A stretch of DNA of 59,546 bases, taken from the NCBI GenBank assembly GCA_017450275.1, contig JAFSVD010000016.1, positions 1 to 59,546 on the forward strand. The letters run 5' to 3'. A program made the position numbers and the translations under genes. Of the stretch, positions 1 through 59,546 are shown in pieces (positions within the stretch are counted from its first letter, which is position 1; the number at the start of each line of letters is the position of its first letter). The notes beneath the pieces were generated by a model. That model was not told where the DNA came from, made no database searches, and saw only the letters and a program-made list of their open reading frames with translations. Source of the stretch: Desulfovibrio sp. Lineage in GTDB: Bacteria; Desulfobacterota; Desulfovibrionia; Desulfovibrionales; Desulfovibrionaceae.

Positions 1-141
1 ACAAATATACTTTAAAAAAATAGTTTATTCGGCAAAGAAATTTACAGTTTTTATAACTATACAATATCTTTAACATCTCTAGAAAAACAATGGTAAGGCT
101 CTAGAAAAAGTCTTGTGAAAAACTTTATTTCGTTTACTATA
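1..141. mobile_element. End of a TA-duplicating miniature element (type 1), cut by window edge
   Basis: Positions about 77-139 match, in reverse orientation, the left end of the complete element at 21144-21598. The match covers the terminal repeat (reads TAGTAAACGAAATAAAG on the minus strand) and the following TCTAGAG...ACCATTG segment. The TA at 140-141 would be one target duplication. No second end lies in positions 1-76, so the element either continues outside the window or is a fragment. Confidence 0.55.
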
Positions 142-180
142 TCAATAATTTTTTGTAATTATAAATTTAATCTTTTGTCA

Positions 181-435
181 CTATTTTTTATTTGAAACAG
201 CAATAGCAAACTTAGCTTGCTTGTTTTTGTCTTGCATCTCCTGAAGAAAAGCATCAAAATCAGTGCGACGATACCGTAAAATGCGCCCCATAGTCGAACA
301 GGCTGGACCACAACCTTTTATACGCCAAGACTTCAGTGTGTTCGGTGTAATCTGAAGATAAGAGGTCGCTTGCGCAGTAGTCATAACCTCTAGGTTTGCA
401 GCCACAATCGTTGAAGTGCGGGTATCTTTGCTCAT
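181..435 (-). CDS. Excisionase-like helix-turn-helix DNA-binding protein
   Basis: This 84-residue protein has a compact helix-turn-helix of the excisionase/MerR-like type at about residues 18-65. The pattern is MTTAQATSYLQITPNTLKSW, then a glycine-rich turn and a basic LRYRRTDFDAFL segment, as in proteins that bind DNA as small regulators or recombination directionality factors. The start is supported by a strong ribosome site (AAAGGAGATT) just before the ATG and by a good promoter upstream. No integrase lies beside it in the window, so a role as a transcription regulator is as likely as one in excision. It is divergent from the tiny membrane-protein transcript at 652-882, with about 215 bases between the start codons. 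Which of the two it controls is inference. Confidence 0.7.
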   Translation of the reverse strand: MSKDTRTSTIVAANLEVMTTAQATSYLQITPNTLKSWRIKGCGPACSTMGRILRYRRTDFDAFLQEMQDKNKQAKFAIAVSNKK

Positions 436-485
436 ACAATCTCCTTTTAGTTGGCAATGATTGATATCCCCTTTTAGTTCATGAT

Positions 486-524
486 AATATATAATACGCT
501 AGAAAAATATGTCAACACATATTT
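486..524 (-). promoter_or_regulatory. Promoter and palindromic operator of the HTH gene
   Basis: On the minus strand TTGACA (515-510) is followed after 18 bases by TATATT (491-486). The -35 box lies inside a perfect 8-bp inverted repeat, AAATATGT-N4-ACATATTT (505-524), placed where a bound repressor would block polymerase. Two AACTAAAAGGRGA direct repeats follow downstream, the second being the ribosome site. Autoregulation by the HTH protein is inferred. Confidence 0.55.
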
Positions 525-605
525 AGAAATTTTATCATACATGTTTGTTTTTACGCAACTCGTGAGAAATAGCTGCGTTCTGCGATGAGTCCGTAAGGTT
601 CCCTG

Positions 606-634
606 TTGACCGACCATTTCAGCGAGATTAAAAT
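606..634 (+). promoter_or_regulatory. Sigma-70 promoter of the mini membrane-protein unit
   Basis: TTGACC (606-611) and TAAAAT (629-634) are separated by exactly 17 bases. The expected start of transcription is only about ten bases before the ribosome site AGGGTGAGGAG, so the leader is very short. Confidence 0.7.
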
Positions 635-651
635 ACAAATAGGGTGAGGAG

Positions 652-793
652 ATGATCAAAGGAATTGCTGACTGGCTCGAAAAAGTCTCTGGGGTTAATG
701 TTGATAGGGCTCTGGAAAGACAATACGGATGCCTTCTGGCTTGGAATTGCTCTAATCGTGGGTGCTTCACTTATACGATGGAGGCTCAGATGA
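652..793 (+). pseudogene. Tiny membrane protein, probably frameshifted
   Basis: The ATG at 652 has an excellent ribosome site and gives MIKGIADWLEKVS. After that, the same frame turns into unlikely, Cys-rich sequence. The +1 frame from about 690 instead gives a hydrophobic stretch, LGLMLIGLWKDNTDAFWLGI, continuing to ASLIRWRLR and a TGA at 791-793. Restoring a third CT in the run GTCTCT at 685-690 would join both parts into one 47-residue, single-span protein. Its stop would overlap the next start in the ATGA manner typical of coupled genes. The shift may be a mutation, a sequencing error in a short dinucleotide run, or programmed. I do not recognise the family. Confidence 0.45.
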
Positions 794-882
794 CAACGTC
801 ATGGTGGATAGTACTGGCTGTGGGAATTCTTGCCACGGTCTTTGGATGCGTGTTCGCCAAGCATGAAAAATTCGGTAAGTAA
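790..882 (+). CDS. 30-residue membrane peptide
   Basis: The ATG at 790 overlaps the TGA of the preceding frame (ATGA). It encodes 30 residues: a short polar start with two Trp, a single hydrophobic span (IVLAVGILATVFGCVFA) and a basic end (KHEKFGK). This layout fits a small inner-membrane peptide translated by coupling to the upstream frame. A terminator follows at once, so promoter, two mini-genes and terminator make a self-contained transcript of about 280 bases. Function is unknown; such peptides can be toxins, complex subunits or regulators. Confidence 0.5.
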   Translation: MTTSWWIVLAVGILATVFGCVFAKHEKFGK

Positions 883-894
883 CAAAGCTCTTCA

Positions 895-920
895 AGCTCC
901 TCTCCACGAGGGGCTTTTTT
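895..920 (+). terminator. Rho-independent terminator of the mini unit
   Basis: An 8-bp stem (AGCTCCTC with GAGGGGCT, one G-T pair) closes a 5-base loop and runs into six T residues. Confidence 0.75.
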
Positions 921-985
921 GTTGCCCTCACGTGGCCATGTGATCCTGATCGCTGGAGTAGCTCAACAGGCAGTGTGTTCGCTCG

Positions 986-1111
986 TCTGAAATGGAAGCA
1001 CCTTAGATAGGCTCCCCAAAAACGCTCGCTTGAAAGTATACCATTTTTGGGTGAAATGCTCATCCGAAAGGGAACCACTTTAGGTAGCCCAGCCCAAAAA
1101 CGCTCGCTTGA
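986..1111. repeat. Imperfect direct repeat, two units of about 49 bp
   Basis: Units at 986-1033 and 1063-1111 share a pattern of TCYGAAANGGAA, CAC, TTAG, TAG and an identical CCCAAAAACGCTCGCTTGA end. Their start-to-start spacing is about 77-78 bases. They lie in a 750-base stretch (883-1640) with no convincing gene. That stretch also holds a GC-rich hairpin near 1204-1229 (CTCCCCC with GGGGGAG). Confidence 0.6.
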
Positions 1112-1333
1112 GCGAATAGTGCGCCAGCCAATCAAAGACTCGCGCTGTCACACCTATTCGCATCAAGTCCGCTTTCATCTCCAAAGGCAGAAAGGCAGCG
1201 CCCTCCCCCGCCCCCCGAGGGGGGAGGACTTCAAGGCAAAAGACTTTGATGATTGTCAAAGCAACCCTATCAGACAAGTATCTGTGATGCGTAAAATGGC
1301 TGAAGTGGCAACATTTCAAACGAGTGATCAGAC

Positions 1334-1370
1334 CTAGAGTCACATTTCATTCATATTCTAGAAAATTGAA
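1334..1370. mobile_element. Single end of a CTAN-duplicating miniature element (type 2)
   Basis: CTAG at 1334-1337 is followed by a terminal repeat reading GTCACATTTCATTCATATTC then TAGAAAAT. It is nearly identical to the right end (reverse complement) of the complete element at 29296-29592. No partner end was found to the right, so this is a fragment or solo end. Confidence 0.5.
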
Positions 1371-1576
1371 AAGTTGCCACCTCGCTGTAGTCCCTAAGAG
1401 CGCATATACACGCTACAGTGTGCTGCGTTCGTAAGCTCGTTTTTTCGTTCCGCCAGGATAATTCGGCAGAAAGAGACTATGACCTTACTCCAAAATCAGG
1501 ATTAAGACAAAATCGCCTCGTTTCAGGGCGCGGCTTTAACCGAATTGTTATTTGTGAAACAAATATTTTATTTAAT

Positions 1577-1630
1577 AATAAAAAAGCCTACATTATCCCA
1601 AAAAAGGATAGCGTAGGCCTTTTTATTATC
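1577..1630. terminator. Bidirectional terminator after the nhc-hypC operon
   Basis: The long hairpin AAAAAGCCTAC...GTAGGCCTTTTT has an inner ATCC/GGAT pairing and is flanked by A and T runs on both sides. It can stop minus-strand transcripts leaving hypC as well as plus-strand ones. Confidence 0.8.
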
Positions 1631-1697
1631 TATAGTTAAGACAAAAACTATGTTAAAGGATACCGAAAAAAAGAGTATCAAACGTAAAATGTCCGTA

Positions 1698-1949
1698 CTA
1701 CAAGGCTTTATCGGTAGATGTCGCAAGATCAGTAAATTCGCGAAGGGCTCCCAGGGTTTGCTTGGCCTCGTCCTTGGGCACGATTTCAAGCGCAAAGCCT
1801 GCGTGGACAATGACATAATCGCCGACTGCAGCGGGCTTTGGCAAAAGCATGAGGGAGGCTGTCAGATAGGTTTCACTGTTGCCAAGACGAACACGAGCCA
1901 TGGAATTGTCGAGAAGGGATTCGATTTGAGCTGGTATGGCAAGACACAT
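1698..1949 (-). CDS. hypC: Hydrogenase assembly chaperone HypC/HybG family
   Basis: The 83-residue protein begins MCLAIPAQI, the signature of HypC. The cysteine after the initiator Met binds the Fe(CN)2CO intermediate and the large subunit of [NiFe] hydrogenase during cofactor insertion. The length and the later GDYVIVHAGFALEIV segment match the family. The ATG at 1949 is chosen because Cys must be residue 2; a TTG two codons earlier would spoil this. There is no strong ribosome site. A hairpin with a T-rich tail separates it from nhcD, so hypC may be expressed by read-through or at a reduced level. No hydrogenase structural gene lies in the window. Its place in the nine-heme cytochrome operon suggests a link to hydrogen oxidation. 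Confidence 0.9.
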   Translation of the reverse strand: MCLAIPAQIESLLDNSMARVRLGNSETYLTASLMLLPKPAAVGDYVIVHAGFALEIVPKDEAKQTLGALREFTDLATSTDKAL

Positions 1950-1952
1950 AGG

Positions 1953-1982
1953 CAAGAAAAAGAAAGGGGAGTTTGACTCCCC
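1953..1982 (-). terminator. Attenuator-like hairpin between nhcD and hypC
   Basis: On the minus strand a perfect 7-bp stem (GGGGAGT/ACTCCCC, loop of 3) is followed by TTTCTTTTTC. The stem is compact and the T tract is broken, which fits partial termination that tunes hypC relative to the nhc genes. Confidence 0.55.
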
Positions 1983-2000
1983 TTCTGCGTGGTAAAATGG

Positions 2001-2147
2001 TTACTCTGGCGAATTGGTGCGCTTTTTGCCGTACGGATACAAGACTGTATTCCAGTAAAAGACATAATATGGCAGAGTAAAGAACATCATGAGGTAGGCC
2101 AAGCTTTTGGTAAACAAGAAGTAATCATAGAAAATATGAAATTCCAT
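2001..2147 (-). CDS. nhcD: Small membrane subunit of the nine-heme cytochrome complex
   Basis: This short gene encodes 48 residues beginning MEFHIFYDYFLF. It has one hydrophobic span (SLAYLMMFFTLPYYVFYW) and a short basic tail. Size, hydrophobicity and position after an NrfD-type subunit match the small HmcD/NhcD subunit of Desulfovibrio redox complexes. GGGGGTG lies just upstream of the ATG, and the gene follows nhcC by 14 bases. The assignment rests on size and gene order more than on any motif. Confidence 0.75.
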   Translation of the reverse strand: MEFHIFYDYFLFTKSLAYLMMFFTLPYYVFYWNTVLYPYGKKRTNSPE

Positions 2148-2161
2148 CACACACCCCCGGC

Positions 2162-3379
2162 CTAGTGATGAGCTTCTTTGAAATTGGGATGTTCATAGAG
2201 AATCGGCATATGGTAGACACAGAAGCGATAGACCGTCACAATCATGGTCACCACAAAGACCGAGATCATGATTTCCCAGATGCTCGGGAAATAGCGTTCG
2301 GCGGAAGGCAGCTGCCAGTTGAAGGCGATCATGGAGATGTTGAAGCGGTTCAAGACAATACCGGCAACAGCATTCATGGAGGCGTACTGGCACAGCTTGA
2401 CATTTCTGTCGCGAGAACCCTTGGCGTAGAGCAGGGCAGGCAGAAGCACAAAGCCAAACATTTCAAGAAGCCACCACAGACCATAGCCAGTGGTTAAGTA
2501 GACGAAATTGGCCTGTACCAGCATGTCGATGAATTTGAGCATGAAATAGGCCATCAAGATAAAGGAAGCGGCCTTGGCAAAGCTCAAGATAATCGTATCA
2601 TTTTCGCGCAAATGGGTCTTATCCATATAGCTGTGCACGCCTTTGTGGGCGAAGAAGCCTTCCATGATGACCATGGAGGCACCGGCAGCCATGGAGCTCA
2701 CAAAGAAGAACATGGGGATGAAGGGCGAATACCACAGCGGATGGAGTTTGCCGGGGCAGATCAAATAGAGCGAGCCCAGCGAGGATTGGTGCAGGGTGGA
2801 GAGGGTCACACCAAAGATTGTCAAGAGAATGTTGACCTTGTTCACGGCATCGCGCCATTTGAGCACAATGGGGAAGCGGCTGGCCAACCATTCGCAGGGC
2901 GCAACGCTGAATTCAATAAAAAGCACGGTCAAATACGTTGCCACGCACAAGCCCACTTCAAAGAGCACGGACGTTGTGCCGGGGAAGAAGAACATGAAGG
3001 GCAAACGCAGGGGATGACCAAGGTCATAGAGCAGGGCAATAACCACGAAGAGATAGCCGAGAAAGGCGGTCAAGACCGCTGGCCGTGCTGCTGAGTGGAA
3101 ATGCTTCATGCCCATGCAATAGCAGGCAACGGTGGTGAAATAGCCACCTGCTGCTAAACAAACGCCGCAGAGCAAGTCAAAGCCAATCCACATGCCCCAA
3201 GGCTGGTTGTCGTCCAGATTCGCCACAGAGCCAATGCCCTGGGTAAAGCGGATGACGGTGATGATCAAACCAACGGTTAAAATAATCCAGGTGATGATGT
3301 TCCCAGCCGTCGGTTTGAGCAGAGGGCTCATGTTGAACAGTTTTTCCCTGGTGGGAATGACAATGCTGTGATTTTCCAT
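2162..3379 (-). CDS. nhcC: NrfD/PsrC-type integral membrane subunit NhcC
   Basis: The 405-residue protein has about ten hydrophobic spans, for example near residues 29-45, 70-95, 98-118 and 135-160. It is of the HmcC/NhcC branch of the NrfD family, which exchanges electrons with the quinone pool in the cytoplasmic membrane. The gene starts two bases after nhcB ends, and nhcD follows 14 bases downstream, so the four genes are transcribed together. It would connect the iron-sulfur protein NhcB to menaquinone. Confidence 0.9.
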   Translation of the reverse strand: MENHSIVIPTREKLFNMSPLLKPTAGNIITWIILTVGLIITVIRFTQGIGSVANLDDNQPWGMWIGFDLLCGVCLAAGGYFTTVACYCMGMKHFHSAARPAVLTAFLGYLFVVIALLYDLGHPLRLPFMFFFPGTTSVLFEVGLCVATYLTVLFIEFSVAPCEWLASRFPIVLKWRDAVNKVNILLTIFGVTLSTLHQSSLGSLYLICPGKLHPLWYSPFIPMFFFVSSMAAGASMVIMEGFFAHKGVHSYMDKTHLRENDTIILSFAKAASFILMAYFMLKFIDMLVQANFVYLTTGYGLWWLLEMFGFVLLPALLYAKGSRDRNVKLCQYASMNAVAGIVLNRFNISMIAFNWQLPSAERYFPSIWEIMISVFVVTMIVTVYRFCVYHMPILYEHPNFKEAHH

Positions 3380-3381
3380 GA

Positions 3382-4482
3382 TTACGCACCCTCCCCGTGT
3401 TTGTTCGCTGTCTCACGGGCCTTCAGGGCTTCAGCCATTGCCTTGCGGGCACGATCCGCTGCACCTTCGCCTTCGGTTTCTTGAATCTTGCGAATAGCAG
3501 CGTCGACGGCAGCTGCAACGTCTTCTTTTGCCTTGCGTTCAGTCGTCTCCAGTTCTGCCTTGTGGATGGCTTCCTTGCGCTTGGTCATGGCATAGGCACC
3601 ACCAAAGAGAACCGGCCAGAAGGCAACGATCAAGGGAACAGCACCAAGAGCCCCGTAGGTCAGCTCACCCATGGGCTGATTGCCCAAATGGGTGTCAAGA
3701 CCCAACTGTTTCATTTGCGGGCCTGCCAAGACCGGATTGTCCGGAGGCACGCATTCTTTGGGATTGGCCGGAGCCAACACCATCCAGGCAGTACCGCCGG
3801 CATCGCGTTCGCCATAGACGTAATCCAGGTATTTGCCGGGATTTTCGTTGATGCGGGCGTGGGCAACCTTGATAAGATCTGTCCTTCTGCCAAAGGTCAG
3901 CGCTTCCATAGGACAGGCCTCGATGCAGCCGGGAATCTGTCCCTTATCGAGTCTGGGTTTGCAGAAGGTGCATTTTTTCACCAATGGATCCCAGGCAAGA
4001 TTGTATTCAAAGCCCGGAACGTAGAAGGGGCAGGCAATCATGCAGTAGCGGCAGCCGACGCATTGACTGCCATCATACCCCACGCTGCCATCGGGTTCTT
4101 TGTGGAAGCATTTGGCAAAACAGGCCGAGGCGCAGGCCGGATCTTCGCAGTGGAAGCATTGGAGCTTGCGGAACACGGGTTTGCCATTGACTTCGTATTT
4201 GTTCACAACCGTCCAGGCAGTGGCAGATGTGCGGCGTTTGGTATTGCAGACAGAGAGATCGTCAAAGGGTTTTGCGGGCTTGGGGAGGTCGTTGACGATA
4301 TTACAGGCTTCCTCGCAGCGGCGGCAGCCGACACAACGGGTTGTGTCGTGGAGAACGCCGTAGGAATCAGGATAGTAGGGGAAGACGTGACCAGCTTTGG
4401 CTGGACTTGGTGTCGCTGCTGATCCAAGCGCCGAAACGACACCCGCACTCCCGAGAAAGGTGAGAAATTTTCTGCGGTTCAT
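3382..4482 (-). CDS. nhcB: Four-cluster ferredoxin-like subunit NhcB
   Basis: The 366-residue protein starts with a twin-arginine signal (NRRKFLTFLG) and is expected to face the periplasm. Four cysteine groups can hold four [4Fe-4S] clusters: CVGCRRCEEAC near residue 51, CFHCEDPACASAC near 109, CVGCRYCMIAC near 141, and CTFC...CIEAC near 171-190. A hydrophobic span near residues 283-302 anchors the C-terminal part, followed by a charged coiled-coil-like tail rich in Lys, Glu and Ala. It passes electrons between the cytochrome NhcA and the membrane subunit NhcC. Its ATG overlaps the nhcA stop by four bases, so translation is probably coupled. Confidence 0.92.
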   Translation of the reverse strand: MNRRKFLTFLGSAGVVSALGSAATPSPAKAGHVFPYYPDSYGVLHDTTRCVGCRRCEEACNIVNDLPKPAKPFDDLSVCNTKRRTSATAWTVVNKYEVNGKPVFRKLQCFHCEDPACASACFAKCFHKEPDGSVGYDGSQCVGCRYCMIACPFYVPGFEYNLAWDPLVKKCTFCKPRLDKGQIPGCIEACPMEALTFGRRTDLIKVAHARINENPGKYLDYVYGERDAGGTAWMVLAPANPKECVPPDNPVLAGPQMKQLGLDTHLGNQPMGELTYGALGAVPLIVAFWPVLFGGAYAMTKRKEAIHKAELETTERKAKEDVAAAVDAAIRKIQETEGEGAADRARKAMAEALKARETANKHGEGA

Positions 4483-5474
4483 TTCGATGCCTCCTGCTTG
4501 GCAGTGCGCAATTTATGACAAGCTGTGCAGTCGGTATTTCTCGGCCGCTTGACATTCATGCCGTCGTGGCACCCCATGCATTGCAGATGATAGGCCGCCT
4601 TGAGGACAGGACGACCAGGATTTTGTTTATCGATTGTTTGGGTATGACAACTCACGCACTTGCTGGGATGGGTTGTGGCTGGTGTGTGATGGTGACAGGT
4701 TTGGCAATAGATTTCAGGACTTGCGTGGAAAGCCTGTGCCAGCGGATCTTGCTTGATTTTGTCGGCAAGCGAGACAATATGGCGCTGATGGTTGAAGACA
4801 TTGGGCTCGTAGGTCTTTGCGAGGGTATCGATGGTGACCTTATAGCGAGCGCGCTTGTGGTTCACATACGATACGGGCGCTTTGGCGGCAATGGCTGCAT
4901 CAGCCAAAGCTGCGTTGTCTTTTGGCAAGAGGTTGTTGGCAATGCCATCCTGCAACTGTTCCTTGGTCATTGTGGGAATGTCGGTATGACAGACAGCACA
5001 CCAGGCATCATTGTGGCGTGGAGTGACAATGTTGTGGCAACCTGCACATTCTTGACGTTGGGAGTAGATTTTTTGATGGCAACTGACGCAACTTTCGTGT
5101 TTTTTGCCGTCTTTGCTCGCACGCAGGTTGGTCGCATGCATAGCGCGTTCCAGCGTCACGAACTTCCCTTCAGCCTTTCCTTCGACGGTGTGGCAGGTTG
5201 TACAGGAAACGGGATCGCCCGTGTGGTGACAGGATTCACATTCCTGAACTTTGCCTTCATGAATTTTGTGGTTAAAAACCACAGGTTTCATGCCGACTGC
5301 CCTGGGATTTGGTTTTTCACTGACGGGAAAAAGCACCATCGCCGCCGGTGCGCCGCTTTCTGTTTGTTCCATGCCTTTCGCAGCCTGTATGCCTTCAGGC
5401 TCTCGGAACAAAAGACTTGCAGCGCCGACGAGTGCAATGACCGCCAGCAAAAGCAGTTTTGTGCGGTTCCTCAT
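4479..5474 (-). CDS. nhcA: Nine-heme cytochrome c
   Basis: The 331-residue precursor has a signal peptide (MRNRTKLLLLAVIALVGAAS) and exactly nine CXXCH heme sites at about residues 79, 91, 129, 143, 159, 257, 273, 299 and 316. The sites fall into two groups of a cytochrome c3 type, which is the layout of the nine-heme cytochrome of Desulfovibrio desulfuricans. That protein accepts electrons from periplasmic hydrogenase or cytochrome c3 and feeds a membrane complex. The start at 5474 is preferred over the longer frame because it gives a clean signal peptide and has AAGGAC just upstream. It is the first gene of the nhcABCD-hypC operon. Confidence 0.92.
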   Translation of the reverse strand: MRNRTKLLLLAVIALVGAASLLFREPEGIQAAKGMEQTESGAPAAMVLFPVSEKPNPRAVGMKPVVFNHKIHEGKVQECESCHHTGDPVSCTTCHTVEGKAEGKFVTLERAMHATNLRASKDGKKHESCVSCHQKIYSQRQECAGCHNIVTPRHNDAWCAVCHTDIPTMTKEQLQDGIANNLLPKDNAALADAAIAAKAPVSYVNHKRARYKVTIDTLAKTYEPNVFNHQRHIVSLADKIKQDPLAQAFHASPEIYCQTCHHHTPATTHPSKCVSCHTQTIDKQNPGRPVLKAAYHLQCMGCHDGMNVKRPRNTDCTACHKLRTAKQEASK

Positions 5475-5641
5475 AAACGTTGTCCTTTTGTACAGACAGT
5501 CTCCAAAAAGTCCTACCGCAACACAGTGCTGCGGCAAGGTTTTATTCATTGGATTGATGGCGGAGAGAGCAGTATTATTTAATGTATTGAGCAAAACAAG
5601 GCCTTGGCCGGAAAAACGCTCTAGCCTCCAATTTTCCTAGA

Positions 5642-5670
5642 AATTTACCTAGCATAGAAGATGCAGTCAA
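5642..5670 (-). promoter_or_regulatory. Promoter of the nhc operon
   Basis: TTGACT (5670-5665) and TAAATT (5647-5642) are 17 bases apart on the minus strand. The predicted leader of about 165 bases before nhcA contains a hairpin (CCGCA...TGCGG near 5517-5535). Confidence 0.65.
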
Positions 5671-5761
5671 GCGCATTCCCGTAAAAAAAGCGCTTCCTCG
5701 GCGATTGGCTTTACCTTCGTTTTTTTTTCTTCTATGGTACCAATTGTCAAGGGGGCAGCGC

Positions 5762-7372
5762 ATGAAGATCCAATTTCTCGGAGCGGCAAAGACCGTAACG
5801 GGTTCGTGTTTTTTGTTGAAGAGCGATACTCGAACCCTCCTTGTTGACTGCGGTTTGCACCAAGGCAATAAGGCCATCGAGCAACGCAATAGGGAAGAAG
5901 GCATCCTTTCTCCTTCGGCGCTTGACGGCATTTTTATAACCCACGCCCATATTGACCATTCAGGTCTTCTTCCAAAGCTTGTGGCCAGCGGGTATGAAAA
6001 ACCCATCTTTTGCACTGCTGCCACCAAAGAGCTTTTGGAAATCATGCTCATAGACAGCGCCCATATCCAAGAGATGGAAGCGAAAAACGCGTCCAAAAAA
6101 TACGCCCGAAGAGGATGGGGGCTTCCCCCAAAGCCCCTCTATACGCAAGAAGATGCTGAAAAAACCTGCTCTCTTCTCACTCCTGTTGCCTATCAGGAGC
6201 CCTTTGAGCCTTTTGCCGGCATCCGTGCCATCTATACCAATGCAGGGCATATCTTGGGATCGGGTTCACTGCATCTTTGCATTCAGGAGGGCAAGCAAAG
6301 CACCTCCTTGCTTTTTTCCGGCGATGTCGGCAGACCCAATTCCCTCATTGTCCAGGATCCTGATACGCCAGAGACGGCAGACTATATCTTTCTTGAGTCC
6401 ACTTATGGGGATCGCGACCATAAAAATGAGGAACGCAGTGTCCATGAACTCAAAGAGGCCATCGACTATAGCTATAGGCAGGGCGAAAAAGTTCTGATTC
6501 CAGCCTTTGCGGTTGAGCGCACCCAGGAAATTCTGTGCTGCCTGCACATGCTTGCCAAAGCCAACGCCTTGCCGAAGGATATGCCGATCTTTGTCGACAG
6601 CCCCTTAGCGATCCGCGCATCGGCTGTTTTTTCTCGACACAGGGACTTGTTCGATGCGCAGACACGGGCGCTTTTAGGCAATGGCGAGGATATCTTTGCT
6701 CTGCCCAATCTCTTCTATACCGAACGCACCGAAGAGTCGCAGGCCATAAACGAGCGCAAAGGCCCTGCTATTGTCATTGCTGCCTCTGGCATGTGCACCG
6801 CAGGCCGCATCAAGCACCATCTTCGGCATCAGCTGTGGCGAACAGGGGCGAGTATTGTCTTTGTGGGCTATCAGGCTCAAGGCACCATTGGCCGCAAACT
6901 CATCGATGGCGCGCAGGTGATCACGCTCTTTGGCGAAGATATTCAGGTGGCTGCCAAGATTTTTACCATCAACGGTTTCTCAGGTCATGCCGGCCAATCC
7001 CAGCTGCTCGCTTGGCTTGCGCCTCTTCTTCGTCCAACAACCCAGGTTGTCCTTGTCCACGGCGAGGCCAAAGCGCAACGTATTCTTTCGCAAAAGATTT
7101 TTGATCAATTTGGCCTATCCTGCGCTGTTCCCGACTATTTGGAAGAGATGGATCTTTGTGGCCAAACCATTGCCGAAACAGTCATGCATGCCGACGCTGC
7201 CTATCCCACGATTGCCTGGGATGCCTTGGCCAATGACGTTGAACGTCAATGGGCGATCTTTCGGGAGCGTTTGCGCGATATCGAACACAAGCCGTGGGTC
7301 GATCAAAAAGAATTGGAAGACAGGCTTGCGACCATTCAATACCATCTTAACCGTTTGATTACCAGAGTATAG
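5762..7372 (+). CDS. Metallo-beta-lactamase/beta-CASP RNA-processing nuclease
   Basis: The 536-residue protein has the metallo-beta-lactamase core: VDCGLHQG near residue 28 and the zinc motif THAHIDHSG near residue 60, then GDVGRPNS and a beta-CASP domain. Late motifs are ASGMCTAGRIKHHL, NGFSGHAGQ and VLVHGEAKA. Together these define the CPSF73/Ysh1-like bacterial exonuclease family, thought to process RNA with two zinc ions. The start at 5762 follows a purine-rich ribosome site (AGGGGGCAGCGC); the longer frame adds a Phe-rich stretch with no support. rsmD follows four bases after its stop, so the two are cotranscribed. The substrate cannot be told from sequence. Confidence 0.9.
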   Translation: MKIQFLGAAKTVTGSCFLLKSDTRTLLVDCGLHQGNKAIEQRNREEGILSPSALDGIFITHAHIDHSGLLPKLVASGYEKPIFCTAATKELLEIMLIDSAHIQEMEAKNASKKYARRGWGLPPKPLYTQEDAEKTCSLLTPVAYQEPFEPFAGIRAIYTNAGHILGSGSLHLCIQEGKQSTSLLFSGDVGRPNSLIVQDPDTPETADYIFLESTYGDRDHKNEERSVHELKEAIDYSYRQGEKVLIPAFAVERTQEILCCLHMLAKANALPKDMPIFVDSPLAIRASAVFSRHRDLFDAQTRALLGNGEDIFALPNLFYTERTEESQAINERKGPAIVIAASGMCTAGRIKHHLRHQLWRTGASIVFVGYQAQGTIGRKLIDGAQVITLFGEDIQVAAKIFTINGFSGHAGQSQLLAWLAPLLRPTTQVVLVHGEAKAQRILSQKIFDQFGLSCAVPDYLEEMDLCGQTIAETVMHADAAYPTIAWDALANDVERQWAIFRERLRDIEHKPWVDQKELEDRLATIQYHLNRLITRV

Positions 7373-7376
7373 TTTC

Positions 7377-7946
7377 ATGCGAATTATTGCCGGTTTCCTC
7401 AAACACCGTCTCATCCAAAGCCCGCCTGGCCGCGTGTGCCGCCCGGCCATGGGGCGGACGCGAGAGGCGTTGTTTTCCATGCTCGAGGCCAGGGGCGTTG
7501 TGTGGGAGCAAACCCCTGTCCTGGATGTTTTTGCTGGCTCAGGATCTCTTGCTTTTGAAGCCATAAGCCGTGGGGCTGTGCATGCAACCTTGCTCGAAAA
7601 CGACAGCCAGGTTGTGGCAACAATCAGAGACAATGCCAAGACCTTGGATGTCGTTGATCGGATCACCATTGTGCAGGGGGATGCGATCAGGCTTCTTCGA
7701 AAAGGCTCTCCCACATCCTATCCCTTGGTTTTTTTGGATCCGCCCTATCGCAAATCCTATACAGAAGCCTCTCTCAGGCTTTTGGCCAACGGTTGGCTTA
7801 CCGTTGGTGCCATGGTTGTTTGCGAGGTCGAGCGTTCGCTTGCGCTGCCAATTCCTCCCTCCTATACGCTTGATTGTGAACGCCGTTTTGGGCAGACCAT
7901 GGTTTATATCGTTCGGTATGCGAAAGAGCCCATGTCAGAGGGCTAG
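7377..7946 (+). CDS. rsmD: 16S rRNA (guanine-966 N2) methyltransferase
   Basis: The 189-residue protein shows the RsmD layout. It has an N-terminal MRIIAGFLKHRLIQSPPG basic strand, the AdoMet-binding VLDVFAGSGSLAFEA near residue 48, and the catalytic LDPPY near residue 114. It methylates a guanine of 16S rRNA in the small ribosomal subunit. It starts four bases after the nuclease gene and belongs to the same transcript. coaD follows after about 70 bases, a common rsmD-coaD pairing in bacteria. Confidence 0.93.
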   Translation: MRIIAGFLKHRLIQSPPGRVCRPAMGRTREALFSMLEARGVVWEQTPVLDVFAGSGSLAFEAISRGAVHATLLENDSQVVATIRDNAKTLDVVDRITIVQGDAIRLLRKGSPTSYPLVFLDPPYRKSYTEASLRLLANGWLTVGAMVVCEVERSLALPIPPSYTLDCERRFGQTMVYIVRYAKEPMSEG

Positions 7947-8019
7947 CTTGTACCGCCTCTTTTTGCTATACTTTTGAGAAAGTCTTGATGTATTCGAGAA
8001 TATTTTTTGAGAGAGGTTT

Positions 8020-8565
8020 GTGTGCGTGGACGGAATGCAGGCAAAGAAACGAGTCCTCTATCCCGGAACTTTTGATCCCATTACCAACGGCCATATCAGT
8101 TTGATCCAACGCGGCCTCGATGTCTTTGATCAGGTGCTTGTGGCTGTTGCCAAGGACACGCCAAAGACAACGCTCTTCACCTTGGAAGAGCGTGTGGCCT
8201 TTATTCGCTCCTCCTTCCCCAACGAAGAGCGGGTGCTTGTGGAACCCTATTCCGGATTGACGGTTGCCTTTGCGCTCAAGCGTGGAGCCTGTGCCTTACT
8301 ACGGGGGCTTCGGGCAGTGAGTGATTTCGAATACGAAATGCAGCTTGCGCTTATGAATCGGCGTCTTGAGCGAAAATTGCAAACGATTTTTTTGATGACC
8401 GACTATCGTTGGCTCTATATCAGCTCAACCGTTATTAAGACAGCGGCTGCCCAGGGAGCTTCTGTCAAGGGGCTTGTGCCAGAGATTGTGCGCAAAGCCC
8501 TGGCTGAAAAATTCCCAACAGTACCAGTAGATTGTGATCAACTCGTCCATGCCGGTCGCTGCTAG
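8020..8565 (+). CDS. coaD: Phosphopantetheine adenylyltransferase
   Basis: The product makes dephospho-CoA from 4'-phosphopantetheine and ATP, the fourth step of CoA synthesis. The nucleotidyltransferase motif GTFDPITNGH sits near residue 16, and the later YISSTVIK signature is present. The total of about 176-181 residues is slightly long for the family. The start is uncertain: GTG codons at 8020 and 8026 and an ATG at 8035 are in frame, with GAGAGG a few bases before the first. The 3' end overlaps miaA by about 15-30 bases, so translation of the two is linked. Confidence 0.93.
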   Translation: MCVDGMQAKKRVLYPGTFDPITNGHISLIQRGLDVFDQVLVAVAKDTPKTTLFTLEERVAFIRSSFPNEERVLVEPYSGLTVAFALKRGACALLRGLRAVSDFEYEMQLALMNRRLERKLQTIFLMTDYRWLYISSTVIKTAAAQGASVKGLVPEIVRKALAEKFPTVPVDCDQLVHAGRC

Positions 8566-9508
8566 CACCCCCTTTCCTGTTCTTTGTCTGGCAGGCGCAA
8601 CAGCCTCAGGCAAGACATCCTTGGCGCTCGCCATGGCCAAGGCGCTTGGCGGGGCTATCATCAACGCGGATTCCAGACAGATCTACGCGGATTTTCCCCT
8701 GATCTGCGCCCAGCCAACGCCCGAAGAACAGGCGCAGGCTCCGCATTATTTATACGGCATCTTGCCAAGCACAGCCAAAATCAGTGCGGGGGAATGGTGT
8801 CATTTGGCACACGACGCCATTGTTTCGGCGCGCAAGCAGCACTTGGTTCCCATTCTCGTTGGCGGGACAGGCATGTATTTTCAGGCGCTTTTGCACGGTA
8901 TTGTCCCCATTCCCCCCATCGATCCAGCTCTCCGTGCCACTTTGGAAGCGCGTATGGATGCCGAAGGGCCTCTTGCTCTCTATGGCGAGCTTGAAGCGTG
9001 TGATCCTTCGTACGCCAAAAGCATTCATCAAAACGATCGTCAGCGTATTGTGCGAGCGTTGGAAGTGTTTCACCAGACAGGGCATCCCTTTTCCTGGTGG
9101 CACCATCAAAAAAGCCTGCAACAGCCTTTTTGCCAAGGCCCTCTCTATGTGATTGCAGCCAGTCTTGACTGGCTGGAACCGAGGATTCGTGCTCGTATCG
9201 ATAGCATGATGGAATCGGGTGCGCTCAAGGAGGCCAAGGAGGCCTTTGCGCGTTGCCCCAATACCGAGGCGCCAGCATGGTCTGGGATTGGGTGTTGGGA
9301 GCTTTTGGCCTATTTGCGTGGCCGCGTTAGTCTCGATGAAGCCCTTGCGCTTTGGTGCAAACATACGCGAGCCTATGCCAAGCGACAAAACACGTGGTTT
9401 CGGGGACGCAAGGAAGCGATTTTTTTTCAACCCAAGCAAGAGGCAGACCTTCTCGCTCACGCTGTCCAGGATTGGGATCGATTGCAAAAAGGCGTTTTTC
9501 AAGGATGA
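8534..9508 (+). CDS. miaA: tRNA dimethylallyltransferase
   Basis: The protein of about 320 residues adds a dimethylallyl group to A37 of tRNAs that read UNN codons. The P-loop GATASGKTS is near residue 21, and the substrate motif NADSRQIY follows near residue 44. GGTGMYFQALL and the C-terminal KRQNTWFRG are also family signatures. In-frame starts are GTG at 8534 and ATG at 8549; both overlap coaD. It ends seven bases before the LOG-family gene, consistent with one long operon. Confidence 0.94.
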   Translation: MINSSMPVAASTPFPVLCLAGATASGKTSLALAMAKALGGAIINADSRQIYADFPLICAQPTPEEQAQAPHYLYGILPSTAKISAGEWCHLAHDAIVSARKQHLVPILVGGTGMYFQALLHGIVPIPPIDPALRATLEARMDAEGPLALYGELEACDPSYAKSIHQNDRQRIVRALEVFHQTGHPFSWWHHQKSLQQPFCQGPLYVIAASLDWLEPRIRARIDSMMESGALKEAKEAFARCPNTEAPAWSGIGCWELLAYLRGRVSLDEALALWCKHTRAYAKRQNTWFRGRKEAIFFQPKQEADLLAHAVQDWDRLQKGVFQG

Positions 9509-9515
9509 GAGATCC

Positions 9516-10181
9516 ATGCCAGAGAAGCAGCAAAATATCATTGATGATTTGACGACCACAACAGAATCGTGGCGATCGTTTCGCATTATGGGGGAGATGG
9601 TTCAGGCCTTTGACACCTTAAATGATCTTCGCCGCAGTTGCGTGTCGATTTTTGGTTCAGCACGAGTCACTCCTGATTCCAAAGCCTATACGGATGCAAT
9701 GCATACGGCTCGCCTTTTGGGGGAAGAGGGCTATGGTATCATAACCGGGGGAGGACCTGGCATCATGGAAGCCGCCAACAAAGGCGCTGTGGATGCCGAT
9801 ACCGAATCCGTTGGTTTGCATATCCTTTTGCCCTTTGAGCAGGGCTGCAATCCCTATGTGCGCATCCGTTGCAATTTTCGCTATTTCTTTTTGCGGAAAT
9901 TCATGTTTGTCAAATACTCCATAGCCTATGTGGTGATGCCAGGCGGTATGGGAACGCTCGATGAATTGTTCGAGGCCTTTGTTTTGGCACAGACCGCAAG
10001 GATACGCCCTTTCCCCATTGTCCTTTTTGATTCCACCTATTGGGCAGGCCTTGTCGATTGGCTGAAAACATCCGTGGTTCAGGGCGGCTATGTCAAAGCC
10101 CAAGAAATCGATCGTCTGCTCATCATCTGCGACACACCGGAAGAAGTGCGTGAGGAAATTCGAAAACGCGTTATCATCTGA
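9516..10181 (+). CDS. LOG-family nucleotide-processing protein
   Basis: The 221-residue protein carries the family hallmarks GGGPGIMEAANKGA near residue 82 and PGGMGTLDELFEAF near residue 145. These are the nucleotide-binding and catalytic loops of the Rossmann-like LOG fold (often mislabelled lysine decarboxylase). Members split nucleoside 5'-monophosphates to base and ribose 5-phosphate, some acting on cytokinin nucleotides. This is notable beside miaA, which produces isopentenylated adenosine in tRNA, but any link is inference. The start at 9516 has AAGGATGAGAG upstream; a longer in-frame reading runs through miaA and is not used. Confidence 0.85.
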   Translation: MPEKQQNIIDDLTTTTESWRSFRIMGEMVQAFDTLNDLRRSCVSIFGSARVTPDSKAYTDAMHTARLLGEEGYGIITGGGPGIMEAANKGAVDADTESVGLHILLPFEQGCNPYVRIRCNFRYFFLRKFMFVKYSIAYVVMPGGMGTLDELFEAFVLAQTARIRPFPIVLFDSTYWAGLVDWLKTSVVQGGYVKAQEIDRLLIICDTPEEVREEIRKRVII

Positions 10182-10251
10182 ACGCTTTACCCCCTATGTT
10201 CGAGACTCCATCATCCCAAAAGCTCCCACAGGCTGGCAGTGGGAATCGCTG

Positions 10252-10716
10252 ATGGAGAAAGCGCTGCACTTGGCAGAGCAGGCGCAGAAGCAGGGAGAGG
10301 TGCCGGTTGGCGCCCTCATCGTGAGCCCGCAGGGTACAATCCTTGGGGAAGGCTGCAATTGCTGTATTGCCACCCATGACAGTACTGCCCATGCTGAAAT
10401 CGTTGCCATGCGCCAGGCGGAAAAAAAACTCGCAACCTATCGGCTGCCACAGGCTCTGTGCGTGGTTACCCTTGAACCCTGTGCCATGTGCGCGGAAGCC
10501 CTTTTGCAGGCACGCATTGCGGGCATTGTCTTTGGGGCTCAAGACGCTCTCGCTGGCGCCATTGTGTCGCATCCCGCATCGATGGCAGCCAACTTGGGAG
10601 AGGGCATTTGGTATATGGGCGGCGTTTGCGGCGATCGTTGTGCGGCGATACTGACGCAGTTTTTTGCTTCGCTTCGCACCAATCCGTCGTCTGCAAGCAA
10701 ACCTTCCAGAACGTGA
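10252..10716 (+). CDS. tadA: tRNA-specific adenosine deaminase
   Basis: The product deaminates A34 to inosine in the tRNA-Arg(ACG) anticodon. The zinc site is complete: HAE near residue 49 with the proton-shuttling Glu, and PCAMC near residue 79. GEVPVGALIV near residue 15 is the usual N-terminal strand. The ATG at 10252 gives 154 residues, the normal size. The open frame extends back into the LOG gene without a clear ribosome site, so a slightly earlier start is possible. The family is essential in most bacteria. Confidence 0.9.
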   Translation: MEKALHLAEQAQKQGEVPVGALIVSPQGTILGEGCNCCIATHDSTAHAEIVAMRQAEKKLATYRLPQALCVVTLEPCAMCAEALLQARIAGIVFGAQDALAGAIVSHPASMAANLGEGIWYMGGVCGDRCAAILTQFFASLRTNPSSASKPSRT

Positions 10717-10815
10717 GGTATACGCTGAGAAACGCTGGCAGAAAAGACAGAGTGTGTTGAGGAGCTTGCGTGGCAGAAGTTTTTGATGGCAGAGGTTGCT
10801 TCTCTCCCCCCCCCA

Positions 10816-10848
10816 TGGATGTGCCATTGATGTGCAAGTGATGTGCAA
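10816..10848. repeat. Three tandem 11-bp units in the tadA downstream gap
   Basis: GGATGTGCCAT, TGATGTGCAAG and TGATGTGCAAG stand head to tail. They lie in a 357-base gap (10717-11073) that otherwise holds a GGTCGACC palindrome near 10871 and a small CCGAC...GTCGG stem near 10928-10943. No RNA gene was recognised there. Confidence 0.6.
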
Positions 10849-11073
10849 GCGAGGTAATCAGGGAGACTTTGGTCGACCGATAGGGAATCAACCTGCGAAA
10901 TGGTACTATCTCTTTTTCATAAATACGACCGACACGATAGTCGGGAATTGAAGTCCCCAGAGCATTATATCAAACGAAAGTAGTTACGGCAAAATCTCAA
11001 TTTTTGAGAAGAACGGGAAAGGAAACGGAAAGATGTATACTTGTTTGTACGTTTTCCATAACGGGAGGACATT

Positions 11074-11310
11074 ATGATAGACTCTGGATTATCAGTCGAT
11101 ACCGTCAAGGGATCGAATTTGCTTTTGCAGGATTTTGGCGAGAAGCTTGTGAGCGGAAAGGAACTCCTTTCCCCGCAAAAGCTCATGGCTGTTACGCAAA
11201 CATCGATGGATCAGGCCGGCAGATACGGCCCAACTCCTGAAACATTTCAAGTGAAGCCCTACGATTTGCCCGCCGATACCAAGGGTATTTTGGTGAATTA
11301 CGCCTTGTAA
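11074..11310 (+). CDS. Uncharacterised 78-residue protein
   Basis: The start has a near-ideal ribosome site (CGGGAGGACATT). The protein is soluble, with no cysteine, signal or membrane span. Its first half is helix-prone (LLLQDFGEKLVSGKELLSPQ) and the second is proline-rich (PTPETFQVKPYDLPADTKG). I do not recognise the family. It lies 17 bases before the next gene on the same strand, so the two are probably cotranscribed and end at the terminator at 11630. Confidence 0.65.
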   Translation: MIDSGLSVDTVKGSNLLLQDFGEKLVSGKELLSPQKLMAVTQTSMDQAGRYGPTPETFQVKPYDLPADTKGILVNYAL

Positions 11311-11327
11311 GAGGCTGGAGAGTGCGT

Positions 11328-11618
11328 GTGAACGAAAAGGTAGAAGATTTAACGGTGGAGTACGAGGAAGAAGGCCAGATTCTTGTCAAAGAACTTGATA
11401 AATGCATTTTGTCAAAAGGAGCCTGGGCAACTGTTCTTTTTCGCTACTCCGAATGGCATCACGGAACACAAGAGTATGGGCCGGATAAGTATGTGATCCG
11501 CAGATACCAGAAAAACGGCGGAGAATACAAACTCAAATCAAAGTTTGTCATCTCAAGCTGCGATCAAGCTCGAAAGATTATTGACGCGCTTGAAGCTTGG
11601 CTTCCTAAAGAGTCATAA
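11328..11618 (+). CDS. Conserved hypothetical protein, about 96 residues
   Basis: The protein is acidic at the start (EKVEDLTVEYEEEGQILVKELD) and then mixed, with KGAWATVLFRYSEW, YVIRRYQKNGGEYKLKSKF and a C-terminal helix (DQARKIIDALEAWL). It looks like a small compact beta-rich domain of a type I believe is conserved in Desulfovibrio relatives, with no assigned function. GTG at 11328 is preferred since GGAG lies seven bases upstream; GTG at 11322 is the alternative. Confidence 0.7.
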   Translation: MNEKVEDLTVEYEEEGQILVKELDKCILSKGAWATVLFRYSEWHHGTQEYGPDKYVIRRYQKNGGEYKLKSKFVISSCDQARKIIDALEAWLPKES

Positions 11619-11625
11619 AAAATAG

Positions 11626-11666
11626 TTATAAAAAAGGGTAAGGTTTTCTGCCTTACCCTTTTTTAT
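11626..11666. terminator. Strong bidirectional terminator
   Basis: GGGTAAGG and CCTTACCC form a perfect stem around a TTTTCTG loop, flanked by six or more A and T residues. It ends the plus-strand gene pair and also faces the minus-strand nuclease array. Confidence 0.9.
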
Positions 11667-11738
11667 GGTAAAATAATGATCTGACTACAGCAAGAAAAGC
11701 CTGGTCAAGAGTCAAACGATTATCAATTACTTTTTGGC

Positions 11739-14195
11739 TCATAGAGTTATTGATTGAATAGAACAGGTGTGTTTTTTGCTTTTTGTGTCGTAATTTATTC
11801 CAACAAGGATAACTGATCCAGATTGGTCGAGTAATGACGCTGGATAATTTTTTTCTAAAATTTGTGTAATTGCTGAATTGGCGCTTTTATTCCACTTCAG
11901 TTCAATACAAAGTATGGGATATCGATTTTTTTCTCTTGGGAGAAAGACACAATCGGCAAAACCTTTACCCGTAGGAAATTCTCTGACAATGGTATACATC
12001 TCACGAGCTGCATAGAAGGCAAGGGAGATGGTGTAGGCCAGAGCGTTTTCGTCGTTGTAGGTGAGGATACTTGTTTCAAGATGCACTGCCTCGATACCCT
12101 TGGCCACTGCCTCGTGATCTTTTGCCAATACAGCTTTGAGAAGATTTTCAGACTGTTTGATGGCTTGGACAACTTTTGGCCAGCCTTTGTTTTGGATGGC
12201 GCTGACGAATTCATAGGATATTTCTTTATTCGGTATATGGATTGTCTGATTTGAGGTATTATAAGAAAGATAGCCAAGATGGACAAGCAGGGTGAGCACA
12301 TCATCCTGACTAGTAAAAGTACGCATATCGTTTGTAAAAGTTTTTGTATTTATTTTTTCGTAATCGTTTGATAGAAGTTTGATTATAGTTTCTTTTAGTC
12401 CGTAATAATCCATTGTAATATATATCTGAAGTGCTTCATAGGTTTCAGTATTATTCCAGTATGTATCAAAAACACCTCTTATGATATATTCGATAACAGA
12501 CTTTGGGTTATATATTGAAAAATGAGTATCGATAGTATATCCATCATACCATACTTTACATTGATTGAAATCTCTATAAAAAGATTTACATAGTTTCTTA
12601 ACCTCATTCTCTGTAAAACCAACAAATTCTGTGAAAGGCTTTGCGTTCAACATGGAAAATTCGTTAAACATATTGAGCGCAGAATGCGTTCCATACTTTT
12701 TTATGGGTAAAATACCTGTCATGTAGACTAGAGCAATATGTTCTTGATCTTTAAAGAAGTATCGCAAAAAATCGAAGTATTTCTCTTGCCATTCTTTGTT
12801 TTCACGGAATTCTCTAAAGATACAATCCCATTCATCTATAGTAATAACAAACTTTATTCCTGTTTTCAGTGAAATATTTTTCATGAATTCATTTATATCT
12901 AAAGATGAATATTCAAAATCGTATTGTATTATTAAGTCATTATAGATTGCTGATTTTATGGATTCGATGAGCTTATTTATGTCGTGAGTTTGACTAAGAA
13001 ATGTTTGGATATTTATCTTGATAACGATGTATTTATTGGCATGTATAAGGAATGACTTATCTGATTTTATTTTAAACTTGCTAAAAGTTACGCTTGCCCT
13101 TGCTGTCCTGTCATAATAGGAAGAGATCATGTTTACTGTTGTTGTCTTTCCAAATCTACGAGGACGGCTAATACATATATACTTTTGTTTTGTATTAATG
13201 AATCTATTTGTGTAGGTAAGGAGTTCTGTTTTGTCAATATAAAATGGAGAATTTGATATATCAAGAAAAGCAGAGTCACCTGGATTAAGACATGTAAAAA
13301 ATTTACTGCTTAAATTTGAATGAATTGTTGACGTATACTCGGCAAGAGAGCATTGCCTGAGACAAGTCATAAGAGCAAGGGGATTATAGAGATTGTTCTT
13401 TCCATCAAAAGAGTATGTTTGACAAGAGCTTAGTAATTCATTGAAATAAGTATTTGCCGGTATTGAAAGTCGTTTTGCATTATTTTCTATCCATTGGTAA
13501 AAATTATATTCAATCTCTTTCTGAGTAAAGCCAGTGAGATTTGAAAAATCTACTATATTTGAAATGTTATCAATTTTTTGAAATGTTGAAAATACACCTG
13601 TTTTTTCATATGTTTCGCTTCCAGTAATTAATAAAAATCTGAAATTTTTTGTATTCGATTCCAGGACTTCATAGAATGTTTTAACTCTTTTTCGTATTTC
13701 AATGAGATTCTTAATTGAGGTAATACAGGATGAAATCGGCTGCTCATAATTTGCAATAAGAACTACGATATAGCCATAAGAAGAAAAAATATTGTTTATT
13801 AAATCATTCAATGCTTCATCGCATGCTTTGCTTGTGCATTGAATTGAAAAAGAATCAGCAAGTGATGTTATTTTATTGAGTAGAGACTCTTCAAATTTCT
13901 CGGAATTATTTGTGCTGAAATTTGATAAATTAAATGCAATGATTGGAAAGGGATTGTCATGAAATTGACTTGCACATTCTTCTGCAGCAAGTCCTTTAAA
14001 GAGTTCTGTTTTGCCTGAGAACAAAGAGATCAATGTAGAGAGTAAAAGAGTCTTACCAAAACCGAATGGACGGGAAAGAAAAAAGGGAGACCAATTGCTG
14101 GCTAGATCAGCAAGAGCATCGCTTTTGTCTACGTAGAGATAGTTGTTGTTGCGGATAATAGAAAAATCATTTATTGCAATCGGTAGTTTTTTCAT
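11739..14195 (-). CDS. Double AAA-ATPase-like / PD-(D/E)XK nuclease protein, copy 1
   Basis: The 818-residue protein has two related AAA-ATPase-like modules followed by a nuclease-type domain. Module 1 (residues about 1-300) has the loop FGFGKT, but its Walker B position reads LIANYEQP, lacking the usual DE. Module 2 (about 305-600) has SRPRRFGKT and an intact ITIDEWDCIFRE. The C-terminal domain has GKGFADCVFLP...CIELKW, matching the D...ExK core of PD-(D/E)XK nucleases. Ordinary relatives (AAA-ATPase-like plus DUF1703) have one module and about 520-580 residues, so the extra module is unusual. The start has no ribosome site and overlaps copy 2 by 29 bases. The biological role of the family is not established. 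Confidence 0.8.
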   Translation of the reverse strand: MKKLPIAINDFSIIRNNNYLYVDKSDALADLASNWSPFFLSRPFGFGKTLLLSTLISLFSGKTELFKGLAAEECASQFHDNPFPIIAFNLSNFSTNNSEKFEESLLNKITSLADSFSIQCTSKACDEALNDLINNIFSSYGYIVVLIANYEQPISSCITSIKNLIEIRKRVKTFYEVLESNTKNFRFLLITGSETYEKTGVFSTFQKIDNISNIVDFSNLTGFTQKEIEYNFYQWIENNAKRLSIPANTYFNELLSSCQTYSFDGKNNLYNPLALMTCLRQCSLAEYTSTIHSNLSSKFFTCLNPGDSAFLDISNSPFYIDKTELLTYTNRFINTKQKYICISRPRRFGKTTTVNMISSYYDRTARASVTFSKFKIKSDKSFLIHANKYIVIKINIQTFLSQTHDINKLIESIKSAIYNDLIIQYDFEYSSLDINEFMKNISLKTGIKFVITIDEWDCIFREFRENKEWQEKYFDFLRYFFKDQEHIALVYMTGILPIKKYGTHSALNMFNEFSMLNAKPFTEFVGFTENEVKKLCKSFYRDFNQCKVWYDGYTIDTHFSIYNPKSVIEYIIRGVFDTYWNNTETYEALQIYITMDYYGLKETIIKLLSNDYEKINTKTFTNDMRTFTSQDDVLTLLVHLGYLSYNTSNQTIHIPNKEISYEFVSAIQNKGWPKVVQAIKQSENLLKAVLAKDHEAVAKGIEAVHLETSILTYNDENALAYTISLAFYAAREMYTIVREFPTGKGFADCVFLPREKNRYPILCIELKWNKSANSAITQILEKNYPASLLDQSGSVILVGINYDTKSKKHTCSIQSITL

Positions 14196-16653
14196 GATCT
14201 ATTTGTTTTATGCTACATGTGTGTTTTTTAGTTTTTATATTGTAATTTATCCCAACAAGAATGATTGGATCAGATTGATTAAGTAATGATGCCGGGTAAT
14301 TTTTTTCTAAAATTTGTGTAATTGCTGAATTGGCACTTTTATTCCATTTTAGTTCTACGCAAAGGATAGGATAGCGGCCTTTTTCCCTTGGCAGAAAAAC
14401 GCAATCGGCAAAACCTTTGCCAGTAGGAAATTCTCTGACAATGGTATAGAACTCTCGTGCTGCATAGAAGGCAAGAGAGATGGTGTAGGCCAGCGCATTT
14501 TCATCATTGTAGGTGAGAATACTTGTTTCAAGATGTACTGCCTCGATACCCTTGGCTACCGCCTCGTGATCTTTTGCCAATACAGCTTTGAGAAGATTTT
14601 CAGAATTTTTGATAGCTTGGACAACTTTTGGCCAGCCTTTATTTTGGATGGCGCTGACAAATTCATAGGATATCTCTTTATTTGGTATATGGACTGTTTG
14701 ATTTGAGGCATTATAGGAAAGATAACCAAGATGAACAAGCAGGGTGAGTACATCATCCTGACTCGCAAAAGTACGCATATCGTTTGTGAAAGTTCTTGTA
14801 TTTATTTTTTCATAGTCATTTGATAAAAGTTTTATTATTGTTTCTCTTAATCCGTAATAATCCATAGTAATATATACTTGCAATGCTTCATATGTCTCTG
14901 TGTTATTCCAATATGTATCAGAAACACCTCTTATGATATACTCAATGACAGATCGTGGGTTATATATTGAAACGCAAGTATTAACAGTATATCCATCATA
15001 CCATGCTTTACACTGATTAAAATCTCTTTTAAAAGATTTGCACAGTTTTTTTACTTCATCCTCCGTAAAACCAACAAATTCTGTAAAGGGGTGTGCATTC
15101 AACATAGAAAATTCGCTAAACATATTGAGGGCTGAATGCGTCCCATATTTTTTTATTGGTAAAATCCCTGTCATATAAACAAGAGCTATATGCTCTTGAT
15201 CTTTAAAGATATATCGTAAAAAATCGAGATATTGCTCCTGCCATTCTTTGTTTTTGCGAAATTCCCTGAAAATACAATCCCATTCATCGACAACAATAAC
15301 AAACTTTTTCTGTGTTTTATTTGAGATTGCTTTTAAGGATAAGTTTATATCATCACTTATATAGGCTGCGTCAAATTCTTTTATTAGGTCATCATGAATC
15401 GTGCTTGTTATCTTTGCGATAAGAGTATTAATTTCATGTGTTTGGCTTAAAAATATTTGAATATTTATTTTTATGACTATGTATTTATTAGCGTGTGTAC
15501 AAAATGACTGATCGTTTTGTATTTTTAGCCCTTTAAATGCTACTTTTGCATTTCCAGTTAGATCGTAGTAGGAAGCTAGCATATTAGCTGCTATTGTTTT
15601 TCCAAATCTACGTGGTCTGCTGATGCAAATATATTTTTGAACTGTATTTATAAATTCATTTGTATAAATTAGTAACTCTGACTTATCAACGTATATTTTA
15701 GAATTTTTTGCAGCTATAAAATCGCTATCACCAGGGTTGAGGCATGAAAACATTTTTTGTGACGGATATGTATATGAGTTGTAGGAGGAAATATCACCTT
15801 GTATTAAACATTTTATAAGAGCTTGAGGGTTGAATAGAAACCGTCCTTCTGATTCGCTATTGTTCGATTCTATATACATGAGTTGAGACCATAATGTCTC
15901 TTCTGGAATAGATCTACTGCTTGAAATATACTTAATATAATCTGCAAAATAGTATTTTATTTCATCTATTGTAAATCCAATAATATCAGTATAGTATTCA
16001 TCATTTGTGATGTCCATACCATTTCTTAAGCATATAAGGTTGCTTCCTTCGTAAGATTTCTCTGAGCCAGCAATACAAGTAAAGCGTATATATTCATTAT
16101 AGCTCTCTATTGTTTCGTAGAATTCTTTTAGTGTCTTTTGTATAAAAAATAATACATCGTTATTAGTGTATGAATTTAGTATAGGAAGATCATAGTCATC
16201 AATGAGGATGGCAAGATGTCCATACTTTTTATAGATTTCTTCTATAAGATGTGATATTTTATTTTGAAGAGATGTATCTCGAATATCTATTGAATATTCA
16301 TTTGATAGTTTATTGATTATTCTGTCAAACGAATTTTCAAAATTTTTAATAGAACTTGTAGCAATTTGTAAAAATTTGAAGTATAGTACTGGTGTTGGTC
16401 TTGACGCATATTCTTCAATTAAAGAATATGCACTTAATCCTTTAAAAAGCTCTTTTTCTCCCGAAAAAATCGATTTTAACGTTGATAATGTAAGCGATTT
16501 TCCAAAGCCTTTCTGTCTATAAATGATATAATTTTCGCGATTTTCTATCAGATCAAACAATTTCAACGTCTTGTCAACATAAAGATATCTTTGTTGAATA
16601 ATCGTAGAAAACGTTGGGATTCCTAATGGGATTTTAGGTATTGTTATATTCAT
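14167..16653 (-). CDS. Double AAA-ATPase-like / PD-(D/E)XK nuclease protein, copy 2
   Basis: This 828-residue paralogue has the same order of parts as copy 1. Module 1 has GFGKSLTLSTL near residue 48 and LIDDYDLP as Walker B. Module 2 has SRPRRFGKT and VVDEWDCIFRE. The C-terminal FADCVFLP...CVELKW segment is almost identical to copy 1. The last 400 residues are highly similar between copies 1 and 2, while the first 300 are very different. The start at 16653 has only AT-rich sequence before it and no ribosome site. It begins 15 bases after copy 3 ends. Confidence 0.8.
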   Translation of the reverse strand: MNITIPKIPLGIPTFSTIIQQRYLYVDKTLKLFDLIENRENYIIYRQKGFGKSLTLSTLKSIFSGEKELFKGLSAYSLIEEYASRPTPVLYFKFLQIATSSIKNFENSFDRIINKLSNEYSIDIRDTSLQNKISHLIEEIYKKYGHLAILIDDYDLPILNSYTNNDVLFFIQKTLKEFYETIESYNEYIRFTCIAGSEKSYEGSNLICLRNGMDITNDEYYTDIIGFTIDEIKYYFADYIKYISSSRSIPEETLWSQLMYIESNNSESEGRFLFNPQALIKCLIQGDISSYNSYTYPSQKMFSCLNPGDSDFIAAKNSKIYVDKSELLIYTNEFINTVQKYICISRPRRFGKTIAANMLASYYDLTGNAKVAFKGLKIQNDQSFCTHANKYIVIKINIQIFLSQTHEINTLIAKITSTIHDDLIKEFDAAYISDDINLSLKAISNKTQKKFVIVVDEWDCIFREFRKNKEWQEQYLDFLRYIFKDQEHIALVYMTGILPIKKYGTHSALNMFSEFSMLNAHPFTEFVGFTEDEVKKLCKSFKRDFNQCKAWYDGYTVNTCVSIYNPRSVIEYIIRGVSDTYWNNTETYEALQVYITMDYYGLRETIIKLLSNDYEKINTRTFTNDMRTFASQDDVLTLLVHLGYLSYNASNQTVHIPNKEISYEFVSAIQNKGWPKVVQAIKNSENLLKAVLAKDHEAVAKGIEAVHLETSILTYNDENALAYTISLAFYAAREFYTIVREFPTGKGFADCVFLPREKGRYPILCVELKWNKSANSAITQILEKNYPASLLNQSDPIILVGINYNIKTKKHTCSIKQIDHEKTTDCNK

Positions 16654-16668
16654 AATGATGCTATTCTT

Positions 16669-19107
16669 TTATGTAGAAATCGATTCGATTCTACATGTAT
16701 GTTTTTTTGTCTTCGGAGAATAGGAAATGCCTACAAGGAGTACCTGTCCACGACCGAGAAGGGCGTGCGGGTAGTTGCGCTCAAGACATTGGGCAATGGC
16801 CGTGTCCGCACTGCTTTTCCATTTGAGTTCCACAATGAGAGGAGGAAGAGTCGTATTGGGGCGGGGGAGAAAAATACAGTCGGCAAAGCCTTTGCCTGTT
16901 GGACATTCTCGCACAATGGTATAGAACTCTCGTGCTGCAAAGAAGGCGAGGGAGATGGTGTAGGCCAGCGCGTTTTCGTCGTTATAGGTGAGAATGCTTG
17001 TTTCAAGATGGACTGCTTCGATGCCTTCAGCCACTTTCTTTGCATCTTTGGCAAGAACAGCGCGAAGGAGTTCCTCTGAATGTCTGATCGCTTGAACAAC
17101 CGTCGGCCAGCCGTTGTTCTGTATGGCACTGATAAATTCAAAGGCTATTTCTTTGTTCGGTATACGGACACTTTGGCTTTGTGTATCGTATGAGAGATAG
17201 CCAAGATGAACAAGAAGCGTTAAGATATCGTCTTGAGATGAGAATGTCCTCATATCATTTGTAAATGTTCTTGTATTTATTTTTACACTTTCATTAGATA
17301 ATAGTTTTATAATTGTTTCTTTTAGTCCTAGAAACTCCATTGTAATATATATTTGAAGAGCCTCGTATGTTTCTGTGTTGTTCCAATATGTGTCAAATAT
17401 CCCTCTTGAAATATATTCAATGACCGACCTTGGATTGTAGATCGAATGGCAATTATCTATTTTGTATCCATCATACCATATTTTACATTCTGGAAAATCT
17501 CTTTTATAGTCATTGCAGAGATTTTTAACTTCAGATTCCGTAAACCCAACAAATTCTATAAAGGGACTAGCATTTAACATGGAGTATTCATTGAACATGT
17601 TAAGTGCTGAATGTGTTCCGTATTTTTTGATTGGTAAGATGCCTGTCATATAAACCAGGGCAATATTGTCTTGGTCTTTAAACCAATATCGTAGAAAATC
17701 TAAATATTGTTCTTGCCAGTCTTTCTTATCCTTAAATTCCCTAAAAATGCAATCCCACTCATCGATTGTGATTACAAATTTTTTCCCAGTATTTAAGTAG
17801 ATATTTCTTAAAAATTGATTTAAATTGCTTGACGATAGCTCGATATCGAATTGCTTGACAAGGTCATAGTAGAGAGAATCTTTAATTTTCTCTATGAGTT
17901 GAGTAATGTCATGTGTTTGGCTGAGAAATGTTTGAATATTGATTTTTATTACAATAAATTTATTGGCAAATTTTTTAAAAGATACATCTTTGAATATTTT
18001 TAAATTTTTGAAGACGTCTTTGGCTGATCCTGTTCTGTCATAGAAAGAAGATAGCATGTCTATCGTTGTCGTTTTTCCAAAACGACGTGGTCGACTTACG
18101 CATATATATTTTTTGCTGGTATTTACATATTTATTGACATAACTTATCATTTCTGTTTTGTCTATGTAAATATCTGATTGAATTATATGTATAAATGCTG
18201 AATCTCCGGGATTTAAACATGTGTAGGATTTGCTCGTGGTATTTTTATCGATATATGTTGAGTAATTTTCAGGATCTGAATCGCTAAGACATTGTAAAAT
18301 TGCATGGGGATCATAAATTGTATCTATGCCATCAAGCAAAAATTCACCCGAATATGCTGCTATACTGTCAAGAAATTCAGCCTTTGATAAAGGTGTATTG
18401 TTATTTTCAGTGTAGTATAAGATGACTATATCCTCTAATTCATCCCGGTTAAATCCTACTATATCGAAGAATTTTTTTGAATTTGTAATATTGTTTAGTC
18501 TTTTTAAGGTTGAAAAAAATCCGAATTCTTCAAAATCTTCTTTACCTGTGACAAATATGAATCTAAATAGGTTTATATTGCTATCTATAATTTCGTAGAA
18601 TTCTTTTATTACTTCTCTTATTTTTACTAAAATATTGTATTTATTGAAATTTTTTGCAAGACTTTTATCGTAATGATCAATCAAAAGGACTATTGATCCC
18701 TGTTTTTCATGCAATACTGAAAGCAAGTGCTGAAATGTATATACAATATCTCCTTTATAATAGTCTATTGAGTATTTTTTAAAATAGAAATCTATTATAC
18801 TTTGTAGTGATTTTTGATACTTTTCAGCACTGTCATCTATGAGCGCACCTAAATCAAATCGCAGAACAGGATACGAATTTTTCACCCACTGTTCAGCATA
18901 AAGGCCTTTAAACAGCACTTTATTGCCGCTAAACAGTGCTTCAAGCGTTGACACAGCAAGCGATTTACCAAATCCATGTGGGCGTGATAAAAAGAAGAAA
19001 TCTCCATCTTCTATGAGATTAACCAATTGTTTTGTCTTGTCTATGTAAAAATACTCTCCTGATACGATTTTAGAAAAAGATGGTATTCCTATAGGCAGTT
19101 TTTTCAT
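16669..19107 (-). CDS. Double AAA-ATPase-like / PD-(D/E)XK nuclease protein, copy 3
   Basis: The 812-residue protein repeats the design. Module 1 has SRPHGFGKSLAVSTL and LIDHYDKS, module 2 SRPRRFGKT and ITIDEWDCIFRE, and the nuclease end FADCIFLP...IVELKW. The ATG at 19107 (reading KKLPIGIPSF) is preferred over an upstream TTG since the other copies start the same way. Base composition changes inside the gene: the nuclease end near 16680-17230 is much richer in G and C than the ATPase part. A type 1 miniature element (19131-19458) lies 23 bases upstream, in what should be the control region. Confidence 0.8.
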   Translation of the reverse strand: MKKLPIGIPSFSKIVSGEYFYIDKTKQLVNLIEDGDFFFLSRPHGFGKSLAVSTLEALFSGNKVLFKGLYAEQWVKNSYPVLRFDLGALIDDSAEKYQKSLQSIIDFYFKKYSIDYYKGDIVYTFQHLLSVLHEKQGSIVLLIDHYDKSLAKNFNKYNILVKIREVIKEFYEIIDSNINLFRFIFVTGKEDFEEFGFFSTLKRLNNITNSKKFFDIVGFNRDELEDIVILYYTENNNTPLSKAEFLDSIAAYSGEFLLDGIDTIYDPHAILQCLSDSDPENYSTYIDKNTTSKSYTCLNPGDSAFIHIIQSDIYIDKTEMISYVNKYVNTSKKYICVSRPRRFGKTTTIDMLSSFYDRTGSAKDVFKNLKIFKDVSFKKFANKFIVIKINIQTFLSQTHDITQLIEKIKDSLYYDLVKQFDIELSSSNLNQFLRNIYLNTGKKFVITIDEWDCIFREFKDKKDWQEQYLDFLRYWFKDQDNIALVYMTGILPIKKYGTHSALNMFNEYSMLNASPFIEFVGFTESEVKNLCNDYKRDFPECKIWYDGYKIDNCHSIYNPRSVIEYISRGIFDTYWNNTETYEALQIYITMEFLGLKETIIKLLSNESVKINTRTFTNDMRTFSSQDDILTLLVHLGYLSYDTQSQSVRIPNKEIAFEFISAIQNNGWPTVVQAIRHSEELLRAVLAKDAKKVAEGIEAVHLETSILTYNDENALAYTISLAFFAAREFYTIVRECPTGKGFADCIFLPRPNTTLPPLIVELKWKSSADTAIAQCLERNYPHALLGRGQVLLVGISYSPKTKKHTCRIESIST

Positions 19108-19130
19108 ATTAGTTCTCAACAATTTTATTA

Positions 19131-19458
19131 CAGTAAATGAAATAAAGTTTTTCGCACGACTTTTTCTAGAGTTTTACCATTGTTTTTCTGTAGATACCTG
19201 AATCCGTGAGCTGTTGGATTGAAAGGGCAGGATTTTCAGCTGAAGTCCACGAACGATGGGGGAGTATGGAGGTTCAAGAAAATCCGAAGATGCACCAAAT
19301 CGAAAATTCCTTATCGTTCCAAATTTGGGGAAATAAAAATAAGGATGGTTCACCACGCAAGAAGCCAGATCCTAAACCACGGGCAGAAAACGGGAGTGAA
19401 GCTGCCCCTGAAGGGATTTCTACGCCATATCTTGTGAAAAAGTTTATTTCGTTTACTA
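19131..19458. mobile_element. Type 1 miniature inverted-repeat element, 328 bp
   Basis: The ends CAGTAAATGAAATAAAG and (reverse complement) TAGTAAACGAAATAAAC are inverted repeats of about 30 bp, flanked by TA at 19129-19130 and 19459-19460. The inside is closely similar to the copy at 21144-21598 but about 127 bp shorter near the right end. It has no transposase, so it needs one in trans. TA duplication resembles IS630/Tc1-like elements, but the family is inferred. It separates copy 3 from the disrupted copy 4, ending four bases before the stop of the latter. Confidence 0.8.
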
Positions 19459-19462
19459 TATG

Positions 19463-21043
19463 TCATTTTTCAAATGGTGTTATCTTGCATGTATGTTTTC
19501 TCGTTTTGCTGTCATAGTTTATTCCAACAAGAAGCATAGATTTTGAGAGATTTTTCAGCGAGTCAGGATATTGGTGGCCTAAAATCTGATCGATGGCTGT
19601 TTGGGGGGTGTGATTGCGCTTCAGTTCAACGACAAGCAGAGGAAATGGGGTTCCGTGCTTGGGGAGAAAGACACAATCTGCAAAACCCTTTCCCGTTGGC
19701 AATTCGCGGACAATTGTGTAGTGCTCTCGTGCCGCATAGAAGGCGAGGGAAATGGTGTAGGCCAAGGCATTTTCGGAGTTTTTGGTGAGATGACTTGTTT
19801 CAAGATGCGCTGCTTCAATCCCCTTTGCCACGCGCTCTTCATCACAAGTGAGGACAGCGTTGAGCAGATCCTCTGAGTTTTTAATGGCAAGAACAATATT
19901 CGACCAGTTTTTGTTCTGTATAGCGTTGACAAATTCATAGGATATTTCTTTGTTTGGAATTGAAACAGTCTGTTTGGATATGTCATAGGATACGTATCCA
20001 AGATGAACGAGAAGTGTCAAGATATCGTCTTGAGAGTTGAATGTTCTCATGTCATTGGTAAAAGTTTTTGTATTTATCTTAACACTTTCACCTGATAACA
20101 GCTTTATTATCGTTTCTCGCAAGCCATCATAATCCATTGTGATATAGAGTTGAAGTGCTTCGTATGTTTCTGTATTATTCCAATACGTATCAAAGATGCC
20201 CCTTGAAATATATTCAATGACAGATCGAGGATTGTATATAGATACGTAATTGTCTATTGTATATCCATCGTACCATTTTTTACAGTTCTCAAAATCTCGA
20301 TTATATATTAAGCAGAGATTTTTTACTTCTGATTCTGTAAATCCAACAAATTCTGTGAAGGGACTGGCACTCAGCATTGAATATTCGTTGAACATATTCA
20401 GGGCAGAATGGGTGCCATATTTTTTTATCGGCAAAATACCTGTCATATAAACCAATGCAATGTGATCTTGGTCTTTAAACCAATATCGTAGGAAATCAAG
20501 GTATTCTTCTTGCCAATCTTTTTTATCTTTGAACTCTCTAAAAATACAATCCCACTCGTCAATTGTTATAATAAATTTATATGATGTTCTTGATGTTATA
20601 TTACGCATGAACTCGTTGAGATCATTTGATGTGTACTCTGTTCCGTATTGTCGTATGAAATCATTGTATAATAAATCTTTTATCTTTGTAATGAGAGATG
20701 CACTGTTTTGTGATTGACTGAGTATCGTTTGAACATTCAGCTTTATTACTATGTACTTATTAGCGTATATTTCAAAAGATTCGTCTTTTTGTATTTTTAA
20801 TTTGGTAAAGAGTTTGCTTGCGCATCCTGTCTTGTCGTAATAGGCTGAGATCATATTGATGGTCGTTGTCTTTCCAAAGCGCCTGGGTCTGCTAATGCAT
20901 AGATATTTTTTATTGGTATTGATAAATCTGTTTGTGTTAATGAGAAGTTCTGTTTTGTCTACATAAATTTCTGATTGTAGTATTTCTTTAAAGGCCTTTT
21001 CACCTGGATTTATTAATGCGAAGAATTTGCCGGTTGTGTTCAT
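19463..21043 (-). CDS. C-terminal part of disrupted nuclease copy 4 (module 2 plus nuclease)
   Basis: This 526-residue open frame, from ATG at 21043, holds a complete module 2 (SRPRRFGKT, ITIDEWDCIFRE) and the nuclease domain (FADCVFLP...VVELKR). It closely resembles an ordinary single-module member of the family. Homologous sequence continues upstream without a start codon to 21143, where the miniature element begins. It could still be translated if a promoter and start exist in or near the element. No ribosome site is visible. Confidence 0.7.
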   Translation of the reverse strand: MNTTGKFFALINPGEKAFKEILQSEIYVDKTELLINTNRFINTNKKYLCISRPRRFGKTTTINMISAYYDKTGCASKLFTKLKIQKDESFEIYANKYIVIKLNVQTILSQSQNSASLITKIKDLLYNDFIRQYGTEYTSNDLNEFMRNITSRTSYKFIITIDEWDCIFREFKDKKDWQEEYLDFLRYWFKDQDHIALVYMTGILPIKKYGTHSALNMFNEYSMLSASPFTEFVGFTESEVKNLCLIYNRDFENCKKWYDGYTIDNYVSIYNPRSVIEYISRGIFDTYWNNTETYEALQLYITMDYDGLRETIIKLLSGESVKINTKTFTNDMRTFNSQDDILTLLVHLGYVSYDISKQTVSIPNKEISYEFVNAIQNKNWSNIVLAIKNSEDLLNAVLTCDEERVAKGIEAAHLETSHLTKNSENALAYTISLAFYAAREHYTIVRELPTGKGFADCVFLPKHGTPFPLLVVELKRNHTPQTAIDQILGHQYPDSLKNLSKSMLLVGINYDSKTRKHTCKITPFEK

Positions 21044-21143
21044 CGTAAAGTATACTGGATACTTCTCCGGCTTTGATTCTTGAAGACATTGAAAAATGGC
21101 AAGAGGTTTATAAATTGTTGTTTTCCCGTCGAAAGAATAATTA

Positions 21144-21598
21144 TAGTAAACGAAATAAAGTTTTTCACACGACTTTTTCTAGAGTTTTACCATTGTTTTT
21201 CTACAGATACCCGAATCCGTGAGCTGTTGGATTGAAAGGACAGGATTTTCAGCTGAAGTCCACGAACGATGGGGGAGAGTATGGAGGTTCAAGAAAATCC
21301 GAAGATGCACCAAAGCGAAAATTCCTTAGCGTTCCAAATTTGGGGAAATAAAAATAAGGATAGTTCACCACGCAAGAAGCCAGGTTCTAAGCCACGGGCA
21401 GAAAACGGGAGTGAAGCTGCCCCTGAAGAGAATTCTACGCCTCAAGGAGTCTCTATGACCGAGACAGGGGGGATACTGCCCAATAATTGGTGTCTAGAAT
21501 TTTTATAGGTTATATCTACTGATAATCTATAAAAATTTTAGAAAATATCTGTTGAATGACATAACAATGTCTTGTGAAAAAGTTTATTTCGTTTACTA
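21144..21598. mobile_element. Type 1 miniature inverted-repeat element, 455 bp, inside nuclease copy 4
   Basis: Inverted ends TAGTAAACGAAATAAAGTTT and its partner (two mismatches over 30 bp) are flanked by TA at 21142-21143 and 21599-21600. No transposase frame is present. The interior carries a segment (about 21206-21310) also found at 19193-19300 and 30579-30660. The 455-bp length and TA duplication fit a non-autonomous derivative of an IS630/Tc1-like element; the parent is not in the window. Confidence 0.85.
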
Positions 21599-22337
21599 TA
21601 TTTGAATATTTCTGAAATTTTTCCAAATAATAATTTATTTTTGTATTATTGAGTGAAAGTACCTCTTCGAGCTCTTCTTGGGTAAAGCCAATGATATCTG
21701 CGAACTGCTCGGTATGTGTAATATCGTTCAATGATTTTAATGTTGCATAAATTCCTGTCTCTTCATAGCTTTCACTGCCTAGAACGAGAAGGAATCGGTA
21801 TCTTTCTCTATAAGCATCGATGATTCGGTAAAAGTTTCGTAATATATTATAAATTGGGAGTAATAGGTCGTTGTCTTTTTGAATCCTTGTTATTGGATCA
21901 TCGTAATTAGCCAGTAAAACAGCAATAGATCCGTATTTTTCGTACAGGGCATTGATGATTGTTTCAAGGTCTTTGGTATGCGGTAGGGCATATTCTTTTG
22001 CTGTTGCTTCCAGCTGTTTGTACAATGAAACGTTGAAAGCATCGACCGTTTGTGTGTTAAGCTTTGCAAAATCAAGTCGGAGAACCGGATTGGGGTGCTT
22101 TGCAGCGTTTTGTACCCACGTTGCAGCGGCGAGTCCTTGAAAGATTGCATACCGACCACGAAACATGGCCTCTATTGTTGAGAGCGTGAGTGATTTGCCA
22201 AATCCTTCTGGGCGTGAAAGAAAATAGCATTCGCCCTCTTCAATAAGATTTTGTAATTTTTTTGTCTTATCAACGTAAATATAGTTTCTTTTTATAATAT
22301 TTTCAAAGTTTCTTATACCAATGGGTAAATTTCTCAT
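21516..22337 (-). CDS. N-terminal part of disrupted nuclease copy 4 (module 1 only)
   Basis: The 273-residue open frame contains module 1 (SRPEGFGKSLTLSTI near residue 43, Walker B position LLANYDDP). It then reads into the miniature element for about 28 residues, from IVNEINFFTRHC to a TAG. The Walker B Asp-Glu pair is lost, as in copy 1. As the first gene of the array it would receive transcription first. No ribosome site precedes the ATG. It could yield a stand-alone module, or be inactive. Confidence 0.65.
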   Translation of the reverse strand: MRNLPIGIRNFENIIKRNYIYVDKTKKLQNLIEEGECYFLSRPEGFGKSLTLSTIEAMFRGRYAIFQGLAAATWVQNAAKHPNPVLRLDFAKLNTQTVDAFNVSLYKQLEATAKEYALPHTKDLETIINALYEKYGSIAVLLANYDDPITRIQKDNDLLLPIYNILRNFYRIIDAYRERYRFLLVLGSESYEETGIYATLKSLNDITHTEQFADIIGFTQEELEEVLSLNNTKINYYLEKFQKYSNIVNEINFFTRHCYVIQQIFSKIFIDYQ

Positions 22338-22364
22338 AAGAATATATTGCAGATTGGATTGTGT

Positions 22365-22913
22365 TTATGACCGTGTGATCCAGATGGCTGCTTGATAGAG
22401 GGAGGGAAAAAGGGGGATATGGTTGGCGCATGCCCACCTATCTTCAAGGCTATCCCCCACACCCAGTTTAATGGTGGCAATGCCTAAGGCTTGTCCTGCC
22501 TCAACATCTCGGCGTCTATCCCCAATCATCCAGGATTGCTTGGGATCAATAGGGTAGGTGGCAAGGGCTTGTGCGAGCATCCCAGGCTTTGGTTTCCGAC
22601 ACGGGCAAGGACCTGTGATATCGGGGTGATGGGGGCAGTGATACCAGGCAAGGGGTTTTGCGCCATAGGCAGCCAATTCAGCATCGATGCTCTCTTCCAA
22701 GGCCTTGTAGTCGTCTTCGCTGAAAAAACCACGTGCAATCCCCGATTGATTGCTCACAATCACAAGCCGATAGTTGGCAGAGACGAAGACTTTAAGGGCT
22801 TCTTTGGCGCCATCGATCCATTGCCATGTTTTGCGCGTGCCAACATAGCCAAAATCGACATTCAGGGTGCCGTCGCGATCGAGAAAAATGGCTTTGCCTA
22901 AGCTAGACATCAT
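22365..22913 (-). CDS. gmhB: D-glycero-D-manno-heptose 1,7-bisphosphate phosphatase
   Basis: The 182-residue HAD-family protein removes the C7 phosphate during ADP-heptose synthesis for the lipopolysaccharide core. Its HAD motif I is FLDRDGTLN near residue 10, motif II is IVSNQSG, and motif III/IV is RKPKPGML with IGDRRRDVEAG. The Cys/His set CPHHPDITGPCPC is the zinc loop typical of GmhB. The two ATGs at 22913 and 22910 overlap the end of trmI, so the genes are coupled; the longer frame inside trmI is not used. The AT-rich nuclease array begins 27 bases downstream. Confidence 0.9.
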   Translation of the reverse strand: MMSSLGKAIFLDRDGTLNVDFGYVGTRKTWQWIDGAKEALKVFVSANYRLVIVSNQSGIARGFFSEDDYKALEESIDAELAAYGAKPLAWYHCPHHPDITGPCPCRKPKPGMLAQALATYPIDPKQSWMIGDRRRDVEAGQALGIATIKLGVGDSLEDRWACANHIPLFPSLYQAAIWITRS

Positions 22914-23763
22914 TTGTGTCCAATCCCAAGCGATCTCTGCGTGCGGCTTCCTGTTTGCGTTCACGCGTACCCTTGGGGTTTCGTGCCAGAAAGTCTTCAC
23001 TCACCACTTGGTGGCGGCAGAAAATGAGAAAACCCGTATGGGCGATCATGCGATCTTGGGGGCGCAATCTGTCGGCAAGGGGTTTCCATTGACGCTCAAA
23101 GAGCTCACTCACGGTGATATGGGCGACAGCCTTTGTCTCCAAGGTGAGCAAGAGTTCATGCACCTGGTCGATGGTTGGGAGCAAAAAGCCCAGCGTAGCC
23201 CCTGGTCGAACGGCGGCAAGCGCCTGGTCGATATAACACCAGGGAGTGCGGACATCCAAGAAGAGAGCATCGGCGTTTTCTGCGCAAAAACCCTCGGCAA
23301 TGTCTTTGACGTGGAGTTCAACGTTTTCGCCAAGACCAGCCCAACGGAGATTGCGTCGCGCAAGGTTCACAAATTCTTCCCGCGCATCGTGGCTGATCAC
23401 ACGTCCAGTGGGTCCTGCAAAATAGGAGAGCGCGCAGGTGAGTGCACCTGAGCCGCAACCTGCTTCGATGATGGTGCGATCAGAACCCGCCCCCAGATGC
23501 ACGCAGATTTGGGCAATATCTTTGGGGTAGATGATTTGTGTTTGGCGTTTTATCCCCTGCAGGCGGTCAAAAAGTGTTGCCTCTTCGAGGAGGATGGGCA
23601 CAAGGGTGTGCGTTTTGATTTCATCGCCAAAATTGCTTTGATGAACCAATTCAGCGGCAACAATGCCATCGGTTGTGTGCCAGTCTTCCCCTGGAGTTAA
23701 GCGTTTGAGAGCGCGTTTGCCGCGTGGGGTGATAAAGATAACAAGGGATCCCCAAGGGATCAT
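22903..23763 (-). CDS. trmI: tRNA (adenine-58 N1) methyltransferase
   Basis: The 286-residue protein has the TrmI layout. An N-terminal beta domain (GSLVIFITPRGKRALKRL) precedes a Rossmann methyltransferase with IIEAGCGSGALTCALS near residue 98 and LFLDVRTPW near residue 168. It forms m1A58 in the tRNA T loop. The start has GAGGAGG close upstream. A type 2 miniature element ends 15 bases before that site region (element 23783-23976), so this gene may be transcribed from the element end. Confidence 0.88.
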   Translation of the reverse strand: MIPWGSLVIFITPRGKRALKRLTPGEDWHTTDGIVAAELVHQSNFGDEIKTHTLVPILLEEATLFDRLQGIKRQTQIIYPKDIAQICVHLGAGSDRTIIEAGCGSGALTCALSYFAGPTGRVISHDAREEFVNLARRNLRWAGLGENVELHVKDIAEGFCAENADALFLDVRTPWCYIDQALAAVRPGATLGFLLPTIDQVHELLLTLETKAVAHITVSELFERQWKPLADRLRPQDRMIAHTGFLIFCRHQVVSEDFLARNPKGTRERKQEAARRDRLGLDTNDV

Positions 23764-23782
23764 GGCTTCCTCCTCAACCTAA

Positions 23783-23976
23783 TGGTCTATTTTATTCACA
23801 TTGTAGAAATGAGCTTCCAAGTGTTTTTTTTAGAGCACAAAAAAAGAGTCCATAAAAAACAACATTTTTTTTGATCTATCAGCATCGCTTTCAATGCAAG
23901 GTATTCCTTTGCATTTTTAACTCATGTATCTTGCATTATTATTTTCTCTTTTCTAGAATAGAAATGCAATGTGACA
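23783..23976. mobile_element. Type 2 miniature inverted-repeat element, 194 bp
   Basis: The left end TGGTCTATTTTATTCACATT and right end (reverse complement TGTCACATTGCATTTCTATT) are imperfect inverted repeats. They are flanked by identical CTAA at 23779-23782 and 23977-23980. The interior is AT-rich without a gene. The right duplication supplies the TAG stop of the penicillin-binding protein gene. Confidence 0.75.
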
Positions 23977-26418
23977 CTAAAACATTTGGCGCATGAGATC
24001 TTCCCCTGATTCCTGCGCATGGGTTTCAAAGGGGATTTGTTCGTTGATGGTGCCTTGGGTGGCACGGGAGCCCTGGTAGGGCATATCCGACTGGTAGGCA
24101 AAATTGCCTGACATTGTGATATTTGTTGGTTTGACAAAATCCTGGGCAGGATAGAAATCTTCCACCTTGAGGCGGTAGCGTTTAAAAATCGGTGCCGCTG
24201 TTCTTCCGCCCTGTTCGGTTTTCCCCAAGGGTTGAACCTTGTCGTAGCCCACATAGACGCCGGTCACAAGATAGGGAGAAAAGCCGATAAACCAGGCGTC
24301 TCGAGCCTGGTTGGAGGTGCCAGTCTTTCCTCCGATCGATCGCCCTTCGATTTTAGCACGCGAGCCTGTGCCGGTATTGACGGCGTTTTTGAGCATGGTG
24401 TCCATAATATAGGCGTTTTGTGGACTGATTGCCTGCCAATGTTCGGGATCCTGGCGATAGAGTTCATGACCCTCGGCATCGAGAATTTTGGCAACCATAC
24501 GGGGGCGCACGCCTTGTCCTTGATTGGCAAAGGCGGCATAGGCTTGTGTCATATTGAGCGGTGTGACCCCGACAGCGCCGAGGCTTATGGCCAGTTCTCT
24601 GGGGAAATTGGGCTCAAGGCCAAGCTGTTTCGCCCGAACAATCACCTTGTCGATGCCGATTTCCTGGGCAACGCGAACAGCGCAGGTATTGCGAGAGAGC
24701 GCCAAGGCTTGGTAGAGCGGAATTTCTCCCTTGAAGTTGCGCTCGCTGTTGTTGGGGCGCCACACTTCGTGGGTGTAGGGATTGACATAGACAAAGGGGC
24801 CGTCAAGCACAATGGAGAAGGGGGTAAAGCCGTTATCCAAGGCTGTGGAATAGACAATGGGTTTAAAGCTCGAGCCGGGTTGGCGGCGAGCCTGGGTTGC
24901 TCTGTTGAATTGCGTATTGCCGTATTCATAGCCCCCGATCAAGGCCACCACATTGCCTGTCTGCGGCTCAATCGAGACCAAGGCGCCCTGCACCAAGGGT
25001 ATTTGCTGCAGGCGCAGGGGAATGGGCTTATGAGGGGCAATGGTATCGGGATCAAAGGCCTGGCTTTCGGTGCTTGTTTTGCCATTGCTTTTTTTGACGG
25101 TTTTTTGCTCAACAGCCTGCACCCACACAAGATCCCCCACATCGAGAACGCGTCTGGCATCCCCGATAAAGGAGCCGCCAAAGCCAGAGACATGGTGGTT
25201 GGGACGTCGTGCCCAGGACATCCTCGAAACCGGAATTTCTCCGATATACCCACCGCCCAAGGCAACGGAGACAGAGCGGGCTTGAACGCGGGTCACCAGC
25301 GCCTTGCACCAGCTGCCGCCCGCTAAATCGATGGGGGTAAAGCGGCTCTTTGCGAGGAATTGCTGCTGCTCCTGGGCATTGAGTTTGGCAACTGGCCCTC
25401 GCCAGCCTTGGCGCTTATCCACCTCTTCGAGCCCTGTCCGCATGGCCCAATTGGCAGCCTCCTGATGGCGGGGATCCATCACCGTCTGCACGGTGAGACC
25501 AGCCTCATACACATAGTCTTCCCCGTATTTGCGGGTGTTGACCCCAAGCGCCTTGAGATTGTCTTCGGTGAAGAATTCGATCAGCATCCGCCGAACCTCT
25601 TCAACATACCAGCTTGCGCTGCCTTCCTGCGATTCAGGCATGCTCCAGTACACCAAGGGCTCCTGCAGCGCCTGTTCGTATTCGGCGTTGGAGATCCACT
25701 GCAATTCCTTCATGCGGCCAAGCACGTATTTTTGGCGGGTTTTGGCGGCTTCAGGATGTCTGAAGGGATTGTAGTTGCTGGGTGCCTTGGGAAGGCCGGC
25801 TATGACCGCGCTTTCGGCCAGCGTGATGTCTGAGGCGTGTTTGCCAAAATACGTTCGTGCAGCTGCCTCAACCCCGTAGGCGTGTTCCCCAAGATAGATG
25901 TGATTCAAATAAATGGTCAGAATATCGTCCTTGGAGAGATTTTTCTCCAATTGATAGGCGAGAATCGCTTCCTTCATTTTCCGGGTGTAGCTGCGTTCAC
26001 TGGTCAAAAGGAGCTGCTTGATCAGCTGCTGGGTAATGGTACTGCCCCCCTCGCCCGTATGCCCTTTTTTGAAATTGTTGATCGCTGCTCTCGCTATGGC
26101 AAAGGGATCAACGCCAAGATGCCTGTAGAAGGAATCGTCTTCAGAGGCCAGAAAAGCCATGGGCAGAAATTTGCTCATCTTGGTCAAGGGAATGACAAAG
26201 CGTCGTTCGTGAGCGAAGGTGGCAATGACGGTTCCGTTGGCATCGAGTACCGTGGTCGCCTGCGGAGGGCTGTAGTCAGCAATGCGCTTGATATTGGGCA
26301 AATCGCGGCTTGCCCAGTAGAGGAGCAGGCCTGCGCATGTTCCTGCGCCAAGGACAGCCAGAAAGAGGAGAAGAAGGAAGATCGTGAAAGATTTGCGGAC
26401 AACTGATGCGATATTCAT
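23977..26418 (-). CDS. mrcA: Class A penicillin-binding protein (PBP1A type)
   Basis: The 813-residue enzyme polymerises and cross-links peptidoglycan at the inner membrane. A short cytoplasmic start is followed by a membrane anchor (FTIFLLLLFLAVLGAGTCAG). The glycosyltransferase domain contains ASEDDSFYRHLGVD and GGSTITQQLIKQ; the transpeptidase has the active-site GSSFKP, SRN and GKTGTS motifs. ATG at 26418 is chosen because it places the anchor at the N-terminus; the ribosome site is weak. The extreme C-terminus ends at the target duplication of a miniature element, so the original tail may have been slightly different. Confidence 0.93.
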   Translation of the reverse strand: MNIASVVRKSFTIFLLLLFLAVLGAGTCAGLLLYWASRDLPNIKRIADYSPPQATTVLDANGTVIATFAHERRFVIPLTKMSKFLPMAFLASEDDSFYRHLGVDPFAIARAAINNFKKGHTGEGGSTITQQLIKQLLLTSERSYTRKMKEAILAYQLEKNLSKDDILTIYLNHIYLGEHAYGVEAAARTYFGKHASDITLAESAVIAGLPKAPSNYNPFRHPEAAKTRQKYVLGRMKELQWISNAEYEQALQEPLVYWSMPESQEGSASWYVEEVRRMLIEFFTEDNLKALGVNTRKYGEDYVYEAGLTVQTVMDPRHQEAANWAMRTGLEEVDKRQGWRGPVAKLNAQEQQQFLAKSRFTPIDLAGGSWCKALVTRVQARSVSVALGGGYIGEIPVSRMSWARRPNHHVSGFGGSFIGDARRVLDVGDLVWVQAVEQKTVKKSNGKTSTESQAFDPDTIAPHKPIPLRLQQIPLVQGALVSIEPQTGNVVALIGGYEYGNTQFNRATQARRQPGSSFKPIVYSTALDNGFTPFSIVLDGPFVYVNPYTHEVWRPNNSERNFKGEIPLYQALALSRNTCAVRVAQEIGIDKVIVRAKQLGLEPNFPRELAISLGAVGVTPLNMTQAYAAFANQGQGVRPRMVAKILDAEGHELYRQDPEHWQAISPQNAYIMDTMLKNAVNTGTGSRAKIEGRSIGGKTGTSNQARDAWFIGFSPYLVTGVYVGYDKVQPLGKTEQGGRTAAPIFKRYRLKVEDFYPAQDFVKPTNITMSGNFAYQSDMPYQGSRATQGTINEQIPFETHAQESGEDLMRQMF

Positions 26419-26518
26419 GGCGTTCTGTACAAAACAGGCAAAGGGGTTGGGAATATCCAGTATTCCATAAAAATTTCTACCAAAAAGCAAAAGAGGGCGT
26501 CAAGGGAGCTCTCCCCAT

Positions 26519-26553
26519 GAAAAAGAGCGGAAAGTTGAACACTTTCCGCTCTT
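26519..26553. terminator. Terminator after dsrC
   Basis: AAGAGCGGAAAGT and ACTTTCCGCTCTT form a perfect 13-bp stem with a 5-base loop. On the minus strand a T run follows, ending the dsrC transcript. Confidence 0.9.
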
Positions 26554-26630
26554 AAACGAGAAAATCATGCAAGCCAACAGCGTTTGTAAGCGCTCTTTGG
26601 CTTTTCAGCTCTCTCTGTCTTTTTTGGCTT

Positions 26631-26948
26631 CTACACACATCCGGTGGGCTTGGGCAAGCCAGCCATCTTACAAGCTCCTTTACCAGGTCCTGAGGGGAAG
26701 AGCTCGTAGACTTCTTTCAGTTTGTAGCCAGTGTTTTTGGACAGAATACGAACCATGGGCGCGATGCCATTCTTTTTGTAGTAGTCTTGCAGGAAATCAA
26801 GAATTTTCTGATGGTCAGGAGTAAGCTCGGCGATACCTTCAGAATCTTTCACATACTCAAGCCATTCAGGGCACCAGTCGTCAAAACGCAACAGGAAGCC
26901 GTCTTCATCTACTTCGAAACTTTTTCCTTTAAAGGTAATTTCAGCCAT
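26631..26948 (-). CDS. dsrC: Sulfur carrier protein DsrC
   Basis: The 105-residue protein is the sulfur-carrying partner of dissimilatory sulfite reductase. It takes up sulfite sulfur as a trisulfide that the membrane complex DsrMKJOP then reduces. The C-terminal arm GPGKGACKMAGLPKPTGCV has both conserved cysteines, 11 residues apart with the last as the penultimate residue, as needed for full function. The start (MAEITFKGKSFEVDEDGFL) has the strong ribosome site AAGGAGGA. It is a single-gene unit with a structured leader and its own terminator, as is usual for this very abundant protein. Confidence 0.95.
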   Translation of the reverse strand: MAEITFKGKSFEVDEDGFLLRFDDWCPEWLEYVKDSEGIAELTPDHQKILDFLQDYYKKNGIAPMVRILSKNTGYKLKEVYELFPSGPGKGACKMAGLPKPTGCV

Positions 26949-26978
26949 GCGCGTCCTCCTTGGACAGTGTTTCGGCAT

Positions 26979-27033
26979 GCAAGAGAAAAATCTTGCTGTA
27001 TGGATTTGCTAAAAGCCGATGCAGTTCGGCTTT
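26979..27033 (-). promoter_or_regulatory. Two hairpins in the dsrC leader
   Basis: AAAGCCGA/TCGGCTTT (27012-27033, 8 bp, followed on the minus strand by TTTT) and GCAAGA/TCTTGC (26979-26996) lie between a possible promoter (TTGCTT-N17-CATAGT near 27070-27105) and the dsrC ribosome site. They could stabilise the message or attenuate it. Confidence 0.45.
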
Positions 27034-27188
27034 GAGAGCAACGGTAATACGTAGAAAGGACTTTTATAGGTGGCGGTACTATGACACAAAAAAAGCAATA
27101 AAGCAAGTGGTCGAGCGTTTTGCTTCTTGGCCTTGATGGGGCTATGGTGGGATGCGATCATCGGAACCAATCATCAAGGACTCTTTTC

Positions 27189-27431
27189 ATGCGAAATGGC
27201 TTGACAACGATAGCTCTTGGACTGCTCGCGCTCTCTCTGCTCCCCAACGCGTTGTGGGCAAAGCCCAGCGAGAAGGCAAAGGAAAAAACCGCAAAGACCC
27301 GCGTTCTTGAGCAGGGAGCTCTGAACAAACGCAAAGGGGATGAATCGCAGAAGAAGGCCTTTTTTGCCAATGGCCTTGTGCGCCTCTCGCGTTTTGAAAT
27401 GAATCCTCGTCCACAAGAGCCCGGCAACTAG
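27189..27431 (+). CDS. Small exported protein, unknown function
   Basis: The 80-residue protein starts at an ATG with AAGGA upstream. It has a clear signal peptide (RNGLTTIALGLLALSLLPNALWA). The mature part is about 56 residues, rich in Lys, Glu and Arg (KPSEKAKEKTAKTRVLEQ), without cysteine or a lipobox. I do not recognise it. It is divergent from dsrC and its end overlaps that of roo by four bases on the opposite strand. Confidence 0.55.
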   Translation: MRNGLTTIALGLLALSLLPNALWAKPSEKAKEKTAKTRVLEQGALNKRKGDESQKKAFFANGLVRLSRFEMNPRPQEPGN

Positions 27432-28636
27432 GCCTGTTCGCATTTGGCGATCAGCGCCTTGGCCATGGTCTCTCCGAAGGCATGGCAGGCTTTGAGCACG
27501 TCTTTTGTCGGGCGCCATGCGCATTTGAGGGGCTGGCAGGGCATCTCCATCCCCATGGAAGCCAATGCTTCGTGGATGATCTTGGCAGATTCGCCTGACC
27601 AGCCGTAGGAGCCAAAGGCGCCACCGATTCTGTGCAGGGGTTTTAAGCCCTTCATATAGGTCAGTTGGGCGCTCACCAAGGGCAAAATCGTGTTGTTGTG
27701 GGTGGGGGAGCCGGCAATCACGCAGCCGCAATCGGCAAGCTCTGTTTGAATGGTGCTGTGGTGGTTGTTTTTCGTCGACATGATGCGAATAGGCACCCCA
27801 TTGTCTTCAAGACCGCTTCCGATGGCATAGGCCATCTGCTCGGTTGAATGCCACATGGTGTCAAAGAAAATCAGGGCTTTTTTCTGGGGCTTTTGCTCGG
27901 CGAGATTTCGGTAGGTTTCAACAATCGCCCGGCAGGCATCAACGCCCCGATGGATGAGGCCGTGATCAGGCGCGATCATGTCGATATCGAGCTTTTCCAC
28001 GATAGGCAATGCTTTGAGCACAATGGGCGAGTAGGGCAAGACGATATTGTAGAAGTATTCCTTCACACGGTGTTCGTAGTCGCCTTTGTCCTTGTATTCA
28101 TCGAGAAAACGAACTGTTGACGCGATATTTTGGCCAAAGATATCGTTTGAGATGAGGAGCTTTTCCTCGGGGATATAGGATACCATGGAATCTGGCCAGT
28201 GGAGCATACGGGTCTCTTGGAAGACAACGGTACGTTTCCCCAAGGAGATGGAATCACCGCTTTTGACCGGAACCAAGGGCCAATCGGTTTGCCCATAATA
28301 GCCCTGGAGCGATTTCATGCCTGTTTGTGAGACAAAAATTTTCTCGGGTTTGGTTCGTTCCACGATCTCTGCCAAGGAACCGGCATGGTCGAATTCCATG
28401 TGATTGCAGATGATATAGTCGATTTTTTCAGGATCCAGGGTTTTGGCCAGTCGGCACAAGAGTGTTTTGCCAAAGCCCGGATAAACGGTGTCAAAAAGCG
28501 CGTTTTTTTGATCTTTAATCAGATAGGCGTTGTAGGTGGTTCCTTCGGGTGAGGTCGAATACCCGTGGAAATCACGGTGATCATAGTCGACACAACCGAC
28601 CCAAAAGATATCATTTTTTATGGCTACGGGTTGCAT
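27428..28636 (-). CDS. roo: Rubredoxin:oxygen oxidoreductase (flavodiiron protein)
   Basis: The 402-residue protein reduces oxygen to water (and can act on nitric oxide) using electrons from rubredoxin. The N-terminal metallo-beta-lactamase domain carries diiron ligands: HMEFDHAG near residue 79, LHWPDS, SNDIFG and PDHGLIHRG. The C-terminal flavodoxin domain binds FMN (FFDTMWHSTEQMA, GSPTHNNT, GSYGWSGESAK). The start at 28636 (MQPVAIKNDIFWVG) has GGAG upstream. It is third in the dfx-rub-roo cluster, but a hairpin separates it from rubredoxin, so it may have its own promoter or be expressed at a lower level. Confidence 0.94.
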   Translation of the reverse strand: MQPVAIKNDIFWVGCVDYDHRDFHGYSTSPEGTTYNAYLIKDQKNALFDTVYPGFGKTLLCRLAKTLDPEKIDYIICNHMEFDHAGSLAEIVERTKPEKIFVSQTGMKSLQGYYGQTDWPLVPVKSGDSISLGKRTVVFQETRMLHWPDSMVSYIPEEKLLISNDIFGQNIASTVRFLDEYKDKGDYEHRVKEYFYNIVLPYSPIVLKALPIVEKLDIDMIAPDHGLIHRGVDACRAIVETYRNLAEQKPQKKALIFFDTMWHSTEQMAYAIGSGLEDNGVPIRIMSTKNNHHSTIQTELADCGCVIAGSPTHNNTILPLVSAQLTYMKGLKPLHRIGGAFGSYGWSGESAKIIHEALASMGMEMPCQPLKCAWRPTKDVLKACHAFGETMAKALIAKCEQA

Positions 28637-28672
28637 GCCTGGCTCCGTCAGTGATGATACTTGAAACACAAG

Positions 28673-28703
28673 AAAGAAAAGGCCGGGCATTCGTGCCGGC
28701 CTT
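28673..28703 (-). terminator. Hairpin between rubredoxin and roo
   Basis: AAGGCCGGCA pairs with TGCCCGGCCTT (one bulge) and is followed on the minus strand by TTTTCTTTCTT. It probably gives partial termination after rubredoxin. Confidence 0.6.
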
Positions 28704-28714
28704 GTATTCAAAGG

Positions 28715-28855
28715 CTACTCTTCGGGTTCAAACTGATCCTTGCCAACGCCGCAGACCGGACACGTCCAATCGTCAGGAAGATCCTCAAAGGCGACGTTGT
28801 CGTTTTCCGCAGGATCATACACATGGCCACAAATGGTGCAAACATATTTTTTCAT
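28715..28855 (-). CDS. rub: Rubredoxin
   Basis: This short gene encodes 46 residues starting [17 protein letters not shown]. The two knuckles CTICG and CPVCG supply the four cysteines that bind one iron. Trp, Pro and Asp residues of the core (DDWTCPVC) are in their usual places, though it is a few residues shorter in the middle loop than typical 52-residue rubredoxins. The ATG follows a GGAAGGAGTC ribosome site. It passes electrons to Roo and probably also to desulfoferrodoxin, whose gene ends 15 bases upstream. Confidence 0.93.
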
Positions 28856-28870
28856 CGACGACTCCTTCCT

Positions 28871-29251
28871 CTACTTGTCGGCTTTCCACAATCCATGCAG
28901 ATTGCAATAGGCTCTGGCGGTGACTGTTTTCGCATCCGTGGCAAAAAACGCTTCCGGGCTGTCTCCTGCCTGCAGATCTTTGCGCAGAAGCATGCTTGTG
29001 GTTAAAAGTTCAATCCACTCGATATAGTGCTTTTCGACCATGGGGTGGGCAACGCTGCCAACGCTGACCTTGTAGCCGCCTTCCACAGCCTCAATCACCG
29101 GCACGTGTTTTTCCTTGGCAGCATCCACGGCGCCTTCCTCAAGCAGTTTCATCGGCTGATTACAGCAGGTGGGCACGCAGCTGCCGGCATGGACAATTTC
29201 AATGATGTTGCCGCACAGTTCACATTTATAGCATTCACGATTTTTCGGCAT
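28871..29251 (-). CDS. dfx: Desulfoferrodoxin (superoxide reductase)
   Basis: The 126-residue protein reduces superoxide to hydrogen peroxide without making oxygen. The N-terminal desulforedoxin-like domain has CELCG and the paired CC (TCCNQP) for the FeCys4 centre. An extra Cys precedes it (ECYKC). The catalytic domain has [19 protein letters not shown] and the CNLHGLWK end that form the Fe(His)4Cys site. The start has GGGAGGT. It leads the dfx(rbo)-rub-roo group known from Desulfovibrio. Its control region has been altered by a type 2 miniature element ending about 45 bases upstream. Confidence 0.95.
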
Positions 29252-29295
29252 CAGAACCTCCCTTCGAAAAGAGTTGAAAGAAAGTTTTTTTCTAC

Positions 29296-29592
29296 AGGTC
29301 TATTTCATTCACATTGGAGAAAATCCACAACCGCAGATCATTCCCAGTTCCGATAGAGTCCATCTTCCGACTGAGGAACTGGGGGCGAAATTCGCGAAGA
29401 AACGGGTACAATGCAGAGGTGGAAAAAAGGACGAAACACAAGCACCATACGTGCTGGTCGAGTTGCCAGCTTGGCATCAGCGATAGGGGGAACGGCTACG
29501 AAGGCTTGCCTTACCCTGTCTGCCACACCCGCCCTAGGGCTACGGTGCGAGGTATACGTTTCTATTTTCTAGAATATGAATGAAATGTAACA
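29296..29592. mobile_element. Type 2 miniature inverted-repeat element, 297 bp
   Basis: The left end AGGTCTATTTCATTCACATT and right end (reverse complement TGTTACATTTCATTCATATT) are imperfect inverted repeats of about 30 bp. They are flanked by identical CTAC at 29292-29295 and 29593-29596. The interior has no credible gene. Together with flanks it fills the 486-base gap between dfx and the gene at 29739. Confidence 0.8.
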
Positions 29593-29738
29593 CTACTACG
29601 CTAGCTCGTAAAAAGAAGCAAGCAGAGAAATTCGAATGCTTGCCGTGATCCCTTGGAGGCTATGCCCTTGTTTGGGGTTTTTTGTAAGGGGAGCAAGCAC
29701 AACAAAGCATGGAGTCAGAAAAAAGCGAAAAAAAGCAC

Positions 29739-30566
29739 CTATTCAGCCGTATTCGGTTTTTTTGCCCGTATGCCAATAATATTGGGGATAATGGGCTCAA
29801 AGTAGGCAAAAAGACTCTGGGGGTTGTTTGCCTGATCCCGGTAAATAAGACCTGCCTCAGAGCCGCCTTCCACATACATGGTTGTTCGAATATCCTGATA
29901 GCTCTCAATCAGGCAGGCAGCCAGGTCGTAGGGGCGGATGGGGGATTGGCAATAGATAAACAGGACAAAGCCATGTCGGTCGATCCCCACAGCGGCGATG
30001 GCGTGTTTATCACCCGTGCTTGGCCAGAGAATTTTGTGGGTACGGGTGAGCAGACGGTAGTTTTGGATGACAAGTTGGTAGTGCCTGAGTGTCTCAGCCA
30101 AGGATCTCGGATCGCCTTCTAAAATCGTGACAGAGGGCAGGTTGGGGATGTCGGGATTGGCGACAAAAAACGCCCCAAAGCGGCTTGCAAGGCGGGGGTT
30201 GTTGACAATTGTCCCATAGCGTAAATACCCCGTGCTTGTTTTTCCGTCTTGTTGGTACATGGAGGCATTGATGGCAGCAGAGAGATCGTCGTCAAAGAGC
30301 CAGGATGAGAGCGTTTTTGCCTCTGTGGGCGAGGGGGAATGCCCAAGCACAAAGGTATACTGGGCTGGGTCTATGCGAAGGAGTGTGACCTTTGTGCTCG
30401 CATGGCAAGCTATATGGGCAATGCTCAGCCCATGGCCAAGGTCTTCCCAGTGTAAGGCGGCATGGGCTGTTTGAGCACCAAGGAGCGCAAGGAGGAAAAG
30501 GAGAAGCAATACGGGCTGTTTCAAGGGATGATCGCTTGGTTTGATGTTGACACGGTCTTTTGACAT
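29739..30566 (-). CDS. Exported phosphodiester glycosidase-like (NAGPA) protein
   Basis: The 275-residue precursor has a signal peptide (PVLLLLFLLALLGAQTAHA after a polar start). The mature part resembles the phosphodiester glycosidase domain of the lysosomal uncovering enzyme. Markers are SAAINASMYQ, the central GIVNNP-like TIVNNPRLASRFGAFF, AAVGIDRHGFVLFIYC and the late MYVEGGSEAGL. Bacterial members are thought to act on cell-wall or exopolysaccharide phosphodiesters in the periplasm. The ATG has no ribosome site, and a dispersed repeat begins 13 bases upstream, so the control region may have been altered. Confidence 0.7.
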   Translation of the reverse strand: MSKDRVNIKPSDHPLKQPVLLLLFLLALLGAQTAHAALHWEDLGHGLSIAHIACHASTKVTLLRIDPAQYTFVLGHSPSPTEAKTLSSWLFDDDLSAAINASMYQQDGKTSTGYLRYGTIVNNPRLASRFGAFFVANPDIPNLPSVTILEGDPRSLAETLRHYQLVIQNYRLLTRTHKILWPSTGDKHAIAAVGIDRHGFVLFIYCQSPIRPYDLAACLIESYQDIRTTMYVEGGSEAGLIYRDQANNPQSLFAYFEPIIPNIIGIRAKKPNTAE

Positions 30567-30578
30567 GGTATTTTTGCC

Positions 30579-30696
30579 GATACCTGAATCCGTGAGCTCT
30601 TGGATCGAAAAGAGCGTTTTTCAGCTGAAGTCCACGAACGACAAGGGGGGTATGGCGGTTCAAGAAATTTCGGGAGCGTTCCACATTGGAGAAAAT
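30579..30696. repeat. Dispersed repeat shared with the interior of the type 1 elements
   Basis: GATACCTGAATCCGTGAGCT, then TTTTCAGCTGAAGTCCACGA and GGTTCAAGAAA follow in the same order as at 19193-19300 and 21206-21310. The end (CACATTGGAGAAAAT) matches the terminal module of the type 2 elements. The gene-free stretch 30567-30959 holds nothing else recognisable. Confidence 0.65.
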
Positions 30697-30959
30697 ACAG
30701 CACACAGTGGATTTTTGCAATGCAAAGTATGTACGTGCATTGATACATGGTGATGCTGACAATTTGCAAATAGTCATTTTTAGGCAGTTTTCTTCAATAA
30801 AAATAATACCACATCGCATGCCTGTAACGACATGGCTTGTGGTTTTATAGCATGGCGAGTCGAGCACACCCCTGTCTGAATCCACAATGGAGGCGGACTT
30901 GGATTTGCTTGTATGGAGAAATTCCTCCGATATTGGAAGGGGCTTTTGGGAGAATGCCT

Positions 30960-31826
30960 ATGCATATAGGATCGTTGATTGAGAAGCACACGGCGCCGTT
31001 TGTTTCGCTTGAATTTTTTCCCCCAAGCGACGAGGCAACACTGCCGGCCTTCTACGATGTGGTTGAAAAGCTCAAAGCCATCAATCCGCTCTTTGTGTCG
31101 GTGACCTATGGCGCAGGAGGCAAAAAGCAGGATCGAACGCTCGATGTCACAAAGAAGCTCGTCGAGATGCATCTCCCCACTATGGCGCATCTGACCTGTG
31201 TGGGGGCAAGCCACGAGCGTATCGAGCGTTTTTTGGGGTCGTTGGAATCGATTGGGGTGCATACGGTCTTGGCGCTTCGTGGGGATGCTCCCACAACGGA
31301 TTGGGTTCCTGAAAATTCGAGCTTTCAGCACGCAAACGACCTTGTGCGTTTTATCAAAACCCGTAAACCCGACATGGGCGTTGGGGTGGCCTGCTATCCC
31401 ACGCCGCATCCGGAATCCCCCTCCTACGCCTTTGACCGCGCTCATACGGCAGAAAAATTGGTGGAGGCGGATTTTGGGATTACGCAGCTCTTTTTCGATG
31501 TGCGGGAATACGTGGCCTTGGTCGAAGCGTTGCGTGCCCTCAATATCACAAAGCCCATTATCCCTGGCATTCTCCCTGTGCAGAGTTTTGCCTCCCTGCG
31601 CCGTATTCTTTCTTTAAGCGGAGCAGCCATTTCCGGCAAGCTCTATCTGCAATTGGAAGAGGCGGATGCCAAGGGCGGCGCAGACTATGTGCGAGCAGCA
31701 GGACTGACCTTTGCTGAATCCATGGTCAGGCGGCTGTTGGACGCAGGGGCTCCTGGGGTGCATCTCTATACCTTAAACAAGGCGGATATGTGTCTTGCCC
31801 TGATAGATCGCTTGAGCTTGCATTGA
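30960..31826 (+). CDS. metF: Methylenetetrahydrofolate reductase
   Basis: The product of about 288 residues reduces 5,10-methylene-THF to 5-methyl-THF with FAD, serving methionine synthesis and C1 metabolism. Motifs include SLEFFPPSDEA near residue 16, SVTYGAGG near 47, LTCVGAS, LRGDAP near 107 and ACYPTPHPES. The ATG at 30960 has GGGAGA seven bases upstream; ATG at 30954 is also in frame. The protein is near the usual size. It precedes the sigma-28 promoter of flgM by only 16 bases. Confidence 0.93.
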   Translation: MHIGSLIEKHTAPFVSLEFFPPSDEATLPAFYDVVEKLKAINPLFVSVTYGAGGKKQDRTLDVTKKLVEMHLPTMAHLTCVGASHERIERFLGSLESIGVHTVLALRGDAPTTDWVPENSSFQHANDLVRFIKTRKPDMGVGVACYPTPHPESPSYAFDRAHTAEKLVEADFGITQLFFDVREYVALVEALRALNITKPIIPGILPVQSFASLRRILSLSGAAISGKLYLQLEEADAKGGADYVRAAGLTFAESMVRRLLDAGAPGVHLYTLNKADMCLALIDRLSLH

Positions 31827-31841
31827 GTGGTGACCTTGTTT

Positions 31842-31868
31842 TAAAGATTTTTGGTTTTTGGCCGATAG
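31842..31868 (+). promoter_or_regulatory. Sigma-28 (FliA) flagellar promoter
   Basis: TAAAGATT (31842-31849) and GCCGATAG (31861-31868) are separated by 11 bases, against the consensus TAAAGTTT-N11-GCCGATAA. It drives transcription toward flgM, about 240 bases downstream. Confidence 0.85.
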
Positions 31869-31874
31869 GAAGAG

Positions 31875-32111
31875 AAATACCGCAAGAGGCCGCTGTGTTT
31901 TCTTGCGGAACGAAAAACAGATGTTTTTTGCAATAGGGAGAGGCCACGCACCATGGCCATTGGAAGGAGCAGCATACAACGCTCCTTGTGATCCATAAAT
32001 GCAATGACTCTTCATTGGAAAATCATGCAGCAATGTATGATATAAGATGCTATTCAGTGATGTTTTTGGATAGTTCTTATGGTGCATTTGGGTTTGGGGA
32101 GGGAAAAGTCT
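31875..32111 (+). ncRNA. Structured leader or small RNA before flgM
   Basis: Downstream of the sigma-28 promoter come three stems: CCGCAAGA/TCTTGCGG (31880-31908), GGCCA/TGGCC (31942-31958) and AAGGAGC/GCTCCTT (31964-31987). Two smaller ATGA/TCAT-type stems follow. No credible open frame is present. A possible sigma-70 promoter (TTGGAA-N15-TATGAT, about 32018-32043) lies nearer flgM. Whether this is a leader or a separate RNA cannot be told. Confidence 0.4.
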
Positions 32112-32405
32112 ATGCAGATTTCTTCATCACTTCAAAGCACACTCACCAAGACCACCCTCTATCAGGCAGATCGGATGCAAGCGGTGAAAACCACGGCAGC
32201 CCCTGATGCAGGAAGTTTTGACAGTGTTCAGTTTTCGCCAGATGCGTTACTGTTGTCTGAGGCAACGCGGACTGCGCAGAACGCCCCGGATATTCGGCAA
32301 GAAGCCGTCGAGAAACTCCGTATACAGGTGGCAAATGGTTCCTACAAGCCAGACAGTCGCTTGATTGCGGAGAATCTGGTCAACGATGCTGCTTTTTGTG
32401 TGTAG
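32112..32405 (+). CDS. flgM: Anti-sigma-28 factor FlgM
   Basis: The 97-residue protein holds sigma-28 inactive until the flagellar hook is complete and FlgM is exported. The N-terminal half is polar and disordered (MQISSSLQSTLTKTTLYQAD). The C-terminal half has the sigma-binding helices (DIRQEAVEKLRIQVANGSYK then DSRLIAENLVND). The start has GGGAGGG upstream. A sigma-28 promoter about 240 bases upstream gives the expected negative feedback. A strong terminator follows at once. Confidence 0.92.
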   Translation: MQISSSLQSTLTKTTLYQADRMQAVKTTAAPDAGSFDSVQFSPDALLLSEATRTAQNAPDIRQEAVEKLRIQVANGSYKPDSRLIAENLVNDAAFCV

Positions 32406-32412
32406 CGTGGAC

Positions 32413-32439
32413 GCGGCGGGTATCCGCCGCTTTTTTTTT
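32413..32439 (+). terminator. flgM terminator
   Basis: GCGGCGG and CCGCCGC pair around a short GTAT loop and run into nine T residues. Confidence 0.92.
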
Positions 32440-33376
32440 ACTCACAATCCGCCTTCACGCACTGATTGGACGTTGGCGCCAGTTCTTTGGGGAGAAAGTC
32501 GGTTGTGTGGTCAAGGGTTTGGAGAGGGGTGGATGTGTTTTGTGAGGCACGTTTGGGCAGTCGCGGAACCCCGCGAAAGGCAACATACGGCACCCCAGGG
32601 GAGCCTTGGGAAAGCACATAGGCTTTATTGAGAAGCAGTTTGAGCTGCAGTGAGAGAAGCTCAGGGGAATAGGCTGCAAAGCCCTGTAATTCTTGAGCGT
32701 CTTGCGAGGCCTCTGCCGCTTGATCAATGGGTACATCCTTTGCGAGCAAGGTCTTCATGGCCAGAATGCGTGCAAGGTCTTTGGGGGATTCGGAAATAGG
32801 GTAGAAGGCCGTGTCCACACTCCCTGCAAAGAGCGCGAGCGCATCGCGGCAATGGGAGCAGGAGGGGGAAAAATAGAGATGCACAGTGGCTGTTTTTTCG
32901 TTGCCAAGTAAGGCCCAGGTTCCCATTTCCTGTTTGGCAACAGTCCAGGTATTGATGAGAAAAAAAAGTCCCCACACAAGAAGCAGTTTGGAAAATGTGG
33001 GGCGGCTTCTTGCCAAGACCCAGCGGCGCACGCGGTAAAAGGTGAGCGCAAAGAGCAGGCCAACAAGGAGGCAATTGATGCAGGGCGCTGTTGCCGCCAT
33101 AAGGATGAGCAGGCAGAGATCCAAAAAGAGAGCGAGTCGCGCAACATGATAGCTCAAACGGTTTTTCCGAGAGAGCAAAAGAGCAGCAAGGAAAACAAAG
33201 GCAAACAATCCGTACCACCAAAGCGATACGCCTCCGATCGTGGTCTCGGCATAGAGTGTACAGCCTGTTGTTGTGCAGAGGTCAATACCAGTGTGGAGGG
33301 CGATCAGAAGGCAAAAGAGGGCGCCAAGAAGCACAAAAAAGAGGGCGCTCAGAGGGGAGCGGAGAGAATGGGTCAT
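32438..33376 (-). CDS. VKOR-like membrane protein fused to a thioredoxin-like domain
   Basis: The 312-residue protein has about four or five membrane spans in the first 145 residues. They carry an early CTTTGC pair and a CINC motif at the start of a later span (TAPCINCLLVGLLFAL), the layout of vitamin K epoxide reductase homologues. A thioredoxin-like domain follows with the redox motif SPSCSHCRDAL near residue 174. Such fusions reoxidise or form disulfides in exported proteins using quinone. The gene is convergent with flgM. There is no DsbB in the window. The exact substrate is unknown. Confidence 0.7.
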   Translation of the reverse strand: MTHSLRSPLSALFFVLLGALFCLLIALHTGIDLCTTTGCTLYAETTIGGVSLWWYGLFAFVFLAALLLSRKNRLSYHVARLALFLDLCLLILMAATAPCINCLLVGLLFALTFYRVRRWVLARSRPTFSKLLLVWGLFFLINTWTVAKQEMGTWALLGNEKTATVHLYFSPSCSHCRDALALFAGSVDTAFYPISESPKDLARILAMKTLLAKDVPIDQAAEASQDAQELQGFAAYSPELLSLQLKLLLNKAYVLSQGSPGVPYVAFRGVPRLPKRASQNTSTPLQTLDHTTDFLPKELAPTSNQCVKADCE

Positions 33377-33406
33377 GCTTTGATCCTTGCAAAAAAGGAG
33401 AGTCTC

Positions 33407-33436
33407 AAAAAAAAGGGGGCATCCCAGGGATGCCCC
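33407..33436 (-). terminator. sat terminator
   Basis: GGGGCATCCC and GGGATGCCCC pair with a one-base loop and run into eight T residues on the minus strand. Confidence 0.9.
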
Positions 33437-33461
33437 AAAATGGATGGAACCGAATCAGAAA

Positions 33462-34730
33462 CTACATGTTGGAACCAGACGCGGCACGCTGCATCTTGAT
33501 TTCAACCTTTTCGGTCAGGCCTTCATAGTAGGCACGCAGAATGGTGAGAACTTCGTCGCGACCGAAATGATCCGGCACTTCCGCTTTTTCAGAGAGCATT
33601 TTGCGCAGTTTGGTACCGGAGAGGATGACGCGGTCTTCCTTGCTGTGGGGGCAGGTACGCATGGAGGCCATGCCGTCGCACTTCTTGCAGTAGAAGGTCC
33701 AGTCGATCTTCAGGGGCTGACAAAGCAGCGCTTTGCCTTCTTCTTTGGGCTGAGGAATCTTGTCAAAGATTTCCTGTGCTTCGAACATGCCGTAGAAGTC
33801 GCCAACGCCCGCATGGTCACGGCCAACCAACTGGTTGTTGATGCCGTAGTTCTGGCGGAAGGTGGCATGCAAGAGAGCCTCACGAGGACCTGCATAGCGC
33901 ATGTCAAGCGGATAGCCAGCCTGAATAACATAGTCTTTGACGAAATATTTTTCGACCAAGGTGTCGATGCATTTCACACGCACTTCGGCCGGAATGTCAC
34001 CGGGTTTCAGGGCACCCACCAGGGAGTGGATCACGACGCCGTCGCAGGTCTCGACAGCCAATTTGGCCAGGTATTCATGCGAACGGTGCATGGGGTTACG
34101 CAACTGCAGAGCAGCAACTTTCTTCCAGCCGCGTTTATCCATTTCTTCGCGGAGTTCTTTGGGGGTCTTGTAGACGCCTTTGAACTTCTCGGGGAAATCA
34201 CCCTGCGAAAGCACTTTGACAGGGCCACCAATGTTGAATTGTTTTTGCGCCATAACCATCTTGACGCCGGGATGGTCTTTTTCTGCAACTTCCCAGAACT
34301 TCTCGGAATCAGGTCCCTGGCCTTTGAAGACCAGTTCGCATTCCCACTTTTTGTCGGCTTCTGTCATTTCATAGACATCTTCCACTTTCATGGTGGCCAT
34401 CAATTCGCCGTTGCGAACCAACGCCACTTCTTTGCCCTGGATGTCTTTGGCGTCTTCGGCAGAAACGTCAAGTGTCACAGGCACAGGCCAGAACGTTCCA
34501 TCGGAAAGAAGCATTTTTTCACAAACGCTTTTCCAGTCGGCTTTGTTCATGAAGCCGTTCAATGGAGAGAATCCGCCAATGCCCATCATAATCAGGTCGC
34601 CCTTGGCGCGGGAAGAAATTTCAATCTGTTTCAAGCCTTGCGCTTTTTTCTTTTCTTCTTCCAAAGCCTTGCCTTCCAGCAAGCAGCAGACAAGACCTTT
34701 TCCGCCATGAGGGGGTACCAATTTAGACAT
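33462..34730 (-). CDS. sat: Sulfate adenylyltransferase (ATP sulfurylase)
   Basis: The 422-residue enzyme activates sulfate to adenosine 5'-phosphosulfate, the first step of sulfate reduction. The nucleotide motif [14 protein letters not shown] near residue 198 (QxRNPxHRxHE) and [12 protein letters not shown] near residue 289 are intact. A zinc-ribbon-like CxxC...C...H set ([16 protein letters not shown]) near residue 341 matches the dissimilatory form. The start at 34730 has GGAGG. It is transcribed alone, with its own control region and terminator. Confidence 0.96.
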
Positions 34731-34764
34731 CAGAAAGCCTCCAAGCTTATGGTTTTCAGTATGC

Positions 34765-34779
34765 CCTGCACTGTGCAGG
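34765..34779. promoter_or_regulatory. Palindrome in the sat leader
   Basis: CCTGCAC-T-GTGCAGG is a perfect 7+7 inverted repeat located about 10-25 bases downstream of the predicted sat start of transcription. It may be an operator or the base of a leader hairpin. Confidence 0.45.
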
Positions 34780-34795
34780 TTCAATGGTTTGTCCA

Positions 34796-34824
34796 ATTTT
34801 GGTAAAAATTCGTGTAAATGTCAA
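34796..34824 (-). promoter_or_regulatory. Predicted sat promoter
   Basis: TTGACA (34824-34819) and CAAAAT (34801-34796) are 17 bases apart on the minus strand. The -10 box is a weak match (4 of 6), as expected for an activator-dependent promoter. Confidence 0.5.
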
Positions 34825-34831
34825 TATTGCT

Positions 34832-34847
34832 TGTGATTTTTTTCACG
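34832..34847. promoter_or_regulatory. CRP/FNR-type binding site upstream of sat
   Basis: TGTGA-N6-TCACG matches the CRP/FNR-family pattern TGTGA-N6-TCACA. It is centred about 50 bases upstream of the predicted sat start. In sulfate reducers the family member HcpR controls sulfate-reduction genes; assignment to HcpR is inference. Confidence 0.45.
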
Positions 34848-34850
34848 CAC

Positions 34851-34888
34851 AAAAAAAGCGGCAATGGTCAAAGACCTGCCGCGATTTT
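34851..34888. terminator. ssb terminator
   Basis: GCGGCA and TGCCGC form the stem. Seven T residues follow on the minus strand and GATTTTT on the plus strand. It lies directly after the ssb stop. Confidence 0.8.
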
Positions 34889-34892
34889 TCTT

Positions 34893-35447
34893 TTAAAAGG
34901 GAACTTCATCCATCTTGGATTGCGAGGAAGGAGAATCCTGCGCCGGATTTTGCGGATTTTTGTCTTCATCCATGGCATCCTGGGGGAAAACCGGCGTGCG
35001 TTCTTCATATTGGGCATAATTTTGCTGGGGTCTTTGGGGCGCTGTGTAGGCCTGTTTGTCATAGCCTCCGTAGGACTCCCCTTCCCCATAGGAGCGACGC
35101 TGCTGAAAATCGTCCTGGGAACGGCTGCGTTCAAGAAAATCGACGCGCTGCGCCCGAATTTCCACAATTTGCCGCTCAACGCCCTGGGGATCCTGCCATT
35201 TCCTGGTCTGCAGGCTGCCCTCGACATAGACTAAGCTGCCTTTGTGGATGTATCGGGAACAGTTTTCAGCGGCTTTTTGGAACACAACAACCCGAAACCA
35301 TTCTGTACGCTGTTGTCTGATTCCTTCCCTGTCGGTGAATGTTTCATCGGTTGCAACGGAAAATGTGGCAATAGGCATGCCGGCTTGTGAATATTTGAGC
35401 TGAGGATCTTGACCAAGTCTTCCGATGATCATGACTCTGTTGAGCAT
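34893..35447 (-). CDS. ssb: Single-stranded DNA-binding protein
   Basis: The 184-residue protein has the OB fold (MLNRVMIIGRLGQDPQLKY, VSVATDE-like FSVATDETFTD, WFRVVVFQKAAENCSRYIHK, VYVEGSLQTRKWQD). A glycine/glutamine/tyrosine-rich linker follows, then the acidic tip DEVPF that recruits partner proteins. ATG at 35447 is preferred over GTG at 35453; AAAGGAAG lies upstream. It coats single-stranded DNA during replication and repair. Confidence 0.95.
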   Translation of the reverse strand: MLNRVMIIGRLGQDPQLKYSQAGMPIATFSVATDETFTDREGIRQQRTEWFRVVVFQKAAENCSRYIHKGSLVYVEGSLQTRKWQDPQGVERQIVEIRAQRVDFLERSRSQDDFQQRRSYGEGESYGGYDKQAYTAPQRPQQNYAQYEERTPVFPQDAMDEDKNPQNPAQDSPSSQSKMDEVPF

Positions 35448-35470
35448 ACACACTTCCTTTGGGACACCTG

Positions 35471-35818
35471 TTAGACATTTTTTGGGAGTACAACGCGTTC
35501 AAGATCATCCAGAGCGGTCTCGAGTTGCTCGCTTAAGGCATTGGCTTCTTTGGGCTTCCAGCAAGCAAGAGCATCTTCCAGAGCGAGACGCAAGGCCTGC
35601 GCCTTTTCGATGCCGGGTCGCAAGCGTTCTTTGTATTTAGGATCCCAATCCATAAAACGCAGACCGTCGGATAGCGTCTGCACAAGCTCAAGCACTCCGT
35701 GCTTTTCACTGTGGGAGGGCACGGTCGCTGCGAGTTCGGTGAGATGTGGCCAAAGTTTTTCGAGCAAGTCCTCATTCCAGGTCACGGCACTCACTCGAAT
35801 CTGTAACGCTTCGCCCAT
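35471..35818 (-). CDS. Conserved hypothetical protein, 115 residues
   Basis: The protein is mostly alpha-helical and acidic (NEDLLEKLWPHLTELAATVP, GVLELVQTLSDGLRFMDWD, ALEDALACWKPKEANALSEQ). It has no membrane span or known motif. GAGGAG precedes the ATG at 35818; the longer frame upstream is not supported. It sits 23 bases before ssb and 64 bases after the biotin-domain gene on the same strand, so it may share a transcript with either. No function can be assigned. Confidence 0.6.
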   Translation of the reverse strand: MGEALQIRVSAVTWNEDLLEKLWPHLTELAATVPSHSEKHGVLELVQTLSDGLRFMDWDPKYKERLRPGIEKAQALRLALEDALACWKPKEANALSEQLETALDDLERVVLPKNV

Positions 35819-35882
35819 ACGCACTCCTCGTGTATTCGATATGCCTCGAATGGGGGCAGCGCCCTTTTTTCCCCGAGAAGGA

Positions 35883-36527
35883 CTAGCCCTGCCATTCGGT
35901 TTTAATCCGCATAATAACTTCTTGAATCTGTGGCAGCAGTTCTTGCGTACAGACGCCAAGCAGGGGGGCTTGGGCGTCGATGTTTTCGTTGTGTTTGAAA
36001 TAAATGGCGTAGATGATGCCGTCAGGCCCTGTGTAGGCCAGATGCACTTCCCTCTTCATACGGGACATAATGAGCAATTCCATGCCGTTGCGAACTTTCA
36101 CCGTCTGTTCGTCGCTTGCGTGGATCTTTTTGTCCATTTCGGGCGTGAAATAGTATTTGGCGCGCTCCGGTGCCAGAAAGAGATAGAGCGCTTTTTGGAG
36201 AATCGTGTGCTCCACCTCTTCGCGGGTCAGACGGTGTCTGATCGTGGCGATGGGGGTGTGTGCTTCGACAAATTTTCCCTCAAGTTCGGTATGCAGCACG
36301 CTGATTTCGCCCACTTCCGGCGCTGTGATGGGTTTGGGATTGTGTTCGCGCTCAAGGGTGGCCAGCCGTGTGCCCGGTTTTTCCTTCCATTTTCCGGTCG
36401 GTCCATGCACATTGTCGCCCTGACGGACGTCGGCAAAGGTGAGGTGGCCAGTATGCGGGGATGTGATGACAATCTCCCGAAAGGGTGAGGCCTTAATGGT
36501 CTCCAGCATGGCAGAAATATTGAGCAT
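35883..36527 (-). CDS. Biotin attachment (biotinyl/lipoyl-like) domain protein
   Basis: The 214-residue protein follows the carboxyltransferase gene by 12 bases and is the likely biotin carrier of this acetyl-CoA carboxylase. It has repeated hammerhead-like segments: SPHTGHLTFADVRQGDNVHG near residue 23, APEVGEISVLHTELEGKFV near 69, and a C-terminal unit around MSRMKREV near 154. Residue Lys158 in MKR stands where biotin would be attached, but the usual context is MKM. GPDGIIYAIYFKHNENIDA after it matches the second half of a biotinyl domain. The start has only a weak ribosome site. Confidence 0.65.
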   Translation of the reverse strand: MLNISAMLETIKASPFREIVITSPHTGHLTFADVRQGDNVHGPTGKWKEKPGTRLATLEREHNPKPITAPEVGEISVLHTELEGKFVEAHTPIATIRHRLTREEVEHTILQKALYLFLAPERAKYYFTPEMDKKIHASDEQTVKVRNGMELLIMSRMKREVHLAYTGPDGIIYAIYFKHNENIDAQAPLLGVCTQELLPQIQEVIMRIKTEWQG

Positions 36528-36539
36528 TCCGCGGTCTCG

Positions 36540-38789
36540 TTAACGGTAGTAGAGATTGCGCCCCCCGATGGTGCGGAGAGCTTGTTTTAAATTCGCCCGT
36601 ATCTGGCGTCTGTCCCAAATACCTTGGATATGTCCCCGTGAGAGAGCGAGCGTTGAGCGATGGTATTTGGGCGGGATTTCGATGCCGGTTGTCTCTTTGA
36701 TGACGCCAGGACCGGCAAAACCCAGATTGGAGGTACGGACAGCGAACTGGTAGGGCGAGCAGCCAAGGAAACTGGCCACAGGTCCTGCGAAGGAATTGGT
36801 GTCGTAGAGCACCATGTAGAGGCCGCCCTCTTCGATATAGCGGCGCACAGCAACCGTGCAGCGGGGCATTTGGATGAGGGCGTGGGTGCCTTCCTGGATA
36901 CGCATGCCCGCTGTGCCATGGACATAGGCCAAAAAGGGATAGTGTTTTTTGGCAGCGCGCTCGGCTGCTTTGACAAATTTATAGCCTTCAGCAGCTCCGA
37001 CAGAGCCCCCGCGAAAGGTGCCCATCAGCATGGCAACGATGATTTTGATGTCGCTTATGCGTGCTTCAAAGGTCATACAGCCGCTTAAGGCGTGATTTTT
37101 TTCCTGCGCCTGGGCAATCCGTTCGGCAAAATGGGGGAAGGACAGAGGATTCCCTGCTTCAATCTCGCCATTAAATTCCATCACGGAACCTTTGTCAAAG
37201 ACATTGCGCACATACCATTCGGGCTCCATCGGAAAATGGTAGCCGCAATAGCTGCACACACCGGCGAATTCGCCAAACAGATCCGGTCCCCACAGATCGA
37301 GGCAGCCGTAGTCCTGACTGTTGGGGCAGGTGAGGGTTTGATCGATTTTATAGCGCGGGGAGAGGTAGTTCCATTTTTTTTGCCGAAGATCCTTGGTCCA
37401 GGCGGAAAGCGATGTCAGTTCTTCGGTCTTTTGCTTGGTGGTCTCTCTGGTCTTTTGGTATTTGCGCCAGGGCGAGAGCAACTTGTGGGTAAAGGTTTGC
37501 CACTCGTTGTCGATTTCTTCCATAAAGGTCTGGATTTTCCGCTGGTGCTTTTTGTAGAAATCGTATTTAAAGCTGTTCCACGGCTTGGCAATGGAATCGC
37601 TCAAGGATTCCATCATCTTGGTATGCCAGGGTCTGAGGTCGCCGGCAGCCTGTTTGGAGAGCGCCAGGAATTTTTTTTGGCGGGCTTCAACCAGGCGGTT
37701 CTTCGCACTTTGGCTCAGTCCCCAGTGGATATAGAGGCCTTCCAGATCAGCAGAGGGTTTGCTGTGGCGGTTTTGTGCCAGGGTTTTAAAAAAGGGCATA
37801 AGGCGCGTTCCGATAATCACCTGATCGGTTGCCCGAATGACCTCCTGCCGCAGGGTGCGGAAGAAGTCAAAATGCCAAGGCCGTGCGCCGAGGGGCGGCT
37901 CTTGGATGATTTTGTCGATATAGCCGAAGGAGAGATTGTCCTGGGCTGTGATGCGGAGATTTTCTGCGCAGTGTTCGATTAGTTCATCGGAGGCTCGCAT
38001 GCCCGGTTTGATATGGCCTTCAATGGCCGCAGCCCCTTCGGGCGAGATCACCGAATAGTAGCCGTGGGAGAGCATCAAGCGTTTGTCGGCCAGGGAGATG
38101 GCTTCAGCGCCGCCGCTTCCGCCTTCGGAGAAGATCGCGATGATGGGCACGCGCAAGCCCGCCATCCCATAGATATTGCGGGCGATTTGCTGGGCTGCTC
38201 CGGGATAGTCCTCTAAGGGATAGGAACCCGGGGTAAAGACGTAGCAGTGGATGGGAATGCCTTCGGTTTCTGCCACGCGCATGTATTGGAGCGCCTTGGC
38301 ATTGCCCCAGGGCTTGACAGAGCCGCCATTGCGAAAGTCCGCCCCATGCCCCTTTTCTTGGCCGATCACCATCACCGGCTGATGATAGATCTTTTTTCCC
38401 CGATGGCGTGTGATGACCGCGCGGGCAATGAGCATGCTCGGATCCAGGCTGTATTCATCCTGCCCACCGACTTCGGTGAAGGTGTCGTAGACATTTTCTA
38501 AGATGTCCCGCAGGCAAATGCGCTGCGGATGTCTGACAATGCGCACTCGATCCATGGCCGTGATGGTGCCGTCGAGTTTGCGTTCGACATAGGCAAAAAG
38601 ATCTTCCACAGAGGCCATGTCGGCGTAGGGATCCTCAATACCGTCTTCTTTAATGCGCACGGTGAAGGTGTTGAGGCGATCCTCGAGCAGAGTAATATCA
38701 TCAGCATGTTTGCCCGCAAAGATATCCTTCAAATAGGTCAGGCGTTCTTGCAGGGCAACGATGCGTTTTTCTATATTATTGTCGATCAT
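36540..38789 (-). CDS. accDA: Fused acetyl-CoA carboxylase carboxyltransferase (alpha-beta)
   Basis: The 749-residue protein joins both carboxyltransferase subunits in the order alpha then beta. The first 340 residues match AccA (RIVALQERLTYLKDIFAG, HRGKKIYHQPVMVIGQEKG, FSEGGSGGAEAISLADK). The rest matches AccD, starting with a zinc ribbon (CPNSQDYGCLDLWG ... CSYCGYHF) and going on to MTFEARISDIKIIVAMLMG and GTAGMRIQEGTHALIQMPR. It moves the carboxyl group from biotin to acetyl-CoA to give malonyl-CoA. It follows the biotin carboxylase gene by 54 bases and precedes the biotin-carrier gene, so the whole enzyme is encoded in one operon. A related acyl-CoA as substrate cannot be ruled out. Confidence 0.88.
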   Translation of the reverse strand: MIDNNIEKRIVALQERLTYLKDIFAGKHADDITLLEDRLNTFTVRIKEDGIEDPYADMASVEDLFAYVERKLDGTITAMDRVRIVRHPQRICLRDILENVYDTFTEVGGQDEYSLDPSMLIARAVITRHRGKKIYHQPVMVIGQEKGHGADFRNGGSVKPWGNAKALQYMRVAETEGIPIHCYVFTPGSYPLEDYPGAAQQIARNIYGMAGLRVPIIAIFSEGGSGGAEAISLADKRLMLSHGYYSVISPEGAAAIEGHIKPGMRASDELIEHCAENLRITAQDNLSFGYIDKIIQEPPLGARPWHFDFFRTLRQEVIRATDQVIIGTRLMPFFKTLAQNRHSKPSADLEGLYIHWGLSQSAKNRLVEARQKKFLALSKQAAGDLRPWHTKMMESLSDSIAKPWNSFKYDFYKKHQRKIQTFMEEIDNEWQTFTHKLLSPWRKYQKTRETTKQKTEELTSLSAWTKDLRQKKWNYLSPRYKIDQTLTCPNSQDYGCLDLWGPDLFGEFAGVCSYCGYHFPMEPEWYVRNVFDKGSVMEFNGEIEAGNPLSFPHFAERIAQAQEKNHALSGCMTFEARISDIKIIVAMLMGTFRGGSVGAAEGYKFVKAAERAAKKHYPFLAYVHGTAGMRIQEGTHALIQMPRCTVAVRRYIEEGGLYMVLYDTNSFAGPVASFLGCSPYQFAVRTSNLGFAGPGVIKETTGIEIPPKYHRSTLALSRGHIQGIWDRRQIRANLKQALRTIGGRNLYYR

Positions 38790-38843
38790 TCGATGTTCAG
38801 CGTGGGCGCTGCCTTTAGTTTTCGGTTACGCGGCGATGGGCAA

Positions 38844-40304
38844 CTAAAACAACAAGAGGTTTTCGGTATTGGCTCGAAGAAAGTCGATATTGCTCTGCAG
38901 GGGCTCGCCCTGGGCGTTTTTACCCTGAAGCACAAGCCCATCCAAAAAGGAGCGACCTCGCTCTTTGGTCTCTTCCAGATTGTGTCCCCAGATAATGGCC
39001 AGAGCCAAATTGGGATCGAATTCCGTGGGGATTTCGTAGGGATGATCGGTTGGCACGTGGGTTAACACAGTCAGCCAGGGTTCGTTTTTCCAGGCAAAGT
39101 GCTCGATCGTCCCAACCCAGGGGGTAAAATTGTTCAGAGGGTCTTCGGCGATAATGCGGTATTCCAGGCCAATGCCCTCTGTGGCGATTTCTGCCTGGGT
39201 GTAGCCTAAGGGCTCCCCAAGCCCAAGGCGGATTTGTTCGCTGATGAGATCGACGTTTTTTTGGCCTTTCACATGGGCTATGCAGCCAGACACGCCGTTT
39301 TCGACCTGAATGCGGGTGTTGACCTCCATCAGGAAGGGTTCTCCCTTGCGGGTGACGATCCATTCCCAGGTACCCACATTGTCGTAGCCGACCTTGCTGG
39401 CCATTTGCAGGGAATACTCTACGATATGGGTGAGGAGCTTGGCTGCATCGAAGGAATATTCCAAGGTCTCTGGCGCAAAGCCTGGCGCCACTTCGATGCG
39501 CTTTTGGCGTCCCGATGATTGAATGGAGCAGTTTCTGGTGCCAAAATGCACGGGGTTTTTGCCGCTTCGATCCGAGACGATTTGCACCTCAAGATGGTTG
39601 AAATCCTTGATGCGTTGTTCTATCAACACCCCTTCATCTTTAAATTGCCGAAGCGCGTAATTGCGGATTCGGCGGTAGACAGAGCGGAATTGATCGGGAT
39701 CATACACCTCTTCAATGCCCATCCCCCCGCCGCCGGCAGAGGCTTTGACCAGAACAAGCGGATGGCGTATGCCCTGTTGTTCCTGGAATTCAAAGATGGA
39801 TTTCGCAATGTGTTCTGCCTCCATCTCGTCGTAGATAGGGCGGTCTGAGCCGGGTACAGTGGGAACACCCAAGCTGCGTGCCAGACGTTTGGTATTGATC
39901 TTATCCCCCAGTTCCCGGATAATCTTCCAGGATGGTCCGATGAAGATCATCGACCGATCGCGCTTGGACACGCGTCTGGCAAAGCGAAAATCCTCGGCAA
40001 AAAAGCCGTAGCCGGGATGGATTGCCGTACACAGCGTGGCATCAGCCACGCTCATGATTTCATTGGCATCATGGTAGGAAGAGACCATAAAGAGGCAGCC
40101 ATCGCCCCCAAGCTCTCTGGCGAGCGAAACATGCGAGGATGCAGCGTCTTCCTTGGTATAGATGGCAACAAAGGGGATAGAGAGCCCATGGCAGGCCTTC
40201 ATGATGCGCATGGCGATTTCGCCACGGTTGGCCACCAGAACTTTGTGTTCACTTAAGGGCACAGGGGTTGGGGTGCGGTTTGCGCCGCTTGTCTCGTTTG
40301 GCAT
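38844..40304 (-). CDS. accC: Biotin carboxylase
   Basis: The 486-residue ATP-grasp enzyme carboxylates biotin. It has KVLVANRGEIAMRIMKAC near residue 21, HPGYGFFAED near residue 95, the glycine-rich ASAGGGGMGIEEV, EQRIKDFNHLEVQIVSD, and the catalytic EVNTRIQVENGVSG. The start at 40304 (MPNETSGANR) has AAGGATC upstream. It lacks a fused biotin domain at the C-terminus, in agreement with a separate carrier gene downstream. Compared with typical AccC it has substitutions in the catalytic loops (for example EVNTRIQVENGV instead of the usual EMN-type motif), a feature of a distinct branch. Confidence 0.88.
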   Translation of the reverse strand: MPNETSGANRTPTPVPLSEHKVLVANRGEIAMRIMKACHGLSIPFVAIYTKEDAASSHVSLARELGGDGCLFMVSSYHDANEIMSVADATLCTAIHPGYGFFAEDFRFARRVSKRDRSMIFIGPSWKIIRELGDKINTKRLARSLGVPTVPGSDRPIYDEMEAEHIAKSIFEFQEQQGIRHPLVLVKASAGGGGMGIEEVYDPDQFRSVYRRIRNYALRQFKDEGVLIEQRIKDFNHLEVQIVSDRSGKNPVHFGTRNCSIQSSGRQKRIEVAPGFAPETLEYSFDAAKLLTHIVEYSLQMASKVGYDNVGTWEWIVTRKGEPFLMEVNTRIQVENGVSGCIAHVKGQKNVDLISEQIRLGLGEPLGYTQAEIATEGIGLEYRIIAEDPLNNFTPWVGTIEHFAWKNEPWLTVLTHVPTDHPYEIPTEFDPNLALAIIWGHNLEETKERGRSFLDGLVLQGKNAQGEPLQSNIDFLRANTENLLLF

Positions 40305-40460
40305 GGTGGTGATCCTTGATCGCAAGCAAGGCCATACGGGGATAGATGGAATCAATGGTTCTTCGTTGAGTTTGCTGCAACCTATAGTCGCTTGGCTGAA
40401 AAGTCAAATCGTTCCCGTGTCAGCGTGGCAGGGGAATAGCAAGAAGGAGTACGCGTTTCG

Positions 40461-41339
40461 ATGCCCGCAATGCAAAATTTTGAGGCTGTTCGCCGCTGCA
40501 AAGATGTTCTCGCACAACGGCTTGGTATCACAGAGCCTATCCGTTTTGGTCTTCTTCTCGGAACAGAGTTTTTGTCGATTGTACCCATGATTGCGGATAC
40601 CATTTGTGCCCAAATCCCGTATGCGGATTTGCCCTCCTTTCCCATATCTCCTCGCTCCGAGCACGCAGGGGCGTTCACCTTGGCCAGGGTGCAGGAGAGC
40701 TTGGTACTCTTTGCCGAAGGCCGAACCCATCTCTATGAAGGCGTGGGCGCGGATGCTGTCTGCATGGGGGTTCGTCTGCTTGGGGAGATGGGGGTGCAAA
40801 CCCTTCTTCTCGCCAACGCTGCCGGTGCCTTAAATCCCCTCTTTTGCGAGGGAACACTCATGCTTGTTGTGGATCAGATCAATTTGACCGGCACATCCCC
40901 CTTGATAGGTCCCAACTACGAGGAGTACGGTTGTCGTTTTCCGGATATGAGTCAGGCCTTTGATCGCGTTTTGGCCGAAAAAATACAGGCGATTGCGCGG
41001 GCGGAACAGATTATTTTGGAAAAAGGGGTGTATGTTGGTGTCCATGGACCAGAGTTGGAGACGCCGGCTGAAACACGCCTGTATCGCATGCTAGGAGCGG
41101 ATGCTATTGGGATGAGCAGTGTGCTTGAGGTGATTTGCGCACGGCATCTTGGGATGCGGGTTGCGGCGATATCCTGTTTGAGCAATAAAAATCTTCCCGA
41201 CTGCATGGAAGCTATTGGGGTTGAGGATGTCTTGGCCGTGTGTGCCAAAACGCAGGAGCCGTTAGCCAGGCTTTTGCGGGGGCTTCTGCTCGATTGCGCC
41301 CTGGAAGGCTCGCCACGGCTGACGCATTTTACTGTATAA
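40461..41339 (+). CDS. punA: Purine-nucleoside phosphorylase
   Basis: The 292-residue enzyme of the trimeric PNP/MTAP family splits purine nucleosides with phosphate for salvage. It shows LANAAGALNPLFCEGTLMLV (the family NAAGG-like loop), DQINLTGTSPLIGPN, the base-contact GVHGPELETPAETR, and the GADAIGMSSVLEVICARH strand with Glu and Met. The start ATG follows a GAAGGAG site. The upstream gap with divergent accC is about 155 bases. The MTAP versus inosine/guanosine specificity is judged as PNP from the GPELETPAE motif. Confidence 0.87.
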   Translation: MPAMQNFEAVRRCKDVLAQRLGITEPIRFGLLLGTEFLSIVPMIADTICAQIPYADLPSFPISPRSEHAGAFTLARVQESLVLFAEGRTHLYEGVGADAVCMGVRLLGEMGVQTLLLANAAGALNPLFCEGTLMLVVDQINLTGTSPLIGPNYEEYGCRFPDMSQAFDRVLAEKIQAIARAEQIILEKGVYVGVHGPELETPAETRLYRMLGADAIGMSSVLEVICARHLGMRVAAISCLSNKNLPDCMEAIGVEDVLAVCAKTQEPLARLLRGLLLDCALEGSPRLTHFTV

Positions 41340-41970
41340 CGCTCGTTTCGTTTTACCTGTTTTCGAGAACATAAAGACAGTACGCATTATGGCAGAACAC
41401 AGGCTCCCATACGGTTTTAGACTTTTTCTGGAACTTCGTGTATTTCCGGGGCGAAACAGGAGAAATGAGCTGCAAAGCTTGCTAAAGCCCTGAGGCCGAT
41501 GGATGATTTTTGCCGCATAGATTATGACAATTTTACGTACAGCCTCTCTTCCGTGCTTCTCTGTTCTTTTTGCGCTACTATGGCGAAATGAGTGGGGCTC
41601 GAGCCATCAGTGATTTCATGACTGCATGGTTTGATCCTTAATAACCTTGTTGGTCTGCCACATGGTGTTCCCAGTCATGACACGATCAATCGGATCCTCA
41701 GCGTTTGGGTCAAATCCTCCGAGAATGGGCAGGAGTGGTCGAGTTGCACCCCCACCATCAAAAGTCTTTGAGAAATGGGATTTCCGCTCAAAGCAGATTG
41801 ATTTTTCCGGAAAGCTTGTCACCGGGGATGCATTGTCAATCTACACCTGTCATTCCAGCAGACCGGTAAAAGTTTAGTTCAAATGCTTGTCATTTTTTTG
41901 ACAAATCTCTGAAAGCCGCATTTTACGCGGGGTTTTTTCAGAAAATAGGTTGAAAAAAAAGTAAAAGCCT
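41340..41970. other. Gene-free stretch between punA and typA
   Basis: No frame here looks coding. A TTGTCA/TGACAA inverted repeat lies at 41887-41904, and a short CCGC/GCGG hairpin followed by six T residues at 41916-41937 looks like a weak terminator. The minus-strand frame at 41616-41822 ends in plausible-looking sequence (FDPNAEDPIDRVMTGN) but has no ribosome site, and may be a gene remnant. Confidence 0.4.
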
Positions 41971-41974
41971 TCTA

Positions 41975-42025
41975 AAGAACCTGCGGTTGTGGATTTTCTC
42001 CGATGTGAATGAAATAGACCAGTAG
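41975..42025. mobile_element. Single type 2 element end directly upstream of typA
   Basis: CTGCGGTTGTGGATTTTCTC, then GATGTGAATGAAATAGACCA, matches the left end of the element at 29296-29592 over about 40 bases in reverse orientation. GTAG at 42022-42025 fits the CTAN duplication rule. No partner end was found in the preceding 650 bases. Confidence 0.65.
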
Positions 42026-42033
42026 GCAAATCT

Positions 42034-43866
42034 ATGCAAACAAATGAATCCTTGCGCAATGTCGCTATTATCGCCCATGTTGATCATGGCAAGACAACCT
42101 TGGTGGACGCGCTCTTTAAACAGAGCGGGGTTTTTCGTGTGGATCAGCACGTCGATGACCGTGTTATGGACAATATGGATCTGGAACGGGAGCGTGGCAT
42201 AACGATTGCTGCGAAGAACTGTTCGGTGCATTGGAACAATGTGAAAATCAATATCATTGACACCCCAGGCCATGCGGATTTTGGCGGTGAGGTCGAGCGT
42301 TCGCTTTCCATGGCAACCGGTGCCATTCTTCTGGTCGATTCCTCCGAGGGACCCTTGCCCCAGACGCGTTTTGTCTTAAAGAAAGCGCTTGAGGCGGGGC
42401 TGCCGGTGATTGTGGTCATCAATAAAATCGACCGCAAGGATGCCAGACCTGATGAAGTCTTGAACGAGATCTACGATCTCTTTATCGATCTTGGGGCGAG
42501 TGAAGAGCAGATTGAATTTCCCGTGCTCTATGCCATTGGCAGGGATGGGGTGTGCATGCGTCAGCTCGACGACCCCCGCAAGGATCTCTCCCCCCTGTTT
42601 GAAACCATTCTCGAGAAGATCCCAGGCCCTGTCTTTGATCCTGAGGCGCCCTTTCAAATGCTGGTGTGCGATCTCGATTATTCAGACTATTTGGGTCGTC
42701 TCGCTGTTGGGCGCATTGTGCACGGCTCTGTGCAGGCCAAGGAGTCGCTTGTTTGTATTGGCGAAGACAATGAGCCCCGTCCGCTCAGGGCCACCAGGCT
42801 CCAGGTCTACGACGGGCTTTCGCTCGCCGATGTGACCCATGCCGATCCCGGGGACATCGTGGTGGTGGCGGGGATCGAGGATGTGACCATCGGGGATACG
42901 ATATGCACCAGGGAGAAACCGCAGGCCTTGCCCCGCATCCGGGTCGATGAGCCCACAGTCTCCATGCGTTTTGGGATCAATACCTCGCCCTTGGCTGGTC
43001 GCGAGGGCAAGATCGTCCAGAGTCGGGCGATTTGGGATCGTTTGACCAAGGAAAGCCTGCGCAACGTGGCCATCAAGATCGCGGAGACCGAGGATAAGGA
43101 CGCGTTTTTGGTCAAGGGGCGTGGCGAGTTTCAGATGGCGATCTTGATCGAGACCATGCGGCGCGAAGGCTTTGAGCTTTCGGTCGGCAGACCCGAGGTT
43201 ATTGTTAAGACCAACGAGCGCGGGGAGACGCTGGAGCCCATCGAGCATCTCTATGTGGACTGCGACGAGGTCTTTATGGGGGTTGTCACCGACAAACTCG
43301 CTCAACGCAAAGGCCGCATGCTCAACTGCACCAACAACGGCACAGGCCGTGTGCGTTTGGAATTCACCGTGCCTTCCCGGGGGCTCATCGGCTATCGGGA
43401 TGAATTTTTGACCGACACCAAGGGCACAGGCATCATGAACTCCTATCTGGAGGGCTATGATCTGTGGCGGGGGGATTTTCCCACCCGTTTTTCGGGCTCT
43501 ATTGTCTGTGACCGGGCTGGCACAGCGGTTGCCTATGCGCTCTTCAACCTGGAGCCCCGTGGCGTCCTCTTTGTTGAGCCAGGGGATCCGGTCTACGAGG
43601 GGATGATTGTTGGCGAACACAACCGTGACAACGATATTGATGTCAATGCGACAAAGGAAAAGAAACTGACCAATCTTCGGGCAGCGGGGAAGGATGAAAA
43701 CATTATTTTAACCCCGGTGAAGCACATGACGCTGGAGCGAGCGCTCCATTTTGTGCGGGACGATGAATTGGTTGAAGTGACGCCGCTGTCGATTCGGCTG
43801 CGCAAGGTGGAGTTGTCGCAGGTCAAGCGCTATCAAATGGCGGGACGCTTGGCCAAGGGCAAATAG
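42034..43866 (+). CDS. typA: Translational GTPase TypA/BipA
   Basis: The 610-residue ribosome-associated GTPase supports growth under stress and ribosome assembly. Its G motifs are AHVDHGKTTL near residue 13, RGITI near residue 52, DTPGHADFGGEVER near residue 74 and NKID near residue 129. The C-terminal part has the BipA-specific GTGIMNSYLEGYD and MTLERALHFVRDDELVEVTP. The start codon is nine bases after the duplication of a type 2 miniature-element end, and the weak site AGTAGG is formed partly by that duplication. Promoter and ribosome site are therefore likely set by the element. Confidence 0.96.
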   Translation: MQTNESLRNVAIIAHVDHGKTTLVDALFKQSGVFRVDQHVDDRVMDNMDLERERGITIAAKNCSVHWNNVKINIIDTPGHADFGGEVERSLSMATGAILLVDSSEGPLPQTRFVLKKALEAGLPVIVVINKIDRKDARPDEVLNEIYDLFIDLGASEEQIEFPVLYAIGRDGVCMRQLDDPRKDLSPLFETILEKIPGPVFDPEAPFQMLVCDLDYSDYLGRLAVGRIVHGSVQAKESLVCIGEDNEPRPLRATRLQVYDGLSLADVTHADPGDIVVVAGIEDVTIGDTICTREKPQALPRIRVDEPTVSMRFGINTSPLAGREGKIVQSRAIWDRLTKESLRNVAIKIAETEDKDAFLVKGRGEFQMAILIETMRREGFELSVGRPEVIVKTNERGETLEPIEHLYVDCDEVFMGVVTDKLAQRKGRMLNCTNNGTGRVRLEFTVPSRGLIGYRDEFLTDTKGTGIMNSYLEGYDLWRGDFPTRFSGSIVCDRAGTAVAYALFNLEPRGVLFVEPGDPVYEGMIVGEHNRDNDIDVNATKEKKLTNLRAAGKDENIILTPVKHMTLERALHFVRDDELVEVTPLSIRLRKVELSQVKRYQMAGRLAKGK

Positions 43867-43940
43867 GCGTTGCAGAGTATAAGGAGGGGGCGTTTCATGG
43901 CCAGTGACACGCTTATGATTGCATGACGCCGAGAGGTGGC

Positions 43941-45911
43941 ATGCAGGGATTGGGGCGTGGTGTGCGAACGTACGCGTGCGTCCTGTTTGTGAGCCTGTGC
44001 CTGGGTCTTTGCGGCTGCGGGCTTGCAAGCAAGGAGAGTGAATTGCGCAGCGAGAAGGCGCAGACCGCGGAGGAGAAGGCGGATATCGCCTTGCAGGGAA
44101 CGCCTGTGCCCTATAGGATCACCATCAAGGTCGAAGGGGACAACGCTGAGCTCAAGAAGCTGATGGAAGGAGCGAGTGCCCTGGTTGTGCTTGCCAAAAA
44201 GCCGCCTGACAGCGTCTTTGGCATTGAGCGACGGGCAAAAACCGATGTGGCGACAGCGGTCAAGGTCTTACAAGCCCAGTGCTACTACGACGGCACGGCC
44301 ATCTACAGCATCGATGAGAAGGCTGTGCCTGTGGCCGTGGTTTTGACCCTGCGTCCGGGAACGCGGTACACGGTTGGTCAGGCGAGCATTCGCTATGATC
44401 CCAAGCCCGTCATTCCGCCGTCCTTCACCAAGCGTGTCCGAAGCTATGGACTCTTGGGGCTTGACCGGGAGGAATTGCCAGGGCCTGAATTTCCCACAGC
44501 CATTCCAGGAATACAGCCGGGCAAACCTGTGACGGCTGAGACCATGCTCGATGCTGTTGCCAAGGTACCGGAAAAGCTCCACCGCAAAGGCTATCCCTTG
44601 GCCAAGGTGACGGAGTCGCTCTATACCCTGGATCGCGATAGCCGGCAGTTGAACGCGCTCATCACCATCCATCCAGGGCCTTGTGCGTATTTTGGCGATG
44701 TGCGTGTCCACGGCAATAGCGGGGTGAATGCCAGCCACATCCAGGATCGGAAGTTGTGGAAGGTGGGCAAAGATCCGTGGGATAGCGACATTCTTGAAGA
44801 GTATGGCAATACCTTGCGCCATTCTGGTTTGTTTCGAAGTGTGGTCACTTCTCCGCAGGTCGATGCCATAACCTATGACGAAGCATCGGGCATTGCTACG
44901 CTCCCGGTCGATGTAACAGTGAAGGAGGCGCCCTTCCGCACGGTGAGCGGCAATCTCTTCTACGACACCTCGACGGGTTTTGGGGCACAGGCTGGCTGGG
45001 AGCATCGCAATCTCTTCCACAACGGCGAGAAATTTTCCGCAACCGGAACCGTGGCCACCCTTGAGCAGGGCATGAAGTTCACCTTCGAGAAACCGACCTT
45101 TTTCGACCGTGAGCAAAAGCTCTCAGCCCAGGCCTCGTTTAAGCACGAATACACCGATGCCTATGAGCGCACTGGTGCCAACGCCGATATCGGGATCGAG
45201 CGCAGGCTCACCCGAACCCTGTGGGGCGGCATTGGCTTTTTTGGGGATGGCGGCATCTTGGAAGACACGGATCATTCCCAGCAGCAGTATTCGGCTTTTG
45301 GTCCCACTTTTTCTCTCCGTCACGACAGCCGCGACAATACCATGAATCCCACCAGAGGGCAGGTTATCTCCGTGCATGCCAAGCCCTTTATGGGATCCTA
45401 CACCGAAACCTTTACGGCCTTGGGTACCACGGTGGGTGGGAGTTTCTTCTATGCGCCCTTCCGTGACAACGATGGCGCAAAAAGCGACAAATTGGTTTTA
45501 GCCACCCATCTGGAAGGCGGCAGTCTGGTTGGTCCCAAGCTCTCAACCCTGCCAACAAGCATGCGCTATTTTACCGGTGGCGCGGGCAGCGTTCGAGGCT
45601 ATACCTACCAGGCCATTGGCCCCAGAGATCGCAAAGAGGAGCCCAAGGGTGGGCGCAGCTACCAGCTGGTCAATCTCGAGGCTCGCTATAAAATAACAGA
45701 CACCCTGGGCATTGTGCCCTTCATCGATGGGGGTATGGTCTATACGGATCCGTTGCCGCAAATCATCGGCGATATGCGGTGGGGCGGAGGACTCGGATTT
45801 CGCTACTTCACTCCGATTGGGCCGCTTCGCTTGGATGTGGCGACCCCCTTTAATCCCATCGAAGGGGATCCGCCTGTGCAACTCTATATCAGCATAGGCC
45901 AGTCGTTTTAG
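43941..45911 (+). CDS. tamA: Outer membrane assembly protein TamA (Omp85 family)
   Basis: The precursor of about 656 residues has a signal peptide with a lipobox-like LGLCGC, so it may be lipid-anchored at the N-terminus. POTRA-type domains fill about residues 55-330 (FGDVRVHGNSGVNASHIQDR is typical). A beta barrel follows with the Omp85 lock motif GSVRGYTY near residue 552 and a C-terminal Phe. With TamB it inserts proteins into the outer membrane. ATG at 43941 has GAGAGGTGGC just before it; ATG at 43923 is the alternative. tamB starts nine bases downstream. Confidence 0.92.
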   Translation: MQGLGRGVRTYACVLFVSLCLGLCGCGLASKESELRSEKAQTAEEKADIALQGTPVPYRITIKVEGDNAELKKLMEGASALVVLAKKPPDSVFGIERRAKTDVATAVKVLQAQCYYDGTAIYSIDEKAVPVAVVLTLRPGTRYTVGQASIRYDPKPVIPPSFTKRVRSYGLLGLDREELPGPEFPTAIPGIQPGKPVTAETMLDAVAKVPEKLHRKGYPLAKVTESLYTLDRDSRQLNALITIHPGPCAYFGDVRVHGNSGVNASHIQDRKLWKVGKDPWDSDILEEYGNTLRHSGLFRSVVTSPQVDAITYDEASGIATLPVDVTVKEAPFRTVSGNLFYDTSTGFGAQAGWEHRNLFHNGEKFSATGTVATLEQGMKFTFEKPTFFDREQKLSAQASFKHEYTDAYERTGANADIGIERRLTRTLWGGIGFFGDGGILEDTDHSQQQYSAFGPTFSLRHDSRDNTMNPTRGQVISVHAKPFMGSYTETFTALGTTVGGSFFYAPFRDNDGAKSDKLVLATHLEGGSLVGPKLSTLPTSMRYFTGGAGSVRGYTYQAIGPRDRKEEPKGGRSYQLVNLEARYKITDTLGIVPFIDGGMVYTDPLPQIIGDMRWGGGLGFRYFTPIGPLRLDVATPFNPIEGDPPVQLYISIGQSF

Positions 45912-45920
45912 GGGGGAGAT

Positions 45921-48900
45921 ATGGAAGAACACCAATCGGCAGCCGCTCAACCCAAAAAAGTCTCCCCATCGTGGCCTCGGCGCCTTTGCAAGGTTGTAGC
46001 CCTCTTTGTTGGGGGGCTTTTGCTTTTTGTACTCCTTGTGCTGGGAGGAGGGCTGCTTTGGCTTCGGACGGATTCTGCCAGAAATCTGGTGCTTGAGCAG
46101 GCCAATACCCATCTTCCAACGCTTTTGGCTGCCCACGGTCTCTCAGGCAAATTGACATCGCTCACCGGCACCTTGCCCTGTTCGTTCCAGGCTGGGATGA
46201 CCCTCGCCGATGCCAAGGGCGTCTTTCTCGATATTCCCAAGGCCAATGTCGATCTCGATTTTGGCCTCTTTCCCCCGGCCATCACGGTTTCGGAACTGCG
46301 CCTTGTGGATACCACCCTCCACAGACTGCCCGATCTTCCGCAGACACCCGAGACCCCCAAGCCTCCCACAGAGCCCCTGAAGCCAAAGGATATCGAGGCT
46401 TTGCTGAAGGAGATACAGACAACGATCGCGGATCTTCCGCATCTCCCAACCATCCGTATTACCAAAACAGGCATTGAAAATTTCTCCCTGCCCAAGGAGA
46501 TAGCGGGCTTTGCCACAAAAGTCTCGGTATTGCTTGACTGTACCTTGCAGCAAGGGGAGGAGCTCCCTGCACTGCGCATCGGGATTCCAACGATTACGGT
46601 ACTCTCTGATGCGCTCTCTGTGACGGGATCTGTTTTGTGGGAAAGCGGGAAGACAAAGGACACCTGGCTTGGGGGGATGAGCACGGTTGCGCTTAATAGC
46701 ACTGTGGAGCCAGCCATTTTGCCCCTTTTGGGCGATGCGGGCAAAGACATAGCCTTTGATCCGATCACAAGTCGTCTGCGTCTTGATGGCTCGCTCTTTG
46801 CGCCAAGCATTCTCCTCCACACTGAGGCCAAGCGTCTTGATGCCAAGAGCCAGAAGCTCAGAAATGGGGTGTTTGCCTTGGAAGGCAAGAAGCTCGAGCT
46901 GCTTCGTGCCGCATCCAACCTCACTCCCTTGGAACTCAATCTGGCACTCACAGGGCATTTGAACGAGAAGCCGATCCGTTTTGCGGTCAAACCCTTTGCC
47001 AAGCTCGCCAGTCAAGAGGATTTTTCAACGCTTTCAGCGGGGATCAAGGGCTTGGATATGAACGCTCTTGGGCTTACGGCAAAGGGAGAGCTTGTAGCGA
47101 TGATCGCGCCCCAAGGGCTTCCGCAGCTCTCTGGCCATATCGACGCCGATATCGCGGATTGGACGCAGATTAATGCCTTTGTGCCAGGCCAGACCATGGC
47201 AGGTCGTGTGACGAGCAAGCTCGTCTTTGCCCATCCCGCACAGGGGCAGGATGTCGATGTGCATCTCGCCATCCCGCATTTTTCGCTCAAACCCTCGCAG
47301 GGAGACAGTCTTGCTCTCGCTGATCTGAACGCCAATGTGGCTGTGAAGGACTGTTTGGGACGCGGGACGATCGATGCCAGGCTTTTGGCCAAATCCATCC
47401 AGGCAGGCCCTCTTGGTATCGCTCTCGATAGCCACGTTGCCGGGGCTCTCACAGGTCCTCTTTCCGTCACCATGGCAACCAAGGGCGGGGTGACGAGTGC
47501 GCTTCGTGCCAAGTGGCAACCAGGGCTTTTGGATATTGTTCAGCTCGATGTTTCCGCCCATCCTGGCACCTTTGCCAAGGAATTTGCCAAGGCCAAGACC
47601 CCGTTGGGTGTGCGTCTTGTGCATCCAACGACTGTGCACTACGGCGATACGGGCTTTTCTGTGGCGAATTTGGGTATAAATATTGTGCCGGCTGGGAAAC
47701 TCTCGATCAAAGGCGGCATACGCAATGCCCAGTGCAATTTGGATATGGGGCTCGACGGTTTTGACCTCGGAGCATGGCAAGCCTTGATCCCCGATTTGCC
47801 CAAGGGACTCATTCGTCTTAAAGCCTCAGTGGCTGGCAAGGCGCAGTCGCCAAGCGGCCAGCTTCGTCTTGGCTTTGAACGGATCCAGCTGCCGCACACC
47901 AAACTCGCGCCGCTCGACCTTGCGGTCAACGGCAAACTGCAGCCCGGAAGGGGGATGCAGGTCGATCTCGATGTGCCGAAAAAAACGCTCCAAACCCTTG
48001 GGCTTGAGCGTTTGGATTTGAAGCTCTTGGTGCCCTTGCTCTTTGCTGAAAACGGTGTGCCGCAGGTTGCAGAAAAAGGGGCTTTGTCGGGGAATATTGC
48101 CTTGCGGGGCAAGATTGCGCCGCTCTGGGCACTGGCCAATGTTGCTGATCAAAAAGTGACGGGCGTGTTTGGGGGGGATGTGAGGATTTCGGGCACTATA
48201 GGCTCTCCGGCCATTGCCGGCACCATCCAGCTTGACAAGACACGCTTTGAAGATCCCATCAACGGCGTTTTGCTGCGCGATATCTTTGCCAAGGTAGCCA
48301 TTGACGGCAAGAGCGGGAAGAAAGGGCTTGACGGCATCGTTCGTATCAATGCCGGCCTCTCAGACGGCATGGGGGGCACCTTGACCGTTACAGGGCAAAC
48401 ACCGCTCGATGCCTCCAACTTGGCGTTGACCACGAAAATCGACCATTTGCGTCCCTTGCGGAGGCAGGATGTGCGGATTTCGCTCTCTGGCAATGTCGAT
48501 GTCCAGGGTTCAGCCCAAGAACCCCAGGTGACAGGCACCATCGTGGTCGATAACGGCGCGATCCAGCTCGAAAATATCGAGGCAGGTCCTGCCTCTGTCA
48601 CAACCCTACCGATAGCGGATACCAAGAAGGCTGTTGAGCCTGTCAAGGTCAAGACAGCCAAGAAGGCTCCTGCCAAGGGATCGGGTTTCCTCAATCTGGC
48701 GATCAAATCTCCTGGTCGCTTCTTGGTGGATGGTTTTGGTCTTTCAACCGAGTGGAAGACCGACATTGCCATCACAGGAACACCGACCAATCCCATCATC
48801 GCTGGCGAAGTGGCAGCGGTCAAAGGCTCCATGGATTTTCTGAACAAGATCTTTACGCTCGAGAAGGGCATCATCACGCTCAACGCCGACAATCTTGCCA

Positions 48901-49409
48901 ATCCCTTGCTCGATATTGTGATGGCCAATGCGGGATCCGATCTCACCTCCTATGTTCGCATATCGGGCACAGTGAAGAAGTTGAAGCTCAGTTTGACGAG
49001 TGATCCCGCCATGCCCCAAGATGATGTGATGGCGCACATTCTTTTTGGTCGCAATGCCAATGAATTGGGTCGCTCAGAGGCCTTGCAATTGGCTGCAGCC
49101 ATGGGGCGTCTTGCAAGTGGGCTTGGCAGCGGGCTCAACAATCCCCGCAAAGCCTTGGGTCTTGATGTGATGCGCGTTAAATCCCAAGGTCAGGGCGGAT
49201 CGAGTTCGGATGAAAAATGGGTGGATGGTATGGCGCTTGAGTCCGGGAAATATATCAACGACTATATCTATGTGGGCGTTGAGCAAGGGGTGAAGCAAAA
49301 CAGCACAGCGGGTATTATCCAGCTTGAAATCACCCCCAAACTCAAGCTCGAGATGCGGAGCCAGCAGAGTCAGACCAAGGGGAGTCTCAACTGGAAACAC
49401 AATTATTAG
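45921..49409 (+). CDS. tamB: Translocation and assembly module protein TamB
   Basis: The 1162-residue protein has an N-terminal membrane anchor (LCKVVALFVGGLLLFVLLVL near residue 22). A long beta-rich body of repeated short strands follows, and a C-terminal DUF490/TamB domain (RISGTVKKLKLSLTSDPAMP, DDVMAHILFGRNANELGRSE, ALGLDVMRVKS) ends it. It spans the periplasm, meets TamA, and is proposed to move phospholipids or help barrel assembly. A ribosome site GGGGGGAGAT precedes the ATG. The pair ends at a strong terminator. Confidence 0.93.
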   Translation: MEEHQSAAAQPKKVSPSWPRRLCKVVALFVGGLLLFVLLVLGGGLLWLRTDSARNLVLEQANTHLPTLLAAHGLSGKLTSLTGTLPCSFQAGMTLADAKGVFLDIPKANVDLDFGLFPPAITVSELRLVDTTLHRLPDLPQTPETPKPPTEPLKPKDIEALLKEIQTTIADLPHLPTIRITKTGIENFSLPKEIAGFATKVSVLLDCTLQQGEELPALRIGIPTITVLSDALSVTGSVLWESGKTKDTWLGGMSTVALNSTVEPAILPLLGDAGKDIAFDPITSRLRLDGSLFAPSILLHTEAKRLDAKSQKLRNGVFALEGKKLELLRAASNLTPLELNLALTGHLNEKPIRFAVKPFAKLASQEDFSTLSAGIKGLDMNALGLTAKGELVAMIAPQGLPQLSGHIDADIADWTQINAFVPGQTMAGRVTSKLVFAHPAQGQDVDVHLAIPHFSLKPSQGDSLALADLNANVAVKDCLGRGTIDARLLAKSIQAGPLGIALDSHVAGALTGPLSVTMATKGGVTSALRAKWQPGLLDIVQLDVSAHPGTFAKEFAKAKTPLGVRLVHPTTVHYGDTGFSVANLGINIVPAGKLSIKGGIRNAQCNLDMGLDGFDLGAWQALIPDLPKGLIRLKASVAGKAQSPSGQLRLGFERIQLPHTKLAPLDLAVNGKLQPGRGMQVDLDVPKKTLQTLGLERLDLKLLVPLLFAENGVPQVAEKGALSGNIALRGKIAPLWALANVADQKVTGVFGGDVRISGTIGSPAIAGTIQLDKTRFEDPINGVLLRDIFAKVAIDGKSGKKGLDGIVRINAGLSDGMGGTLTVTGQTPLDASNLALTTKIDHLRPLRRQDVRISLSGNVDVQGSAQEPQVTGTIVVDNGAIQLENIEAGPASVTTLPIADTKKAVEPVKVKTAKKAPAKGSGFLNLAIKSPGRFLVDGFGLSTEWKTDIAITGTPTNPIIAGEVAAVKGSMDFLNKIFTLEKGIITLNADNLANPLLDIVMANAGSDLTSYVRISGTVKKLKLSLTSDPAMPQDDVMAHILFGRNANELGRSEALQLAAAMGRLASGLGSGLNNPRKALGLDVMRVKSQGQGGSSSDEKWVDGMALESGKYINDYIYVGVEQGVKQNSTAGIIQLEITPKLKLEMRSQQSQTKGSLNWKHNY

Positions 49410-49423
49410 CGCTATCCAACAAC

Positions 49424-49453
49424 AAAAAAGGCTTCCTTTGGGAAGCCTTTTTT
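49424..49453. terminator. Bidirectional terminator after tamB
   Basis: GGCTTCC and GGAAGCC pair with a TTTG loop, flanked by six A and six T residues. It serves both tamB and the convergent HPP gene. Confidence 0.93.
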
Positions 49454-49466
49454 GTTTCCTCTGTTG

Positions 49467-50003
49467 TTACCACCAATAGAGCGGATATTGCCGTTTGGCC
49501 GGGATGTTGTTGAAGGCAACGGCAAAGGCCAAAAGGAGCAGGGCGCCTATGCCACAGGGAAGGAGAATATAGCTGTATCCGAGCTGGCGTACGCTTTCGC
49601 CCCCAATGACAGCGGTTAAGGCTGTTGCCCCACCAGGGGGGTGGAGGGTTTGGCTTGCGTGCATGCAGGCAATGGCGGTTGCAACGGCAATGGCACCGGA
49701 GAGCCAGAGAGGTGTGGGAAGCAGGTGGGCAACAGAGACCCCGACAAAGGCAGAAACAATATGGCCGCCTATGAGATTGCGTGGCTGCGCGAGTGGGCTT
49801 CGTATGGCACCAAAGGCCAGAACCGCTGAAGCGCCAAAGGAGGAGACAAGAAGCGCTGTTGCGGTTTCGTCCACAACAAGGCGATCGAGCAGGCCGATGG
49901 CAGCAATGGCCAGAAAGGCGCCAAGCCAGGAAAGGGCGATTTCTTTGGCACTCGCTCGAGGAGGGCGGGTTCCGCCCCCACGCATTTTTGTAAAATAGTT
50001 CAT
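49467..50003 (-). CDS. HPP-family integral membrane protein
   Basis: The 178-residue protein has about four or five membrane spans. It carries the defining signature TLHPPGGATALTAVIGG near residue 118, plus SPLAQPRNLIGGHIVSAFVG near residue 69. HPP proteins are associated with nitrite transport into chloroplasts and cyanobacteria; in sulfate reducers the substrate is unknown. The start overlaps the stop of the upstream CBS-domain gene by four bases (ATGA), so the two are coupled. The CBS protein is likely to sense a ligand and control this membrane protein. Confidence 0.88.
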   Translation of the reverse strand: MNYFTKMRGGGTRPPRASAKEIALSWLGAFLAIAAIGLLDRLVVDETATALLVSSFGASAVLAFGAIRSPLAQPRNLIGGHIVSAFVGVSVAHLLPTPLWLSGAIAVATAIACMHASQTLHPPGGATALTAVIGGESVRQLGYSYILLPCGIGALLLLAFAVAFNNIPAKRQYPLYWW

Positions 50004-50599
50004 CGCAATTTGCTTAAGGTGTTTAAGATGTCTGTGCGGGAGACCAATCCCAGAAGGAGTCCCTGGGAGGTGGTGACGGGCAGACGGGTGATATTTTTTT
50101 CCTGAATGAGGCCAATCATGGTTTTGAGCGATGTATCGCGAGAAACCGTGACCACGTCCTTGGTCATAATGCTTGCAACCGGTCTCTCCAAGGTCTTGGG
50201 ATCAAATTCTCCTTCCAGGATGTGGCGCAAGATGGACATCGGTGAGGGGCGTTTGGTGTCACCGGAAAGCCTGGCGATATCGGTTTCTGAGAGCATGCCG
50301 ACAATGTGTTTGTCTTCGGCAACCGGGGCACCGGTGATGGCATGGTCGTCCAAAAAAAAGACGGCATCGCGCACTGAGAGAGTGGGCTCCATGGCAACAA
50401 CCGGGTGGGACATGATGTCGCAGGCTCTGATGCTTTCAAGAAGGCGCGATCGTGCCTTGGCATAGGCCTGGGCGTAGATGGCACGAAAATCATCGGGGGA
50501 GATGTCGAGATAGCTGCCGAATTCCTTGATCGCATCGAGGACGTCGTTTTCGTCCATCATCGAAGCAGGGTCTGTTTGGACAAGAATTTTATGGCTCAT
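50000..50599 (-). CDS. CBS-domain protein paired with HPP protein
   Basis: The 199-residue soluble protein has an N-terminal helical region (residues 1-60) and two CBS domains. CBS 1 is near residues 61-112 (CDIMSHPVVAMEPTLSVRDA ... LSETDIARL). CBS 2 is near 142-195 (SIMTKDVVTVSRDTSLKTMI ... LVSRTDIL). CBS pairs bind adenosine nucleotides and gate linked proteins. Translation is coupled to the HPP gene. No catalytic domain is seen. Confidence 0.88.
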   Translation of the reverse strand: MSHKILVQTDPASMMDENDVLDAIKEFGSYLDISPDDFRAIYAQAYAKARSRLLESIRACDIMSHPVVAMEPTLSVRDAVFFLDDHAITGAPVAEDKHIVGMLSETDIARLSGDTKRPSPMSILRHILEGEFDPKTLERPVASIMTKDVVTVSRDTSLKTMIGLIQEKNITRLPVTTSQGLLLGLVSRTDILNTLSKLR

Positions 50600-50611
50600 G
50601 GTACACCGCCA

Positions 50612-51763
50612 TCAGTTGGGTTGGGATTTTTTGAGCTTTTTGTTTTCTTTGCTCGTCGTGGTCTTTTTTGTCGATTTTTTGTCTTGGTTGGTTTTTTCGG
50701 GCTTTGGGCGCGGTTTGGCATTTTCAATGAGCCTGAGTTCCTTTTTGGCATCAGGATCACCGTTTTGCGCAGCCAGGCGGTACCAACGGATGGCCTCTTG
50801 GTGGTTGGGAAGAACACCTGTGCCTTGATCGTACATCACCCCAAGGCAATATTGCGCTGCCGGCTCATTGCTTTGCGCCGCCTTGGTGTACCATTTGACA
50901 GCCTGTTCGTAGTCTTGGGCTATGCCCCGCCCTTGTTCATACATGACGCCCAAATTGTAGGCAGCAACAGGATAGTCTTGTTCTGCGGCACGCAGATACC
51001 AGTAGAGCGCCTTGTCCGCCGATGCCGCAACGCCTTTGCCTTCGGCGTACATATAGGCCAGATTGTTTTGCGCCTTGGGGTGATCCTGTTCAGCGGCTTT
51101 TTCAAGCCAGTGAACAGCCTGCACATCGTTTTGGAGCTCACCGGTGCTGTTGGCGTACATCCATCCCAAGGAATATTGCGCATCAGAGAGCCCTTGCTGG
51201 GCAGCCTTGGTAAACCATTCAATAGCAGCGGCTTCGTTTTTGGCAACCCCCTTGCCGTGGGCATAGAGATAGCCAAGATTATACTGGGCAACGGCTATGC
51301 CTTCTTCGGCTGCCTTGCGGAACCAGGTGACGGCTTCCCGGTAGTTGCGTCTCACACCTGTGCCCTGGGCGAGGGCTTTTCCCCAGGCGGTTTGGGCGCG
51401 GATATCGCCTTTTAAGGCTGCCTTGCGGAAGAGTTCCGCACTCACCTTGGCATTGGCTTTGGTTCCTTTGCCCTCCTGGGTGAGATAGCCCAGCACATAC
51501 ATGGCCTCAGGTATTTCCTTGGCAGCCAGGGGCTTGAGATTCTTGACGGCTTCCTCGTATTTTTTGGTGTCGAGCAGGGTCTGGATGGCACGAAGGCTCG
51601 CTGTATCGGCATCCTCTTGCTCCTTCTGCTCCTTTGTTGTTGGGGCAGGCGCTGTCGGTTTTTCCTGGGGGCTTGGCTCCGGAGCAGGGTCGTTGATGGC
51701 ATAGAGGGGATTTGGGGAAAAGAGAAGAGAAAGGAGGAGCAATACGGGGAACAATCTATTCAT
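50612..51763 (-). CDS. Exported Sel1-repeat protein
   Basis: The 383-residue precursor has a signal peptide (NRLFPVLLLLSLLFSPNPLYA) and a Pro/Glu-rich linker. About seven or eight Sel1-like (TPR-related) repeats of 36 residues follow, such as AQYNLGYLYAHGKGVAKNEA and AAYNLGVMYEQGRGIAQDYE. It ends in a Lys-rich tail. Such solenoids hold other proteins together in the periplasm. Its ATG overlaps the stop of the LIC12162-type gene (ATGA), so it is the third gene of the neuB operon. Confidence 0.85.
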   Translation of the reverse strand: MNRLFPVLLLLSLLFSPNPLYAINDPAPEPSPQEKPTAPAPTTKEQKEQEDADTASLRAIQTLLDTKKYEEAVKNLKPLAAKEIPEAMYVLGYLTQEGKGTKANAKVSAELFRKAALKGDIRAQTAWGKALAQGTGVRRNYREAVTWFRKAAEEGIAVAQYNLGYLYAHGKGVAKNEAAAIEWFTKAAQQGLSDAQYSLGWMYANSTGELQNDVQAVHWLEKAAEQDHPKAQNNLAYMYAEGKGVAASADKALYWYLRAAEQDYPVAAYNLGVMYEQGRGIAQDYEQAVKWYTKAAQSNEPAAQYCLGVMYDQGTGVLPNHQEAIRWYRLAAQNGDPDAKKELRLIENAKPRPKPEKTNQDKKSTKKTTTSKENKKLKKSQPN

Positions 51764-53457
51764 AGGGTTCTCAGTGTGTGCACCCATTCGGATGCAAGAT
51801 GGGGTGATTGAAAATGGGCATAGGTGTGGCAAAAGGATGCGCGTGCGCGTTGGCGAAGGGGATCCTGCCACCATGCGGCAACATCGTCCCAGAGCGTGGC
51901 AACGGCTGCCGCTGCATCGCGGGGGGTATCGAACCAAATACCCGCTTGCGCGAGTTCGTCAAGACTTTTTTGGCTGTCGGCACACAGAGGCCAATGTACG
52001 GGATTCCAGTACAAAACAAGCGGAATATTGGCAGCCATGGCCTCAAGCAAGGTTGTGCCATGATGGTCAAGGACAAGGAGGCGGCATCGAAGAAGGTGCG
52101 GAGCAAGGGGGCCTTTGCAAAGGGCAAGATCGGGAAAATGCTGGCACAGCCACGGTGCGTCAGAAAGACTGGAGGGCACGGGAAAATACGGGCGATAGCG
52201 AATATGGGGGTGGATGGATGTGGGCAGATGGGCGAGAAATGTCTTTTTGGCATCGCGGTAGCTGATAAGCTCAAGCGGCGTTGGGTGGGAATCGAGGCGA
52301 TAGCCGTAGAGCGGCATTTCTGTGCCGACAAAAATCAGGGTGTCCTCGGTGGCTTTGGCCTGATTGGCAAGACGTGCCAGAGAGGGCTGGGGCAAAGGGA
52401 TGGTCTTTGCGGGGGATCCGGCATGGCTCTGCCAGCCCCAGCTGATAAAAGCGTGCTGGGAGTATTCCACAAAGCGGGTGCGACAGGGATGGAGGATTTG
52501 GCCGTAGTTGCCCCCATGCTGGATAAAGAAGAGGCGGTTGCCCTTGGCCAACCAGAGAGCCATATCTTGGCGATAGCGGGCGTCTTCATAGAAGAGGATA
52601 CTCGCGCAGCGGATGTGTGGGTGTTTGCTTGGGCGTATTGTTTGGGGATGGGACAAATCACAAAGGGATTTGGGCAGCGAGGCCAGAAAGATCGGCTCAA
52701 GGTCGTTTGGGAGCCCCACGCGTTCAAGAATGGTTGGGTCAAGTGCTTGCGCAAGCAATCGATGGCCATCTTCTCCGTGGCTTCTGTGGCAAAGCGCGAG
52801 GGAAAAGCGCAGGCTTTCTGCGAGGGTAAAGCCTTTGATACGCGGAAAAGGAAGCGAGAGAAGGAGGGATGCAAGGGTTTTTTTCAGGGATCGCTTTTGT
52901 GGGGCAAGGGTGGGGGGGATAACGTGTGTTTGATCAAGGGTTATGATCCACGACGTTGGAAGAGCCGCCTTTTGCAAAAGATGGGAAAAAAGCCAGGTAT
53001 TATAGCTGACACCGAGTGCGCCCCGAAGGATGTAGTCTTGGTCGTCTCGAAAGTTCCATGTGGCAGAGGGAGCGAGGGTGACACGGAGGGGGGTATCGTG
53101 GAAGGTTGCAATGATGGCCTGAATACGGAGCCAGCGTTCCACAACTTGTTCCGCGACAGCCACAATCCAGGGCAAAAGCAGGGTCTCCCAGTAGATATCG
53201 GGGAGATTCGGCGCTTTTTTTGCAAGGAACGTTCTGCAGGGGGCAAGCATGCGCGCAGCCAGTGCCTGGCTTGCCTTGGGCGCAAGTTCGGCAAGATGGG
53301 GATCGCGCAAGGGCTCAGGGCAAAAGGTATAGGTCTTTTCCCATTCGGGGAAGGCCTCTTCTTGGCCGGCAAAGCACCAGGGTCCTGCGCACAGCACCGT
53401 CTGAGGGGGGCGATTTTTTGGCATAGCCCCCACGATCAATTCGAGTGGCATTGTCAT
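51760..53457 (-). CDS. LIC12162-type putative glycosyl/sugar transferase
   Basis: The 565-residue protein resembles the LIC12162 family of putative cell-surface polysaccharide transferases. Marks are YWETLLLPWIVAVAEQVVER near residue 89, FFIQHGGNYGQ near residue 311 and the late LVLDHHGTTLLEAMAANIPL near residue 457, which is like the donor-binding loop of GT-B enzymes. The family commonly stands beside nonulosonic acid synthases, as here: its start overlaps neuB by four bases. It is likely to transfer the sugar made by that pathway, probably to flagellin or surface glycan. The acceptor is inference. Confidence 0.75.
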   Translation of the reverse strand: MTMPLELIVGAMPKNRPPQTVLCAGPWCFAGQEEAFPEWEKTYTFCPEPLRDPHLAELAPKASQALAARMLAPCRTFLAKKAPNLPDIYWETLLLPWIVAVAEQVVERWLRIQAIIATFHDTPLRVTLAPSATWNFRDDQDYILRGALGVSYNTWLFSHLLQKAALPTSWIITLDQTHVIPPTLAPQKRSLKKTLASLLLSLPFPRIKGFTLAESLRFSLALCHRSHGEDGHRLLAQALDPTILERVGLPNDLEPIFLASLPKSLCDLSHPQTIRPSKHPHIRCASILFYEDARYRQDMALWLAKGNRLFFIQHGGNYGQILHPCRTRFVEYSQHAFISWGWQSHAGSPAKTIPLPQPSLARLANQAKATEDTLIFVGTEMPLYGYRLDSHPTPLELISYRDAKKTFLAHLPTSIHPHIRYRPYFPVPSSLSDAPWLCQHFPDLALCKGPLAPHLLRCRLLVLDHHGTTLLEAMAANIPLVLYWNPVHWPLCADSQKSLDELAQAGIWFDTPRDAAAAVATLWDDVAAWWQDPLRQRARASFCHTYAHFQSPHLASEWVHTLRTL

Positions 53458-54524
53458 GGCACGAGAGGCTCGTTGGCTTCAAGGTCAGACCAGGTGAGAA
53501 TGTGGTCTTCGGGAAGATCGAAGCGTGCGCGCATGCCAAGCACCGTGTCATAGAAGGTTGGGGCAATGCCGCTCGCTGGGCGCTTCCAGGTGAGATGCTC
53601 GGCTGTGATGGCTTGGCCACGGGCTATGGGAACTGCTGTCACCAGGGATCGTCTCGCATGCTGCCTTGCCTTTTCTTCGGTTTCAAGATGTTTCCAGGGA
53701 TCCCCTATGCTTGCGAGAATGGCGTGCATGCGTTTTGTAAAACGCGCAAGGTCGTCTTTGTCCATGGCATGGTAGTGGTCGTTGCCTGGCAAGGTTTTGT
53801 CAAAGGTAAAGTGTTTTTCGAGAACGCGGGCGCCAAGCAGGGTGGCTGTTTCCAGAATTTGCATATCCTTGGGCAGGGTATGGTCGGAATAGCCAATGGT
53901 GTATTCGGGAAAATGCTTTTGCAATGTTTGAATCATGCCGAGGGAGGCGTTGGCATCGTCTGTGGGGTAGTTCAAAACGCAGTGCATAAGCAGCAAAGGA
54001 TTGCCAAAAGACGCTATGGTTTCAACGGCATGGGCAATTTCTGCCAGGGTGGAGGCACCGGTTGAGAGCAGAATCGGTTTCCCAAAGGAGGCTATGATAC
54101 GGATAAAGGGGATGTTGGTGATATCCGAGGAAGAGATTTTGAACACATCCATCAGATCGTTCAAAAAGGTTGCGGACTCCACATCAAAGGGCGTTGAGAG
54201 AAAGGTGATGCCGCACTGCTCGCAATAGCGTTGCAATTGCTCGCATTCTTTTTTCCAAAAGGAATCGTGCTTTTTAAAGAGGGCGTATTGGCTTTGCGTG
54301 GGTTCCTTGCTGGTATCCCAATAGGCTGGGGAATGCTTGGCAGCAAGGGTTTCAGCCTTATAGGTTTGAAATTTGATGGCATCGGCGCCGCCTTCTTTGG
54401 CTTCGCGGATTAAGCGATAGGCGAGATCCATCTTGCCTTCGTGATTGACCCCGGCTTCGGCAATGATATAGGGCATGGCATGGGCAGGGAGGGTTTTTGG
54501 CGAGAAATAGTCGAGCAATGACAT
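53454..54524 (-). CDS. NeuB-family nonulosonate synthase (sialic/pseudaminic/legionaminic type)
   Basis: The 356-residue enzyme condenses a hexose derivative with phosphoenolpyruvate to a nine-carbon acid. It has YIIAEAGVNHEGKMDLAYRL near residue 20, DAIKFQTYKAETL near residue 47, FKISSSDITN and the metal/substrate strand GYSDHT near residue 220. A C-terminal SAF domain (VPIARGQAITAEHLTWKRPA) closes it. Sequence does not settle whether the product is neuraminic, pseudaminic or legionaminic acid. The other pathway genes are not in the window. It leads an operon of three genes joined by ATGA overlaps and lies divergent from fliS. Confidence 0.88.
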   Translation of the reverse strand: MSLLDYFSPKTLPAHAMPYIIAEAGVNHEGKMDLAYRLIREAKEGGADAIKFQTYKAETLAAKHSPAYWDTSKEPTQSQYALFKKHDSFWKKECEQLQRYCEQCGITFLSTPFDVESATFLNDLMDVFKISSSDITNIPFIRIIASFGKPILLSTGASTLAEIAHAVETIASFGNPLLLMHCVLNYPTDDANASLGMIQTLQKHFPEYTIGYSDHTLPKDMQILETATLLGARVLEKHFTFDKTLPGNDHYHAMDKDDLARFTKRMHAILASIGDPWKHLETEEKARQHARRSLVTAVPIARGQAITAEHLTWKRPASGIAPTFYDTVLGMRARFDLPEDHILTWSDLEANEPLVP

Positions 54525-54729
54525 AGGCGATTTCCGTAGAGGATAAAGGTGGATTGGGCTGTCTTGCGATGAAGCACAATACGCTCCTCCACGCCACAAC
54601 TCAAGAAGACGACAGTACCTCGGATTTTTGAGAGAAAAAGAAAAAAAAGAGCAGAAAACGCTTGCACAAAGAGGCGTGTTAGGATAGTCTAGAAGTAACG
54701 TTTCATGGATGAAACAAGGTGGGTAGGCT

Positions 54730-55137
54730 ATGCGTACATACTTTAGCCCAAGGCGACAGGAAGTTAGTCAAGGGCAACTCGTGGTTGAATTGTATGATGG
54801 TGCCCTTTCTTATCTGCAGGAGGCACGCAACCAAATGGTTGCAAAGAAATATGCAGAGCGAAATTTATTGTTGCAACGCGCCATAGCTATTATTGGCGAG
54901 TTGTCGCGTTCGTTGAATCTTCAGTCTGGCGGCGATTTGGCCGTGAAACTCAATAATTTGTATCTTCTCTGTTCCTCCAGGCTCTTAACCGCAAGTCAAC
55001 GAATGTCCTTGGATGATCTCGATAGTGTTGTCGCCATTTTGACCAGGCTTCGTGGTATTTATGCCCGTTTTCCCGAGTTGAGAAAGCCGACAAAGCCGAT
55101 GAGTATAACGATGGATCTGGCACAAAATGCGAATTGA
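54730..55137 (+). CDS. fliS: Flagellin export chaperone FliS
   Basis: The 135-residue helical protein binds the C-terminus of flagellin and prevents early assembly in the cytoplasm. The N-terminal VSQGQLVVELYDGALSYLQE and the four-helix pattern fit FliS; GGDLAVKLNNLYLLCSSRL is the third helix. It stands apart from fliD or flagellin genes in this window. A GTTTCAT/ATGAAAC palindrome lies about 20 bases before the start. AAGGTGGG serves as ribosome site. A terminator follows. Confidence 0.88.
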   Translation: MRTYFSPRRQEVSQGQLVVELYDGALSYLQEARNQMVAKKYAERNLLLQRAIAIIGELSRSLNLQSGGDLAVKLNNLYLLCSSRLLTASQRMSLDDLDSVVAILTRLRGIYARFPELRKPTKPMSITMDLAQNAN

Positions 55138-55165
55138 TCGCGAATACGCGCAACACACTCTTTGT

Positions 55166-55193
55166 GAGCTGTCTCGTACAGCTCTTTTTTTTT
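55166..55193 (+). terminator. fliS terminator
   Basis: GAGCTG and CAGCTC pair around a TCTCGTA loop and run into eight T residues. It overlaps the leader of the next gene. Confidence 0.85.
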
Positions 55194-55209
55194 GCATCGG
55201 GAGGTTGTT

Positions 55210-56148
55210 TTGCGACGAGCCTTACTCTGTATGGCCTTGGCGACGTTTTTTTTCTCAAGCATGGAAGTCGCGTTAAACGGGATGGTTGGTCACGTAAGCG
55301 CAGCCCAGGTCAATTGCACCCGCTTTGGTATCGGCGGGCTTTTTTTATTGCCATTGGCAATCCGTGAAATGCGACGCCGTGCCCAGGTTCTTTCGGCCTC
55401 CATGGTGCTACAGCTTTTTTTGCTGGGCTTTTTGGGCATGGTTGTCAGCATGAGCATGTACCAGCTCTCGGTTGAAAGCATTCCTGCCAATGTCGTGGCT
55501 GTCTTGTTTTGCACAAATACCGTCTTTGTCCTGCTCTTTGCAGCCATTATTTTGCGAACCCCCATCTCCCGGCTTGAGATCGCCTCGGTTGTGGTTGCCA
55601 TGCTTGGCATTGGGATTCTCGTTGACCCTTTGCACACAAATTTACCCCTGCAGGGGCTCATCCTCGGTCTTGCTGCCCCGCTTTTTTTTGCCCTCTATGC
55701 GATTTTTGGCAGTCGAATCGCTGTGCAGATTGGGGGGATCAGTCTCACCTGCTTGACCTTTCTCACAGGATGTCTGCTCACCCTGCTTTTAATTGGCCTT
55801 GGCAATTGTGAGATCGGGAGTCGGCTTTTAGAGCGCATGGGGCTGCATTTTCTGTGCGGGGTTGATCTTGTGGGTGGCTACACTTTGGAAACCGTTTGGC
55901 GCATGCTCTATGTCAGTGTCGGTGTCTCAGGCCTTGGTTTTGCCTGCTACTTTCTCTCCCAGGAATTTGGGTCGCCGCTTTTGGCCTCCTTGGCCTTTTA
56001 TTTGAAGCCGATTTTTGCGCCCATCTTTTGCTGGCTCATATTGGGGGAGAAGATTGTCTTCACCACCAAGATCGGCATTGTCTTTTTGCTTGTGGGATCG
56101 GCCATGGCGCTTTTTGCCAGAATAGCGGATGGCAGAAAAAAGGCATAA
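55210..56148 (+). CDS. EamA/DMT-family transporter
   Basis: The protein of about 312 residues has ten membrane spans in two EamA repeats, a drug/metabolite exporter fold. Repeat 1 has LSVESIPANVVAVLFCTNTV, repeat 2 YFLSQEFGSPLLASLAFYLK followed by PIFAPIFCWLILGEK. A TTG start at 55210 is preferred because GGGAGG lies five bases upstream; an earlier TTG at 55192 has none. The substrate is unknown. It comes directly after the fliS terminator and must have its own promoter or rely on read-through. Confidence 0.85.
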   Translation: MRRALLCMALATFFFSSMEVALNGMVGHVSAAQVNCTRFGIGGLFLLPLAIREMRRRAQVLSASMVLQLFLLGFLGMVVSMSMYQLSVESIPANVVAVLFCTNTVFVLLFAAIILRTPISRLEIASVVVAMLGIGILVDPLHTNLPLQGLILGLAAPLFFALYAIFGSRIAVQIGGISLTCLTFLTGCLLTLLLIGLGNCEIGSRLLERMGLHFLCGVDLVGGYTLETVWRMLYVSVGVSGLGFACYFLSQEFGSPLLASLAFYLKPIFAPIFCWLILGEKIVFTTKIGIVFLLVGSAMALFARIADGRKKA

Positions 56149-56171
56149 AAAAAGGGGGAGTTTCCTCCCCC
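56149..56171 (-). terminator. Terminator after the RRM gene
   Basis: GGGGGAG and CTCCCCC form the stem with a 4-base loop. Seven T residues follow on the minus strand. Confidence 0.85.
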
Positions 56172-56191
56172 CATAAAGCCCTTCCACTATG

Positions 56192-56458
56192 TTAAAACCT
56201 GGGTGTACGCGGAGCGCGTGGTTTTGCTTCATTGACGCGCAACGTACGACCGCCAAAACTGTAGTTTTCGAGAGCTTCAATAGCAGCAAGAGCGCCTTCG
56301 TCCTCCATTTCGACGAAACCAAAACCTCTTGCACGGCCAGTCTCTCTGTCGCTGATCAGTTTGACGGATTGAACTTCTCCATAGGTCTGGAAAAGTTCAC
56401 GTACTTGCTCCTCAGTAGCCGACCAGGGAAGATTCCCAACATAGATAGACTTCGACAT
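56192..56458 (-). CDS. RRM-type RNA-binding protein
   Basis: The 88-residue protein is a single RNA-recognition motif with RNP2 (SIYVGNLPW) and RNP1 (RARGFGFVEM). A short Arg/Pro tail (KPRAPRTPRF) ends it. Such proteins bind single-stranded RNA and are often cold-induced in bacteria. GAGG precedes the ATG at 56458; the longer frame is not supported. The intergenic sequence toward dnaB is AT-rich. Confidence 0.92.
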   Translation of the reverse strand: MSKSIYVGNLPWSATEEQVRELFQTYGEVQSVKLISDRETGRARGFGFVEMEDEGALAAIEALENYSFGGRTLRVNEAKPRAPRTPRF

Positions 56459-56639
56459 GAAATAAACCTCACGAAGAAACAAATGCACTGCGTATCACCC
56501 GGTAAAACGGTTTACCGGCACGCATGTGGTGAGATAAAAGCATGCTTTAGTCTCTTTGTCAATGGTCTGGAAAAAAATGGAAAAGACAAAAATATATATT
56601 GTCTTTTTTGAGAGATTTTCTACAGAATGAAATGGACGA

Positions 56640-58097
56640 TTAGGCTTGTTCGGATGGCGCCATTGCCCAATCTTGCGCCAGATTTTCAAAGGCGGTGTAC
56701 TGTGAACGGAAGAGGAGATCGCACACACCGGTAGGCCCATTGCGCTGTTTGCCGATGATGATTTCCGCCTTCTGGTCGACCGGGCGATCGGCAGGATTTT
56801 TAAATTGGTAGATATCGTCGCGGTAGATAAACATGATAATATCAGCGTCTTGCTCAATGGCGCCGGATTCCCGCAGATCGGACAATTGCGGACGCTTGTC
56901 ATCTCTGCCCCGTTCTTCCACCTTGCGATTGAGCTGGGAGAGGGCGACGACCGGAATATTGAGTTCCTTGGCAATGGCCTTCAAGGTTCGTGAGATATCG
57001 GAAATCTCCAGTTCTCGGGATTCAGCTCCCCGTGGGCTTCGCATAAGCTGGAGATAATCGACCAAGATCAGGCCAATATCGTATTTTGCCTTCAATCGCC
57101 TGGCGCGGGCTTTGAGTTCCATGGTGGAAAGGGTTGCCGTATCGTCGATAAAGAGTTTGCCCTTTTGGAGGTCGTCGGCAGCCGCATAGAGGTTGCTCCA
57201 ATCTTCGTCCACCAATTTGTAGGGCTGGCGCAATTTACCCATATCCACATGGGCTTTTAAGGAGAGAATGCGCTGTATAAGCTGTTCACGGCTCATTTCG
57301 AGCGAAAAGATCGCCACAGGGGTGGGATGTTCCGCAAGAGCCGCGTTGACAGCCAAGGAGAGCGCAAAGGCTGTTTTTCCCATGGAGGGGCGAGCAGCGA
57401 CGATGATGAGATCCGATGGCTGCAGGCCTGCGGTGAGATTGTCCAGATGCGTAAAGCCTGTTGTGACACCGGTCAGTTCGTTGCGTTTGTCTGCTGCTTT
57501 GCTTAAGCGATCAAAGAAATTGTCGATGATCTTATCGGTCGGTTCGAAATTGCTTTGATCGAGACGTTCAGTCAGGTTGAAAATGGACTGTTCCGAGGCA
57601 TCGAGCAAGCCGAGCACGTCATCGGTTGTCTGGTAGGCATTGCCGATAATGGTGGCACAGGTATCGATCAGACTGCGTTGAATCGCCTTGTTCCTGACCA
57701 AGGTGGCGTAGAATTCGACATGGACACCGCTCACAATGCCAAGAGCCAGTTCCGAGAGGTACTGGGCTCCGCCGCATTTGTCGTAGAGATCCATGCGTTT
57801 CAGTTCTTCGGCGCAGGAGACAATAGTAAAGGGCTTGTCGGTGGAGGAGAGATTGAGAAAGGCCTGGTAGATGCCCTTGTTGCGCGGGTCGTAGAAGTCA
57901 TCGGCGCTTTTGATAATATCAAGCACCGTGCTACAGCTCTCTTCATTGGTGAGCAGCGCTGCTAAAACCGCGACTTCTGCGTCCCGATTGTTGGGGGGGA
58001 TGCGGTTGGCGATGTCTCTGGGCTGGGACTGGGTACGGGATAAAAACGCTCCCCTGGACTTTCGGCCAGAGGAGCGAGAAGGAAACATTTGGCTCAT
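56640..58097 (-). CDS. dnaB: Replicative DNA helicase
   Basis: The 485-residue hexameric helicase unwinds DNA at the fork. It starts with a basic region, then the N-terminal domain (RDAEVAVLAALLTNEES). The RecA-like core follows with the P-loop ARPSMGKTAFALS near residue 238, Walker B ILVDYLQLM near 343, and ALSQLNRKVEERGRDDKRPQ. Length is normal. It follows rplI by two bases in the rpsF-rpsR-rplI-dnaB operon, a common arrangement. Confidence 0.96.
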   Translation of the reverse strand: MSQMFPSRSSGRKSRGAFLSRTQSQPRDIANRIPPNNRDAEVAVLAALLTNEESCSTVLDIIKSADDFYDPRNKGIYQAFLNLSSTDKPFTIVSCAEELKRMDLYDKCGGAQYLSELALGIVSGVHVEFYATLVRNKAIQRSLIDTCATIIGNAYQTTDDVLGLLDASEQSIFNLTERLDQSNFEPTDKIIDNFFDRLSKAADKRNELTGVTTGFTHLDNLTAGLQPSDLIIVAARPSMGKTAFALSLAVNAALAEHPTPVAIFSLEMSREQLIQRILSLKAHVDMGKLRQPYKLVDEDWSNLYAAADDLQKGKLFIDDTATLSTMELKARARRLKAKYDIGLILVDYLQLMRSPRGAESRELEISDISRTLKAIAKELNIPVVALSQLNRKVEERGRDDKRPQLSDLRESGAIEQDADIIMFIYRDDIYQFKNPADRPVDQKAEIIIGKQRNGPTGVCDLLFRSQYTAFENLAQDWAMAPSEQA

Positions 58098-58099
58098 TA

Positions 58100-58609
58100 C
58101 TATGCCTGTTCAGAGGGGGTGTCGGGGGTTTCTGTTGGTACTTCCTCGACTTCTTCTTCCTTCACATGGTCTGACACAACCGTAACAGTGAGCATGGCAA
58201 TGACATTGGCGTGGAGACGGATGCGCACCTGGTGATCTCCGAGGGTTCTGATCGGTGCATCGAGCAGGATGCGACGACGATCGACTTCAGCACCCAATTG
58301 CGCCAAGGCGTCGCCGATAATGCTCGTGGTCACAGAGCCATAGAGTTTGTCGTTGTCGCCCACATGCATGGGAATGACAACTTCCAGCGCTTCCAGGCGT
58401 TGCTGCATGCTCTGGGCTTCGGCGCGTTGAGCGTCCATGCGTGCCTGCAGCTTTTTCCGTTCCAGTTCAAACGTTTTCAGATTGGCCGGGCTTGCTATCA
58501 TGGCAAGTCCCTGCGGCAGTAAATAATTCCGACCATAGCCGGGTTTGACCACAACCACATCGCCCAATTGGCCGAGATTTTCAACGTCGGCGCGAAGAAT
58601 CAGTTTCAT
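58100..58609 (-). CDS. rplI: 50S ribosomal protein L9
   Basis: The 169-residue protein has the conserved MKLILRADVENLGQLGDVVVV start with VKPGYGRNYLLPQG. A long connecting helix and a C-terminal RNA-binding domain (LYGSVTTSIIGDAL) follow. A Glu-rich tail of about 20 residues makes it somewhat longer than the usual 150. It lies ten bases after rpsR. Confidence 0.96.
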   Translation of the reverse strand: MKLILRADVENLGQLGDVVVVKPGYGRNYLLPQGLAMIASPANLKTFELERKKLQARMDAQRAEAQSMQQRLEALEVVIPMHVGDNDKLYGSVTTSIIGDALAQLGAEVDRRRILLDAPIRTLGDHQVRIRLHANVIAMLTVTVVSDHVKEEEVEEVPTETPDTPSEQA

Positions 58610-58619
58610 GTGCGCCTCC

Positions 58620-58883
58620 CTAGATCATGCTCTTTTTCTTGACTTGGGAATCATGGATCGCCGTGTAGATCATGAGAGCCATCTGACGGGCGCGTTTGAT
58701 TTCCTGGGTCAAAAGACGCTGATGGTGAGCGCAGGTGCCTGTGATACGACGGGCGATGATTTTCCCGCGTTCTGTGACAAAGTCGCGGAGAATGTCAGGA
58801 CGCTTGTAGTTGAGAGGCAATTCAGGATCGGCGCAGAAGCGGCAATATTTGCGTCTGGGGGCAAAACGTTTCTTATAAGCCAT
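58620..58883 (-). CDS. rpsR: 30S ribosomal protein S18
   Basis: The 87-residue basic protein has the family pattern [10 protein letters not shown]...[15 protein letters not shown] and [20 protein letters not shown]. The two N-terminal cysteines (CRFC) with further Cys/His could bind zinc, as in the zinc-containing paralogues. It sits directly after rpsF. Confidence 0.96.
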
Positions 58884-59195
58884 TTATGCTACCTCCTCCG
58901 AAGCGACATTGTCCGCTAATTTGACTGTCAGGAATTTGAATATGCCATCACTGTTTCTGATATTGCGTTCTAATTCCGCAACAAGAGGAGCAGGGCCTAC
59001 GTATTCAAGACGGACATAATATCCGCGCATCACTTTGTGGACAGGATAGGCGAGATCGCGCATTCCCCAGTGGTCAGCCGTGATAAGCTTTCCCCCTTCG
59101 CGTTCAATGACCGCGACAAAGGTGGAAAGCAACGACTCCCTGGAATCACTCCCAAGTTCTGGAGAAAGCAACAAGAGTGTTTCAAACTTTCGCAT
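58884..59195 (-). CDS. rpsF: 30S ribosomal protein S6
   Basis: The 103-residue protein has MRKFETLLLLSPELGSDS, GGKLITADHWGMRDLAYPVH and KVMRGYYVRLEY, as in S6, which pairs with S18 in the small subunit. The start at 59195 has AAGGAG seven bases upstream; the much longer frame reads through a terminator-like region and is wrong. It is the first gene of the operon. The upstream stretch 59196-59365 holds short CCTC/GAGG and T-rich terminator-like elements on the minus strand. Confidence 0.96.
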   Translation of the reverse strand: MRKFETLLLLSPELGSDSRESLLSTFVAVIEREGGKLITADHWGMRDLAYPVHKVMRGYYVRLEYVGPAPLVAELERNIRNSDGIFKFLTVKLADNVASEEVA

Positions 59196-59365
59196 GAAGG
59201 GTCTCCTTTTGGATTGGCAGCCCATACATTGCATGAGCAAGGAATTTGGACTTATAGGCAAAAAAAAAGCATCCGTCAAGAAGAGGCAAAAAAAAGACCT
59301 CAGAAGAGGCTGTGCATCGTTTGGAAAAAGGTTCTTGGAACAAAAATCTCCATTTGGTTCTTTTC

Positions 59366-59546
59366 GTGCGCTTGGCATGCGTTTATTCCAATGGGTGTAA
59401 GTCCCTAGTCCGGCTAATTCAGGGCAAGGACAAAGCGAAAGGCAAGGTTTGCATCGCGAGGTGCAGGCGAGAGGAAGCCCTTAGCAGTCTCTTGAACCCA
59501 CGAACAGGAACAGTATATGAGGCAGGGTGCAGGGGTAAGGCTGCGA
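59366..59546 (+). mobile_element. 5' end of a group II intron, cut by window edge
   Basis: The boundary GTGCG at 59366 fits the group II intron 5' consensus. Typical domain I landmarks follow: GGTGTAAGTCCC, GCGAAAGGCAAGG, CATCGCGAGGTGCAGGCGAG, GGAAGCCC and ACGAACAGGAACAGTAT. The rest of the ribozyme and any reverse transcriptase would lie beyond the window. It is inserted upstream of the rpsF operon, in the opposite direction. Confidence 0.82.

What the first reader, a model, noticed from the sequence alone, without database searches (positions are those of the whole stretch)
11739..22337. Tandem array of four double-AAA nuclease proteins
Four adjacent paralogues each join two AAA-ATPase-like modules to a PD-(D/E)XK nuclease domain. 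The usual family form has one module. All are on one strand, tightly packed (29-bp overlap, 15-bp gap), AT-rich, and placed between housekeeping genes. A tandem set with diverged first modules and near-identical nuclease ends looks like a diversifying recognition system, for example phage defence or inter-strain competition. Function is inference.
Basis: partly seen in the sequence, partly recalled or inferred. Interest (0 to 1): 0.75.

Follow-up and report, generated by a model that had tools for sequence, protein, structure and literature searches.

The report
Tandem nuclease genes with dead ATPase
A relative of rumen Desulfovibrio carries a row of four related genes that join one worn-out ATP-driven module, one apparently working ATP-driven module and a DNA-cutting domain; the row is a rare variant of a common family of unknown function, and its fast-changing dead module is its odd feature.

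Summary
The observation mostly holds. Three intact genes (11739-19122, minus strand) each encode two PF09820 AAA modules plus a PF08011 nuclease. The fourth copy is split by a terminal-inverted-repeat element (about 21139-21610). Near-identical nuclease ends hold only for units 1 and 2.

It keeps GK[S/T] but lacks both P-loop arginines and the Walker-B glutamate in 10 of 10 copies; module 2 and nearly all single-module relatives keep them. Module 1 is one clade derived from single-module proteins of the host's own phylum; module 2 plus nuclease groups with single-module proteins of gut Bacillota. Doubles were found in 6 of 79 genomes of the genus and not elsewhere in the sets searched.

The array fills a gmhB-tadA interval that is short in three relatives. 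Within it module 1 is 36-42% identical, module 2 plus nuclease 65-91%. Silent sites show shared recent descent of the C-terminal part of units 1 and 2 only.

I read it as a self-contained nuclease gated by an inert, diversifying module. Phage defence is possible but untested: no PADLOC match of the array, no clear defence neighbours.

The parts
11739..14195 (-). Unit 1: module 1 (about 1-235, pseudo-ATPase: RPFGFGKT, IANYE), linker, module 2 (about 302-535, RPRRFGKT, IDEWD), PD-(D/E)XK nuclease end
14167..16653 (-). Unit 2: same plan (module 1 RQKGFGKS, IDDYD; module 2 RPRRFGKT, VDEWD; nuclease); overlaps unit 1 by 29 bp
16669..19122 (-). Unit 3: same plan (module 1 RPHGFGKS, IDHYD; module 2 RPRRFGKT, IDEWD; nuclease); listed start TTG 19122, likely ATG at 19107
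19463..21043 (-). Unit 4, C-terminal piece: module 2 (RPRRFGKT, IDEWD) and nuclease, own ATG
21516..22337 (-). Unit 4, N-terminal piece: module 1 (RPEGFGKS, LANYD); its last residues are read from the inserted element
21139..21610 (.). Inserted repeat element with terminal inverted repeats that splits unit 4 (ends approximate)
19127..19471 (.). Second copy of the same element (94-95% identical over about 300 bases) between unit 3 and unit 4
11628..11666 (-). Terminator-like hairpin (16 pairs, T tail) downstream of unit 1
   Evidence: consensus match only

Best explanation
Each gene encodes a self-contained, ATP-driven PD-(D/E)XK nuclease of the DUF1703 kind to which a second, catalytically dead AAA module is fused at the N-terminus. 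Shown by sequence: the two modules come from two distant branches of one family (module 1 nested in single-module proteins of the host's own phylum; module 2 plus nuclease grouping with single-module proteins of gut Bacillota). Module 1 is one clade, keeps the P-loop lysine but has lost the two P-loop arginines and the Walker-B glutamate, and changes fast, while module 2 and the nuclease keep their motifs. The array is a lineage-specific set of tandem copies, two of which share recent C-terminal parts. Inferred: module 1 binds nucleotide without hydrolysing it, packs against module 2 as a locked half of a pseudo-dimer and holds the nuclease off; its variable part and the very variable linker sense a changing target (a phage or rival-element product); contact lets module 2 cycle ATP and release DNA cleavage. 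On this reading the array is a small set of alternative sensors on one shared effector. The fusion and the dead module are near certain (about 0.9), the gating role likely (about 0.55), a target in phages or other invading DNA a guess better than its rivals (about 0.4).
For: Pfam: two PF09820 stretches plus PF08011 in 3 of 3 intact units and in 3 of 3 intact doubles of relatives. Motifs: module 1 RR 0 of 10, DE 0 of 10, GK[ST] 10 of 10; module 2 RR 10 of 10, DE 9 of 9 visible; single-module rows RR 137 of 140, DE 142 of 143. Knizewski et al. 2007 (PMC1913061, passages) had proposed that just these two arginines stand in for Sensors I and II. Tree of 81 modules: module 1 one clade, 100/99, inside a 38-row clade (100/100) with single-module proteins of the host's phylum; module 2 with 24 Bacillota modules, 100/100, on a branch of 3.34. 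Columns E734, D750, E767, K769 and Q780 are invariant in 6 of 6 intact doubles (motif names assigned by eye). Mean identity over 15 pairs: 0.27 for 76-140, 0.22 for the linker, 0.62-0.69 from 302 on. Silent codon differences of units 1 and 2: 64/101 in module 1 plus linker, 64/242 from residue 545 on, Fisher p 2e-10. Module 2 plus nuclease of the array is one clade, 96/97, and that of the 8 doubles one clade against 5 Bacillota proteins, 100/100.
Against: No structure could be predicted, so pseudo-dimer and gating have no structural support. The Walker-B aspartate is lost too in units 1 and 4, so Mg-ATP binding there is doubtful. No PADLOC hit of the array; among 10 neighbours given, 3 had matches (LOG-like 2.5e-5, TadA-like 0.002, TrmI-like 8e-19 to mad2), partial and over common enzyme folds. 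Three single-module rows also lack RR (L026, L052, L097) and one lacks the Walker-B glutamate (L192), so the losses are not wholly confined to module 1. All module-1 copies form one clade, so the motif loss may be one event, not ten. Fast change also fits relaxed constraint; linker dN/dS is 0.44-1.04 in the 9 of 15 pairs where it could be computed. In the 81-row tree module 2 alone is not resolved as one clade (2 changes; one clade in 31% of bootstrap trees). Non-clade of the array's first modules is borderline (p-AU 0.046), and units 1+2 together is not rejected (0.20).
Confidence: 0.45

Rival explanations
1. Module 1 is a passenger in decay. A chance fusion put a redundant AAA module in front of a working single-module enzyme; it has lost catalysis and drifts, and the array is duplication with no sensing role.
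For: Long module-1 end branches (0.58-1.24 against 0.15-0.64 for module 2); Walker-B acid pair wholly lost in units 1 and 4; linker dN/dS near 1 in 4 of the 9 pairs computed; unit 4 split by an element, a broken copy in G065 and a split one in G023.
Against: The P-loop GK[ST] is kept in 10 of 10 and the first 75 residues stay 43-59% identical over 15 pairs. Frames stay open over about 300 codons in 4 of the 6 genomes with doubles. In the 11 of 15 pairs where it could be computed, dN/dS of module 1 is 0.21-0.39 with dS of 1.5-2.8, which is purifying, though higher than module 2 (0.12-0.17 in 4 of 15).
Confidence: 0.25
2. A DNA recombination, mobility or selfish-element nuclease, like the older reading of the YhgA/Rpn family: it cuts DNA and promotes exchange or spread, and copy-number growth and movement are its main effects.
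For: Double genes sit at four or more chromosomal places: G000, G064, G067, and one place shared by G023 and G070. The array fills an interval that is short in G070, G023 and G068. The family is multi-copy (30 PF09820 matches in this genome). YhgA-like proteins are PD-(D/E)XK relatives in the same 2007 paper. A DUF1703 homologue is reported as a component of the Tribolium MEDEA selfish element (stated in PMC6387759, section 14).
Against: I saw no transposase or integrase ORF with the doubles in the loci read (not searched for by profile beyond one search's ten neighbours). Rpn proteins themselves are reported as anti-phage toxin-antitoxin proteins (PMC10327210, abstract), so this rival overlaps the defence reading. 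Rpn varies at its C-terminus, these at the N-terminus.
Confidence: 0.2
3. An effector exported to host cells or rival bacteria, as suggested for the DUF1703 expansion of Cardinium.
For: 10 of 25 Cardinium cCpun paralogues had a predicted signal peptide and were read as putative secreted nucleases (PMC6387759, section 14).
Against: The same section reports no signal peptides in two other Cardinium genomes. N-termini here begin MKKLPIAINDFS, MNITIPKIPLGI and MKKLPIGIPSFS, without a hydrophobic signal stretch by eye (no program was run). An ATP-dependent module points to the cytosol. The three named doubles come from rumen MAGs, not intracellular symbionts.
Confidence: 0.08

Closest known systems
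DUF1703 proteins: PF09820 AAA-ATPase_like + PF08011 PDDEXK_9 (Knizewski et al. 2007, PMC1913061; Cardinium expansion, PMC6387759)
   Same: Module 2, middle region and nuclease have the family order and motifs. Expansion, gain by transfer and intragenic recombination among paralogues are in print for Cardinium (section 14 read)
   Different: An extra N-terminal AAA module from another branch of the family, with the two P-loop arginines and the Walker-B glutamate lost
Single-module DEWD-type proteins of gut Bacillota (Selenomonas, Lachnospiraceae and others)
   Same: 48-55% identical (best segment) from about residue 300 to the C-terminus; same Walker motifs as module 2
   Different: No first module in 77 of 77 such loci.
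Single-module type A proteins of the host's phylum (for example C45 of this genome, L001)
   Same: Module 1 is a clade (100/99) nested among them; L001 is 35% identical to the first module of unit 3
   Different: They keep RPRRFGK[ST] and DEYD and carry their own nuclease end (L001)
Rpn / YhgA-like nucleases (PMC10327210, abstract and outline read)
   Same: Multi-copy PD-(D/E)XK nuclease genes spread by gene transfer, with one variable and one conserved part
   Different: No AAA module in Rpn (recalled); the variable part there is C-terminal and made separately as an antitoxin

Membership tests
DUF1703 (PF09820 + PF08011) | AAA-ATPase_like domain over Pfam cut-off | tested here: met
   Two stretches in each intact unit, 211-229 bits against a cut-off of 26.1
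DUF1703 (PF09820 + PF08011) | C-terminal PDDEXK_9 nuclease over cut-off with motifs I-IV | tested here: met
   39.6, 37.8 and 25.7 bits against 25.5 (unit 3 barely over); E734, D750, E767, K769, Q780 invariant in A2 (motif assignment by eye)
DUF1703 (PF09820 + PF08011) | Walker A RPRRFGK[ST] and Walker B DE[YW]D in module 2 | tested here: met
   RR 10 of 10, DE 9 of 9 visible
DUF1703 (PF09820 + PF08011) | The same Walker motifs in module 1 | tested here: not met
   RR 0 of 10, DE 0 of 10
DUF1703 (PF09820 + PF08011) | One AAA module per protein | tested here: not met
   Two modules; hence filed as a variant
Known anti-phage system | Match to a PADLOC-DB model | tested here: not met
   0 of 5 array proteins at E up to 1
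Known anti-phage system | Place in a defence island | tested here: inconclusive
   10 neighbours of the window array and of the doubles in L056, L057, L058 were given: 7 no PADLOC match, 3 partial matches over common enzyme folds; Pfam names are those of common enzymes for 9, none for 1. Not all neighbours were tested
Known anti-phage system | Lowers phage plating in vivo | not testable with these tools
   Needs an experiment
Rpn / YhgA-like | Rpn-type nuclease domain with variable C-terminal part | tested here: not met
   Pfam lists PF08011 and no Rpn model at E up to 1; the C-terminus is the conserved end

The most novel reading that the evidence does not exclude
A new kind of modular immune nuclease: an inactive, nucleotide-locked AAA module serves as a fast-evolving sensor in front of a conserved ATPase-nuclease, and tandem copies exchange or homogenise the effector part while keeping different sensors. 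The natural loss of three residues together would also support the 2007 proposal that the two P-loop arginines do the work of Sensors I and II.
Probability: 0.25. Interest if true: 0.75.

Novelty: new variant of a known kind. Interest (0 to 1): 0.45.

Why it matters
PF09820-PF08011 proteins occur in many copies in some bacteria, and a 2019 paper calls their biological role still unclear (PMC6387759, section 14). The listings, and the passages I read of six of those papers (PMC6387759, PMC12039267, PMC10952713, PMC1913061, PMC11602996, PMC7046167), showed no tested function of this family; I did not open the others, apart from the abstract of the Rpn paper. A natural variant in which one of two AAA modules has lost just the residues proposed to be catalytic gives a handle on how the family uses ATP. 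If module 1 is the sensor, the array shows which part of the protein meets the changing target.

Tried and rejected
Chance or frameshift artefact: rejected, intact doubles occur in three other genomes. Doubles as a common architecture: rejected for the sets searched. Full-length matches in 4 of 79 genus genomes, split or broken ones in 2 more; in 297 class genomes full-length only in G000, G067 and G070; in 297 phylum genomes only in G000. In those calls at most 12, 3 and 3 candidates per genome were scored in most of the larger sets, and not all matches were listed. 3 of the 80 best of 470 named relatives were double. Two long open frames in G087 (854, 713 aa) have one AAA module each. Phage origin: unit 3 alone found nothing in viral contigs; A2 found 6 loci, each single-module; 29 phage and 59 plasmid records match, and the 15 and 20 listed have spans of about 1.1-1.7 kb. 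PHROGs: two matches at E 0.04 and 0.09, not convincing. PDB by sequence: best E 0.06, unrelated chains. Rfam: no match in the array. Promoter scan: 55 found against 47.3 (sd 7.5) in shuffles. Positive selection: dS saturated. One clade of the array's first modules: borderline. No metagenome scan was made.
Full report
OBSERVATION. One search gives three minus-strand ORFs of 818, 828 and 817 aa (unit 1 11739-14195, unit 2 14167-16653, unit 3 16669-19122) with a 29-bp overlap and a 15-bp gap. Pfam finds two PF09820 stretches and one PF08011 stretch in each. The fourth unit is two ORFs, 21516-22337 (module 1) and 19463-21043 (module 2 plus nuclease), separated by an element with inverted ends (arms 21139-21203 and 21539-21603). 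A copy 94-95% identical over about 300 bases lies at 19127-19471 between units 3 and 4. The element gives 21 full or partial matches in this genome, on contigs C3, C8, C11, C17, C18, C53, C62 and C65.

THE FAMILY IN THIS GENOME. G000 (1.84 Mb in 70 contigs, 74% complete) has 30 PF09820 matches, 8 of them the modules of this array. Elsewhere 13 matches lie in frames of 525-585 aa, which one search shows with one AAA region each; one frame of 416 aa near the end of contig C61 has a full first module and part of a second; the remaining matches are in shorter or partial frames. The C61 frame stops about 95 bases before the contig end, so it is truncated or broken.

WHO ELSE HAS DOUBLES. Profile A1 of the three intact units against 79 genomes of the genus gave full-length matches in 4 (G000, G064, G067, G070; frames of 819-842 aa), a split copy in G023 and a broken one in G065. 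At most 12 candidates were scored in most of the larger sets and the list was cut, so counts are lower bounds. Profile A2 (six intact doubles) against 297 class genomes and 297 phylum genomes gave no full-length match outside the genus. In the named collection 470 relatives were found and the best 80 kept: 3 doubles, all from rumen Desulfovibrionaceae MAGs (RGIG3727, RGIG8338, RGIG3607; their ORFs agree with G064, G070 and G067), and 77 single-module proteins, mostly Bacillota by title, matching from about residue 300 on. One search checked this with a module profile: 87 AAA ORFs in the 80 loci, 3 longer than 700 aa, those three with two modules. That the window's genome is a Desulfovibrio relative, and its phylum Desulfobacterota, is inferred from these titles.

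MODULE 1 IS A PSEUDO-ATPASE. One search aligned the AAA modules to one profile, and one search counted after dropping loci that repeat others and identical rows (partial rows of one gene may still be counted twice among the single-module rows). Module 1: RR of RPRRFGK[ST] in 0 of 10, Walker-B DE in 0 of 10, GK[ST] in 10 of 10, Walker-B Asp in 8 of 10. Module 2: RR 10 of 10, DE 9 of 9. Single-module rows: RR 137 of 140, DE 142 of 143; the exceptions are L026, L052, L097 (RR) and L192 (DE). Knizewski et al. 2007 (PMC1913061, passages) called DEYD the classical Walker B of the family and proposed that the second and third arginine of RPRRFGKS replace Sensor I and Sensor II. Module 1 has lost just these two and the glutamate. 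Since module 1 is one clade, this may be a single loss; the later variety (AN, DD, DH, DN) suggests the site has been free since.

ORIGIN. The tree of 81 modules puts the 9 first modules used in one clade (100/99) nested in type A single-module proteins of the host's phylum, and the 9 second modules with 24 Bacillota modules (100/100, branch 3.34). In that tree the second modules alone are not resolved as one clade; with the nuclease added, the 8 doubles are one clade (100/100) against 5 Bacillota proteins. In the 79 genus genomes no whole unfused module-2-type protein was listed, only a 96-aa nuclease-end piece in G070. I infer transfer from gut Bacillota and one fusion; direction and number are inferred.

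THE ARRAY IS LOCAL. In G070 (L179) and G068 (L172) the matches pbp1a, trmI, gmhB, tadA and LOG, and in G023 (L178) pbp1a, trmI, gmhB and tadA, follow one another within about 3.5 kb, with 0.7-1.1 kb between gmhB and tadA, too short for any intact array gene. In the window the same interval holds 10.6 kb of array. G023 and G070 carry their double gene at another place, shared by the two. G064 has it between an aldolase and a sulfotransferase-like gene, G067 between enolase and folD. L057 shows a nuclease-end remnant just upstream of its double, a trace of an older copy.

DIVERGENCE AND RECOMBINATION. Within the array module 1 is 36-38% identical for the three intact pairs and 36-42% with unit 4; module 2 is 65-74%, residues 546-700 75-91%, nuclease 72-88%. 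Segment means over 15 pairs of six proteins: 0.53 (1-75), 0.27 (76-140), 0.43 (141-160), 0.35 (161-235), 0.22 (linker), 0.62, 0.65, 0.69. dN/dS (own Nei-Gojobori script) is 0.21-0.39 for module 1 (11 of 15 pairs computable), 0.44-1.04 for the linker (9 of 15) and 0.12-0.17 for module 2 (4 of 15), with dS high or saturated in nearly all pairs. Module 2 plus nuclease makes the array one clade (96/97) with units 1 and 2 together (100/99). For module 1 the best tree does not; holding the four together gives p-AU 0.046, holding units 1 and 2 together 0.20. Silent differences at codons for the same residue fall from 64/101 (module 1 plus linker) to 64/242 (545 to end) between units 1 and 2, p 2e-10; in the other 14 pairs the same contrast was below 0.01 only once (U2-G070, 0.0056). 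So the alike ends of units 1 and 2 reflect conversion, or a duplication followed by exchange of the first module, not selection alone. Intragenic recombination among DUF1703 paralogues is in print for Cardinium and a midge Rickettsia (PMC6387759, section 14), so this part is not new.

FUNCTION. Nothing here tests function. PADLOC gives no match of the array, NCBIfam none of note. Of 10 neighbours given to PADLOC, 3 matched in part: the LOG-like protein (2.5e-5), the TadA-like deaminase (0.002) and the TrmI-like methyltransferase (8e-19 to mad2, residues 64-211); Pfam explains all three as common enzymes. Papers: PMC6387759 (section 14 and passages: expansion, recombination, role unclear), PMC12039267 (passage), PMC10952713 (passage: a table lists PF09820 as an AAA+ domain of RADAR RdrA, PARIS1 and Old-tin), PMC11602996 (passage: a domain table only), PMC7046167 (passage: DUF1703 named for a Wolbachia nuclease domain), PMC1913061 (passages). 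None of what I read tests a PF09820-PF08011 protein. By analogy with Rpn nucleases (PMC10327210, abstract and outline), a multi-copy nuclease with one variable part is a fair candidate for phage defence.

Noticed in passing
window 19127-19471 and 21139-21610: Short repeat element with terminal inverted repeats; its one small ORF has no PHROGs match and no transposase was recognised; 21 full or partial matches in this genome, some at contig ends.
   Followed up: partly
window 59450-59546, plus strand: Start of a group II intron (Rfam RF02001, 55.8 bits) cut by the window's end.
   Followed up: no
L034 1511-2749 (G000 contig C61 end): Fifth double-module gene, frame stops in module 2; the last bases of the contig resemble part of the repeat element, which may have broken both gene and assembly (by eye).
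   Followed up: partly
window 11318-11617, plus strand: Small ORF beside the array with 33-35% identical matches near gmhB in G023 and G070; no function known.
   Followed up: partly
L057 1332-1601, and G070 contig C206 25020-25298: Remnants of further nuclease ends of this kind in G070, a sign of lost copies.
   Followed up: no
L031 81-899 and L032 379-2205 (G023): Double gene with its two parts on two contigs that carry the neighbours of the G070 gene; something seems to be inserted in it.
   Followed up: partly
window 22903-23763, minus strand: TrmI-like tRNA methyltransferase gene whose product matches PADLOC's mad2 model in part (8e-19); Pfam GCD14, found next to gmhB in relatives, so ordinary.
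   Followed up: yes
genome G519: 137 first-look candidates for this family in one 3.5-Mb genome, only 3 of them scored: a possible very large expansion.
   Followed up: no
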